From a virus, in the IMG/VR virus record IMGVR_UViG_3300030390_001591, positions 1 to 53,433 of that record: a stretch of 53,433 nt of DNA; one strand, given 5' to 3'. Under the pieces are notes generated by a model, which saw only the letters and a list, made by a program, of their open reading frames with translations, had not been told where the DNA came from and did no database searches. Positions 1 to 53,433 of this stretch are shown one piece after another; the stretch's first letter is position 1, and every line of letters starts with the position of its first letter. The translations under genes and the position numbers were made by a program.

Positions 1-9903: not shown

Positions 9904-10947
9904 ATGGCAAAGAATTTATATTTTGCCGATAAATCGGTAAATGAACAAAACTTATATGAAGACATTATCATAGAATCCTTAAAGATTTATGGTCAAGATG
10001 TATATTATATGCCTAGAGAGATTGTCAATGAAGATAAGATCCTGGGTGAAGATGTGCCCTCTAGATTTTCAACATCTTATAAAATAGAGATGTATATTGA
10101 GAATCAGCAGGGATTTGATGGAGAGGGTGACCTTTTCTCAAAGTTTGGTGTTGAGATTAGAGACGCTGCTACATTTGTGGTATCGCGGCGAAGATGGAGA
10201 CATATGATTGGTCAGAATAGTAATACTGTTACTGAAGAACGACCAAGAGAAGGTGATATAATTTACTTGCCACTTTCAAATTCTATGTTTGAAATTATGC
10301 ATGTTGAGCATGAATTACCTTTTTATCAATTAAGCAATGTTCCTACATATTCGCTGCGATGTGAGTTATTTCGTTATTCAAGTGAAGACTTTGATACTGG
10401 AATTGCTACAATCGATGGTATTGAAGGGGATGCATATAATATTACACTTAATCTTGATTCTGGATTTGATTCAGGTGGTGAGGAGGGTGTTCTAGACTTC
10501 TTTGTCGGCGAAACAATATATCAACTTGACTCCAGTATTCTTTCAGTTGGCGGTAACTTTACAAAAGTCACCGGAGAAGTTGTTTCATATAATGCCGTCT
10601 CGTGCATGCTTGAGCTTACCCATATTGGCACTGATAGCGCTATAGCTTCTGGGCAGGGTAATTCATCGGGCCTCATTGGCTTCACACAAAATAAAATAAT
10701 TGTAAATGATAGGGCGAATGATGCACTTCTCTTCCCGAATTATGCATTTTACGGTAGAGATATCGATTCAGATAAAGTTATTGATGCTAGAACAAGAAGA
10801 ATTTTATCAATCGTAGCGGAATCTGATGGCTATATATCTGGTCAAAACGACGTATTTGACGCCAATGACTCAGGTGGTTTAACTGGTTTTGTGGACTTCT
10901 TAGACTTCTCTGAAGGTAATCCATTTGGCGATGCAGAGGACTTATAA
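9904..10947 (+). CDS. gp14: Neck protein gp14
   Basis: This 347-residue homologue of T4 gp14 (256 aa) is the second neck protein and works with gp13 in head completion and head-to-tail joining. The N-terminal two thirds carry the conserved core (EDIIIESLKIYGQDVYYMPR, FSTSYKIEMYIENQQGFDGE). The extra length lies mainly in an acidic, Gly- and Ser-rich C-terminal part (from about residue 160). It overlaps gp15 by one base. The identification rests on the N-terminal pattern and on its position between gp13 and gp15. Confidence 0.82.
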   Translation: MAKNLYFADKSVNEQNLYEDIIIESLKIYGQDVYYMPREIVNEDKILGEDVPSRFSTSYKIEMYIENQQGFDGEGDLFSKFGVEIRDAATFVVSRRRWRHMIGQNSNTVTEERPREGDIIYLPLSNSMFEIMHVEHELPFYQLSNVPTYSLRCELFRYSSEDFDTGIATIDGIEGDAYNITLNLDSGFDSGGEEGVLDFFVGETIYQLDSSILSVGGNFTKVTGEVVSYNAVSCMLELTHIGTDSAIASGQGNSSGLIGFTQNKIIVNDRANDALLFPNYAFYGRDIDSDKVIDARTRRILSIVAESDGYISGQNDVFDANDSGGLTGFVDFLDFSEGNPFGDAEDL

Positions 10948-11735
10948 TGTTTCAATATTTTTATCACGAACGAATTAGAAAATCAGTAGCAACTTTTGGA
11001 ACGCTTTTTAATAATATATACGTCCAGCGAAAAGGTAAAAACAATACTATTACTGATCAGGTTAAGGTGCCATTAGCATACGCCCCGCGCGAGAAATATC
11101 TTGAAAGAATTAGAGAAAATCCGTCACTAATAGACAACACTAAAGTGTCTCTTAAACTACCACGTTTATCCTTTGAAATTACTTCTTTGTCATATGACAC
11201 TGAGCGAAGTTTACCGAGATCGAATAATTATAATAAAGCATACGGCACAAGCAATACGCAGGCTACTAAAATATATTCACCAGCACCTTATACAATATTC
11301 TTTCAATTAAATGTATATGCTAAGTTACAAGATGATGCGCTACAAATTGTCGAACAGATTCTTCCATATTTTAATCCGCATTATAATCTAACTCTAAAAC
11401 CATTTGAATTACATCCAGATGTTAAAGAAGACGTTGCTATAACTCTTCAATCAGTATCATTCCAAGATGATTTTGAGGGAGCATTAGAACAAAGACGGAC
11501 TATTATATACACATTAGATTTTGGAATGAAAGTTAATTTTCATGGTCCGTTTAGGACCGGTAATATTATTAATAAAGCAATTACTGATATTTATTTTGAT
11601 AAAACAAATTATTTGTCAGGTGATTCAGACGGATTAGTAGTTAAATCTACAGTACAGCCGAATCCATTAAACGCCACGCCATTTAGCGATTTTGGATTCA
11701 CAACAACCACCGACTATTATGAGGATTCAGCATAA
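10947..11735 (+). CDS. gp15: Tail sheath stabilizer gp15
   Basis: This 262-residue protein (T4 gp15 272 aa) is the proximal tail sheath stabilizer, which caps the tail tube and sheath and docks the tail to the neck. The opening FQYFYHERIRKSVATFGTLF and the following KVPLAYAPREKYLERI are typical of gp15. Later motifs YTIFFQLNVYAKLQDDALQI and ILPYFNPHYNLTLKP also match the family pattern. It overlaps gp14 and the following small gene by one base each, which suggests coupled translation. Confidence 0.88.
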   Translation: MFQYFYHERIRKSVATFGTLFNNIYVQRKGKNNTITDQVKVPLAYAPREKYLERIRENPSLIDNTKVSLKLPRLSFEITSLSYDTERSLPRSNNYNKAYGTSNTQATKIYSPAPYTIFFQLNVYAKLQDDALQIVEQILPYFNPHYNLTLKPFELHPDVKEDVAITLQSVSFQDDFEGALEQRRTIIYTLDFGMKVNFHGPFRTGNIINKAITDIYFDKTNYLSGDSDGLVVKSTVQPNPLNATPFSDFGFTTTTDYYEDSA

Positions 11736-11974
11736 TGTTATCATTTAAACAATATAATTCAGAATCATTTGTTGGAGCAATGAAAGGCGCTTTAATGGGT
11801 CCGCATGGTCCTAATCATAATCCAAATAAGACAAAGAAAACACGTGAGATACTGCCTGATAGAGTTACAATATCACCTCAGGCAAAAGCAATGCGTGATA
11901 TTGAACAAAGAGCTTCTACATCGAGTCCTTCAGGACCGGCTTCTTCGTTAAGCGGAACAAAAAGAGTTAGATAA
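11735..11974 (+). CDS. Small basic protein of unknown function
   Basis: This 79-residue protein lies between gp15 and gp16. Its ATG overlaps the gp15 stop codon by one base. It opens with LSFKQYNSESFVGAMKGALM, is followed by a His-, Pro- and Asn-rich stretch, and ends in a basic Ser-rich tail. No known domain or membrane segment is seen. Its position within the packaging and neck operon suggests a late structural or assembly role, but this is only inferred. Confidence 0.6.
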   Translation: MLSFKQYNSESFVGAMKGALMGPHGPNHNPNKTKKTREILPDRVTISPQAKAMRDIEQRASTSSPSGPASSLSGTKRVR

Positions 11975-12367
11975 ATGAGTGATTGGAAAAAGTCAGACAA
12001 TTTACCAGAAGATGATTTTGATTATTCTCGTAGAACTTATTACGATTTAATTGAAAAAGGTAATGCTGCACTCGAAGATATGATTGAAGTAGCTCGAGCT
12101 TTGGAACATCCCCGAGCTTTCGAAGTTGTATCTGGTATGATTAAAAATGTATCCGACGTAAATGATAGACTTATGGATCTGCATAAGAAAAAGAAAGAAT
12201 TTGAAAAGAAGGATGTTCTTCAGGTGACAGCTCCTGAGGGAACTACAAATAATTTATTTGTAGGATCTACAGTAGATTTGCAAAGAATGTTACAAGATAT
12301 GAATAAACCTGTTAAGGATGATAACGTAATTGATATTACAGATAGATTAGATGATGGAAAAGAATGA
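11975..12367 (+). CDS. gp16: Small terminase subunit gp16
   Basis: This 130-residue protein corresponds to the small terminase subunit (T4 gp16 164 aa), which binds DNA as a ring and stimulates the packaging ATPase. It is largely helical (DLIEKGNAALEDMIEVARAL; MIKNVSDVNDRLMDLHKKKK), consistent with the coiled-coil core of gp16. It overlaps the large terminase gene by 17 bases. The call relies on this helical pattern and on its place immediately before gp17. Confidence 0.8.
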   Translation: MSDWKKSDNLPEDDFDYSRRTYYDLIEKGNAALEDMIEVARALEHPRAFEVVSGMIKNVSDVNDRLMDLHKKKKEFEKKDVLQVTAPEGTTNNLFVGSTVDLQRMLQDMNKPVKDDNVIDITDRLDDGKE

Positions 12368-13964
12368 TTCTTATTTAGGCAATCCGAGTGTTAAACGTGA
12401 TGGTGTTGTTACTAATTGGACAAATAGTGAAGTTAAAGAATACGCTAAATGCATGCAAGATCCTGCATACTTTGCAAGAAAATATTGTAAAGTAATTCAT
12501 CTTGATAGAGGTTTAGTTCCATTTGATCTATATCCTTATCAAGAAAAAATGTTTAATCAATTTAATACAAATAGATTTAATATTGTCTTGGCCTGCCGTC
12601 AATCTGGTAAATCTATTTCATCAGTGGCATATCTACTTTGGTTTGCGCTTTTTAATAGTGAAAAAGTTATTGCTGTTATGGCAAACAAGGGTGCGACCGC
12701 CCGGGAGATGCTTGGAAGAGTAACTTTAATGCTTGAGAACTTACCATTCTTTTTACAGCCTGGATGCAAAGCTCTTAATAAAGGATCTATTGAATTTAGT
12801 AATAATTCAAGGATTGTTGCTGCTGCGACATCGGGATCATCTATTCGCGGTATGTCTGTTAACCTACTCTATCTCGATGAGTTTGCATTTGTTGAAAGAG
12901 CAGCTGAGTTTTATACATCAACTTATCCAGTTGTGTCATCTGGTAAAGATACAAAAGTTATTATTACATCTACAGCAAACGGTTTAGGTAATGTTTTTCA
13001 CAAAATCTGGGAAGGTGCAACGCAAAAAACAAACGAATTTATTCCATTTAGAGTCGACTGGTGGGATGTTCCAGGAAGGGACGAAGAGTGGAAAAAAGCT
13101 ACAGTAGCTAATACTTCGCCTGTACAATTTGATCAAGAGTTTGGAAACACATTTTTTGGTACAGGAGATACTCTTATTAATGCTAATACACTCCTTGAAT
13201 TAAGAAGGCATGATCCATTAGAAATTACAAAGGATGGTGTAAAAGTTTATAACCAACCAATCAAAGATCACAATTATGTAATGTTAGTTGATGTTGCTAA
13301 AGGAAGAGGACAGGACTATAGTACTTTTAGTGTAATCGATATTAGCGCGGAGCCGTTTAAGCAGGTTGCTGTATATCGCAATAATCTTATCTCTCCCCTC
13401 CTCTTCCCTAATATTATATATAAGTATGCGAATTCCTACAATCAGGCGATGGTTGTAATAGAATCAAACGATGCTGGAATGGTTGTATGTAATGGTTTAT
13501 ATCATGATTTAGAATATGAAAATATGTTTGTTGAGTCAGTCATTAAAGCAGATGCGCTTGGTATTCTTATGACTCGTAAAGTAAAACGAATTGGATGTTC
13601 TTCATTTAAAGATTTATTAGAAAATAATAAACTTGAAATTGTAGATGAAGATACAATAATAGAAATTTCTACATTTACTGCGAGAGGCTCATCATATGAA
13701 GCTTCAGATGGGAATCATGATGATATTGTTATGAATTTAATTATGTTTGGATATTTTGCTGGAACATCTGCGTTTAGTGAGATGACTGATATTAGTATAC
13801 GTGATTTAATGTTTCAACAAAGAATGCAAGAAATTGAAAACGACATATTAGATTGGGGTTTTGTAGATGATGGTTTAGATAATATTGCTCCAGCAACTGC
13901 AGATCAACCATGGTCAACAAATTTAGACGCAAATGATGTGCCATGGGTTGTTCAAGAATGGTAA
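12351..13964 (+). CDS. gp17: Large terminase subunit gp17 (packaging ATPase/nuclease)
   Basis: This 537-residue packaging motor and headful nuclease (T4 gp17 610 aa) pumps DNA through the gp20 portal. ATPase motifs: Walker A-like CRQSGKS (about residues 82-88), Walker B LLYLDEFAF (about 172-180) and the coupling motif TSTANG (about 205-210). The C-terminal RNase H-fold nuclease shows VDVAKGRGQDYS (first Asp, about 322-333), VVIESND (Glu) and GNHDDIV (Asp), the three expected metal ligands. The ATG at 12351 lies inside the end of gp16. All catalytic residues appear intact. Confidence 0.95.
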   Translation: MMEKNDSYLGNPSVKRDGVVTNWTNSEVKEYAKCMQDPAYFARKYCKVIHLDRGLVPFDLYPYQEKMFNQFNTNRFNIVLACRQSGKSISSVAYLLWFALFNSEKVIAVMANKGATAREMLGRVTLMLENLPFFLQPGCKALNKGSIEFSNNSRIVAAATSGSSIRGMSVNLLYLDEFAFVERAAEFYTSTYPVVSSGKDTKVIITSTANGLGNVFHKIWEGATQKTNEFIPFRVDWWDVPGRDEEWKKATVANTSPVQFDQEFGNTFFGTGDTLINANTLLELRRHDPLEITKDGVKVYNQPIKDHNYVMLVDVAKGRGQDYSTFSVIDISAEPFKQVAVYRNNLISPLLFPNIIYKYANSYNQAMVVIESNDAGMVVCNGLYHDLEYENMFVESVIKADALGILMTRKVKRIGCSSFKDLLENNKLEIVDEDTIIEISTFTARGSSYEASDGNHDDIVMNLIMFGYFAGTSAFSEMTDISIRDLMFQQRMQEIENDILDWGFVDDGLDNIAPATADQPWSTNLDANDVPWVVQEW

Positions 13965-13987
13965 TAATTTTTTAAAAATCAAATGTA

Positions 13988-13995
13988 TATAAATA
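13988..13995 (+). promoter_or_regulatory. T4-type late promoter (TATAAATA)
   Basis: TATAAATA sits in the 96-base gap before gp18. The extended context GTATATAAATATAACTAA closely resembles that of the late promoter at 18097. It probably drives the sheath and tube genes. Confidence 0.8.
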
Positions 13996-14060
13996 TAACT
14001 AATTGAACATAACCGTATTATGAAACTTATAATTTCTATTAGATTGGAAAAGGAAACGAC

Positions 14061-15809
14061 ATGGCAATATATGCACCATCAGAGTCTCCGGCAGTAGTTA
14101 CAAGAGAAATTGACTTAACCAACGGCGTACCAAATGTACCTACTTCTACAGGCGCAATTGTTGGCGATTTTCGTTGGGGTCCGTGTAACGAACCGATTCT
14201 CATTAACAATGAAGGAACACTAGTAGCCACATTTGGAACACCAAATGACGCCACTACTGTAGACTTTCACAGCGCATCATACTATCTTAGGTATTCTAAT
14301 GACCTTTATGTCATTAGAGGGATGGATTCGAATACCGGTGTCAACGCTTTTCAAAGCGGCGGCACAAGAGGTGATATTACAGTCGAAAACGATGCTGAAT
14401 TCGATCAAATGTTTGGCACGCTAACAGATAGTGGACACACATTTATAGCAAGATATCCAGGAGATCTTGGAAATTCATTAAGAATAGAAATCTGTGGGTC
14501 AAACCATGCAGATGCAACAAATGCAGCATATCATACAGATTATAATGCTTGGGCATATAAAGATAACTATGATACTGGCCCTGGTACATCAGCACATACT
14601 GCGGCTATTGGCGGTAAAAACGATGAAGTTCATGTTGCTATTGTAGATACTACTGGCGATCTTTCCGGAACAGCCGGTTCAGTAATAGAAACATATCCGT
14701 ATGTTTCACAAGCTAAAGGTGCACAAAATGCTGACGGAACTAATAACTTTATAACTGATGTTATTAATAGTAGATCTCAGTATGTCAAATTAGTTACTAT
14801 GCCAGCCGGTATGGGAACTGGAGCTGGTTCAGCTGCAACAACAACGTCAGATATGAAACTAGCTGCGCAATTAGATGTAGTATTAACTACTGGTGAGAAC
14901 GGTGACCCGTTAGGAGTTGGCGATTGGATGAATGGGTATAATACAGTTGAAGACGTTAATGAATACTTAATTGATTTTATTATAGCTCCCAGCTTAAACG
15001 GATCAACTGATCACACAACATTAGTTAACCATTTAACGACTATTGCAGCATCAACGAGAAAAGATTGTATGGTTTTTGCTTCACCGAATAGATCTGCTGT
15101 TGTTAATAATAGAGCACGAGCTAATGCAGATATTCTCACTGGAGTTGCTGGCTTTACGCGAAGCTCATATTTAGCAGTAGATAATAACTTCTTGAAGGTA
15201 TATGACAAATATAACGATAAGTATATTCATATTCCTGCCGCATCATCAACAGCTGGTCTATGTGCAGCTACTGATAATAATTTTGCTCCTTGGGTATCAC
15301 CTGCTGGTACACGAAGAGGTCAGTATTTTGGTGTGACAGCACTAGCTTATTCTCCGAATAAATCACAAAGAGATCAACTTTATAGAGCTGGCATAAACCC
15401 AGTCACTAATATGCCAGGTCAAGGTATATTGTTGTTTGGTGATAAAACACACTTATCAAGACCATCAGCATTTGATAGAATCAATGTTCGTAGACTCTTC
15501 TTGGTTATCGAAAGAGCCATTGCAGAAGCTGCTAAAAATATTCTATTCGAATTTAATGATGAATTTACAAGAGCTGAGTTTGTAAATATTATTGAACCAC
15601 TTTTGAGAGATATAAAGGGTCGAAGAGGTATTACTGATTTCAGGCTAGTAGCCGATGAAACTAATAATCCAGCTTCGATTATTGATACAAATCAATTTGT
15701 AGCAAGTCTCTTTATTAAACCAGCACGGTCCATTAACTTCATCACTCTTAACTTCGTTGCAGTTCGCACGGGTGTTTCGTTTGAAGAAGTTGTTGGTCAG
15801 GCTACATAA
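14061..15809 (+). CDS. gp18: Contractile tail sheath protein gp18
   Basis: This 582-residue sheath protein (T4 gp18 659 aa) polymerises around the gp19 tube and contracts on infection. The N-terminus (SPAVVTREIDLT, then STGAIVGDFRWGP) and the C-terminal domain (FGDKTHLSRPSAFDRINVRR, LFIKPARSINFITLNF) are hallmark sheath signatures. The middle protruding region is the variable part. The ATG at 14061 follows AAAAGGAAAC. It is followed 17 bases later by the tube gene, as in T4. Confidence 0.95.
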   Translation: MAIYAPSESPAVVTREIDLTNGVPNVPTSTGAIVGDFRWGPCNEPILINNEGTLVATFGTPNDATTVDFHSASYYLRYSNDLYVIRGMDSNTGVNAFQSGGTRGDITVENDAEFDQMFGTLTDSGHTFIARYPGDLGNSLRIEICGSNHADATNAAYHTDYNAWAYKDNYDTGPGTSAHTAAIGGKNDEVHVAIVDTTGDLSGTAGSVIETYPYVSQAKGAQNADGTNNFITDVINSRSQYVKLVTMPAGMGTGAGSAATTTSDMKLAAQLDVVLTTGENGDPLGVGDWMNGYNTVEDVNEYLIDFIIAPSLNGSTDHTTLVNHLTTIAASTRKDCMVFASPNRSAVVNNRARANADILTGVAGFTRSSYLAVDNNFLKVYDKYNDKYIHIPAASSTAGLCAATDNNFAPWVSPAGTRRGQYFGVTALAYSPNKSQRDQLYRAGINPVTNMPGQGILLFGDKTHLSRPSAFDRINVRRLFLVIERAIAEAAKNILFEFNDEFTRAEFVNIIEPLLRDIKGRRGITDFRLVADETNNPASIIDTNQFVASLFIKPARSINFITLNFVAVRTGVSFEEVVGQAT

Positions 15810-15826
15810 GGGGATAGGAGAATAAA

Positions 15827-16381
15827 ATGGCAATTTTAGGTGTAGACCAATTTAAAGCTAAATTAGCAGGTGGAGGCGCACGCCCGAATCTGTTTAAAAT
15901 TACTTTAGCATATCCGATCATTATGACAGGTGATGTTGAACTAACATCATTTATGTGTAATGCTGGACAATTACCCGGATCGAATGTAAGTTCTATTCCC
16001 GTACCATATAGAGGAAGAGTCCTTCATATGGCAGGAGATAGAACATTTGATCCATGGTCAGTAAATGTAATCAATGATACTAACTTTGAAGTAAGACGTA
16101 GTATGGAAATCTGGATGAATGCTATGAACGCGCATTCAGCAAATACTGGTGTTACTTCTCCATTAGATTATCAAGCTGACTTAACTGTAGAACAACTAGA
16201 TAAAAATGAATCAGTGCTTTATGCATACAAATTTAGAGGTTGTTTTCCAACAAATGTTTCACCGATCGCGCTGGCATATTCTAGCAACGATACAATCGAA
16301 GAATTCTCGGTTGATTTCCAGGTACAATACTGGGAAAGCTACTCAGGTGGTGAAGCAACTGGTGTTAAAGTTACTACTTAA
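15827..16381 (+). CDS. gp19: Tail tube protein gp19
   Basis: This 184-residue major tail tube protein (T4 gp19 163 aa) forms the stacked hexameric rings through which DNA passes. Conserved pieces include the KITLAYP opening of the first strand, the ELTSFMCNAGQLPGSN loop, and the SVNVINDTNFEVRRSMEIWM segment followed by the characteristic FRGCFPTNVSPI. A strong GGATAGGAG ribosome site precedes the ATG. It lies directly after gp18. Confidence 0.92.
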   Translation: MAILGVDQFKAKLAGGGARPNLFKITLAYPIIMTGDVELTSFMCNAGQLPGSNVSSIPVPYRGRVLHMAGDRTFDPWSVNVINDTNFEVRRSMEIWMNAMNAHSANTGVTSPLDYQADLTVEQLDKNESVLYAYKFRGCFPTNVSPIALAYSSNDTIEEFSVDFQVQYWESYSGGEATGVKVTT

Positions 16382-16387
16382 TTGAGT

Positions 16388-16395
16388 AATAAATA
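16388..16395 (+). promoter_or_regulatory. T4-type late promoter (AATAAATA)
   Basis: AATAAATA stands seven bases after the gp19 stop codon and 65 bases before gp20. It matches the NATAAATA form of the late promoter and has the same AATAAATA variant as the site at 176. Confidence 0.6.
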
Positions 16396-16414
16396 GTACT
16401 AATTGAAGAGGTGT

Positions 16415-16435
16415 AGGGGGAAGCACTTTCCCCCT
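16415..16435 (+). other. Perfect 8-bp hairpin in the gp20 leader
   Basis: AGGGGGAA (16415-16422) and TTCCCCCT (16428-16435) pair perfectly around a 5-base loop, between the late promoter at 16388 and the gp20 start. There is no run of T after it, so it does not look like an ordinary terminator. It could be an RNA stability or processing element for the portal transcript. Confidence 0.6.
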
Positions 16436-16460
16436 CGCCAACATATTTAAAGGATTAATT

Positions 16461-18077
16461 ATGGCAGATGATAATTCACTTAAGCTTTTTGGTTTTGAGA
16501 TAAAAAGAGCTGGATCAAAAAATAAAGAAGAAAAGCTGAAATCAGTCGTTACTGCAAAGGACGATGATGGTGCAGGTTATGTAACTGCATCAGGTGCCGG
16601 TCATTTTGGTCAATATGTTGATATTGATGGAAGTGGTGCAAAAGATAATTACCAATTAGTAATGAAATATCGTGGAGTAGCTATGCATCCAGAATGTGAC
16701 GCTGCTATTGAAGACATCGTAAATGAATCAATTGTTATAGATGAAGAATCTCCTGGAGTCTCACTAGTTCTAGATGAAATTGAGGCTAGTGAAAATATTA
16801 AAGAACAGATTACAGAAGAATTTGCTAATATTTTAAGAATGTTAAATTTTGCAGAAGATGGTCATGATATCTTTAGAAGATGGTATATTGATGGTAAAAT
16901 TTACCACCATTTAGTTGTAGATCCAAGTAATGAAAAAATGGGTATTCAAGATATTCGATTTATTGATGCTCCAAAAATGCGTAAAGTAAAAGAAATTAAA
17001 AAGAAAAAAGATTCAGCAACAAATGCTGATATAATTGAAAATGTAAAAGAATATTACGTGTATCAAGAAACGCCTGGTAAGGGCGGTGTCGGAGCAATAC
17101 ATACTTCACAAAACAGACAGGCTGTAAAATTTACTCAAGATTCTATCAGTTATGTGACTTCTGGTTTGTTAGATGAAGCAAGAAAAAAAGTTCTTTCGCA
17201 TTTACAGAAGGCTATTAAGCCAGTTAACCAATTAAGAATGATGGAAGACTCGCTTGTCATTTATAGACTAGCTCGAGCTCCTGAAAGAAGAATTTTTTAT
17301 ATCGATGTTGGTAACCTTCCGAAAGGCAAAGCTGAAGAGTACATGAAAAATATCATGGCTAAATATCGCAATAAATTAGTATACGATGCTAATACAGGTG
17401 ACTTACGAGATGATCGTAAACATATGTCAATGCTCGAAGATTTCTGGTTACCACGCCGAGAAGGTAATAGAAGTACTGAGATTTCAAGTCTTCCAGGTGG
17501 TGACAACCTAGGACAGATTGATGACATCATTTACTTTCAAAAACGTTTGTATAAATCTTTAAATGTTCCATTACAAAGATTAGATCAAGAAAATAATGGT
17601 TTTAGTATTGGAAGATCAACTGAAATTAGCAGAGATGAAGTTAAATTTCAAAAGTTTATTGATAGACTTCGTAATAGATTCTCACATTTATTTCTTAAAA
17701 TTTTACAAAAACAGCTAGTGCTTAAAAAAGTTATAACCGAAGCTGATTGGTCAAAGTGGGAAAAAGACATTCGAGTTGATTATAATAGAGATAATCACTT
17801 TGTCGAATTAAAAGAGTCAGAAATTTTAAAAGAAAGAGTACAAACATTAGATATGGTTAGTCAATATGTAGGAGAGTATTTTACAAAAGACTGGGTTATG
17901 AAGAATGTTTTAAAATTATCTGAAGAAGATATAAAAGATTTAGAAGATAAAGTCGATGATGAAAATGCTGAAAAAGAACGCGAAATGGAAGATGAACAAC
18001 CAGATCAGCAAGAGCCTCTACAACCTGAGGCACCAGAAAAAGCCGCAGAACCGCCTCAAGGGCAGAAAAATAATTAA
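16461..18077 (+). CDS. gp20: Portal vertex protein gp20
   Basis: This 538-residue portal protein (T4 gp20 524 aa) is the dodecameric ring at the special vertex, which nucleates head assembly and channels DNA. Family signatures include MKYRGVAMHPECDAAIEDIV, the APERRIFYIDVGNLPKGKA segment (about residues 273-291) and WLPRREGNRSTEISSLPGG followed by DDIIYFQKRLYKSLNVP. The C-terminus is acidic and Pro/Gln-rich, as in relatives. It starts at an ATG after AAAGGA. All expected portal motifs are present. Confidence 0.95.
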   Translation: MADDNSLKLFGFEIKRAGSKNKEEKLKSVVTAKDDDGAGYVTASGAGHFGQYVDIDGSGAKDNYQLVMKYRGVAMHPECDAAIEDIVNESIVIDEESPGVSLVLDEIEASENIKEQITEEFANILRMLNFAEDGHDIFRRWYIDGKIYHHLVVDPSNEKMGIQDIRFIDAPKMRKVKEIKKKKDSATNADIIENVKEYYVYQETPGKGGVGAIHTSQNRQAVKFTQDSISYVTSGLLDEARKKVLSHLQKAIKPVNQLRMMEDSLVIYRLARAPERRIFYIDVGNLPKGKAEEYMKNIMAKYRNKLVYDANTGDLRDDRKHMSMLEDFWLPRREGNRSTEISSLPGGDNLGQIDDIIYFQKRLYKSLNVPLQRLDQENNGFSIGRSTEISRDEVKFQKFIDRLRNRFSHLFLKILQKQLVLKKVITEADWSKWEKDIRVDYNRDNHFVELKESEILKERVQTLDMVSQYVGEYFTKDWVMKNVLKLSEEDIKDLEDKVDDENAEKEREMEDEQPDQQEPLQPEAPEKAAEPPQGQKNN

Positions 18078-18096
18078 ATTTTAAAATAATTAATTG

Positions 18097-18104
18097 TATA
18101 AATA
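18097..18104 (+). promoter_or_regulatory. T4-type late promoter (TATAAATA)
   Basis: TATAAATA in the context GTATAAATATAACTAAATA stands 23 bases before the gp67 start. It shares its extended context with the gp18 promoter. It probably drives the prohead core, protease and capsid genes. Confidence 0.8.
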
Positions 18105-18127
18105 TAACTAAATAAGTGGAGAATACA

Positions 18128-18376
18128 ATGGAAGACGAGATTGAAAATGATTATGAAATTGAAACTACCGAAGAAGAAGATATAACTGTTGATGAACCTG
18201 TACAACAAGAGCAGGAAGTTAATCCATTGATGGATATGGTCAATGCAATTGGTGATGGTGATTTTTCTAAGGCTGGTGATTTGTTTGGTGCAGAATTAAA
18301 TAATAGATTAAGTGATACTATTGAACAAGAAAGAATTAGTGTTGCAAGTAATATATATGCTGGTAAAGAAGAATAG
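18128..18376 (+). CDS. gp67: Prohead core protein gp67
   Basis: This 82-residue, very acidic protein has the size and position of T4 gp67 (80 aa), a prohead core protein degraded by the gp21 protease during maturation. The N-terminal half is almost entirely Glu and Asp (DEIENDYEIETTEEEDITVD); the C-terminal half contains NPLMDMVNAIGDGDFSKAGD, a core-protein signature. The ATG at 18128 is preferred to an in-frame GTG at 18116 because GTGGAG at 18116-18121 serves as its ribosome site. It lies between gp20 and gp68. Confidence 0.8.
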   Translation: MEDEIENDYEIETTEEEDITVDEPVQQEQEVNPLMDMVNAIGDGDFSKAGDLFGAELNNRLSDTIEQERISVASNIYAGKEE

Positions 18377-18383
18377 GAAGTAG

Positions 18384-18596
18384 ATGCTTAAGTTTAAAGA
18401 ATTAAAAGCTAATTTACAAGAGGCTTCTAATATAGTTAAGAAGTTGAAGATAGACCGTAAAAATGTGGTTATTCAAAAACTTGCACATAATAAATTTAAG
18501 ACTTTAATTGACGGTGACGAACTCGATACATATCCAAATGAAAAAGAAGCTATGGCAATGGCTAAAGAATTCATTAAGCAGTATAAGGGTAGATAA
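18384..18596 (+). CDS. gp68: Prohead core protein gp68-like
   Basis: This 70-residue Lys-rich protein sits at the gp68 position between gp67 and gp21. T4 gp68 is 141 aa, so this version is much shorter. It opens LKFKELKANLQEASNIVKKL, a helical segment, and continues with a small domain (VIQKLAHNKFKTLIDGDELD) resembling the short gp68 proteins of marine phages. A prohead core role is inferred chiefly from synteny. Confidence 0.65.
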   Translation: MLKFKELKANLQEASNIVKKLKIDRKNVVIQKLAHNKFKTLIDGDELDTYPNEKEAMAMAKEFIKQYKGR

Positions 18597-18597
18597 C

Positions 18598-18837
18598 GTG
18601 GCTTGGGTAACAATGACAAATAACACTGGTTATCAATATAATAATGCGCCAGCAGATCCTGGTACAACTACTTTTAATAAGCGTTCGCGTAGAATATTAT
18701 GGTTAAAGCAAACAGGTGGTGTTCGTACAGAAGAAAATGGGCATAAAGTTTATACTAATGTGCGTAAAGTCACTAGTCCAGCCAACAATATTGATATTGG
18801 TGAAATGAGTAAAACTTGGTGGGATGGAAGAGCATAA
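18598..18837 (+). CDS. Small protein of unknown function
   Basis: This 79-residue protein starts at a GTG, eight bases after AAGGG; an ATG five codons downstream (18613) has no clear ribosome site. It is rich in Asn, Thr and basic residues, contains RSRRILWLKQTGG and ends GEMSKTWWDGRA. No domain is recognised. It is inserted between gp68 and gp21, a position empty in T4, and begins one base after the gp68 stop codon. A structural or assembly role is possible but unproven. Confidence 0.6.
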   Translation: MAWVTMTNNTGYQYNNAPADPGTTTFNKRSRRILWLKQTGGVRTEENGHKVYTNVRKVTSPANNIDIGEMSKTWWDGRA

Positions 18838-18864
18838 AAATGATTAAAGATAAAGGCCAGTAAA

Positions 18865-19515
18865 ATGAAATTAATTGCAGAATACCAAGATCAAGAAATA
18901 TCTTATATGACAGAAGCTACCGAAAACGGTGGAAAAAATCATGTAATTGAAGGTATTTTCGCACAAGCTGAAAGCAAAAACCGGAATGGCAGGATTTATC
19001 CAAAAGCTATTATGGAAAAAGCAATCGCTAAGTATAACAAAGAACAAGTAATTCCTAAGAGAGCAGTCGGTGAATTGAACCATCCAGATGGTCCCACTGT
19101 AAACTTAGACAAAGTATCCCATCGCATTACCGAACTAAATTGGTCCGGTAATAACGTGATGGGTAAGGCACTTATATTAGACACTCCAATGGGGCAGATC
19201 GTTAAAGGTTTACTCGATGGTGGCGTTCAACTAGGTGTATCAACTCGTGGTATGGGAAGTCTAGAGAATCGTAATGGAACCAACTATGTAAAAGAAGATT
19301 TTATGTTAGCAACGGTTGACATTGTTCAAGATCCATCCGCCCCAGAAGCTTTCGTTAATGGCATTATGGAGGGGGTCGACTGGATATGGAACAATGGTGT
19401 GATAGAAGCTCGAGACATTGAAAAGATTGAGACTGAAATTAAGAAAGCTCCGCGATCGGGATTGTATGAAGTGCAAACTCGTGAGTTTAAGAATTTCCTC
19501 TCGTTGCTTAAATAA
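18865..19515 (+). CDS. gp21: Prohead core protease gp21
   Basis: This 216-residue serine protease (T4 gp21 212 aa) is activated in the prohead and cleaves capsid and core proteins, usually after (L/I)-x-E. The catalytic His is expected in GELNHPDG (His73) and the nucleophilic Ser in GVSTRGMGSL (Ser126), corresponding to T4 His85 and Ser140. The N-terminal IEGIFAQAESKNRNGRIYP motif is typical of the family. It is followed by its substrates gp22 and gp23. Confidence 0.93.
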   Translation: MKLIAEYQDQEISYMTEATENGGKNHVIEGIFAQAESKNRNGRIYPKAIMEKAIAKYNKEQVIPKRAVGELNHPDGPTVNLDKVSHRITELNWSGNNVMGKALILDTPMGQIVKGLLDGGVQLGVSTRGMGSLENRNGTNYVKEDFMLATVDIVQDPSAPEAFVNGIMEGVDWIWNNGVIEARDIEKIETEIKKAPRSGLYEVQTREFKNFLSLLK

Positions 19516-19530
19516 TAGAGGAGTCAAAAC

Positions 19531-20688
19531 ATGACTGATCAAAATTACGAACAGGATGTCGACCTCGATGAAGCAACGGAAGTTGTGGACGAGGCTAAGG
19601 CACCAACTACAAAAGGTAAGGCACCAGATCCTAATCATACCGAAGACGATGGTATGACAAAGACTGATCCTAAAGCCCAAGCTAAAAAAGGCGCAGCCGG
19701 AACAAGTAAAGCCAAAAATGGTGATACTTCCGGTCAAGAACCAATGCAAAAGCTAAATGCTGGATATGGCATGATGAATGCAATGAAAATGGAAAATATG
19801 ACTAAGTTGGCTACTTTGCCTGCTGATGTTATTAATACATTGTATCAAGAAGCATTTGGCACTGACTTGGATCTAGATGAGTCCGATGAAGAATTAGTAG
19901 AGTATAACTTTGATGACGATCTGGAAGCTTTGGTTGAATCCGAAGCAACTCTTTCAGACGACTTTAAAGGTAAAGCTTCTACAATTTTTGAAGCTGCTGT
20001 TAATTCCAAACTTATGGAAAAAGCTGCAGATATGGAACTTGTCACTGCAACCCTTATTGCTGAAAAAGTCGAAGAGCTGGAAGAGCAATATAACTCTGAA
20101 ATCTCTGAAGCTGTTGTCGAAGCACGTGAAGAGCTTGTCGAAAAAGTCGACGGTTATCTAAACTACGTTGTTGAAACATGGATGGAAGAAAATAGACTGG
20201 CTGTTGAAACTGGTCTTAGAACTGAAATCGCTGAAACATTCATGGGAAGTCTGAAAGACTTGTTCACTGAATCTTACATCGAAGTTCCAGAATCCAAAGT
20301 TGATCTTGTTGATGATCTTGCCGAGCAGGTAATTGCTCTGGAAGAAAAACTCAATGAGGAAACATCTACCATCATCGAAATGAGATCTGAAATGCAGAAT
20401 CTTGAGCGTCATGCAATTATTGCAGAAGCTTCAAGAGATCTTGCTGGAACTCAAGCCGACAAACTAACTAAACTTGCAGAATCAATTGATTTTGAATCAG
20501 CCGATGCATTTTCTGCTAAAGTAGATACTCTTGTAGAATCTTACTTTTCAGAACAACCTCAAGTAGAAGTTGAAGCTTCTACACCTCGCCAATCAATCAC
20601 CGAAGCTAATGAGCTCGATGATGGTGAAGAAGTTGTAACAAGCGCACGGATGGATCAATATCTAACTGCAATCAGATCAAATAACTAA
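19531..20688 (+). CDS. gp22: Prohead scaffold protein gp22
   Basis: This 385-residue acidic, helical scaffold protein (T4 gp22 269 aa) forms the inner core of the prohead. The first 75 residues are low-complexity, rich in Ala, Lys and acidic residues; the rest is predicted coiled coil with many (L/I)-x-E sites for gp21, including SITE near the C-terminus. NTLYQEAFGTDLDLDE around residue 105 is also found in marine relatives. A strong GAGGAG ribosome site precedes the ATG. It lies between the protease and the capsid gene. Confidence 0.85.
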   Translation: MTDQNYEQDVDLDEATEVVDEAKAPTTKGKAPDPNHTEDDGMTKTDPKAQAKKGAAGTSKAKNGDTSGQEPMQKLNAGYGMMNAMKMENMTKLATLPADVINTLYQEAFGTDLDLDESDEELVEYNFDDDLEALVESEATLSDDFKGKASTIFEAAVNSKLMEKAADMELVTATLIAEKVEELEEQYNSEISEAVVEAREELVEKVDGYLNYVVETWMEENRLAVETGLRTEIAETFMGSLKDLFTESYIEVPESKVDLVDDLAEQVIALEEKLNEETSTIIEMRSEMQNLERHAIIAEASRDLAGTQADKLTKLAESIDFESADAFSAKVDTLVESYFSEQPQVEVEASTPRQSITEANELDDGEEVVTSARMDQYLTAIRSNN

Positions 20689-20700
20689 GGAGACAAAAAG

Positions 20701-22053
20701 ATGTCTAATACATACAAATCGCTTACTGAAAAGTGGGCACCGGTTTTGAATGAAGAATCAGCCGGAAATATCGGTGATAGCTACAGACGTTCTGTAACTG
20801 CTGTTGTTCTCGAAAACCAAGAAAAAGCTTTACAAGAAGCTCGTTCTGCTCAGCAAGGTTACTTGACAGAGGATGCGCCTGGTGGTGCAAATACTGGTTC
20901 GATCGACAAATGGGATCCAATCCTTATCTCGCTCGTACGTCGTGCAATGCCTAACATGATGGCATATGACGTCTGTGGTGTTCAGCCAATGACTGGTCCA
21001 ACTGGCCTGATCTTTGCAATGAAATCACGTTTCAATGGCGGTTCAATTTCTAATGACGAAGCACTGTTTAACGAAGCAAATACCAAGTTCTCTGGTGATT
21101 CATCTGGCACAGCTATGGATGCTGATGGTTCTGGTCTTGGAACTACTGATGGTACTGCTGGTACTGCAACTACCCTAGACGATGAGCGTGCATCTGCTCA
21201 ACCAAGAGGCGGTATGGATACTGCAAATGGTGAAGGTCTTGGAACCACTGGTACTTCTCCAAACTCTGCTTTCAATGAAATGGGTTTCACCATTGAGAAA
21301 GCAACTGTATCGGCCAAAACACGTGCATTGAAAGCAGAATATTCGCTTGAACTCGCACAGGATCTGAAAGCAATCCACGGTCTGGACGCTGAAAGTGAAT
21401 TGGCTAACATTCTTTCGACTGAAATCCTCGCAGAAATCAATCGTGAAGTTATCCGTACTATCAACAGCCAAGCTAAAACTGGTGCTGCTACTTCTCAGAC
21501 AGCTGTCAATGGTATCTTCTCATTGAAAGATGATGCAGATGGTCGTTGGAGTGTTGAAAAGTTCAAAGGTCTGATGGTTCAAATCGAACGTGAAGCCAAC
21601 ACAATTGCAAAAGAAACTCGTAGAGGTCGTGGTAACTTCATCATTACTTCTTCTGATGTTGCTTCCTGCTTGTCTGCTACTGGAATGTTGGACTATGCTC
21701 CAGCTCTGAAAGATAGCCTGACAGTCGACGATACTGGTAATACTTTTGCCGGTGTTCTTAACGGTCGTACCAAAGTATACATCGATCCATATGCAACAGT
21801 GGATTATGTAAACGTTGGCTATAAAGGTACCAATGCTTATGATGCAGGTATCTTCTATTGCCCATACGTACCGCTGACCATGGTCCGCGCCGTAGGCGAG
21901 AATGACTTCCAGCCACGTATCGGGTTCAAAACTCGTTATGGCATGGTGTCAAACCCATTTGTTGGAGCCGCTCCATCAAACGGTCTTGCTAATGTAAAAA
22001 CTAACCAGTACTACAGAATCTTCCGCGTCGATCACATTCTTGACGCTGCATAA
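20701..22053 (+). CDS. gp23: Major capsid protein gp23
   Basis: This 450-residue HK97-fold major capsid protein is T4 gp23-like (521 aa in T4; the short form is typical of distant marine T4-likes). Signatures include KWDPILISLVRRAMPNMMAY, QPMTGPTGLIFAMKSRF and the C-terminal GMVSNPFVGA. A likely gp21 cleavage site is YLTE at residues 54-57, which would leave a mature protein starting at residue 58. Its codon use looks more selected (CGT, GGT, CTG, AAC) than in neighbouring genes, as expected for the most abundant virion protein. A strong terminator follows. Confidence 0.97.
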   Translation: MSNTYKSLTEKWAPVLNEESAGNIGDSYRRSVTAVVLENQEKALQEARSAQQGYLTEDAPGGANTGSIDKWDPILISLVRRAMPNMMAYDVCGVQPMTGPTGLIFAMKSRFNGGSISNDEALFNEANTKFSGDSSGTAMDADGSGLGTTDGTAGTATTLDDERASAQPRGGMDTANGEGLGTTGTSPNSAFNEMGFTIEKATVSAKTRALKAEYSLELAQDLKAIHGLDAESELANILSTEILAEINREVIRTINSQAKTGAATSQTAVNGIFSLKDDADGRWSVEKFKGLMVQIEREANTIAKETRRGRGNFIITSSDVASCLSATGMLDYAPALKDSLTVDDTGNTFAGVLNGRTKVYIDPYATVDYVNVGYKGTNAYDAGIFYCPYVPLTMVRAVGENDFQPRIGFKTRYGMVSNPFVGAAPSNGLANVKTNQYYRIFRVDHILDAA

Positions 22054-22092
22054 GATTAATCTTATATAAAAAGAGGGATTAACCCTCCAACT

Positions 22093-22119
22093 AAGCCCCA
22101 CTTCGGTGGGGCTTTTTTT
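22093..22119 (+). terminator. Rho-independent terminator after gp23
   Basis: A perfect 9-bp stem, AAGCCCCAC with GTGGGGCTT, closes a TTCG tetraloop and is followed by a run of seven T. A weaker hairpin (GAGGG...CCCTC, 22073-22087) precedes it. It closes the capsid transcript before the early-type cassette. Confidence 0.95.
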
Positions 22120-22145
22120 ATGCTTTTTTTTGTCTTAAACCGCAT

Positions 22146-22177
22146 TTAACTGTGTACATTGCCTTAGAACTGTGGTA
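22146..22177 (+). repeat. Promoter repeat, copy 1
   Basis: This 32-base stretch matches 40743-40774 at 31 of 32 positions (G at 22167, A in the other copy). It carries the -35 element and the extended -10 context of the promoter at 22153. The two copies lie 18.6 kb apart in front of unrelated small genes, suggesting that a promoter module was duplicated or acquired twice. Confidence 0.9.
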
Positions 22178-22181
22178 TAAA
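22153..22181 (+). promoter_or_regulatory. Early-type sigma70 promoter
   Basis: TGTACA (22153-22158), a 17-bp spacer and TATAAA (22176-22181), preceded by an extended TGG. It drives the two small genes between gp23 and the tail-tube-like gene. Confidence 0.8.
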
Positions 22182-22205
22182 GGTATTAACAAAGGAGACT
22201 ACCAA

Positions 22206-22727
22206 ATGAAGCAGATCATCTCAAACCTAGAAAATGTTTTTACCGATCTTGATAAAAAATTCATTGACGGCCAAATCGAATGGGCCTTAGGACGGAAAGT
22301 AGCTCTTAAAGAATGGCGGTTGAATAACATCCTTGGTTATCACTATGGCGCAACAGTAAATGAAGGTTACAAAAATTGGGGCAAAGACGATTGGGGTTTC
22401 TACGAAGAAATGTTTCGGATTTGCGGTGGTAAAGGTCACTATAACACACTCATTCAAAATAATGATGCAGGAATTGCTCAGATATTTGAAAAGAACTGCA
22501 AAAGAACAATTGAAGCAAGAAATGCTAAAGTAGCTAAAAAGCTGGAAACATTCGGTGTCACAGAAGTTAAAGACTCAAATATTTCTAAAACCTCAGATGG
22601 TTTTCACGGAGTATTTAATGTGGAAACAGACAAGGGAGACAAGCGGATTGAAATCGATACAATCTTAGCTGGTGGATATAACATCCAATGTCTCCACCTT
22701 CGTACTCTAGTAAAAATGAAGAAATGA
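22206..22727 (+). CDS. Protein of unknown function in insulated early cassette
   Basis: This 173-residue protein matches no family I recognise. The ATG at 22206 follows AAAGGAGACT and a good sigma70-like promoter; an in-frame start further upstream would lie inside the promoter. The N-terminal half is helical (QIEWALGRKVALKEWRLNNI) and contains a Trp/Gly-rich patch (NWGKDDWGFYEEMF). The C-terminal half (about 120-173) looks like a small alpha/beta domain (GVFNVETDKGDKRIEIDTIL). It is soluble, with no signal peptide. Expression is probably early, in contrast to the late genes on both sides. Confidence 0.7.
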   Translation: MKQIISNLENVFTDLDKKFIDGQIEWALGRKVALKEWRLNNILGYHYGATVNEGYKNWGKDDWGFYEEMFRICGGKGHYNTLIQNNDAGIAQIFEKNCKRTIEARNAKVAKKLETFGVTEVKDSNISKTSDGFHGVFNVETDKGDKRIEIDTILAGGYNIQCLHLRTLVKMKK

Positions 22728-22740
22728 AAAGGATATAATT

Positions 22741-22953
22741 ATGTGGGAAGTTAGAGGACAATTTAATAAGCCACAATCTGAAGGTAACGATTCGCAGTTG
22801 GAATGGAGTGCAATACACTGCGAATCTCGTGAAGAGGCTGAGGATTGGTGGGAATGCAGATCTAAGGCAACTTTCGGTAATGGTGGAACGACTAGTGTTA
22901 GCACCATGTTTGATCCTGATGGTAAAGTTGTTAAAGTTATGTTCAAACAGTAG
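22741..22953 (+). CDS. Small protein of unknown function
   Basis: This 70-residue protein is rich in Trp and Glu (WEVRGQFNKPQSEGNDSQLEW; REEAEDWWECRSKATFG). Its ATG lies 13 bases after the upstream gene, behind AAAGGATATAATT. No known domain is seen. It shares the early-type promoter at 22153 and is closed by the terminator at 22981, so it is the second gene of the cassette. Confidence 0.65.
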   Translation: MWEVRGQFNKPQSEGNDSQLEWSAIHCESREEAEDWWECRSKATFGNGGTTSVSTMFDPDGKVVKVMFKQ

Positions 22954-22980
22954 AACGTAAACGATATTATTGTATAATTG

Positions 22981-23006
22981 AGGGTCCTTTCTAGGGCCCT
23001 TTTTTT
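22981..23006 (+). terminator. Rho-independent terminator of the early cassette
   Basis: AGGGTCC (22981-22987) pairs with GGGCCCT (22994-23000), with one G-U pair, around a TTTCTA loop, and is followed by six more T. It ends the two-gene cassette three bases before a late promoter. Confidence 0.9.
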
Positions 23007-23008
23007 CG

Positions 23009-23016
23009 TATAAATA
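23009..23016 (+). promoter_or_regulatory. T4-type late promoter (TATAAATA)
   Basis: A perfect TATAAATA immediately follows the terminator and lies 20 bases before the start of the tail-tube-like gene. Late transcription therefore restarts here. Confidence 0.8.
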
Positions 23017-23036
23017 CCAGTAACAAGGAGTTTAAC

Positions 23037-23540
23037 ATGGCAAAATTAACATCTAATATAAATTTTCTACAAAGTAATCAATTTAAAATTATTATTGATA
23101 GAAAGCAGTATGCAAATATAGAGTTCTTTGCTCAGTCTATTTCACATCCAGGTGTAGTATTTACTTCTCCTGCAATGGCATATAAACGAATTGCATCGGT
23201 GGGATTACCGGGTGATACATTAACGCTTGATGAACTTCAAATGGAAATCATAGTAGATGAGGAAATGAAATCTTACACTGAAATGTATAATTGGATTAAA
23301 CTTTTAACCGAGGATCGAAGCAACTTATCGTCTGATGTAGTCCCAATACCGCTCGTTAGTCATGAGGCAGATATACGTTTAATGATATTAAATAGTAGCA
23401 ATCAGGTGGTGAAAACTATTCAATATATAGATTGTGTTCCAACTGGAATAGGAAATATAGCATTTGCATCTACATCCGGAGAACCTAGTATGGTTACTTT
23501 TAATGCATCATTTAGAACGGAATATTTTAATATAAAATAG
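23037..23540 (+). CDS. Tail-tube-fold structural protein (gp19-like)
   Basis: This 167-residue protein resembles the gp19 tail tube fold: FKIIIDRKQYANIEFFAQSI in the first strand, then PGVVFTSP, a GDTLTLDELQMEIIVDEEMK segment, YTEMYNWIKLL, and ECV/DCVPTGIGNI-like sequence before the last strand. Marine T4-like phages carry such a gene near gp23. The true position in the virion (tube, tube initiator or neck) is not decided by the sequence. It sits behind its own late promoter and a GGAG ribosome site. Confidence 0.7.
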   Translation: MAKLTSNINFLQSNQFKIIIDRKQYANIEFFAQSISHPGVVFTSPAMAYKRIASVGLPGDTLTLDELQMEIIVDEEMKSYTEMYNWIKLLTEDRSNLSSDVVPIPLVSHEADIRLMILNSSNQVVKTIQYIDCVPTGIGNIAFASTSGEPSMVTFNASFRTEYFNIK

Positions 23541-23573
23541 AATATATATACAACTATATTATGGAGAATTGAT

Positions 23574-24020
23574 TTGTTAACACTTGAAAATATACTTGAA
23601 GAATGGCAAGAAGACTGTCAAATAGATGAAAATAATTTAGATATAAGCTCGATCGAAATTGCAAAACTTCATGCAAAATATCTTGAGATGCTGTCTATTA
23701 CAAAACTCAAGCTGAAAAAAACTGAGTTAAATCAAAAAATATTGTTAAAAGAAAAATGGCTTTACTATAATGGTAAGCTGACAGAAGATGAACTCATTGA
23801 AAAGGGATGGGAATTTGATCCATTCCGTGGAATGAAAATTATGAAAGGGGATATGAATCGCTATTATGATTCGGATATAGATATACAGCAGAGTGAAGAA
23901 AAGGTAATTTATTTTAAAACGACTGTAGAGACCTTAACTGAAATAGTAGATACATTACGTTGGAAGCACCAGACAATTAGTAATATTATAAAATGGAAGA
24001 TGTTTCAAGCCGGTGGATAG
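23574..24020 (+). CDS. uvsY: Recombination mediator UvsY
   Basis: This 148-residue protein is UvsY-like (T4 137 aa). UvsY loads the UvsX recombinase onto single-stranded DNA covered by the SSB protein. Characteristic pieces are the LENILEEWQEDCQIDENNLD opening, KLHAKYLEMLSITKLKLKK, LKEKWLYYNGKL and the final IIKWKMFQAGG (T4 ends similarly, AFEAGK). The start codon is TTG at 23574, 5 bases after GGAGAAT. It overlaps uvsW by 8 bases. Confidence 0.88.
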   Translation: MLTLENILEEWQEDCQIDENNLDISSIEIAKLHAKYLEMLSITKLKLKKTELNQKILLKEKWLYYNGKLTEDELIEKGWEFDPFRGMKIMKGDMNRYYDSDIDIQQSEEKVIYFKTTVETLTEIVDTLRWKHQTISNIIKWKMFQAGG

Positions 24021-25515
24021 AATTTTATTACAAAAGAAAAACGAAGCGATGTTACTTGTTGGCTGCGATAACGGAATTGCTATGGAGCTAAGTGAATTCT
24101 TTTCATTTTTTGTTCCAGGATACAAATATATGCCACTATTTCGTAATAAAGTATGGGATGGTAAAGTACGATTATTTAATCCTGCTAGCTATGAGTTGCC
24201 AGTCGGTTTGTTGTCTTATGTAAAAGAATTTGCTGAGAAGCGTGGATATACAGTTGAGTATGAAGATGGACCGTTTGGACCGCCTGAATCATTTAACAAA
24301 ATTGATGCTAAAGACATTATGAGTTTTATAAAGTCTCTTAATATTCATAGTAAAGGTAAGGCTATTGAAGTAAGAGATTATCAGTTTAATGCTATTTGTG
24401 AAAGCATTAGGAAAAAACGAGCAATTTTGCTATCACCAACTGGATCTGGAAAATCATTAATAATTTATGTTTTAATGAGATGGTATATGGCAAATCATGA
24501 TGATAAAGTTTTAGTTATTGTTCCTACAACATCTTTAGTACAACAGATGATGTCAGACTTTGGTGATTATTCATCTAATGATAGTGGATTTTCTGAAGAA
24601 GATTGTCATGCTATCTTTTCTGGTCAAGCTAAAATGAATATATCTGAAAACGTTTTTATTAGTACGTGGCAGTCAATTTACAAACTACCTATAACATGGT
24701 TTAGCCAATTTGGTGTTATATTTGGTGATGAAGTTCATGGATTTAAATCTAAATCTTTATCTAATATTATGAATAAGGCTAAAACAACAGTGTATCGCTT
24801 TGGTACAACTGGAACACTTGATGGAACTCAAACACATAAATTAGTACTCGAAGGATTGTTTGGAAAGGTAATGAAGGTTACCACAACTAAAGCATTACAG
24901 GATAAAAAGACCCTGGCTGCTCTTGATATCTTCATTTTAAGACTAGAACATGGAGAAGACGTCAGGCAATTAATAAGCGGATCTACATATCAACAAGAAA
25001 TAAATTTTATAATCGGAAATGAGAAACGTAATCATTTTATAAGAAATCTTGCTCTCGACCAAAAAGGCAATTCATTAGTTTTGTTCCAGTTTGTAGAAAA
25101 ACACGGTAAGATTTTATATGAATTAATACAGTCTAAGGCTGATATAAATAGAAAAGTATTCTTTGTTAGTGGTGCTACTGAAGCCACTGACAGAGAGGCT
25201 ATAAGGAAAATAACAGAAAAACAAAAAGACGCGATTATCGTGGCCAGTCTGGGGACTTTTAGTACAGGAATTAATATACGCAATCTTCATAATATTGTTT
25301 TTGCTAGCCCCTCAAAGTCACAGATTAAAGTACTTCAAAGCATCGGACGAGGACTCAGAAAAAGCGACAACGGAGTAACTACTAAACTATATGACATATC
25401 TGACGACATACAATACAAATCTAAGAAAAACTATACACTTCTTCATTCAGAAGAAAGAATAAAGATTTACAAGAGAGAGCAGTTCAATTTCAAGTTATAC
25501 AAAATAAAGGTTTAG
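24013..25515 (+). CDS. uvsW: DNA/RNA helicase UvsW
   Basis: This 500-residue superfamily 2 helicase (T4 UvsW about 503 aa) unwinds recombination and stalled-fork structures and R-loops. The N-terminal DNA-binding part has FFSFFVPGYKYMPLFRNKVW. Helicase motifs: Walker A SPTGSGKS (about 143-150), VPTTSLVQQ, DEVH box (GDEVHGF, about 239-245), GTTGTLDG, and motif VI SIGRGLRK (about 452-459). The start is GTG at 24013, overlapping uvsY. The uvsY-uvsW order is the same as in relatives. Confidence 0.95.
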   Translation: MDRILLQKKNEAMLLVGCDNGIAMELSEFFSFFVPGYKYMPLFRNKVWDGKVRLFNPASYELPVGLLSYVKEFAEKRGYTVEYEDGPFGPPESFNKIDAKDIMSFIKSLNIHSKGKAIEVRDYQFNAICESIRKKRAILLSPTGSGKSLIIYVLMRWYMANHDDKVLVIVPTTSLVQQMMSDFGDYSSNDSGFSEEDCHAIFSGQAKMNISENVFISTWQSIYKLPITWFSQFGVIFGDEVHGFKSKSLSNIMNKAKTTVYRFGTTGTLDGTQTHKLVLEGLFGKVMKVTTTKALQDKKTLAALDIFILRLEHGEDVRQLISGSTYQQEINFIIGNEKRNHFIRNLALDQKGNSLVLFQFVEKHGKILYELIQSKADINRKVFFVSGATEATDREAIRKITEKQKDAIIVASLGTFSTGINIRNLHNIVFASPSKSQIKVLQSIGRGLRKSDNGVTTKLYDISDDIQYKSKKNYTLLHSEERIKIYKREQFNFKLYKIKV

Positions 25516-25519
25516 GTCA

Positions 25520-25945
25520 ATGATTACAGACAATGTCAAACAGATCAAGATGGTAAATGGTGATGAAATTATATGCGAAATATTAGAAGAACTCGAAGAC
25601 GATTTAATTGTGAGATATTGTCTATTAATTGATAAGTTTAGAACTAAGAATACTGAAGAAGAATATACTACTACTTTATATGTGCTTAAGCCTTGGATGA
25701 CATATGTTGAACAAAATGATGAGGTAATTACTGTTAATGCTTATCATTGTATGGCTTTAGCTACTCCACATTCAGAGTTAATGAAGCAGTACGAAGTGGC
25801 TCTTTCTCGGATAATTGAGATGTCGCGTGAAGAAGAAAATGAAAAAGAAGACAAAAATAATGTCTTAGAGTTTGAAGCAGATAGTGGAGTTGAAAATGTT
25901 GTGACTTTATCATTTAATAACACACCGAAGAATAAGCTTCACTGA
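25520..25945 (+). CDS. Sm-like (LSm) phage protein
   Basis: This 141-residue protein opens with VKQIKMVNGDEIICEILEEL, the strand pattern of Sm and LSm RNA-binding folds, and continues with a beta-rich region to about residue 85. The remaining C-terminal part is acidic and Lys-rich (SREEENEKEDKNNVLEFEAD). Similar small proteins with an IKMVNGEEII-type N-terminus occur near uvsW in marine T4-likes. RNA binding is inferred from the fold only. The ATG at 25520 lies five bases after the uvsW stop codon. Confidence 0.55.
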   Translation: MITDNVKQIKMVNGDEIICEILEELEDDLIVRYCLLIDKFRTKNTEEEYTTTLYVLKPWMTYVEQNDEVITVNAYHCMALATPHSELMKQYEVALSRIIEMSREEENEKEDKNNVLEFEADSGVENVVTLSFNNTPKNKLH

Positions 25946-25983
25946 GCTGGATACTACCCCCTGTTTAAAGAATACTCTTTATT

Positions 25984-26004
25984 ATACCATGATTTGCATG
26001 GTAT
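25984..26004 (+). other. 8-bp hairpin downstream of the Sm-like gene
   Basis: ATACCATG (25984-25991) and CATGGTAT (25997-26004) pair perfectly around an ATTTG loop. It stands between the Sm-like gene and the gp55 promoter. The stem is AT-rich and the T-rich tract (TTTATTTTT) begins ten bases later, so it is at best a weak terminator and may be an operator-like site or RNA element. Confidence 0.55.
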
Positions 26005-26043
26005 GTACACCGTTTATTTTTAAAATATTAAAGATAATATCTG

Positions 26044-26072
26044 TGTACAAATAACTAAAAATATAGTATAAT
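26044..26072 (+). promoter_or_regulatory. Early-type sigma70 promoter of gp55
   Basis: TGTACA (26044-26049), 17 bp, TATAAT (26067-26072), 27 bases before the gp55 start codon. It probably drives gp55 and the downstream gp47-gp46 operon. Confidence 0.85.
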
Positions 26073-26099
26073 TGTCAATATAAAGTGGAGACATGAGAT

Positions 26100-26693
26100 A
26101 TGGCCAAAAGTAAATCTAAAAATGTTCATTATGTAAACAATGCTGAATTTTCATTATCAGTTGTTGAATACGTCCGAACAGTTGCTGAAGCAAAAAATAA
26201 TAATAACACATTACCAATTGTTCCAGATGATATTGCTATTTCATTTCTAAAAATAGCTGAAAATCTTTCACATAAATCAAATTTTATACGATATACATAT
26301 CGTGAAGAAATGGTAATGGATGCAGTAGAAAATTGTCTAAAAGCAGTAGAAAATTATAATATTGATGCCAAAACTCGTTCAGGCAAACCAAACGCTTTTG
26401 CATATTTTACTCAAATTATTTGGTTTGCTTTTCTCCGAAGAATCACAAAGGAAAAGAAACAACAAGAAATTAAAGAAAAATATATGCTTCAGTCTGGTGT
26501 GGAAGCATTTATTACGTCTTCTGGAAGCGAGGAGGCCACTCAAGTAGCTACTCACTTTGTTGATACTTTAAAAGATAGAATCAATAAAGTTAAAGAGTAC
26601 GATACAGAACTTAAAACTTATGCTAAGGCTAATAAGACACCAAAGAAAAGAGCCAGAAATGTTGATTCAGATTTACAAGATTTCTTAAAATGA
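26100..26693 (+). CDS. gp55: Late sigma factor gp55
   Basis: This 197-residue protein is the T4 gp55-like sigma factor (185 aa), which redirects host RNA polymerase to TATAAATA late promoters. The region-2-like core includes FIRYTYREEMVMDAVENCLK and the NAFAYFTQIIWFAFLRRITK segment typical of sigma region 2.4 in gp55. The C-terminal part is Lys-rich. It has its own early-type promoter, fitting its role as a switch between early and late stages. Its likely targets are the TATAAATA sites in this window. Confidence 0.92.
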   Translation: MAKSKSKNVHYVNNAEFSLSVVEYVRTVAEAKNNNNTLPIVPDDIAISFLKIAENLSHKSNFIRYTYREEMVMDAVENCLKAVENYNIDAKTRSGKPNAFAYFTQIIWFAFLRRITKEKKQQEIKEKYMLQSGVEAFITSSGSEEATQVATHFVDTLKDRINKVKEYDTELKTYAKANKTPKKRARNVDSDLQDFLK

Positions 26694-26911
26694 GTCAGAT
26701 TCAAGCAAGAATCAAACTTCATATGGATGCCATTCAAGACATTATGGAGTCTCCTGGACAGGATCATTTAATAGAAGGCAAAACTGATCTATTAAATCAA
26801 ATGGCTAAAGTTAGTTTATTTGCTGCACATATGAACGATGAAGACAAAGATTACTATCAAGCAGTACAATATACTCTTGAAGAAAAATCAGATTGGAATG
26901 TTAAAAAATGA
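26690..26911 (+). CDS. Small protein of unknown function
   Basis: This 73-residue protein starts in an ATGA overlap with the gp55 stop codon and overlaps gp47 by four bases, so it belongs to the same operon. It is helical and acidic (DAIQDIMESPGQDHLIEGKT; MNDEDKDYYQAVQYTLEEK). No domain is recognised. A small gene at this place is common in marine T4-likes, but no function is known to me. Confidence 0.65.
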   Translation: MSQIQARIKLHMDAIQDIMESPGQDHLIEGKTDLLNQMAKVSLFAAHMNDEDKDYYQAVQYTLEEKSDWNVKK

Positions 26912-27969
26912 AAATAGCAGTCTTGAATGATACTCATTGTGGTATTAGAAATAGCTCGGACATCTTTTTAAATAATGCAAATACCTTCTATGATAAAATA
27001 TTCTTTCCATATTGTGAAGAACATAATATTAAACAAATAGTTCACCTTGGTGACTACTATGATCATCGTAAGTTTGTTAACTTTAAAGCTCTTAATTCAA
27101 ATAGAAAACATTTTCTTAATCGATTAAGAGATCTGGGTATTGCTATGGACATTATGCCAGGTAATCACGATACATATTATAAAAATACAAACGATCTGAA
27201 TTCTCTTAAAGAACTACTTGGTCACTTTATGAACGAAATTCATATTGTAATGAAGCCAACTGTAATGGAATACGGATCATTAAAACTAGCAATGTTGCCT
27301 TGGATCACTCAAGAAAATCATGATGAATCAATAAATTTTGTAAAAAATTGTAAGGCCGATTGGCTTGGTGGTCACTTAGAACTATCAGGTTTTAATTTAA
27401 TGGCTGGTGTGATCAATCAACACGGTATGGACCACACACTTTTTAATCGTTTTGAAAAGGTTCTATCAGGTCATTTTCACACGAAGTCTCAGAGAGACAA
27501 CGTGATGTATCTTGGTTCACAAATGGAATTCTTTTGGAATGATGCACATGACAACAAATACTTTCACGTCATTGATACTGACACACGTGAAATAGAAGCT
27601 ATTAGAAACCCACATACATTGTACGAGCGTATTATATACGATGATAGTGACTATAACTATTTGGATATGAATCTTGATCATTTAGATCATAAGTTTGTCA
27701 AAATAGTCGTAAAAAATAAAAAAGATCTGTTTACATTTGATCGATTTGTTGATAGAATACAGAATAGGAAGATACATGAGCTAAAAATCGCTGAGAACTT
27801 TGACGAGTTTATTGGTGAAAACGTAGAAGACGAAAGCATTTCACTTGAAGATACTTCTACATTATTAGATAGCTATGTTGAATCTGTTGACACTGAACTA
27901 GATAAAGATCGGATAAAGGTTGATATGAGAAAACTTTTGACTGAAGCACAGGCACTTGAAATAGTATGA
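26908..27969 (+). CDS. gp47: Recombination nuclease subunit gp47 (Mre11-like)
   Basis: This 353-residue protein is the nuclease of the gp46-gp47 complex (T4 gp47 339 aa), which resects ends and feeds recombination-dependent replication. Metallophosphoesterase motifs in order: LNDTHCGIRN (residues 5-14), HLGDYYDH (46-53), PGNHD (85-89), GGHL and SGHFHT (about 187-192). All expected metal ligands are present. It overlaps gp46 by four bases, as expected for a stoichiometric complex. Confidence 0.95.
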   Translation: MKIAVLNDTHCGIRNSSDIFLNNANTFYDKIFFPYCEEHNIKQIVHLGDYYDHRKFVNFKALNSNRKHFLNRLRDLGIAMDIMPGNHDTYYKNTNDLNSLKELLGHFMNEIHIVMKPTVMEYGSLKLAMLPWITQENHDESINFVKNCKADWLGGHLELSGFNLMAGVINQHGMDHTLFNRFEKVLSGHFHTKSQRDNVMYLGSQMEFFWNDAHDNKYFHVIDTDTREIEAIRNPHTLYERIIYDDSDYNYLDMNLDHLDHKFVKIVVKNKKDLFTFDRFVDRIQNRKIHELKIAENFDEFIGENVEDESISLEDTSTLLDSYVESVDTELDKDRIKVDMRKLLTEAQALEIV

Positions 27970-29681
27970 TTATATTTAAAAACTTACGTTGGAAAAATTT
28001 CTTATCTACTGGTGATAAGTGGACTGAAATTAATTTAAATAAGATATCATCAACATTAATTGTTGGTCAGAATGGCTCTGGCAAATCAACTATGCTTGAT
28101 GCTTTATCTTTTGCTCTATTTGGAAAGCCTCATCGTAATATTAATAAACCACAATTAGTGAATACTATTAATAATCGTGATTGTATTGTTGAGGTAAATT
28201 TCACTATAGGAAAGTACGAATATAAGGTTGTCCGTGGTATCAAGCCACAAATCTTTGAAATATGGAGAAATGATTCTTTATTAAATCAGTCATCCCACGC
28301 GAAAGAATATCAAAAAATACTTGAGCAAAATCTTCTTAAATTAAACCATAAATCTTTTCATCAGATTGTTGTATTGGGAAGCAGCTCGTTCATTCCATTC
28401 ATGCAACTACCGGCTCAACATCGTAGAGATGTGATTGAAGACTTACTTGATATTAACATATTTTCAAAGATGAATATGCTTATCAAAGAAAAGAATAGCA
28501 TTGTAAAAGAAAAACTAAAAGACCTTAACTATGACTTGGATATTGTAAAAAATAAAATAGAATCTCAGAAAAAATATATTAGAGATATAACTCAAATTAA
28601 TACGGACGAGATCAATGATAAGAAAGATAAAATTAAAGAAGTACAAGAGATCATCACGGGATTACAATTATCTAATTCCGAACTTTGCACTTTTATTGAA
28701 AAAAATGCCGAAGCCTGCTCCTCAGCGCTTAAAGCAGCCAATGATAAAAAACAGATCGTTTTGTCAGATAAGGCTACAACATCATCTTCCATTAAAAATG
28801 TCGTCACAGCTTCGAAATTTTACAAAGAGAACGACAACTGTCCTACCTGTACACAAACAATTGAACAAAGTTTTAAGCAGGGGAAGGTGGATAGCCTCAA
28901 AACCGAAGCGATCCGGCTTAAGCATACGATGGATACATTACAGAAACAGGCAGAGGAGATTACCGAAAATTTAGATAAGTGGACAAAAGCACATGAGGAA
29001 ATAAGAAAAAAACAATCCGATGTTCATTCTAATAATAAAAACATTGAGATATATCAGGATCAGATTACTGGCTACAATTCCGGTATTGCTAGATTAACTT
29101 CAAGAGAAGGTGATCTTTCTACGGCTAATTCTGATTTACTTGATATGCGTATTCAGCATGATCAATACATGGAATCACGTTTTGAATTAAATGAACAATA
29201 TTCTTATAATAGTGTTATGGGCGAAATGCTCAAAGATACAGGAATTAAGACAAAGGTTATCAAACAATATATTCCTGTTATCAACAAACTTGTTAATCAA
29301 TATCTTCAGGTTCTAGATTTCTTTGTTCATTTTAATCTAGATGAAAGCTTTCAAGAAACCATTAGATCACGTCATCGTGACGCCTTTTCATATGATTCGT
29401 TTTCTGAAGGTGAGAAACAGCGTATTGATCTGGCATTATTGTTTACTTGGAGAATGATTGCTAAGATGAAGAACTCAGTCGCTACTAATCTTTTGATTCT
29501 CGATGAAACATTTGACAGCTCACTTGATCATGATGGTGTAGATAATTTGATGAAAATATTACATACCTTAGATGATGATACAAATGTGTTTGTTATCTCT
29601 CATAAGGGAGAGATCCTTGATGGAAAATTCAAAGAAAAACTTGAATTCTATAAAGACAAAAACTTTAGTAAAGTAAAATAA
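27966..29681 (+). CDS. gp46: Recombination ATPase subunit gp46 (Rad50-like)
   Basis: This 571-residue SMC/Rad50-type ATPase (T4 gp46 560 aa) is the partner of gp47. Walker A VGQNGSGKST lies near residues 33-42. Long coiled coils flank a CPTC zinc hook (about 292-295). The C-terminal head carries the signature FSEGEKQRIDLAL and Walker B LLILDETFDS. The ATG at 27966 overlaps the gp47 stop codon. The call is secure. Confidence 0.96.
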   Translation: MIIFKNLRWKNFLSTGDKWTEINLNKISSTLIVGQNGSGKSTMLDALSFALFGKPHRNINKPQLVNTINNRDCIVEVNFTIGKYEYKVVRGIKPQIFEIWRNDSLLNQSSHAKEYQKILEQNLLKLNHKSFHQIVVLGSSSFIPFMQLPAQHRRDVIEDLLDINIFSKMNMLIKEKNSIVKEKLKDLNYDLDIVKNKIESQKKYIRDITQINTDEINDKKDKIKEVQEIITGLQLSNSELCTFIEKNAEACSSALKAANDKKQIVLSDKATTSSSIKNVVTASKFYKENDNCPTCTQTIEQSFKQGKVDSLKTEAIRLKHTMDTLQKQAEEITENLDKWTKAHEEIRKKQSDVHSNNKNIEIYQDQITGYNSGIARLTSREGDLSTANSDLLDMRIQHDQYMESRFELNEQYSYNSVMGEMLKDTGIKTKVIKQYIPVINKLVNQYLQVLDFFVHFNLDESFQETIRSRHRDAFSYDSFSEGEKQRIDLALLFTWRMIAKMKNSVATNLLILDETFDSSLDHDGVDNLMKILHTLDDDTNVFVISHKGEILDGKFKEKLEFYKDKNFSKVK

Positions 29682-29685
29682 ATTG

Positions 29686-29714
29686 TGTACAATACTAATA
29701 AATTGTGATATAAT
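29686..29714 (+). promoter_or_regulatory. Early-type sigma70 promoter of gp45
   Basis: TGTACA (29686-29691), 17 bp, TATAAT (29709-29714), with an extended TGA before the -10. It lies 30 bases upstream of the gp45 start. Confidence 0.88.
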
Positions 29715-29744
29715 ATACTTAATTGAAACATGGAGAAATATATA

Positions 29745-30422
29745 ATGGAACTGACTGAAAATACTCTGCAAATTCTTAAGAATTTTTCAGCAATTAATTC
29801 TAATATTGTTATTAAAGAGGGCCATACCCTTCAGACAATTGCTGAAGCTAAAAATCTTTTGGCTAAAGCCGAGGTAGTAGAAAACTTTCCACAGGATTTT
29901 GGCATTTATGATTTAAGTGAATTTTTAGGTGTACTTAATCTAGTCGATTCGCCTCAGCTAGAATTTCGTGAAGAGTATGTAACAATTGCAGACTCAAGTG
30001 GCAGATCTAAAATTAAATACAGATTTGCTGATCCAGAAATGCTTACTACAGTATCTAAAGATGTAAAAATGCCAGCGCACGATATTAGCTTTAATTTAGA
30101 TAATACTACACTAGGTCGTATTAAAAGAGCTGCTTCAGCACTAGGCCATAATGAACTAGTTATTGAGCCTGATGGCGATGGATTAGCAAGTTTAACGGTT
30201 ACTACTGTTGAAAACTCAACTGCAAATACGTATTCTATTACTGTACCAGTCGAGTCTAACCAGAGTATATATAAGCTTGTATTTAATATTTCTAATATTA
30301 AAGTTTTAGCCGGAGATTACAATGTCGAAATTTCGTCAAAACTAATTTCTAAATTTACTAACTCAGCAAATTCAATAAATTATTGGATTGCACTTGAAAA
30401 AACATCAACTTACGGAGAATAA
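29745..30422 (+). CDS. gp45: Sliding clamp gp45
   Basis: This 225-residue sliding clamp (T4 gp45 228 aa) is the processivity factor for gp43 and also activates late transcription with gp55. The start at 29745 is preferred over an in-frame ATG at 29730, because GGAGAAA (29732-29738) is correctly placed for it. The N-terminal MELTENTLQILKNFSAINSN and FPQDFGIYDLSEFLGVLNL are typical of gp45. It has its own promoter, as suits a protein needed in large amounts. Confidence 0.93.
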   Translation: MELTENTLQILKNFSAINSNIVIKEGHTLQTIAEAKNLLAKAEVVENFPQDFGIYDLSEFLGVLNLVDSPQLEFREEYVTIADSSGRSKIKYRFADPEMLTTVSKDVKMPAHDISFNLDNTTLGRIKRAASALGHNELVIEPDGDGLASLTVTTVENSTANTYSITVPVESNQSIYKLVFNISNIKVLAGDYNVEISSKLISKFTNSANSINYWIALEKTSTYGE

Positions 30423-30428
30423 AATAAT

Positions 30429-30626
30429 ATGGCCGACCATAAAAAAGCTTACGATCTAATGAACCAAGTGTCACGATCGTCTATTGCAATTATCGATACT
30501 ATCACTCAACGTGGTGGTTTTCGAGGTGAAGAACTTTCAACGATTGGTCAATTGAGGGATCAATGTGCTCAAGCAGTACAAGTAGTTGAATCATTTAAAC
30601 AAGAAGAAGCTGAAGAAGAAGAGTAA
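30429..30626 (+). CDS. Small helical protein of unknown function
   Basis: This 65-residue protein lies between gp45 and gp44, six bases after gp45. It contains AYDLMNQVSRSSIAIIDTIT, IGQLRDQCAQAVQVVESF and a Glu-rich tail, a pattern of two helices. It is not T4 RpbA by length or sequence pattern. It is co-transcribed with clamp genes; a role as a replisome accessory is only a guess. Confidence 0.65.
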   Translation: MADHKKAYDLMNQVSRSSIAIIDTITQRGGFRGEELSTIGQLRDQCAQAVQVVESFKQEEAEEEE

Positions 30627-30650
30627 ACATCTATAAGGATAGACTATATA

Positions 30651-31595
30651 ATGAATCTTGATAATGAATTTCTGTGGGTTGAAAAATATCGCCCACAAAC
30701 TATTGAACAAACTATCCTACCTTCTGAATTAAAATCAACATTTTTAGAAATTGTCAAGACCGGTGAACTTCCAAACATGTTATTTACAGGAAGTGCCGGC
30801 CTAGGCAAAACTACTGTTGCAAAAGCTTTATGTAATTCTCTTGACTTAGATTACATTTTAGTGAATGGTTCTGAAGAAGGTAACATTGATACCCTCCGCG
30901 GTAAAATCAAACAATTTGCTTCATCATTATCTTTACAGGGTGGCTACAAAGTAGTCATCCTGGATGAAGCTGATTACTTAAACGCTCAATCAACTCAACC
31001 GGCTTTAAGAGCCTTTATTGAAGAGTTTTCTAACAATTGCCGGTTTATCTTAACCTGTAATTTTAAAAATCGTATTATTGAACCACTTCATTCTCGATGT
31101 GGTGTATATGAATTTAACACTTCAAAGAAAGATCTAAGTGAATTAGCTAAAGATTTTTTTAGACATGCTCGCAATATTCTTGAACAAGAAAATATTACAT
31201 ATGATCCAAAAGATCTTGTTAATATAATTATGAAACATGCTCCAGATTGGAGGAGAGTCTTAAATGAACTTCAAAGACGATCAGTGGGTGGTAGTTTTAG
31301 TAGTAGTGGTTCTTCTAGTTCTGCTAATAATGAAATTGATGCACTTATAAAATATATTAAAGAAAAAGATTTTAAACAAATGAGAAGCTGGGTTGTCAAT
31401 AATATTGACACCGATGCCTCGGCTATTTTTCGTGGAATATATGACCGTATGAATAGTCATATGAAACCAGCCTCTGTACCACAGGTTGTTCTTATTCTTG
31501 CAGACTATCAATATAAACATGCTTTTGTTGCTGATCATGAATTAAATGTGGTAGCATGTATGACAGAGCTAATGGCTAATGTGGAGTTCCAATAA
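30651..31595 (+). CDS. gp44: Clamp loader ATPase gp44
   Basis: This 314-residue AAA+ clamp loader subunit (T4 gp44 319 aa) opens gp45 with gp62. Motifs: LWVEKYRPQTIEQTILP at the start, Walker A FTGSAGLGKTT (about residues 45-55), Walker B VVILDEADYL (about 102-111) and sensor 2 region DWRRVLNELQRRS. A Ser-rich linker (SFSSSGSSSSANN, about 214-226) joins the C-terminal collar domain. It overlaps dexA by one base. Confidence 0.95.
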   Translation: MNLDNEFLWVEKYRPQTIEQTILPSELKSTFLEIVKTGELPNMLFTGSAGLGKTTVAKALCNSLDLDYILVNGSEEGNIDTLRGKIKQFASSLSLQGGYKVVILDEADYLNAQSTQPALRAFIEEFSNNCRFILTCNFKNRIIEPLHSRCGVYEFNTSKKDLSELAKDFFRHARNILEQENITYDPKDLVNIIMKHAPDWRRVLNELQRRSVGGSFSSSGSSSSANNEIDALIKYIKEKDFKQMRSWVVNNIDTDASAIFRGIYDRMNSHMKPASVPQVVLILADYQYKHAFVADHELNVVACMTELMANVEFQ

Positions 31596-32179
31596 TGGAT
31601 AATGCAGTTGTATACGATTTTGAAACCTTATCACAAGATCCTGTCAAAGGTGTAGTTATTTCTTTCGCTATGCTTTCATTTGACGAATCTCGTTTTATTA
31701 ATAAACCATATTCGTATGAAGAATTATTAAAGAATTGTCATATGATTAAATTTCTGGTAGACGAACAAGTAAAGGAATATGGCAGGTCAGTTCAACAAAG
31801 CACCATTGATTGGTGGAAAGATCAACCAAAAGAGGCTCAGTATCAATTAAAACCATCTGAAGATGATGTATCTATTACTGAGCTGTACGACTTCTTTGTA
31901 GAAAATAGGCCAGATGATCTTAAAAAAGTATATACCCGAGGTAATACATTTGATCCAGTTTTCTTTGACTTTTTAATGGCTGATACTGATCAAGTTACTC
32001 CATATCCATGGTGGATTGTTCGTGATACACGATCTCTTATAGATGGTATGGCCTGGGGATCCAGCTTAAATAATAAATTTATGCCGCCTTCCGTAGCCGA
32101 TAAATTTATTCATCATGATCCAAAGCACGATATTGCGGTTGACGTTATGAGAATTCAAACCGTGGCTCAATCACTATGA
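31595..32179 (+). CDS. dexA: DexA-like 3'-5' exonuclease
   Basis: This 194-residue DEDD-type exonuclease resembles T4 DexA (227 aa), which hydrolyses DNA from 3' ends. Visible are the first acidic motif VVYDFETL (Asp8, Glu10), STIDWWKDQPKEAQ followed by PSEDDVSI (also in T4 DexA), a middle NTFDPVFFDFLM (Asp) and the C-terminal HDPKHDIAVDV (His/Asp). All ligands of the DEDD centre appear present. It is inserted between gp44 and gp62, sharing one base with gp44 and an ATGA overlap with gp62. In T4 those two genes are adjacent. Confidence 0.85.
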   Translation: MDNAVVYDFETLSQDPVKGVVISFAMLSFDESRFINKPYSYEELLKNCHMIKFLVDEQVKEYGRSVQQSTIDWWKDQPKEAQYQLKPSEDDVSITELYDFFVENRPDDLKKVYTRGNTFDPVFFDFLMADTDQVTPYPWWIVRDTRSLIDGMAWGSSLNNKFMPPSVADKFIHHDPKHDIAVDVMRIQTVAQSL

Positions 32180-32556
32180 GTCCCTTTGACTATTTAAATA
32201 GTATAAACACATCAAAGAAAGACATTATGTCTGATGACCTTGATGAAAAAGACTATGCTGCCTTTGTAATTAATAGAACTCTGTCATATTTTAATGACAC
32301 CGTCTTGATGGCAAATGAAATGAATTTAAATGCCCATCTAGATAATAGGCTTCAGTACGATTTTTATCGGCAAATTGTCAGACAGCGTAAACGATTTTCT
32401 AAATGGACAAAGGAAGATAAGTCAAAAGACATTGATGCCATTAAAGAATACTATGGATATTCAAAAGAAAAAGCTTACCAAGTACTCTCACTTATTAATA
32501 AAGAGCATCTTGACAAAATTCATTCAGCAATTAATAAAGGCGGTAAAAGACGCTAA
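32176..32556 (+). CDS. gp62: Clamp loader small subunit gp62
   Basis: This 126-residue protein corresponds to T4 gp62 (187 aa), the small subunit of the clamp loader. SPFDYLNSINTSKKDIM followed by DYAAFVINRTLSYFNDTVLM is the recognisable N-terminal pattern of the family. The short C-terminal end is basic (KGGKRR). It starts within the dexA stop codon (ATGA). Partner of gp44 in loading gp45. Confidence 0.88.
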   Translation: MSPFDYLNSINTSKKDIMSDDLDEKDYAAFVINRTLSYFNDTVLMANEMNLNAHLDNRLQYDFYRQIVRQRKRFSKWTKEDKSKDIDAIKEYYGYSKEKAYQVLSLINKEHLDKIHSAINKGGKRR

Positions 32557-32568
32557 AAATTTAATTAG

Positions 32569-32576
32569 TATAAATA
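32569..32576 (+). promoter_or_regulatory. TATAAATA late-type motif before regA
   Basis: TATAAATA lies 55 bases before the regA start and resembles the late promoters in front of gp18 and gp67 (TATAAATATA context). RegA acts early in T4, so late expression would be unexpected. The hexamer TATAAA could instead act as a sigma70 -10 element. Confidence 0.4.
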
Positions 32577-32631
32577 TAGCTATCATGAGTACATTATCGT
32601 GAATAGAATATATTAGAAGTGAGTTGAAAAA

Positions 32632-33045
32632 ATGAATGAAGAAGCTACTTTAGTAGACTGGTCTCCCGATTCAATGTTGGAGATTACTCTTAACGATCCA
32701 GATGATTTTCTAAAAGTTAGAGAAACTCTTACACGCATTGGCGTGGCATCTCGAAAAGAAAAAAAACTATTTCAATCTTGTCATATTTTACATAAGCAAG
32801 GTCGTTATTTTATTGTACATTTTAAAGAATTGTTTTTACTTGATGGTAAAAAATCCACATTAGAAGAAAGTGATGTTGCTCGACGAAATACTATTGCAAC
32901 ATTAATTTCTGATTGGGGACTAATAACCATTGATAAACCTGATTGCGCTATACCGGCTGCTCCTTTAAGACAAATTAAAATAATTTCTTTTAAAGATAAA
33001 AATCAATGGGAATTATGTCCAAAGTATAATATTGGCCGAAAATAA
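32632..33045 (+). CDS. regA: Translational repressor RegA
   Basis: This 137-residue protein is RegA-like (T4 122 aa), which represses translation of early mRNAs by binding near their start codons. Conserved segments are MLEITLNDPDDFLKVRETLT, KKLFQSCHILHKQGRYFIVH and FKELFLLDGK. It lies at the classical regA place after the clamp loader genes. The short C-terminal extension is unremarkable. Confidence 0.9.
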   Translation: MNEEATLVDWSPDSMLEITLNDPDDFLKVRETLTRIGVASRKEKKLFQSCHILHKQGRYFIVHFKELFLLDGKKSTLEESDVARRNTIATLISDWGLITIDKPDCAIPAAPLRQIKIISFKDKNQWELCPKYNIGRK

Positions 33046-33056
33046 TTTTTTCCCTA

Positions 33057-33088
33057 TGTACTTTTGTAATTAAGACACTATATATACT
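33057..33088 (+). promoter_or_regulatory. Probable sigma70-like promoter of hsp20
   Basis: TGTACT (33057-33062) is followed by TATATA (33079-33084, 16 bp) or TATACT (33083-33088, 20 bp). The match is weaker than at the other early-type promoters. Transcription would begin around 33090-33098, giving a leader of about 85 bases. Confidence 0.5.
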
Positions 33089-33093
33089 ATAGA

Positions 33094-33173
33094 GGCAATT
33101 CGTAGGAATTGTCCAAATACGGAGGGATGCAGAATAGTCTGGTCCCAGAACATTCTTGCTTGGAAGAGGAGAA
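33094..33173 (+). ncRNA. ROSE-like RNA thermometer leader of hsp20
   Basis: The leader forms up to three hairpins. GGCAATTC (33094-33101) pairs with GAATTGTC (33106-33113) around GTAG. TCTG and CAGA (33138-33149) pair around GTCC. The last one, 33153-33173, pairs TTCTT(G)CT with AGGAGAA around a 6-base loop. That last hairpin contains the ROSE hallmark UUGCU opposite AGGA of the ribosome site, with the G bulged out. ROSE elements are known to repress small heat-shock genes in alpha- and gammaproteobacteria at low temperature. The downstream gene is an hsp20, which strongly supports the reading. It was folded by eye, not by software. Confidence 0.6.
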
Positions 33174-33180
33174 CACCAAA

Positions 33181-33651
33181 ATGACAGGCATACAAACACT
33201 ATTTCCGCGATCATCTTTTGTAGGATTCGATCATCTGTTTAATGAAATGGAACACACCGTTCGTCACGCAGCTGATCATTATCCACCCCATAATATTATT
33301 AGAGCATCTGAGCACGAGTATCTTATTGAACTCGCAGTTGCTGGTTTTTCAAAAGATGAATTATCAATTGAAGTTAAAGATAGAACTTTAATGATAACAG
33401 GAGAACATGTAAGCAAGGGAAGAGACTTTATTCATCGAGGTATTAGTACCAAGAAGTTTAAACGTACTTTTCGATTGTCTGAACACGTTCAAGTAAATGG
33501 AGCAGATATTCAAGATGGCATACTTGCCGTAGAACTGAAGTATGAAATCCCAGAAGAAATGCGTCCTCGTAAAATCAATATTGGTCAAACGAGGAAAACA
33601 AATGACACAAGTAATACTAGTAGCACACAACTACTCAACGAAGGCAATTGA
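33181..33651 (+). CDS. hsp20: Small heat shock protein Hsp20
   Basis: This 156-residue alpha-crystallin-type chaperone prevents aggregation of unfolding proteins. Present are the N-terminal part typical of IbpA-class proteins (LFPRSSFVGFDHLFNEME), the alpha-crystallin domain from about residue 37 (IIRASEHEYLIELAVAGFSK, LMITGEH, KFKRTFRLSEHVQVNGADI, GILAVELKYEIPE) and an INI-type C-terminal anchor. The ATG at 33181 follows AGAGGAG; an upstream TTG at 33109 lies inside the leader and is rejected. Hsp20 genes are also known in cyanomyophages. It overlaps the next gene by 50 bases in another frame. Confidence 0.93.
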   Translation: MTGIQTLFPRSSFVGFDHLFNEMEHTVRHAADHYPPHNIIRASEHEYLIELAVAGFSKDELSIEVKDRTLMITGEHVSKGRDFIHRGISTKKFKRTFRLSEHVQVNGADIQDGILAVELKYEIPEEMRPRKINIGQTRKTNDTSNTSSTQLLNEGN

Positions 33652-33880
33652 GTTAATCATTGAATCATTATCTTCATTTTGGAAGTATCTAAAATTTAGA
33701 AATGATGTTAGAGTAACTCAAAATGAATTATACAGATTAAAAGATTCTGAACTATATGACATTGGTATCACAAGAGGTGATATTGAAGCAATTGCAAGGG
33801 GTGATGTTGAATTTGTTCGAAGAGCAAATTATCGTTATCTCGAACCAGTATCCAATCCTAATTTAAAAGGATGGAGTTAA
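33602..33880 (+). CDS. DUF1127 (YjiS-like) small protein
   Basis: This 92-residue protein carries the DUF1127 signature LYRLKDSELYDIGITRGDIE (residues 43-62). DUF1127 proteins are small, Arg-rich and common in alphaproteobacteria and other proteobacteria. One is known to bind RNA and affect phosphate metabolism; the role here is unknown. The ATG at 33602 follows GAGGAAAA. It overlaps hsp20 by 50 bases and shares its ATG region with the next gene (33880). The first 35 residues look like a membrane-proximal or amphipathic helix. Co-expression with hsp20 is probable. Confidence 0.75.
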   Translation: MTQVILVAHNYSTKAIELIIESLSSFWKYLKFRNDVRVTQNELYRLKDSELYDIGITRGDIEAIARGDVEFVRRANYRYLEPVSNPNLKGWS

Positions 33881-34053
33881 TGGCAATAAGTATAGCATCT
33901 ACTATATTTTCGCCATTGTCGGGATTTTGGTCTGCATTCGAACGCTTCAGCTGGACGATGGGATATTCCAGGGCGGCGGCGGAACTCGCGCGAATGGGAT
34001 ATTACGAGGAATCGAGAAAATGTATGATGGAAATACAAAAATTGCGTAGCTAA
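33880..34053 (+). CDS. Small DUF1127-related protein, GC-rich
   Basis: This 57-residue protein (ISIASTIFSPLSGFWSAFER, then SRAAAELARMGYYEESRKCM) resembles short alphaproteobacterial proteins of the DUF1127 neighbourhood. The ATG at 33880 overlaps the stop codon of the preceding gene by one base. Base composition in 33932-34016 is about 58% G+C by hand count (49 of 85), far above the surrounding AT-rich DNA, with codons such as GCG, CTC and CGC. This suggests recent acquisition from a higher-GC bacterium. The relation to DUF1127 is weak. Confidence 0.55.
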   Translation: MAISIASTIFSPLSGFWSAFERFSWTMGYSRAAAELARMGYYEESRKCMMEIQKLRS

Positions 34054-34054
34054 A

Positions 34055-34078
34055 AAAAAGGGCAGAAATGCCCTTTTT
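34055..34078 (+). terminator. Rho-independent terminator after the hsp20 operon
   Basis: A 10-bp stem (AAAAAGGGCA with TGCCCTTTTT) closes a GAAA tetraloop and continues into a T-rich tract. It begins two bases after the stop codon of the small GC-rich gene. It separates the hsp20 operon from the pseudoazurin gene. Confidence 0.92.
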
Positions 34079-34087
34079 ATTTTTTAG

Positions 34088-34095
34088 TCTAAATA
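34088..34095 (+). promoter_or_regulatory. Possible late-type promoter of pseudoazurin (TCTAAATA)
   Basis: TCTAAATA stands 27 bases before the pseudoazurin start and differs from TATAAATA at one position. The gene follows a terminator and needs a promoter of its own, but no good early-type pair is visible. Late expression is therefore the best guess. Confidence 0.3.
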
Positions 34096-34122
34096 ATAAT
34101 ATATCCACAATGGAGAAAATAT

Positions 34123-34551
34123 ATGAATAAATTTTTAATGGTATTTGCATTGTTAACAGTGTTTACAGGTTCTGTTCAAGCAAAAGATTTAACAATTGAT
34201 ATGTTAAATAAAAGAGACGATGGCGCAAAAATGGCTTATAGTGAAGATATTGCCAGAATCGATGTTGGTGATACTATCACTTGGCTACCAGCAAAAAAAG
34301 GACATAACGTAGAATTTCGTGCGGGTCCTGATGGAGTGAAGCTGCCTAAAAAGTCAAAAATGAATAAGGAATTCTCTATGACTTTTGATACACCAGGCAT
34401 TTATTACTACTGGTGTACACCTCATAAATCTATGGGAATGATCGGTCTTGTAGTTGTTGGTGATAATATCTCAAATAAAGATGCTATTGCTAAAACTAAA
34501 ACTTCAGGTAAATCTAAAAAGAAACTTAAAAAACTCTTAACACAAATATAA
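34123..34551 (+). CDS. Pseudoazurin (secreted blue copper protein)
   Basis: This 142-residue type 1 copper protein is an electron carrier of the bacterial periplasm; pseudoazurins donate electrons to nitrite reductase, nitrous oxide reductase or cytochrome c peroxidase. A clear signal peptide (NKFLMVFALLTVFTGSVQA) is probably cleaved after Ala20. The mature part opens LTIDMLNKRDDGAKM as in pseudoazurin. The copper ligands are all visible: His61 (KKGHNVEF), Cys98 and His101 (YWCTPHKSMGM) and Met106. The C-terminal Lys-rich helix is also family-typical. It is clearly pseudoazurin rather than plastocyanin. It lies alone between a terminator and a small gene next to the polymerase. Confidence 0.9.
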   Translation: MNKFLMVFALLTVFTGSVQAKDLTIDMLNKRDDGAKMAYSEDIARIDVGDTITWLPAKKGHNVEFRAGPDGVKLPKKSKMNKEFSMTFDTPGIYYYWCTPHKSMGMIGLVVVGDNISNKDAIAKTKTSGKSKKKLKKLLTQI

Positions 34552-34564
34552 AAGGAACACACAC

Positions 34565-34786
34565 ATGACACAGAAAAACCCTTTTGAAATTAGAGCTGAA
34601 ATGCTTCAAATGGCTAAAGATTATATGGACCAACAATACAAAATGAATATTCAACTTACTACTGGTATGTATGATCAAGGCCAAAAAACTATGATTGAAT
34701 TGCAAGATGCATACAAAATGTATTCAGTTGAAGATATGATGGAAAAAGCTAAAGAAATGTATTCTTTTGTCTCGAAGAAAGATTAA
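34565..34786 (+). CDS. Small conserved phage protein near gp43, unknown function
   Basis: This 73-residue helical protein opens NPFEIRAEMLQMAKDYMDQQ. Proteins of the same kind, with an NPFEIR-type start, occur beside gp43 in marine T4-like phages as far as I recall. It also faintly resembles phasin-like or helical bundle proteins. A good AAAGGAACAC ribosome site precedes the ATG. It is followed by the gp43 promoter. Confidence 0.6.
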   Translation: MTQKNPFEIRAEMLQMAKDYMDQQYKMNIQLTTGMYDQGQKTMIELQDAYKMYSVEDMMEKAKEMYSFVSKKD

Positions 34787-34789
34787 AGG

Positions 34790-34818
34790 TTTACATTACC
34801 TCTATATTATGTTATAAT
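34790..34818 (+). promoter_or_regulatory. Early-type sigma70 promoter of gp43
   Basis: TTTACA (34790-34795), 17 bp, TATAAT (34813-34818), with an extended TGT. It lies 23 bases before the TTG start of the polymerase gene. Confidence 0.9.
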
Positions 34819-34841
34819 TACTCTAATGACGGAGGAATGTT

Positions 34842-37445
34842 TTGAATAATTTTTATACATCTATCAATCGCCATAAAGGTGAAATTCTATATCGTGGTTA
34901 TACTGCTAACGGTACTCGGATTGAAAAACGTGAAAAGTTCGGTCCAACATTTTTTTTACCATCAAAGGATCCATCTAAATACCGATCCCTTGATGGTAAT
35001 TATTTAAACTCATATCAGTTTGATACAATGTATCAAGGTAAAGAATTTCTAGACACATACAAAGATATGGAAGGCGTGAAAGTCTACGGAACTAGGAATT
35101 ACGTTCATCAATATATTACAGATAACTTTCCAACTGATATAGAATTTAATCAGAAACATATTAATATAGTTAATTTTGATATTGAAGTTGCATCAGATGA
35201 TGGATTTCCTAGCCCAGATGAAGCATTACATCCAGTCATTTCAATAGCTTTAAAATCTAGTAAGTCATCCATATATCAGGTTTGGGGTCTAGACGAATAC
35301 GATCCTGCTAAAACTGAATTAGATATGGCGGGTGATCATATTAAGTATCACAAATGTGATACTGAGACTGAACTGCTAGTTTCATTTATAAACTATTGGA
35401 CCAAAAACTATCCAGACATCATTACTGGATGGTATATTAGACAATTTGATATTCCGTATTTAGTTAACAGAATCTGTAGGCTCGCCGGAGAAATACCGGG
35501 TGAAGATGGCCAAATAAAATGTAAACCAGCTCGTAGACTTTCTCCATGGAATAACGTCGGAACAGGTTCATCTCGAGGTCAAAAAAGTTCAAAATATGGT
35601 TATGAATTAGAAGGCATTCAAATCGCTGACTATATTGAATTATTTAAAAAGTTTGGTTATTCATACGGACCTCAAGAGTCCTATAAGCTAGATCATATTG
35701 CTTATACTGTCCTAGGTGAAAACAAACTATCATATGAAGAGCATGGTAATCTTCACAGTCTGTACAAAGCAGACCATCAGAAATTCATTGATTATAATAT
35801 TAAGGATGTTCAGCTTGTTGACCGAATCGATAGTAAGATGGGTCTTATCAACTTAGTTTTAACTATGGCCTATAAAGGTGGCGTTAATGTAAGTGATACT
35901 TTTGGCACTACGGCTATATGGGAATCGATCCTCTATCGCAGACTTCTTAAAAATGGTGTTATACCACCGGTCGAACAGATTTCTCAATGTATGTATGGTT
36001 TAGTCGGTAATCCAGACAATCAAACTTATGATGCAAATGGTTCGAAAGAAGCTCAACGCACTATCGCCGGTGGATATGTCAAACCACCGAAGCCAGGTGC
36101 TTATGATTGGGTAGTCTCATTCGACTTGAATTCTCTATACCCAAACATTATTGTGCAGTCTAATATTTCACCAGAGACTATTATTAGAGATAAAACTTGG
36201 AATCATTTTACTCAAGGTGTCAATCACTATTTAAATAACGATGATATTCAGACTGATGATTATTCAGTTTGTGCTAGTGGTGTTCCATTTAGTAAAAATA
36301 AACAAGGTATTATTCCTGAATTAATTGTTGAATATTATGCTGAACGTAGTGTAATTAAACAAAAAATGCTTAAAGTAAAACAAGAGTATGAGCAAACGAA
36401 AAATACGGCTCTTGAGTCAGAAATTAATCAGCTAGAAAATAATCAAATGGCTATCAAGATTCTACTTAATTCTTTGTATGGCGCAATGGCAAATAAGTAT
36501 TTTAAATATTTTGATAATGCTCTTGCTGAAAGCGTAACCCTTACCGGCCAACTTTCTATTAAATGGGCTGAACGAGCTATTAATAATGAAATGAATAAGG
36601 TACTTAAAACTAAAGGAAAAGATTATGTTATTGCTATTGACACTGATTCAGTCTATATTAATTTTGGGCCTCTTGTTGCTCAACTGGCGCCAAAGAACCC
36701 TGTTGAAGCATTGGACAAAATTTGTAAGACACACTTCGAACCCATGATTGCAGCAGCTTATGATAAATTATTTCATAAGCTGAATGCGTACACTCCTCGC
36801 ATGGAAATGGGTAGAGAAGTTATAGCCGATCGTGGCATATGGACAGCAAAGAAACGATATATTTTAAATGTTCATAACAACGAAGGTGTTCAATATTCTG
36901 AACCAAAACTTAAAATCATGGGTATTGAAGCTATCAAGTCTAGTACTCCTGAAGTAGTCCGTGATAAATTTAAAGAGATATTTAAGGTTATTATCAAAGG
37001 TAATGAGTTAAGTACTCGTAAGTTTATAAATGATTTTAAACAAGAATTCAAATTGTTATCGGCAGAAAAAGTTTCGTTTCCGCGTGGCGTATCTGAACTT
37101 GATAAGTGGAAAGATCGTCGAACTATCTATAAAAAAGGCACTCCGATACACGTGCGCGGTGCCTTATTATATAATAATCAAATTAAAGAAAAGTCTCTTG
37201 ACAAAAAACACGATATGATTCAGAAGGGTGAAAAAATTAAGTTCACTTATCTTAAAGTTCCAAATCCTATTAGGGAAAACGTCATTTCGTTTCCAGATTA
37301 TTTACCAGATTCTCTGCATCTAAACAAATATATAGATTATGACAAACAGTTTGAGAAAACATTTCTAGAGCCACTTGAACCGATATTAGATGCGGTTGGG
37401 TGGTCAGTAAATGAGCAAGCAACATTAGAGGATTTCTTTGGATGA
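34842..37445 (+). CDS. gp43: DNA polymerase gp43 (family B)
   Basis: This 867-residue replicative polymerase with 3'-5' exonuclease is T4 gp43-like (898 aa). The start is a TTG at 34842, five bases after GGAGGA; the nearby ATG at 34837 runs into a stop, and NNFYTSI matches the usual gp43 opening (T4: KEFYISI). Exonuclease motif I is [11 protein letters not shown] (about 111-121); polymerase motif [10 protein letters not shown] (about 428), motif [10 protein letters not shown] and motif C DTDSVY (about 599) are intact. The next gene starts within its stop codon (ATGA). Confidence 0.97.
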
Positions 37446-38674
37446 CTAATATTAGTATCACTACTGAACCTACCGGGCGAAGCCCTGAACATAAATATTT
37501 CTTTGGAGAAAAGACGAAGTGTTTAGATAAGACTCGACCAAAGTATTATAAAGTTGGAGAGATGGAAGACTTTCTTCAACTTGCAGATTTGATGATGCCT
37601 AGGTTAATATCTCAATTGATTTATAAAGAACCTTTATGCCTTGAGACATGTAATATCAGATTTAAAATAATTACTAATGATGCAAGACATGAGCAATTTG
37701 TTAAGAATATGTTTGATGTATTGCCTGATGGGTTTGATCCTCAAGTTTATCCACATAGTGTGCATGATTCTGATTGGACGATTTGGCATAATACAGAATT
37801 AAAGGTCGATGAACCAAAAATCTATGTAAATCTTGATACTAAAACTATGTTAATTGCTGGGACAACATTTCTAGGTGAAATCAAAAAAGGTATATTTGGT
37901 ATAGTTAGTTTTGAACTACCAAGATATGATATTTTACCAATGCATTGCAGTGCCTTTACATATAATGATACAACTAATTTAATGTTTGGATTAAGTGGCA
38001 CAGGTAAAACAACTCTTAGTAGTGATCCAGAATATCAATTGATTAGCGACGATGAAGTATCTTGGAATCAAGATGGAATTGAAATGATTGAGACTGGTTG
38101 TTATGCAAAAAGTGAAGGGTTAACACCAGAGACACATAAGACTATATTTGATGCAGTAGAAAAAGCAAGATCAGAAGATTGCTTAGTTGTAGAAAATCCA
38201 GGTGTACCAAACGCAAGATTAAGTTATCCTATCACTTGTGTTGAAAACGCGTATCATGAACCTCAACAATTTAATCATCCAACTAATATCTTTTTTCTTA
38301 CTATGGATGCGAAAGGTGTGTTTCCTCCGGTATCTAAAATTTCTGGTGAGACTGTCCGCCGCTTCTTTGAAACTGGATACACGAGCCAAATGCCTGGAAC
38401 TGAACAGGGAGCAACAGAAATCAAGCCACTGTTTAGTCCATGTTATGGTTCTCCTTTTATGCCAAGACCAATACATGTTTATAGTGATTTGCTAATGCAA
38501 AAAATTCAGTCTAATAATTGCAATGTATATCTTATTAATACTGGTATGGATAAAGCTGGTCAAAGATATCCATTAGACTTTACTAGAAATTGTGTCAAGG
38601 GAGCTATTAGACGTAGTACTCATGACGATAGCGAAAATGTGCTAAACATTCTAGAAAGCTTAATAAATGATTAA
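37442..38674 (+). CDS. Compact PEP carboxykinase homologue (PckA-like)
   Basis: This 410-residue protein resembles ATP-dependent phosphoenolpyruvate carboxykinase (E. coli PckA 540 aa), which makes PEP from oxaloacetate. Despite shortening at both ends, the active-site residues align: TGRSP (Arg13 for Arg65), GEIKKGIF (Lys148/Lys149), MHCSA (His168 for His232), P-loop [11 protein letters not shown] (183-193), ISDDE (Asp203/Asp204), ARLSYP (Arg259 for Arg333) and the C-terminal Arg375/Thr381 pair. [11 protein letters not shown] and [15 protein letters not shown] also match. The first about 50 and last about 50 residues of PckA are missing. It overlaps gp43 by four bases (ATGA), so it is probably early. 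Enzyme activity is not proven; it could be a related kinase. Confidence 0.8.
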
Positions 38675-39383
38675 TTTTATTTTTGATGTTGATGGAACCC
38701 TTACTCCAAGTAGAGGACAAATGGATCCAAAGTTCTCTTCGTTCTTTTTTGACTTTTGTACACTAAACAACGTATATCTTGTTACTGGCAGTGATATTCA
38801 AAAAACACGAGAGCAAGTTGGAGAAGTTATTTGGGGAATGACTAAGCGTAATTATCAATGTTCTGGTAATGATGTATGGGAACGTGGTAAGAATATTCGT
38901 ACTTCTACTTTAAAGTTACCGGATGAAATGTGGAGCTATTTAAATAAAGCAATCACTGACAGTTCATTTCCAGTTCAAAATGGACAACATATTGAGGAAC
39001 GTCCTGGGTTATATAACTTGTCTATTCCAGGAAGAAATATAGGTAATCGTACTCGAATTCAATATGTAGCATATGATAATCATACTAACGAAAGAAATAA
39101 TATTGCTGCTAAGCTACAAGAGCAATTTCCATTGTTTGAATTCAAAGTTGCTGGAGAAACTGGTATAGATATTACTGCTATAGGAAATAATAAATCACAA
39201 ATTCTTAATGATTTTGATCCTTCAGATGTTATCTATTTCTTTGGAGACAAGTGTGATAAAGGTGGAAATGATCATGAAATCGCATTAGCTGTACATGATC
39301 GTGGAGGAGAAAATAGTACATATCAAGTAAATAGTTGGGAAGACACATTTTCTTATTTACAAGCTGTTAAAAATGTGGTATAA
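38667..39383 (+). CDS. Phosphomannomutase (eukaryote-type HAD)
   Basis: This 238-residue protein resembles the HAD-type alpha-phosphomannomutase of eukaryotes (PMM1/PMM2, about 250 aa), which interconverts mannose-6-P and mannose-1-P for GDP-mannose synthesis. FDVDGTLTPSR (Asp7 nucleophile, Asp9 acid/base), VTGSDIQKTREQVGE, the PGLYNLSIPGRNIG cap motif and the FFGDKCDKGGNDHEIALA metal-binding loop are all recognisable. It overlaps the PckA-like gene by eight bases. The product could feed a sugar used by the nucleotide-sugar dehydrogenase at 47019, but this link is inference. Confidence 0.78.
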   Translation: MINFIFDVDGTLTPSRGQMDPKFSSFFFDFCTLNNVYLVTGSDIQKTREQVGEVIWGMTKRNYQCSGNDVWERGKNIRTSTLKLPDEMWSYLNKAITDSSFPVQNGQHIEERPGLYNLSIPGRNIGNRTRIQYVAYDNHTNERNNIAAKLQEQFPLFEFKVAGETGIDITAIGNNKSQILNDFDPSDVIYFFGDKCDKGGNDHEIALAVHDRGGENSTYQVNSWEDTFSYLQAVKNVV

Positions 39384-39384
39384 T
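39356..39384 (+). promoter_or_regulatory. Early-type sigma70 promoter
   Basis: TTTACA (39356-39361), 17 bp, TATAAT (39379-39384), with an extended TGTGG. It overlaps the end of the phosphomannomutase gene and lies 26 bases before the next start codon. Confidence 0.85.
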
Positions 39385-39410
39385 AATTCTATATAATAAT
39401 GGAGAACTAC

Positions 39411-39824
39411 ATGACTAAAGTATGGTTTAATGACATTGAGCAAATGCATGAAAAGTTTGGTGTCAACGATTGGTTCGAAGCCAATAAAGATAACAAAGAA
39501 TTGATGGCAAAATATCTTGCATTTCGTATGTCAATGATTAAAGAAGAATATGACGAGACCATGGATGCCATCGAAGCAAAAGATGCTGAAGAAGTAGTTG
39601 ACGGTCTAATTGATATGTGTGTATTTGCTATTGGTACTCTTGAAGTATTAGGTGTTAATGGCAATGAAGCGTGGACAAAAGTGTTTAATGCTAATATGAC
39701 TAAATCTCCTGGTGTTAAGCCTGGTCGTCCTAATCCATTTGGATTACCTGATTTGCTTAAGCCTGAAGGATGGACCGCACCAACTCATAGAGGTAATCAT
39801 GGAAGTCTCAGCGACATTCTTTAA
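39411..39824 (+). CDS. MazG/PRA-PH-like nucleotide pyrophosphohydrolase
   Basis: This 137-residue protein resembles all-alpha NTP pyrophosphohydrolases of the phosphoribosyl-ATP type. Characteristic features are FNDIEQMHEKFGVNDWFEAN, the acidic helix IKEEYDETMDAIEAKD (E-E-x-x-E) and the second helix EEVVDGLIDMCVFAIGTLEV (ExxxDxxxD). The C-terminal end NMTKSPGVKPGRPNPFG is usual in phage versions. Likely role: hydrolysing non-canonical or host nucleotides, for example dCTP, though the substrate is unknown. The start at 39411 is chosen because GGAGAA precedes it, rather than the in-frame ATG at 39399. Confidence 0.75.
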   Translation: MTKVWFNDIEQMHEKFGVNDWFEANKDNKELMAKYLAFRMSMIKEEYDETMDAIEAKDAEEVVDGLIDMCVFAIGTLEVLGVNGNEAWTKVFNANMTKSPGVKPGRPNPFGLPDLLKPEGWTAPTHRGNHGSLSDIL

Positions 39825-40734
39825 ATCTATATACGATAACAAAACTAATCGTAAAATGAAATTCAGCGGCTTCTCTCAATTTGAGAAGCTGTTGTATAAA
39901 CTATCTGAAATACCAAGAGAGGGCAAACGCGATGCTGAACTTATATCACCGGCTAGTTATGTTGATAGTACGACTCGGGCAAACAAAAATGTTTTGGATT
40001 GGTCAGGTTGGGCTGCTGTTGATGTTGATGATCATGAGTTTCAAGGAAACCTAGAGAATGAGTTACGTAATCGTTTCGGCAGTCTTTCTTATGTTTGTTA
40101 TAGTACTGCTAGTAGTTCCAACCGCCATCCAAAGTTTAGACTTGTCTTCCCACTTAACACATCAATTGAATCTACTAAAATCCGTCATTTCTGGTTCTCG
40201 CTCAATAAAGAACTCGGAGAAATCGGAGATGGACAGACTAAAGATTTATCTCGAATGTATTATATCCCTGCAACGTATGCTGGCGCTAACAATTTTATAT
40301 TCAGTAATATTGGTGATAGCATTGATCCTCACGAGTTAATGGCAAAACATGCCTACGCTGAAAAGCGAGGTTCGTCATTTATAGATAGATTATCCCCAGA
40401 AATGCAAACTCAGATTATAGAACATCGCAAGACTAAGATGGAAAATACTAATGTGGTCTGGTCCGGATATCGTGATTGTCCATTTATTAATAAGAATCAT
40501 ATTAAAGAATGGTTTACTATATCTGGTACTGATAACTCAGGTCGATACGCGATGATATATAAAATTATGGTATCAACAGCATTGAGCGCTATCAAGAAAC
40601 AATATCCAATATCAGCATACGAGATAGAGCAATTAGTAAGAGAACTTGATAATGAAACAACCCGTAAATATGAGAAAAGACCATTAAACATAGAAGCGGA
40701 TAGGGCTATAGAATATGCATATAAAAATGCATAA
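39799..40734 (+). CDS. Primase-polymerase (AEP)-like protein
   Basis: This 311-residue protein appears to belong to the archaeo-eukaryotic primase-like fold found in plasmid and phage replication proteins. An AAVDVDDHEF motif (Asp75, Asp77) fits the hhhDhD metal site, and CYSTASSSNRHPKFRLVFPL (100-119) is the usual STxSxxxxxPRxRxxxPL strand. KDLSRMYYIPA (148-158) is the DxSRxxYxP motif. A C-terminal helical part (about 220-311; AMIYKIMVSTALSAIKKQYP) resembles PriCT domains. It begins inside the preceding gene (26-base overlap) with AGAGG upstream. The T4-type replisome has a separate primase (gp61), not present here. The assignment is moderate. Confidence 0.6.
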   Translation: MEVSATFFKSIYDNKTNRKMKFSGFSQFEKLLYKLSEIPREGKRDAELISPASYVDSTTRANKNVLDWSGWAAVDVDDHEFQGNLENELRNRFGSLSYVCYSTASSSNRHPKFRLVFPLNTSIESTKIRHFWFSLNKELGEIGDGQTKDLSRMYYIPATYAGANNFIFSNIGDSIDPHELMAKHAYAEKRGSSFIDRLSPEMQTQIIEHRKTKMENTNVVWSGYRDCPFINKNHIKEWFTISGTDNSGRYAMIYKIMVSTALSAIKKQYPISAYEIEQLVRELDNETTRKYEKRPLNIEADRAIEYAYKNA

Positions 40735-40742
40735 AGGCTAAA

Positions 40743-40774
40743 TTAACTGTGTACATTGCCTTAAAACTGTGGTA
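40743..40774 (+). repeat. Promoter repeat, copy 2
   Basis: This stretch matches 22146-22177 at 31 of 32 positions. In this copy, ACTGTGGT (40766-40773) is repeated in tandem (40774-40781), so the downstream sequence is shifted by eight bases relative to copy 1. Confidence 0.9.
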
Positions 40775-40786
40775 CTGTGGTATCAT
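40750..40786 (+). promoter_or_regulatory. Early-type promoter with 8-bp duplication
   Basis: TGTACA (40750-40755) has no good -10 at 17 bp (TACTGT there). After the tandem duplication, TATCAT (40781-40786) lies 25 bp away, behind TGG, as an extended -10. The promoter may work through the extended -10 alone or be weakened. An AAAGGAGA ribosome site follows. Confidence 0.55.
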
Positions 40787-40801
40787 ACAAAGGAGATACT
40801 G

Positions 40802-40990
40802 ATGAACCTATTCACTCAAACAATCGCTAATCAAATCCCTACAGGTCTAGATCGTTACGATCAAATCTTCGCTGCTAAGAGACTCATCCTTGCATCAGAT
40901 TCTCCTATTCTAGCTACATGCAGAGAGACTCTAGAAGAAATCGAAGAAATCATCTTCCAACGAGACACAAAGGAATTAACAGATGCTTGA
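40802..40990 (+). CDS. Small protein of unknown function
   Basis: This 62-residue protein starts at an ATG after AAAGGAGATACTG. It is helical (FTQTIANQIPTGLDRYDQIF; ETLEEIEEIIFQRDTKEL). No domain recognised. It is the first gene after the duplicated promoter and overlaps the next gene by eight bases. Confidence 0.65.
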   Translation: MNLFTQTIANQIPTGLDRYDQIFAAKRLILASDSPILATCRETLEEIEEIIFQRDTKELTDA

Positions 40991-41141
40991 TACAGAAACT
41001 CAGAAATTAGTAAAAGACTATCTTAACAAAGGTGGTAAAATCGTTAAATATCGTCCTGGATATGCTAAAACTGAACCTCGGCGTTTTAAATATTCTGTTG
41101 CAAATCAAGGCCGTAAAACAGTAACTTTGAAAGGTTATTAA
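40983..41141 (+). CDS. Small basic protein of unknown function
   Basis: This 52-residue basic protein runs from an ATG six bases after AAGGA to a TAA at 41139-41141. It contains LVKDYLNKGGKIVKYRPGYA and RRFKYSVANQGRKT, a pattern suggesting nucleic-acid binding. It starts inside the preceding gene and ends directly before the next start codon. Confidence 0.6.
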   Translation: MLDTETQKLVKDYLNKGGKIVKYRPGYAKTEPRRFKYSVANQGRKTVTLKGY

Positions 41142-41513
41142 ATGAAAGATAAGTATTCAATTAAATTTCTGCAAAAATGTGCAGAAGTACAAATCAAAAA
41201 AAGTAATGATTATCAAAACCCAAATTCTCGAGTAAAGCAGGCCGATTACTATCCTCGCGGCTGTGCTACTATTCTTGACACAATGGCTGCAAAAGTTCTT
41301 CGTATGCAATCTGTTCTTGAAGCTATGGAATTAGATCCAAATTACGTGCCAAATTTTGAGTCACTCGAAGATTCATGTGTTGATATTACCAACTACGCAT
41401 CCTTCTTTGCTGCCTATATGAATAGTGCTATTGATGGTCAGACTGATGAGCGTGATTTTTTAAATCGTCCTATAGCACTCAAAGGAAAACCAAATGAGAT
41501 CGTTCAGCCTTAA
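41142..41513 (+). CDS. Nmad1-like (nucleotide modification associated) protein
   Basis: This 123-residue protein resembles the nucleotide-modification-associated domain 1 family, small helical proteins found near DNA modification genes in phages. The KKSNDYQNPNSR motif, TMAAKVLRMQSVLEAMELD and the ending SLEDSCVDITNYASFFAAYM are the family-like pieces. It follows the preceding stop codon directly (TAA then ATG). The assignment is by pattern memory and needs a profile search. Function unknown; possibly a nucleotide-binding regulator. Confidence 0.5.
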   Translation: MKDKYSIKFLQKCAEVQIKKSNDYQNPNSRVKQADYYPRGCATILDTMAAKVLRMQSVLEAMELDPNYVPNFESLEDSCVDITNYASFFAAYMNSAIDGQTDERDFLNRPIALKGKPNEIVQP

Positions 41514-41973
41514 AGATATAAATTTGATAGAACTCTTGGCAAAAGCAAAGGCTGAGAGTCAACTTATTTTTGACAAAGAGTCTACTCGAAAGGGTAGAAC
41601 TCTTAATGATATTACTGTTACTAATATGTACGGTCTTGCGGCTGAACAGTTTCTTATTGAAAAATGTAATTTCACCGATAATCCTTTACCATATCAGGAT
41701 GTAATATCTCCAGAAGGTATTGATGTTGAAGTAAAGGTGACGAAGGTTTTTAATTACATTCCCGATGTATTACGTCGTTTGAAAGAAAAGCGGAAAAAGT
41801 ACCCTAGTTTATATCAGCCTGATTGGGTTTTCATATATACCAATAATAAAAAAACCCGCGAATACGTATTTGCTGGCACATACAAATGGAATGGTAACAC
41901 ATATGTTACTAAAGATTGGTCTTTAGAAATTGATAGAGAATTTCTTGCTAACTATGGAGGAGCAAATAATTGA
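41494..41973 (+). CDS. Possible PD-(D/E)xK-type nuclease
   Basis: This 159-residue protein contains GIDVEVKVTKVF (about residues 74-85), which fits the D...ExK core of restriction-like nucleases, and GLAAEQFLIEKCNF (about 47-60), a helix with a typical acidic residue. A later segment, QPDWVFIYTNNK, resembles the second strand of such folds. It overlaps its neighbours by 20 and 4 bases. No family name is certain; the target (DNA, modified DNA or RNA) is unknown. Confidence 0.45.
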   Translation: MRSFSLKDINLIELLAKAKAESQLIFDKESTRKGRTLNDITVTNMYGLAAEQFLIEKCNFTDNPLPYQDVISPEGIDVEVKVTKVFNYIPDVLRRLKEKRKKYPSLYQPDWVFIYTNNKKTREYVFAGTYKWNGNTYVTKDWSLEIDREFLANYGGANN

Positions 41974-42329
41974 AATCTGGAAAAGTCTGGGGAATGACTG
42001 AACTTATTGAAGCTAATGGTACTTTAGAATTTCATCGTATTGAAATGGAAGCTACAGGAGTATGTTCAAAACATCTTCATGAATATAAATGGAATGGCTT
42101 TTATATTGAGTCAGGTATAATGCTTGTACGCGTATGGCAAAATGATTACGATTTAATTGATGAAACTGTTTTACAAGCCGGTGAATATACCAAAGTTAAA
42201 CCAGGTGTTTATCATCAATTTGAATGTATTGAACCTGGTGTAGCTTTTGAGTTATATTGGGCTGAGTTTAACCACAACGATATCATAAGAGAAACTGTAG
42301 GGAGATCAGACAATGAGGGAATTTATTAA
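41970..42329 (+). CDS. Cupin-fold protein
   Basis: This 119-residue protein has the two cupin motifs: SKHLHEYKWNGFYIESG (metal-binding His pair) and KPGVYHQFECIEPGVAFELY. Such short cupins include sugar isomerases and epimerases and other metal-binding proteins. The start is TTG at 41970, seven bases after GGAGGAG and overlapping the preceding stop codon. It could act on nucleotide sugars made by neighbouring genes, but no substrate is visible. Confidence 0.7.
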   Translation: MKSGKVWGMTELIEANGTLEFHRIEMEATGVCSKHLHEYKWNGFYIESGIMLVRVWQNDYDLIDETVLQAGEYTKVKPGVYHQFECIEPGVAFELYWAEFNHNDIIRETVGRSDNEGIY

Positions 42330-42618
42330 TGATGCTTGGAACAGCGTCATGGATGCAAATATTAATCCTTTAAAGAATATACCCAATCTTCAAGTTAGAC
42401 ATTTGATTATGCAAATACTGGCTTGGATGTGGGTTTCCGTGTGCTCTATGTACATAGGAAGTATTATGTTTTGGGGTATTAATGCAATTGTTCATACATT
42501 ATTATTAGCAGCAATTGTGATTACAGTCGGCACATTTGATACTGCAAAGCGCAATCCTAAACTTTTCAATAGAATTGACGGGTATAATGGCCGCAGAAAT
42601 AATGGAGAACACGACTAG
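42313..42618 (+). CDS. Small membrane protein
   Basis: This 101-residue protein has two hydrophobic segments, about residues 32-55 (LIMQILAWMWVSVCSMYIGS) and 54-73 (IMFWGINAIVHTLLLAAIVI), followed by a hydrophilic tail (RNPKLFNRIDGYNGRRNNGE). It is probably an inner membrane protein. It overlaps the cupin gene by 17 bases and ends at the base where the next gene starts. No family known to me. Confidence 0.65.
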   Translation: MREFINDAWNSVMDANINPLKNIPNLQVRHLIMQILAWMWVSVCSMYIGSIMFWGINAIVHTLLLAAIVITVGTFDTAKRNPKLFNRIDGYNGRRNNGEHD

Positions 42619-43025
42619 TGAAAATAGGATTTACTTGTAGTACTTTTGATTTACTTCATGCTGGACATGTATCTATGCTCAGAGAAGCAAAGTCGCAATG
42701 CGACTATTTGATTTGTGGTCTGCAAGTAAATCCTAATGTTGATCGTAAAGAAAAGAACTCTCCAATACAAAATATTGTGGAAAGGCAAGTACAGCTTTCC
42801 GCAATAAAATATGTTGATGAGGTCATTATTTATTGTACAGAAGCCGATTTACTTGATATAATAAACATGTATCCAATTAATGTTAGGATACTTGGTGAAG
42901 AGTACAGAAGCAAGGATTTTACCGGTAAAGATGAATGCCGTAACCGTGGAATTGATTTGTATTTTAACAAACGTGATCATCGCTTTTCAACTAGCGATCT
43001 AAGAAAGAGAGTATGCGAACAATGA
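42618..43025 (+). CDS. Glycerol-3-phosphate cytidylyltransferase-like nucleotidyltransferase
   Basis: This 135-residue protein belongs to the cytidylyltransferase family (TagD-like, about 130 aa). FTCSTFDLLHAGHVSMLREA contains the HxGH catalytic motif (residues 14-17, HAGH), and the C-terminal HRFSTSDLRKRV corresponds to the ISTSxLR nucleotide-binding motif. TagD makes CDP-glycerol from glycerol-3-phosphate; related enzymes use other phosphates. The start is a GTG at 42618. The true substrate is unknown. Confidence 0.8.
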   Translation: MKIGFTCSTFDLLHAGHVSMLREAKSQCDYLICGLQVNPNVDRKEKNSPIQNIVERQVQLSAIKYVDEVIIYCTEADLLDIINMYPINVRILGEEYRSKDFTGKDECRNRGIDLYFNKRDHRFSTSDLRKRVCEQ

Positions 43026-43711
43026 AAATGAATTCAATATTAGATATTCGTCAATACTTTGTTGATGAACTAAATAGTGAGTCATATACTATTGATAAAA
43101 CTGGCGCACGAACTATTGAGTTAATCGGTGCTTCATTTAAAGCTGATGCTCCATCGATTTTTGGCACGCCATCACACTCTTATATTCGAAAAGAATTAGA
43201 TTGGTATGAAAGCCAATCAACTAATATCTTTGATATTAATAAAGAGTCTGGTGGAGATGCTCCAGCTGCTTGGAAATATGCGGCTAACACTCATGGTGAA
43301 ATTAATTCAAACTATGGACATCTAATCTATGCTAATAAATATTTTGATCAATATCAAAATGCATTATCTGAATTAGATAAAAATCCTGATGGTAGACGTG
43401 CTTCTATGATCTACAATCGGCCTTCAATTTGGGTGGAGTTTAACGAAAATGGAAAATCTGATTTCATTTGTACTAACGCTGTCACTTACTATATTCGTGA
43501 TAATTTACTTCATTGTGTAGTCCAAATGCGGTCTAATGATGTAGTATTTGGCTATAAGAATGATTATGCTTGGCAACGACATGTCCAAAATAAATTAGTA
43601 GAAGATTTAAATAATATCTATAGAGTTAAAGATCCGGTTATTGCTGGCACAATGATATGGCAATGCCAAAATCTTCACGTATATGAAAGGCATTTTAATC
43701 TTGTTACATAA
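43022..43711 (+). CDS. gp42: dCMP hydroxymethylase (gp42-like)
   Basis: This 229-residue protein is closely similar to T4 gp42, which makes 5-hydroxymethyl-dCMP from dCMP and methylene-tetrahydrofolate. TGARTIELIGASFKAD, GEINSNYG, GRRASMIYNRPS, the catalytic ICTNA (Cys150, T4 Cys148) and MRSNDVVFGYKNDYAW are conserved. Asp181 corresponds to T4 Asp179 (an Asn in thymidylate synthase), which sets dCMP specificity. The start at 43022 forms an ATGA overlap with the previous gene; an in-frame ATG at 43013 is possible. The enzyme implies hydroxymethylcytosine in the phage DNA. Confidence 0.88.
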   Translation: MKMNSILDIRQYFVDELNSESYTIDKTGARTIELIGASFKADAPSIFGTPSHSYIRKELDWYESQSTNIFDINKESGGDAPAAWKYAANTHGEINSNYGHLIYANKYFDQYQNALSELDKNPDGRRASMIYNRPSIWVEFNENGKSDFICTNAVTYYIRDNLLHCVVQMRSNDVVFGYKNDYAWQRHVQNKLVEDLNNIYRVKDPVIAGTMIWQCQNLHVYERHFNLVT

Positions 43712-44162
43712 TACTGATCGTCAACATAAATGGGATCTAAGATATTTAGAGCTGGCTAAAACTATTGCTGGATGGTCTAAAGATCCTTCAAGTCAGATCG
43801 GAGCTATTGCTGTAGGTTCAAAGGGACAAGTCTTAGCTCAAGGATATAATGGATTTCCACGTGGTATGGTTGACAGCACTAACTTGTATGAAAATCGAGA
43901 AGAAAAATATGCTCGAATTGTTCATGCTGAAATGAATATGATTTACAATGCTTCATTCAATGGAGTATGTTTGAATAAATCTACTGTTTATGTCTCAGGT
44001 CTTCCTACTTGTTCGGATTGTGCCAAAGGTCTTATTCAGGTTGGTGTTACTGAACTGGTTATGCCACAACAAAAGATTGTTGAAAAATGGTATGACTCAT
44101 GGCAAAGATCTAAGTCATATTACAAAGAAGCTGGTCTTAAATACCGATGGGTAACAATATGA
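43683..44162 (+). CDS. cd: dCMP deaminase
   Basis: This 159-residue zinc enzyme (T4 Cd 193 aa) converts dCMP to dUMP, which ThyX further down methylates to dTMP. The zinc ligands lie in HAEMNMI and PTCSDCAKGL. The N-terminal region KWDLRYLELAKTIAGWSKDP is typical. The ATG at 43683 lies inside gp42 (29-base overlap); a TTG at 43701 after GAAAGG is an alternative start giving 153 residues. It competes with gp42 for dCMP and so sets the C/T balance. Confidence 0.9.
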   Translation: MKGILILLHNTDRQHKWDLRYLELAKTIAGWSKDPSSQIGAIAVGSKGQVLAQGYNGFPRGMVDSTNLYENREEKYARIVHAEMNMIYNASFNGVCLNKSTVYVSGLPTCSDCAKGLIQVGVTELVMPQQKIVEKWYDSWQRSKSYYKEAGLKYRWVTI

Positions 44163-45127
44163 AAGTCATAACAAATCCTATTAATAATATCCCAGTAAAT
44201 GCCAAATCACATACTCTTGGTTGGGCTCAACTTTGGCGAGATCAACTTGGCGCTTACATAGATAATAAATGCACGCCAAATGTTAGAAAAGCTAGTACTG
44301 TTTATATTGATCATGGAGCTAACTTTGGGGGAACGTTAAATCTATTTGGCGGTGCCAATAAAGAAGTTTATGATAAGTTGAATATAATTGCATCGTGTAA
44401 AGATGTAGTCTCACTTGATTGGGACATGCCTGATTATGGAGCTATGTTAAAGAAAAGACTGAGTGCTAAGACTACATACGAAGGAATTACTGAAGACTGG
44501 TGTGATTTACTATCTAAAAGGTTTAAAAATGTTAAATCACTTAAACAACAAGAATTGGATTTAAATAATGTCATTGTCGGAGATAGCCATACTTTGTCTT
44601 TTTGCGATCGGGGTGATATGGTGTTTCGTAATGATGGTAAAACTCTTCATGGCGCTCTTAAAGCCGGCCTTTCTAGTCTTATTCGTGATAATAATATACG
44701 CTATAACCGTATCACTTTCTGTTTAGGATCTATTGATATTCGTCATCATTTATTACGACATGAATTAAATATTGACGTTTTAATAGATTCTTATTATGAG
44801 CAAGCTATGAAATATAGTAGTGATTCAACAGATGTTTGGTTTACTGCTCCAGTACCAGTAGAATTTGAGGGTCGACGCATTCCTAAATCTGGCTTTTTTA
44901 AAAAAGAACCGTTTTACGGTAGCTGCGAACAGCGTAGAGATGTTACAGATATGTTTATAGCAGCTTTGCATAAACGAACTAGTAATGTTGTACAACCACC
45001 AGCTGATTGGTATAGCATGGATTCTCAAAAATATGCTGAAACTTATATGGAGCATGGTAGTAGTTTTCATATAGCTCCACCATTTTATAGAAAAAACAAT
45101 TGGGGAGCGACAGTTTTTGCCACATAA
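44159..45127 (+). CDS. SGNH-hydrolase-like protein (GDSH motif)
   Basis: This 322-residue protein carries VIVGDSHTLSF (GDSH at 141-144) and FCLGSIDIRHHLLRHE (190-197), which fit block I and block III motifs of SGNH-type hydrolases and esterases. A possible third block is MEHGSSFHIAPP near the C-terminus. Related proteins transfer or remove acyl groups on sugars, but the substrate here is unknown. The ATG at 44159 overlaps the dCMP deaminase stop codon (ATGA). It lies in the middle of the modification operon and may act on a modified nucleotide or sugar. Confidence 0.5.
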   Translation: MKVITNPINNIPVNAKSHTLGWAQLWRDQLGAYIDNKCTPNVRKASTVYIDHGANFGGTLNLFGGANKEVYDKLNIIASCKDVVSLDWDMPDYGAMLKKRLSAKTTYEGITEDWCDLLSKRFKNVKSLKQQELDLNNVIVGDSHTLSFCDRGDMVFRNDGKTLHGALKAGLSSLIRDNNIRYNRITFCLGSIDIRHHLLRHELNIDVLIDSYYEQAMKYSSDSTDVWFTAPVPVEFEGRRIPKSGFFKKEPFYGSCEQRRDVTDMFIAALHKRTSNVVQPPADWYSMDSQKYAETYMEHGSSFHIAPPFYRKNNWGATVFAT

Positions 45128-46016
45128 TAATCACGTAGTTGACTTAATCAATAAAGACTATCCTTTCCCTTGGAGTAGTCCCGAGGATACTAAGGAACAT
45201 TATTTAGAATTAGCTAAGGATTGGGAAGATCCTTATGGCCCTCCTGTTATTAAAAAGCATGAGGGCATTCGTGTTGTTAGAGATGACTACTTAGTCGGTA
45301 GTAAGGTTCGAGGTGGGGACTGTCTTATATCTTCTTTACCGAAAAATATAGACACTATTGTTTATGTTCAACCACGGACTGGATTAGCTGGGGTGAGTAT
45401 TCTTGATGTAGCAAAAAGACACAATTTAAAAGTTAAACTCTTTATGCCTTCATCGAAAAAAATATCACCGCATCAGGCTTGTTGTATTGAACGCGGAGCA
45501 ATAGTAGAATTTCATAGAATTGCTGCTATGCCTAATTTAAATGCCATTGCAAAGAAATGGTCTGACGAGCGATCTAATTGTTTCTTTGTTCCACTCGGAT
45601 TAAAGCATGAATTAGTCACAGCCGGAATCGTTAAAGTTGCGTCAAAGATCGATCCACCTGACGAGGTTTATACTGCCACGTCCACGGGCGTGCTCACACG
45701 GGGGCTTCAAATTGCTTGGCCAAATGCTAAGTTTACATCAGTTTGTGTGTCAAGAAATATGAAAGCCGGAGAGCTTGGCATTGCTGAGGCAATATCCGAG
45801 CCATTAGCATTTACTGCCTCTGAGAAAAAAGATAAGCTTCCACCATTTCCTAATATAAGTACTTATGATGGAAAAGCCTGGAAGTACATTCCAAAGAATT
45901 CAAACAAAGATATTTTATTTTGGAATGTAGGTGCTGAACCACCACTAAGCCGTTGGGCTATTATCGATGAAACAAATTCTTATAAGAAGTGGCCAAAAGA
46001 TGAGCTGGTTGAATGA
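45117..46016 (+). CDS. Fold-type II PLP-dependent enzyme-like protein
   Basis: This 299-residue protein resembles tryptophan-synthase-beta or ACC-deaminase-type PLP enzymes. VRDDYLVGSKVRGGD (about residues 54-68) matches the RDDYLxGGNKxR motif with the PLP lysine. The next segment (TGLAGVSILDVAKRHNLKVK, then CIERGAIVEF) has the alternating alpha/beta pattern of the small domain, and ATSTGVLTRGLQIAWP fits the glycine-rich phosphate loop. The start is TTG at 45117, nine bases after GGGGAG. In phages with hypermodified DNA, PLP enzymes act on amino-acid-decorated bases, which makes the context interesting. Confidence 0.6.
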   Translation: MPHNNHVVDLINKDYPFPWSSPEDTKEHYLELAKDWEDPYGPPVIKKHEGIRVVRDDYLVGSKVRGGDCLISSLPKNIDTIVYVQPRTGLAGVSILDVAKRHNLKVKLFMPSSKKISPHQACCIERGAIVEFHRIAAMPNLNAIAKKWSDERSNCFFVPLGLKHELVTAGIVKVASKIDPPDEVYTATSTGVLTRGLQIAWPNAKFTSVCVSRNMKAGELGIAEAISEPLAFTASEKKDKLPPFPNISTYDGKAWKYIPKNSNKDILFWNVGAEPPLSRWAIIDETNSYKKWPKDELVE

Positions 46017-47019
46017 AGAAGCCCTAGACATTTTTGTCGACTACTATTATCCAAAAGCAAAGTGGTTGCAAAATAATGTTAATTGGGGTCCATTAGATTA
46101 TGAAGGACCAGAAGCTGCAAAAGCTATTGATGATCCTTTAATGCAAAAGATTGACATATATGACTGCTTTACTCGTAATGCAGCAGGATTTTCTAATGTA
46201 CTTCAGGATCTTAGATTTGGATCTAAAACTCCAAAATGGAGATGGCAGGATAAAGATCGAAGAGAATTGAATACTAAAAATGATTTGATTAAGTGGGATA
46301 CAAAAACTTGGATGTATGTGTTCCTAAGTCATCGGGTTACAGGGTCTGGAGCTTCATTTGAAAGTGATCATGGATATAGAAATAATATTATTCAACACTG
46401 GGGAAAGCATCGAGATATTAAAGATATGGCCGAGGACTTGGTAAGCTTTAAAGCTACTGGTAAACCTCTTTTTACATCAATCGGCAATCAACCACCTGCT
46501 CCAAAAAAGGGAGTATCAAACGTAGATTTCCTTTCTAAAGAGCTTCCCGAAGTTATAGATAGATTAGGTGACTGGCTTGTACAGCGCAAAAGAGGACACA
46601 AAGAAATTGTAGACTTTTTAAATGTTTATAACAAGTCTGCCGGTCATAGAAAATTCAATTTCCAATACGCAGCCTTTTCAATGGATTGTTCTGATTACTT
46701 TCCAGAACACGTTGATGTTGATAGCCATACATACTTAGGTAATAATGCAGTTCGATGCATGAAGAAATTATCTGGGGGTTGGAAACCAGATAATTTTATG
46801 GATTTATTGAGAGAAAAAACGGGTGGAAAACCAAAAGATTTAGAAGATGTAATGTGTGACTTTGTGCGGTTTGGACAAAATTATGTTCCTCGAGGAAACG
46901 GAACCTTCGATCATATACCATCAACGTTAGCAAATAATTCGAGGTGGCATTCTGGCTGGGAACAACGGCAAGGTGTGCCACCTCAAAAAGGTATACAATT
47001 AGAGGATTTTATGGTATAA
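46000..47019 (+). CDS. aGPT-Pplase / amino acid:DNA transferase-like protein
   Basis: This 339-residue protein shows patterns of the alpha-glutamyl/putrescinyl thymine pyrophosphorylase superfamily, which includes 5-hmU DNA kinases and amino acid:DNA transferases of hypermodifying phages. Evidence by eye: DDPLMQKIDIYDCFTRN (44-60, compare the family's TDDPILxxYrFxNvyR), FNFQYAAFSMDCSDYFPEHV (219-238) with a Gly/Asn loop, and LEDVMCDFVRFGQNY (281-295, compare LEHxLCEFDKYxR). It starts in the last 17 bases of the PLP gene. If right, it would act on hydroxymethylated DNA. A profile search is needed. Confidence 0.5.
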   Translation: MSWLNEEALDIFVDYYYPKAKWLQNNVNWGPLDYEGPEAAKAIDDPLMQKIDIYDCFTRNAAGFSNVLQDLRFGSKTPKWRWQDKDRRELNTKNDLIKWDTKTWMYVFLSHRVTGSGASFESDHGYRNNIIQHWGKHRDIKDMAEDLVSFKATGKPLFTSIGNQPPAPKKGVSNVDFLSKELPEVIDRLGDWLVQRKRGHKEIVDFLNVYNKSAGHRKFNFQYAAFSMDCSDYFPEHVDVDSHTYLGNNAVRCMKKLSGGWKPDNFMDLLREKTGGKPKDLEDVMCDFVRFGQNYVPRGNGTFDHIPSTLANNSRWHSGWEQRQGVPPQKGIQLEDFMV

Positions 47020-47840
47020 TGACTAAGAAATTAAAAATATCCGTGATCGGCTGTGGGTTTGTAGGCACAGCTGTTATTAATGGTTTTAATAAAACACTAT
47101 GTGATATTGCACCAATCGATATCAAATACAGTACTACAGTATCAGACACTGATTCATTTTGTGATGTATTTTTTGTATGTTTACCTACACCCATGAATAA
47201 TGATGGATCTGTTAATGCTGCACTTGTAATTGAAACTGTTAAATGGTTAACGCTTAATAGGGCTGGACATATTGTAATAAAATCAACAGTCACGCCTGAT
47301 ATTATAGATAAACTTTCTGGTGATAGGGTAGTTTATAATCCAGAATTTTTAAATGAAGTATCTGCTAACGAAGACTTCATTAATCCACCAATGCATATAT
47401 TTGGCGGGCATATTAAAGACACAAATAATATTGAGAAAATATATAAAAAATATAGTAAATGTAAACCTTGCCCATGCCACCATGTGACATTAAAAGAAGC
47501 AAGTTTTATTAAATATGGAATCAATTGTTTCCTTGCTACAAAAGTATTATGGTTCAATCAATTCTATAATATAATACAAAAACATGATTGTAATTTTGAT
47601 GAGATTACTTATGCAATGAGATCAGATCCAAGGATTGGTAATTCTCATACAAGTGTTCCAGGATTTGATGGCAAAATGGGTTTTGGTGGAGCCTGTTTTC
47701 CAAAAGACACTTCAGCATTTTTAGATTTTGCAATCTCGTTTTCAGTCCTAGATGAGGTAATACAAGCAAATAATAAGATTAGATCTGAATATACGAAAGA
47801 TAAAAGAGAGCTTGAACAAAATGTCTCTTTTAGTAAATAA
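47019..47840 (+). CDS. UDP-glucose/GDP-mannose 6-dehydrogenase-family protein
   Basis: This 273-residue protein resembles nucleotide-sugar dehydrogenases, which oxidise UDP-glucose or GDP-mannose to the uronic acid. Present are the Rossmann motif VIGCGFVGTAV (9-19), VCLPTPMNNDGS, VIKSTVTPD, YNPEFLNE, the catalytic Lys in SFIKYGINCF and the catalytic Cys in GFGGACFPKD. Typical enzymes have about 390-450 residues; the third domain is largely missing. Short phage versions are known to me. The ATG overlaps the preceding stop codon by one base. With the phosphomannomutase it hints at a nucleotide-sugar route. Confidence 0.75.
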   Translation: MTKKLKISVIGCGFVGTAVINGFNKTLCDIAPIDIKYSTTVSDTDSFCDVFFVCLPTPMNNDGSVNAALVIETVKWLTLNRAGHIVIKSTVTPDIIDKLSGDRVVYNPEFLNEVSANEDFINPPMHIFGGHIKDTNNIEKIYKKYSKCKPCPCHHVTLKEASFIKYGINCFLATKVLWFNQFYNIIQKHDCNFDEITYAMRSDPRIGNSHTSVPGFDGKMGFGGACFPKDTSAFLDFAISFSVLDEVIQANNKIRSEYTKDKRELEQNVSFSK

Positions 47841-47843
47841 CTA

Positions 47844-47872
47844 TTTACATTATTTCTATTTCATGTTATAAT
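47844..47872 (+). promoter_or_regulatory. Early-type sigma70 promoter of uvsX
   Basis: TTTACA (47844-47849), 17 bp, TATAAT (47867-47872), with an extended TGT. It lies 25 bases before the uvsX start. Confidence 0.9.
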
Positions 47873-47897
47873 AAGCCTATAATCAAAGGAGATATAA

Positions 47898-48953
47898 ATG
47901 GCGTCCATTATGGATAAACTCAAAAAGAATTCTAAGCTCAAATCAACAGAAATTTTGTCAGAGTCTAAATTCTTCAACGAAAAAGAAATGATTGCTACCG
48001 ACGTACCGATGGTCAATGTGGCCTTATCAGGATCAGTTGATGGTGGTATGTCGCCGGGATTGACAGTGCTAGCTGGTCCATCTAAGCATTTCAAAACTTC
48101 CTTTGCTTTACTTATGGCAGGGGCATATCTCAGGAAGAAAAAAGATGCTGTCATGTTGTTTTACGATTCAGAATTTGGTTCACCTCAAGCATACTTTGAA
48201 CAATTTGGTATTGATACTTCGCGGGTTCTTCACACGCCAATTACTAACGTCGAAGAACTAAAATTTGATCTCGTTAATCAACTCGAAGGTCTAGATGCTA
48301 AAGATGATGTTATTGTAGTTATCGACTCAATTGGTAACCTTGCATCAAAGAAAGAATTGGAAGATGCTCAGAATGAAAAGTCTGTAGCTGATATGTCTCG
48401 TGCTAAACAGCTAAAGAGTTTGTTTAGAATGTGTACTCCATATCTTGCTATGAAAAATATTATTATGTTGGCTATTAACCACACATACCAAGAGATTGGA
48501 TTATTTCCTAAAGCAATCGTTTCTGGCGGTACTGGCATCTACTATAGTGCTAATAATATTTGGATCCTCGGTCGACGTCAAAACAAAACTGGCACTGAAG
48601 TAACTGGTTATGATTTTGTTATTAACATTGAAAAGTCTCGCTTTGTAAAAGAAAAGTCTAAGATCCCTGTTACTGTATCATGGGAAGGTGGCGTTGAAAC
48701 ATATTCAGGTTTGCTAGATGTTGCGATGGCTGGTGGCTATGTAGTTAAACCAAGTAATGGTTGGTATTCTGCTGTCGATATGAGTAATGGTGAAATCTCT
48801 GATAAGAAGGTTCGGCAAAGTGGAACTCTTGAAAAAGAATTCTGGGATCCTATCTTTACTAACACAGACTTTAAAGACTTTATAAAAAAGCAGTTCACTA
48901 TTGGCTACAAATCTGATATAGATATGGATGAGCTTATAGAGATGGAAGCATAA
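47898..48953 (+). CDS. uvsX: Recombinase UvsX (RecA-like)
   Basis: This 351-residue RecA-type recombinase (T4 UvsX 391 aa) forms filaments on single-stranded DNA for recombination-dependent replication. Walker A appears as AGPSKHFKTSF, the usual T4-like variant, and Walker B as VIVVIDSIGNLASKKE. The following AINHTYQEIG and FPKAIVSGGTGIYY (L2 loop region) also fit. The ATG follows AAAGGAGATATAA and a strong promoter. It is followed by helicase genes. Confidence 0.95.
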   Translation: MASIMDKLKKNSKLKSTEILSESKFFNEKEMIATDVPMVNVALSGSVDGGMSPGLTVLAGPSKHFKTSFALLMAGAYLRKKKDAVMLFYDSEFGSPQAYFEQFGIDTSRVLHTPITNVEELKFDLVNQLEGLDAKDDVIVVIDSIGNLASKKELEDAQNEKSVADMSRAKQLKSLFRMCTPYLAMKNIIMLAINHTYQEIGLFPKAIVSGGTGIYYSANNIWILGRRQNKTGTEVTGYDFVINIEKSRFVKEKSKIPVTVSWEGGVETYSGLLDVAMAGGYVVKPSNGWYSAVDMSNGEISDKKVRQSGTLEKEFWDPIFTNTDFKDFIKKQFTIGYKSDIDMDELIEMEA

Positions 48954-49243
48954 TGCAATATGTTGAAAATAAAGATTATGAATTTATTCCAGGAAAAAAT
49001 GATGATTGGCAAATTAGATTTTTAACCGGAGACTTTATGGAAAGTGTTATACAATACGGCACTATTCGTATGGAAGATGGTGAACAGATGACGTTTGATT
49101 TTCATGTAGAAAATAGTCCAGATGAAACATTAAATTCAGAAAATGAAGAATTACAAAAACATGCCGGTGACATTTTGATTTCTATTATTGAAGATGCCAT
49201 TGAAAATAAAGCAAGTGATTTACACATTAATGAGGTAAAATAG
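48953..49243 (+). CDS. Small acidic protein between uvsX and gp41
   Basis: This 96-residue protein overlaps uvsX and gp41 by one base each. It opens with a beta-rich part (YEFIPGKNDDWQIRFLTGDF, GTIRMEDGEQMTFDFHV) and ends with an acidic helix. A small gene at this position occurs in other marine T4-likes, as I recall. Function unknown; a recombination or replication accessory is possible. Confidence 0.65.
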   Translation: MQYVENKDYEFIPGKNDDWQIRFLTGDFMESVIQYGTIRMEDGEQMTFDFHVENSPDETLNSENEELQKHAGDILISIIEDAIENKASDLHINEVK

Positions 49244-50625
49244 TGAATACAAATATAGAACAAGTTGTTCTTAAAAATATTCTAACTAATGAGAAATATA
49301 TGAGAAAGGTTTTGCCTTTTATTAAGGCAGAATACTTTGAAGGTATCTATAAAGAACTCTTCAAACAATCTGGTAAATTTGTTGCCAAATATAATAAACT
49401 ACCGTCAGCAGAATCATTTAAAATCGAGATTGATTCTGCTGATAAGTTTAGTGACGATCAGTACCGGCAAGCGGTAGAAATCATTCCTGAGCTATTCACA
49501 AAAGAAACAAGTGATGAACAATGGTTACTTGATGCTACTGAAAAGTGGTGTCAAGACCGAGCATTGTTTAATGCTGTTATGGAGTCAATTAGTATTATTG
49601 ATGGCAAGCATCCAGATCTATCTAAAAATGCTTTGCCTGATATTCTAACTAAAGCTCTTGGTGTTTCATTCGATACGAATGTCGGCCATGATTATCTTGA
49701 AGCATTTCAAGAACGTTATGATTTTTATCATCGTGATGAAGAACGAATTCCTTTCGATATTCAATTGCTTAATGATATTACGAAGGGTGGTTTACCACGT
49801 AAGACATTAAATATCATTCTAGCTGGTACCGGTGTCGGTAAGTCATTAGCAATGTGTCACTTCGCAGCAGCTAATCTGACTGACGGTAAGAATGTCTTAT
49901 ACATAACAGCTGAGATGGCAGAAGAGCGTATTGCTGAACGTATTGATGCAAATCTTCTTAATATTCAGATTGATCAGTTGACCGATTTAAGCCAATCTAT
50001 GTTTGCTGAGAAAGTCCATAATCTTTCAAAGAAAACTAATGGCAAACTAATCGTAAAAGAATATCCAACTGGTTCTGCTAATGTTGGTCATATGAGAGCG
50101 TTATTAAGTGAGCTAAAACTTAAAAAGTCATTTATGCCAGATATTATCTATATTGATTATTTAAATATCTGTGCTTCTTCTAGAATGAAAGGTATGGGAG
50201 GTGCTATTAATTCATATAATTATATTAAAGCAATTGCGGAAGAGTTTCGTGGATTGGCAGTTGAATTCGACGTCCCGATCGTATCTGCAACGCAAACGAC
50301 GCGTAGTGGTTATGGTAACTCGGATGTTGGGCTTGAAGATACGTCTGAGTCTTTTGGATTACCCGCTACGGCAGATTTAATGATTGCTCTTATTGCAACT
50401 GAAGAACTTGAACAGATGGGTCAAATCGCAGTTAAACAATTAAAGAATAGATACAATGATCCGACGTTCCATAAAAGATTTGTCATTGGTGTTAATAGAG
50501 CTAAAATGAGATTATTTGATGCTGATGAAAGTTCTCAAACATTAATGAATGATACTCCGGTATTTGATAATTCAGCTATTGGCGAAAGAATTGTTAATAG
50601 CAGTTTTGAAGGATTTAAATTATGA
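49243..50625 (+). CDS. gp41: Replicative helicase gp41
   Basis: This 460-residue DnaB-type helicase (T4 gp41 475 aa) unwinds the replication fork. N-terminal helical domain to about residue 150; Walker A LAGTGVGKS (about 193-201), Walker B PDIIYIDYLNIC, and the C-terminal ATQTTRSGYGN with an Arg finger region. The start is a GTG at 49243 after GAGG. It begins inside the end of the small acidic gene, implying coupled translation. Confidence 0.95.
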   Translation: MNTNIEQVVLKNILTNEKYMRKVLPFIKAEYFEGIYKELFKQSGKFVAKYNKLPSAESFKIEIDSADKFSDDQYRQAVEIIPELFTKETSDEQWLLDATEKWCQDRALFNAVMESISIIDGKHPDLSKNALPDILTKALGVSFDTNVGHDYLEAFQERYDFYHRDEERIPFDIQLLNDITKGGLPRKTLNIILAGTGVGKSLAMCHFAAANLTDGKNVLYITAEMAEERIAERIDANLLNIQIDQLTDLSQSMFAEKVHNLSKKTNGKLIVKEYPTGSANVGHMRALLSELKLKKSFMPDIIYIDYLNICASSRMKGMGGAINSYNYIKAIAEEFRGLAVEFDVPIVSATQTTRSGYGNSDVGLEDTSESFGLPATADLMIALIATEELEQMGQIAVKQLKNRYNDPTFHKRFVIGVNRAKMRLFDADESSQTLMNDTPVFDNSAIGERIVNSSFEGFKL

Positions 50626-50879
50626 AACAAACCGAAGCCGAGTGTCTTGTTGTAGCAAGTGAAGAATGTGCTGAACTAACAAAAGAATGTATGAAAATTT
50701 TACGGTTTGGTATGAGTAATAAGCACAAAGAAAATCTTATAAGCGAAATGGGTGATGTTCAATGTATGTTAGATTTACTAGGCGATCATCTTAATATTTC
50801 TGGTGATGATGTCTTTAAGGCATCCCTCGCTAAAAGAGAAAAACTAAAAAAATATAGCAACTTAATTGGAGATAAATAA
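50622..50879 (+). CDS. MazG-like pyrophosphohydrolase, short
   Basis: This 85-residue protein matches the MazG fold: ASEECAELTKECMKILRFG (E-E-x-x-E) and LISEMGDVQCMLDLLGDHL (ExxD). MazG-type enzymes hydrolyse NTPs or ppGpp-like molecules; the substrate is unknown here. The ATG at 50622 overlaps the gp41 stop codon by four bases. It is a second MazG-type gene besides that at 39411. Confidence 0.75.
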   Translation: MKQTEAECLVVASEECAELTKECMKILRFGMSNKHKENLISEMGDVQCMLDLLGDHLNISGDDVFKASLAKREKLKKYSNLIGDK

Positions 50880-51136
50880 TGGGTAAAGAAACATCACAGG
50901 GTATTCATACCGGAACATCTAAATCAATTCGTAAAGCTATGCGCCGAGATTATATTGCTTCAGGTGATAGGTTTATGAATCAAATGAGAGCTTTAGGCAA
51001 AGGCAAAGATGTGGTATTTACGATTGAAAATCCGAATAAAGCAGAAACTAATAAGCGGTTTATTAAGCATCGAATTTCAGGTAAAAACTATTTGAATTCG
51101 CGCAAAGGAACTTTTACAATGAAAGAAGTGCAGTAA
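50879..51136 (+). CDS. Small basic protein of unknown function
   Basis: This 85-residue protein (KETSQGIHTGTSKSIRKAMR, then MNQMRALGKGKDVVFTIENP) is basic throughout and ends in a KGTFTMKEVQ segment. It overlaps the previous gene by one base. The basic character suggests nucleic-acid binding. No family recognised. Confidence 0.65.
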   Translation: MGKETSQGIHTGTSKSIRKAMRRDYIASGDRFMNQMRALGKGKDVVFTIENPNKAETNKRFIKHRISGKNYLNSRKGTFTMKEVQ

Positions 51137-51140
51137 AGCA

Positions 51141-51266
51141 ATGGAAACGGTATTAGCATTTTTTATAGCTGGATTTTTCACTGGCCTAGGATTGTATTCT
51201 GCTGAAAAAGTTGGCGGTAAAATTGATACGCACTATGAACAAAAGGATGAACAAAATGAAAATTGA
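51141..51266 (+). CDS. Short single-span membrane peptide
   Basis: This 41-residue peptide opens with a hydrophobic segment (ETVLAFFIAGFFTGLGLYSA) and continues with a charged tail, typical of a small membrane peptide with an N-terminal anchor. The ATG lies four bases after the preceding stop codon, without a strong ribosome site. It overlaps the next gene by 11 bases. Coding status is likely but not certain. Confidence 0.5.
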   Translation: METVLAFFIAGFFTGLGLYSAEKVGGKIDTHYEQKDEQNEN

Positions 51267-51453
51267 AGTTAACGATGATGCAGTATACGAATTAGTACAT
51301 CAGGTTCTTATGCAAATGGAAGAAGATATGCCTCAAAGTAAAAAACTAACAAAAGCTATCAAACGAATTAATCATAATATTATGATCCCAACAGATTGGG
51401 AAGAAATGTATGACCAAGATTTTGTTGAATATGATACTGGAGAATATAAGTAA
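51256..51453 (+). CDS. Small acidic protein of unknown function
   Basis: This 65-residue protein (IEVNDDAVYELVHQVLMQME) starts at an ATG eight bases after AAGGA (51243-51247); in-frame ATGs at 51235 and 51247 are less well placed. It is helical and acidic, with an EEMYDQDFVEYDTGEYK tail. Its stop codon overlaps the thyX start by one base. No family known to me. Confidence 0.65.
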   Translation: MKIEVNDDAVYELVHQVLMQMEEDMPQSKKLTKAIKRINHNIMIPTDWEEMYDQDFVEYDTGEYK

Positions 51454-52118
51454 TGAAGGCTAAATTGATAGGATATACCCAAGTTCATGATATGCCAGAA
51501 ATTGGTGATGTTCAAGACCTTATTGCCTTTTGTGCAAGAGTATCAAATCCTACAAACCAGATTAATAGTGCGACCAGTGAAAAGCTTATTAAATATCTAA
51601 TTAAGCATAAACATTGGTCGCCACTTGAAATGGCGTCAGCTACTATGGAAATCGAAACAACTCGTGATATTGCTCGCCAATTATTACGTCACCGTTCATT
51701 CTCATTCCAAGAATTCAGTCAACGATATGCTAATCCAAATGATATGGACGAAACTTTTGTATTGTCTGAAGCTCGTCTTCAGGATACTAAAAATCGTCAA
51801 AATAGTATTGAAACTGAAGATGATAGCCTGCAAAATGAATGGTGGAATAAGCAAATGGCCGTCATAGAAACATCTAAGATGGCTTATGATTGGGCAATCG
51901 ATAATGGCATTGCAAAAGAACAGGCTCGTAAAGTTTTGCCTGAAGGTTTGACTTTATCTCGCTTGTACGCTAACGGAACTCTTAGATCATGGATTCATTA
52001 TATTGAATTGAGAAGTGATAATGGTACTCAAAAAGAGCATATGGAACTTGCTCGAGAGTGTGGTAAAGCTATTAGTAAAATCTTTCCTCTCGCAGAGGAT
52101 CTAATTCAGGGAGAATAA
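51453..52118 (+). CDS. thyX: Flavin-dependent thymidylate synthase ThyX
   Basis: This 221-residue enzyme methylates dUMP to dTMP using methylene-tetrahydrofolate and NADPH, with FAD. The ThyX signature RHRxxSxxxxSxR is present (RHRSFSFQEFSQRY, residues 79-92). ARKVLPEGLTLSRLYANGTL, with its catalytic Arg region, follows near residue 160-180. It complements the dCMP deaminase at 43683, which supplies dUMP. Confidence 0.95.
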   Translation: MKAKLIGYTQVHDMPEIGDVQDLIAFCARVSNPTNQINSATSEKLIKYLIKHKHWSPLEMASATMEIETTRDIARQLLRHRSFSFQEFSQRYANPNDMDETFVLSEARLQDTKNRQNSIETEDDSLQNEWWNKQMAVIETSKMAYDWAIDNGIAKEQARKVLPEGLTLSRLYANGTLRSWIHYIELRSDNGTQKEHMELARECGKAISKIFPLAEDLIQGE

Positions 52119-52120
52119 AA

Positions 52121-52372
52121 ATGGGTAAAAAACTTTCGACTTATTATTCTGATAATGGAAATGACTATTGCGAAATACATTTTAGCTATAAAGAAGAACA
52201 TGCCTACATTAAATATTTTACAGATAATGGAATTAAATATTTTGAAGAAAGTTTTCCAAATAATTCTCTTCGCTACGTAGAAGATGCTGCAGAAAATTGG
52301 GCCCTTGGACATAAAGATATATCTGGAATACCTAATCAACAGTACACCCTTAAATTTAAAGAGGTATCCTAA
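52121..52372 (+). CDS. Small protein of unknown function
   Basis: This 83-residue protein (LSTYYSDNGNDYCEIHFSYK, then DAAENWALGHKDI) starts two bases after the thyX stop codon, behind GGGAGAAT. It has an alpha/beta pattern with Tyr-rich strands. No family known to me. It overlaps the next gene by one base. Confidence 0.65.
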   Translation: MGKKLSTYYSDNGNDYCEIHFSYKEEHAYIKYFTDNGIKYFEESFPNNSLRYVEDAAENWALGHKDISGIPNQQYTLKFKEVS

Positions 52373-52572
52373 TGGGATTAGAATCATATTATGACGAATT
52401 ACATATGAAAAATTCTGAAAATGTTCGAATACAAATGTTGCAAGAAGAAATTTACTACTATGAATCCCTTCTTGAACCACACGATTGCGGACATATTCAT
52501 ACTACTATTAGTTTTCTAAAACAGAGGATTGAAAATCTTAATGGTAAAAAAGAATGGCCTTTTGTAAAATAA
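52372..52572 (+). CDS. Small coiled-coil-like protein of unknown function
   Basis: This 66-residue protein consists of two predicted helices (ENVRIQMLQEEIYYYESLLE; TTISFLKQRIENLNGKKEWP), probably a helical hairpin, with a CGH-H patch between them. It overlaps the preceding gene by one base. Function unknown. Confidence 0.65.
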   Translation: MGLESYYDELHMKNSENVRIQMLQEEIYYYESLLEPHDCGHIHTTISFLKQRIENLNGKKEWPFVK

Positions 52573-52575
52573 AGG

Positions 52576-52604
52576 TTTACATTTTAAATAAAGTGTAATA
52601 TAAT
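52576..52604 (+). promoter_or_regulatory. Early-type sigma70 promoter
   Basis: TTTACA (52576-52581), 17 bp, TATAAT (52599-52604). It lies 29 bases before the cell wall hydrolase gene. Confidence 0.85.
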
Positions 52605-52633
52605 ACGTATATAACAATAAATCAGGAAACTAA

Positions 52634-53242
52634 ATGAAACTTAAACATATAGCAATAATGTTAGGCAACGCCGCCGTTTGTGGTCTTGTCGGTTATGCTG
52701 CTTATGAAGGTACAAAAGTAGCTACTGAAAAAAAAGAGGAAGTGCAATTACTTGCAGAAGAAATGGCTAGCGAATTAGCAATTGAGCAGGAAGCTATTCG
52801 AACAGCACAAGCAGAAGAAGTTAAGCAGATACAATGCTTAGCTACAAACATATATTATGAAACCATGGCGTCGTCTTTAATAGATGCCATGGCTGTTACC
52901 GATGTTGTATTAAATAGAGTTAAACATGAAAAATACCCTGGCACTCCGTGTGAAGTAGTACATCAATCGTATTTAAATGATAAGGGTGAACCACTATTAA
53001 ATAAATGTCAATTTAGTTGGTATTGTGATGGTAAGGCTGATGAGCCACAAAATGCTGAAGCATGGGAACGTTCAGTAAGTCATGCTGTTACAATGTTCAC
53101 TACTAGTAAATGGCGTGGAATAACTGAAGGTTCTACTCATTATCATGCAACATATGTAAGTCCTAGCTGGGCAAAATCTTTTACTAAGATAGCTCATATG
53201 GGAGCTCATATTTTTTATAGAATGGAAGATGGACAATCATGA
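52634..53242 (+). CDS. SleB-type cell wall hydrolase, membrane-anchored
   Basis: This 202-residue protein has an N-terminal hydrophobic anchor (IAIMLGNAAVCGLVGYAAYE, about residues 6-25), a helical linker, and a Hydrolase_2 (SleB/CwlJ-like) domain from about residue 70. CLATNIYYETMASS contains the expected catalytic Glu; VVLNRVKHEKYPGTPCEVV and CQFSWYCDGKAD are typical of the family, as is ITEGSTHYHATYVSPSW. Such enzymes are lytic transglycosylases or amidases acting on peptidoglycan. It may serve as endolysin (SAR-type anchor) or in cell entry; the early-type promoter is unusual for a lysis gene. Confidence 0.85.
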   Translation: MKLKHIAIMLGNAAVCGLVGYAAYEGTKVATEKKEEVQLLAEEMASELAIEQEAIRTAQAEEVKQIQCLATNIYYETMASSLIDAMAVTDVVLNRVKHEKYPGTPCEVVHQSYLNDKGEPLLNKCQFSWYCDGKADEPQNAEAWERSVSHAVTMFTTSKWRGITEGSTHYHATYVSPSWAKSFTKIAHMGAHIFYRMEDGQS

Positions 53243-53412
53243 GTGAAGAACATCAATATTGTACTACAAAGGGTTTAGGATGGGCATTTCTTGTACTTGT
53301 CTTTATGATATTAGGATTACCTGTCATTATGCTAATGCTAACAGTAGGTCTTGAAGATTATGGTATGTATTGTAACATGAATTTACTGCCTTGCTTTGGA
53401 TTAAGCGAATGA
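53239..53412 (+). CDS. Small membrane protein
   Basis: This 57-residue protein starts in an ATGA overlap with the hydrolase gene. It has one strong hydrophobic segment (GWAFLVLVFMILGLPVIMLM, about residues 14-33) and a short cysteine-containing end. Its position after the cell wall hydrolase suggests a holin- or lysis-related role, but no motif proves this. Confidence 0.6.
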   Translation: MSEEHQYCTTKGLGWAFLVLVFMILGLPVIMLMLTVGLEDYGMYCNMNLLPCFGLSE

Positions 53413-53416
53413 TACT

Positions 53417-53433
53417 ATGAAAACTGAAATGAT
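53417..53433 (+). CDS. Possible start of a further gene (truncated)
   Basis: An ATG at 53417 opens a reading frame (KTEM...) that runs off the window. There is no clear ribosome site; the position four bases after a stop codon fits the operon style. Too short to identify. Confidence 0.3.

Follow-up and report, generated by a model that had tools for sequence, protein, structure and literature searches.

A candidate cytosine hypermodification cassette with an SGNH-fold protein in marine relatives of phage T4

A 2010 review of the T4 relatives left open whether, and by what, glucose is replaced on the hydroxymethylcytosine (hmC) of phages that carry gene 42 and lack glucosyltransferases, e.g., Aeromonas phages 44RR, 31 and 25 (PMC2993671). 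The gene cassette analysed here bears on that question. It lies in a stretch of 53,433 nt (the window) from the record IMGVR_UViG_3300030390_001591, which derives from a marine relative of T4. The first-pass annotation had read the cassette as a cytosine hypermodification operon; this reading is supported by the present analysis, and the chemical product is unproven.

Gene layout and conservation

The six overlapping genes proposed earlier were found at the coordinates given for them, all on the + strand between 43013 and 47840. They encode a dCMP hydroxymethylase, a dCMP deaminase, an SGNH/GDSL-fold protein, a fold-type II PLP enzyme, a transferase-like protein and a short nucleotide-sugar dehydrogenase. 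The coordinates stand but the borders of the set do not: it should extend 5′ to a cytidylyltransferase-like nucleotidyltransferase (42618..43025, + strand; phrog_7878, PF01467) and a cupin-fold protein (41970..42329, + strand; phrog_7851, with PF07883 just under its cutoff), and the dehydrogenase (47019..47840) is peripheral. The 47019 start of the latter overlaps the end of the transferase-like gene through TAATG, and a GTG start at 46944 was rejected as a mechanical extension of the open reading frame. Only the NAD-binding and central domains were recognized in this dehydrogenase (PF03721/PF00984), without a match to the C-terminal (UDP-binding) domain, and its length is about 270–290 aa in every relative read. 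As to the cupin, phage Cr30 has a gene annotated as cysteine dioxygenase near its AADT (amino acid:DNA transferase) gene, which was not compared with the cupin of the window.

Relatives of the transferase-like protein were detected on 132 viral contigs in a first scan, and the gene is kept in 76 distinct loci from viral metagenomes, across which it occurs together with the SGNH and PLP genes. The presence of each gene was counted in the representative loci with enough flanking sequence (n = 39, out of the 76). The SGNH and PLP genes are both present in 39/39, in two gene orders, and the hydroxymethylase in 37/39. The deaminase (34/39, in variable position), the nucleotidyltransferase (13/39), the dehydrogenase (12/39) and the cupin (10/39) are accessory genes, and the dehydrogenase was rejected as a core member on this count. 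Linkage of the SGNH, PLP and transferase-like genes holds in every locus counted; the dehydrogenase and the deaminase fall outside the core. Ka/Ks values of 0.04–0.26 for the core genes, where computable, indicate strong purifying selection (the hydroxymethylase row for relative L007 was left out as an alignment artefact). Because of these values and the retention of the transferase in 76 distinct loci, the cassette is not a chance assembly. The trio is also carried by two related siphophage contigs, L180 and L194. In some relatives (L167–L169) no PLP gene occupies the slot and the SGNH–transferase pair remains, so the PLP enzyme is not essential; the SGNH gene, in turn, occurs without a detectable transferase in phages phiAS4 and PTm1. 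A scan of GTDB returned only two contigs, both in a Rhodobacteraceae metagenome bin, which is a hint of the host and not evidence.

The cytosine assignment and the core proteins

Profile searches agreed with the first-pass identities of the hydroxymethylase, the deaminase (43683..44162; PF00383, phrog_174 at 3.6e-35), the PLP enzyme and the dehydrogenase, the last as a UDP-sugar dehydrogenase. The hydroxymethylase (43013..43711) is of the T4 gp42 type, with a thymidylate synthase (TS) fold and a phage hydroxymethylase profile (phrog_160 at 6e-47, PF00303 at 5.6e-14). It has Asp at the position of TS Asn177, which sets dCMP specificity, in the motif GYKND; this residue is D181 when counted from ATG 43022 and D184 from ATG 43013. 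The Asp, put forward at the start as cytosine-specific, recurs in every relative whose motif could be read (112/112) and in gp42 of Aeromonas phage 44RR. Moreover, the L180 record, the only one of the two siphophage contigs that was checked, encodes an Asp-type hydroxymethylase together with a dCMP deaminase. Three observations give further support to the cytosine assignment: the Asp that all 112 relatives share, the Aeromonas gp42 sequences and the Asp-type enzyme in an unrelated siphophage contig that bears the trio. An hmU-forming hydroxymethylase, as in the M6/ViI pathway, was not found, since the residue is of the dCMP type in the window and its relatives.

The PLP enzyme (PALP; 45117..46016) falls into phrog_7093 at 2.6e-32, the PHROG that holds the thymidine-hypermodification PLP enzyme of phage M6; an M6-like protein matches the same PHROG at 4.1e-155. 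PF00291 matched at 3.5e-4, under its cutoff. An invariant K63 is the candidate PLP lysine, and the invariant S189-T190-G191 belongs to a candidate phosphate loop, STGVL 189–193. In the M6-like thymidine-hypermodification cassette the PLP gene adjoins aGPT-PPlase2 (PMC9476957).

The product of 44147..45127 (phrog_13881/17781) has no Pfam match, and its early description as SGNH-like was upheld through structure prediction. The AF2 model (pLDDT 85.5) predicts an SGNH fold: GDSL esterases/acyltransferases dominate the high-probability Foldseek matches (0.97–1.00), at E-values of only 6e-3 to 3e-2. In the window the motifs are GDSH (Ser147), GSID (Asp197) and SSFH (His308). Across blocks I, III and V the GDS and the late His are conserved, while block III reads GSID/GNID instead of GxND and block V SSxH instead of DxxH.

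The transferase-like gene (45967..47019) probably starts at ATG 46000, and its product has an invariant E293 and C297 in a C-terminal motif. It was missed by Pfam, PHROG and NCBIfam profile searches, including PF18723/PF18724 under HMMER, so that the profile check suggested at first pass would by itself have come out negative. A PF18724 match in record G000 (31113–31463) was discarded because it lies inside the clamp-loader gene. Alignment by hhalign with AADT and HMUDK-helical families was not significant, and the same thin-alignment test fails between two accepted members too. No cultured phage was matched by tblastn, and PDB sequence searches with the transferase, PLP and SGNH profiles gave nothing useful. 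The evidence is structural: Foldseek against BFVD aligned the AF2 model with phage AADT at E-values of 1.4e-10 to 6e-10 (TMq 0.65–0.70, 26–30% identity), one top match bearing the name amino acid:DNA transferase, followed by aGPT-PPlase (aGPT-PPlase1) and the helical domains of 5-hmdU DNA kinases (HMUDK). The best PDB matches, which are weak, are base-flipping DNA glycosylases (AGOG). The model is mediocre overall (pLDDT 66.5), with parts of the core above 90. By predicted fold, then, the protein resembles the AADT/HMUDK-helical superfamily, as had been suspected by eye, and transfer of an amino acid to an activated base is inferred. Membership of unrelated families for the products at 45117 and 46000, the outcome named as refuting the initial reading, was not met.

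A possible route to decorated hmC and its alternatives

The gene identities, the folds, the hydroxymethylase Asp and the conserved linkage, all computed here, are best explained by DNA cytosine hypermodification in which an AADT/PLP-type pathway has moved from hmU to hmC, with the SGNH protein where a DNA kinase is expected; we put the probability of this reading at about 0.62. The gp42-type enzyme would make hydroxymethyl-dCMP, which would enter phage DNA as hmC. A base-flipping AADT-superfamily protein may then work with the SGNH protein on the 5-hydroxymethyl group. The SGNH protein would most likely activate or acylate the hydroxyl, the transferase would attach an amino acid or a similar group, and the M6-type PLP enzyme might tailor the attached amino acid, e.g., by decarboxylation. 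The likely purpose would be to shield the DNA from restriction by the host or from other nucleases. Action on DNA, the order of steps, the group attached and the role of the SGNH protein are inferred without chemical data. That the three proteins, in these roles, form a kinase-free route to an amino-acid-type hypermodified cytosine, a base not described before, is a tentative proposal that we consider possible and would not favour. The 5-hmdU DNA kinase (HMUDK_hel, PF18723) was absent from records G000–G003, of which G002 and G003 are 135–142 kb and whose completeness is unknown; since no DNA kinase was found, the activation step of the hmU pathways is missing here. In favour of the hypermodification reading were also counted the trio on the siphophage contigs and the SGNH fusion of 44RR. 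Against it were counted the missing kinase, the lack of a PF18723/PF18724 match, the non-significant hhalign result, the mediocre transferase model, the loss of PLP in L167–L169 and the SGNH genes without a transferase elsewhere.

Some of these points would suit a different division of labour, in which the SGNH protein is the true hmC modifier, an O-acyltransferase esterifying the hydroxymethyl group, the AADT-like protein is mainly its base-flipping partner and the PLP enzyme supplies or edits the acyl group. HMUDK consists of a kinase fused to a helical domain, an architecture paralleled by the SGNH–helical fusion of 44RR; in addition, the SGNH–transferase pair is the minimal unit in L167–L169, the SGNH gene stands alone in another hmC-type phage (phiAS4) and acyltransferases are among its fold matches. 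We regard this scheme as rather unlikely, given that a named AADT, and not kinase helical domains alone, is among the nearest structural neighbours of the transferase, and that the SGNH protein diverges at catalytic block III.

It is less probable still that hmC is glycosylated with a sugar from the nucleotidyltransferase and dehydrogenase, with the SGNH protein editing the sugar and the transferase and PLP enzyme doing another job. These two genes flank the core in the window, and the SGNH gene of phiAS4 lies beside UDP-galactopyranose mutase and a protein without assignment, glycosyltransferase-like by eye; but the two sugar genes of the window occur in a minority of loci, against all for the core trio, and the dehydrogenase has no recognizable UDP-binding domain. 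T4 AGT/BGT found no match in six records, although the BGT control also failed to match anywhere and the window itself is only a fragment. That the transferase acts as a glycosylase or repair-type protein against host or unmodified DNA, beside nucleotide-metabolism genes that are there by coincidence, seems very improbable. The AGOG matches and a UDG-like ORF near the locus in some relatives would fit it, yet the viral AADT/aGPT-PPlase/HMUDK matches have far better E-values, and the strict linkage with the SGNH and M6-type PLP genes speaks against it.

Comparison with known systems

The hypermodification reading finds its closest parallel in Pseudomonas phages M6 and SN1 (PMC9476957) and Salmonella phage ViI, which likewise combine a pyrimidine hydroxymethylase, an AADT/aGPT-PPlase-superfamily protein and a fold-type II PLP enzyme (some pathway details are from PMC9476957 and PMC6449724). 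Their base is hmU, whereas that of the window is predicted to be hmC, by Asp in place of the dUMP-type residue. No counterpart to the nucleotide/DNA kinase or the radical SAM enzyme of M6 was seen in the window cassette, and the SGNH protein is new relative to this pathway. Amino-acid-type hypermodification is established for hydroxymethyluracil; the cassette suggests that abundant marine T4-like phages apply the same toolkit to hydroxymethylcytosine. Chemistry for which only thymine-derived bases have been known as substrates may thus extend to cytosine.

With T4 and RB69 the window shares a gp42-type dCMP hydroxymethylase, dCMP deaminase and a T4-like genome; in place of their glucosyl- or arabinosyltransferase it has the AADT-like, SGNH and PLP genes, within the limits of the AGT/BGT search given above. 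In Chlamydomonas, a TET-like enzyme uses 5mC and vitamin C to form 5-glyceryl-methylcytosine. This base likewise bears a complex substituent on the 5-methyl of cytosine (PMC12458080), and the genes behind it are unrelated to the cassette.

Aeromonas phages 44RR2.8t and 31 (Biquartavirus) resemble the window in having gene 42 and no known glucosyltransferase (PMC2993671). Both encode a fusion of the SGNH domain with a transferase-like helical domain, which in 44RR (ORF233c) matches PF18723 at 4e-4, under the cutoff. This domain belongs to another branch than that of the window, and no PALP gene was detected in 44RR. As both phages are cultured and carry the fusion, the idea is directly testable in them, and a new bulky cytosine base, if true, would have consequences for how phages withstand restriction and CRISPR and for methods of cytosine-modification sequencing.

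The six-gene set and its conservation

The window, a 53 kb fragment of a T4-like phage (IMG/VR virus record), encodes a B-family DNA polymerase, SbcCD-type gp46/47 and a clamp loader together with uvsX-like and gp41-like genes (both named by eye), uvsX lying directly downstream of the six-gene set. The six overlapping genes reported in the first-pass annotation all exist and overlap on the plus strand: dCMP hydroxymethylase (43013-43711), dCMP deaminase (43683-44162), SGNH protein (44147-45127), PLP enzyme (45117-46016), transferase-like protein (45967-47019) and sugar dehydrogenase (47019-47840).

Scans of viral contigs revealed at least 132 relatives of the transferase and at least 563 of the PLP enzyme. 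Clustering the 155 transferase-bearing loci at 95% nucleotide identity left 76 clusters, 39 of them with enough flank. All 39 had both the SGNH and the PLP gene, 37 had the hydroxymethylase and 34 the deaminase; the dehydrogenase was found in 12, and the accessory genes 5′ of the set, nucleotidyltransferase (42618-43025) and cupin (41970-42329), in 13 and 10, respectively. The PLP count is biased upward, as part of the locus set was retrieved with a PLP query; the transferase-first scan gave the same PLP linkage. Ka/Ks values of 0.04-0.26 for the core genes, where computable, show that the relatives are under strong purifying selection.

Gene order varies between lineages, being either hydroxymethylase-deaminase-SGNH-PLP-transferase or hydroxymethylase-transferase-PLP-SGNH; this variation favours functional linkage over inherited order alone. 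Gene content varies too: three loci (L167-L169) have no PLP gene in its slot, a 218-residue protein occupies the slot in locus L164, and other relatives carry a class II aldolase, a UDG-like protein or an unassigned 328-330-residue protein as inserts. Therefore, the core appears to be SGNH and transferase, with PLP in a tailoring role. The initial proposal of cytosine hypermodification holds, with its core redefined as hydroxymethylase, SGNH and transferase.

The 218-residue protein, beside or replacing the PLP gene (L163:1043-1699, L164:1076-1732, L166:1251-1907), has a Cys-His-Asp pattern resembling transglutaminase or papain by eye. The aldolase gene (PF00596; L118:8861-9481) lies between the PLP and transferase genes. 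Small UDG-superfamily-like proteins occur inside the cassette of several relatives (L110:5773-6159, L118:6691-7065, L146:6695-7033), the L110 copy scoring 0.0014 against PF03167, below cutoff. The 328-330-residue protein, also inside the cassette (L026:5223-6209, L175:7194-8186), has no profile match; its C-terminal pattern appears transferase-family-like by eye.

SGNH protein and transferase

The SGNH product found no match in Pfam. Its AlphaFold2 model (pLDDT 85.5) resembles GDSL/SGNH esterases and acyltransferases; the match probabilities are high but the E-values weak. The GDSH, GSID and SSxH motifs are conserved, with differences from the classical catalytic blocks. About 40 records of Aeromonas T4-like phages contain homologues. 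In 44RR2.8t, the SGNH domain is part of the 795-aa ORF233c, whose fused C-terminal domain scores 4e-4 against PF18723, below the family cutoff. Phages 44RR, 31 and 25 were listed among gene-42 phages without glucosyltransferases, in which other hmC modifications were left as an open question (Petrov et al., PMC2993671).

SGNH is not exclusive to the cassette, since it lies outside it in two phages: alone and adjoining UDP-galactopyranose mutase in phiAS4, and amid ribonucleotide reductase genes in Tenacibaculum phage PTm1, which has no clear dCMP hydroxymethylase. In phiAS4 (L004:5727-8999) the mutase, a glycosyltransferase-like protein of unknown family (phrog_14998) and SGNH stand in a row, which might indicate furanose decoration of hmC. 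In PTm1 (L197:1320-9784) the homologue sits between reductase subunit genes, one with an annotated intein; the beta subunit has a second intein-like insert by eye.

Profile searches with the transferase gave no match. Its model has a pLDDT of 66.5, with parts of the core above 90, and matches uncultured-phage proteins (E ~1e-10, 26-30% identity), one of them named an amino acid:DNA transferase (AADT); aGPT-PPlase clade 1 and 5-hmdU-kinase helical domains come next. The best PDB matches were base-flipping 8-oxoguanine glycosylases with weak E-values. The dehydrogenase is short (~273 residues), as are its relatives.

Proposed pathway and comparison with hmU systems

The M6/ViI pathway comprises hydroxymethylase, DNA kinase, AADT and PLP enzyme (PMC6449724, PMC9476957 and general background). 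By analogy, hmC would be synthesized and incorporated, its hydroxymethyl group activated in DNA, an amino acid transferred and PLP-dependent tailoring performed, and this order is likely as far as the analogy extends. Two features make SGNH the inferred candidate for activating or acylating the hydroxymethyl group: in these loci it always accompanies the transferase, and in 44RR it is fused to a transferase-like domain. Neither the window nor the relatives of 135 and 142 kb yielded an HMUDK-type kinase, a soft absence as PF18723 also misses the transferase itself. Six records gave no match to T4 AGT and BGT profiles, which is weak evidence given the silent BGT control. The openly accessible literature searched, which excludes key subscription papers, contained no account of a cytosine pathway of this kind.

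The fold-II PLP enzyme matches phrog_7093 (E 2.6e-32), as does that of an M6-like Pseudomonas phage (4.1e-155), which is 91% identical to M6's; BLASTP revealed a C-terminal motif common to the window's and M6-type enzymes. In M6-like SN1, the PLP gene is listed in a thymidine-modification cassette with aGPT-PPlase2, a nucleotide kinase and a radical SAM gene adjoining (PMC9476957). A PLP-enzyme relative in Microcystis phage Mae-JY30 (L003:6381-8699) adjoins two ParB/sulfiredoxin genes, and Erythrobacter phages have a similar PLP region.

The hydroxymethylase (phrog_160) has an Asp where thymidylate synthase has Asn177, as do all 112 related hydroxymethylases with a readable motif and 44RR gp42, and the second gene is a dCMP deaminase. 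The two loci that break the hydroxymethylase linkage, L180 and L194, both carry SGNH-transferase-PLP and have siphophage-type tail genes by eye. In L180, an Asp-type thymidylate-synthase homologue and a dCMP deaminase lie several kb upstream of the trio; judged from sequence, the association recurs here in an independent genomic background. The predicted base of the cassette is cytosine, not uracil: unlike the window's enzyme, the ViI and M6-like hydroxymethylases of the hmU pathways are without this Asp.
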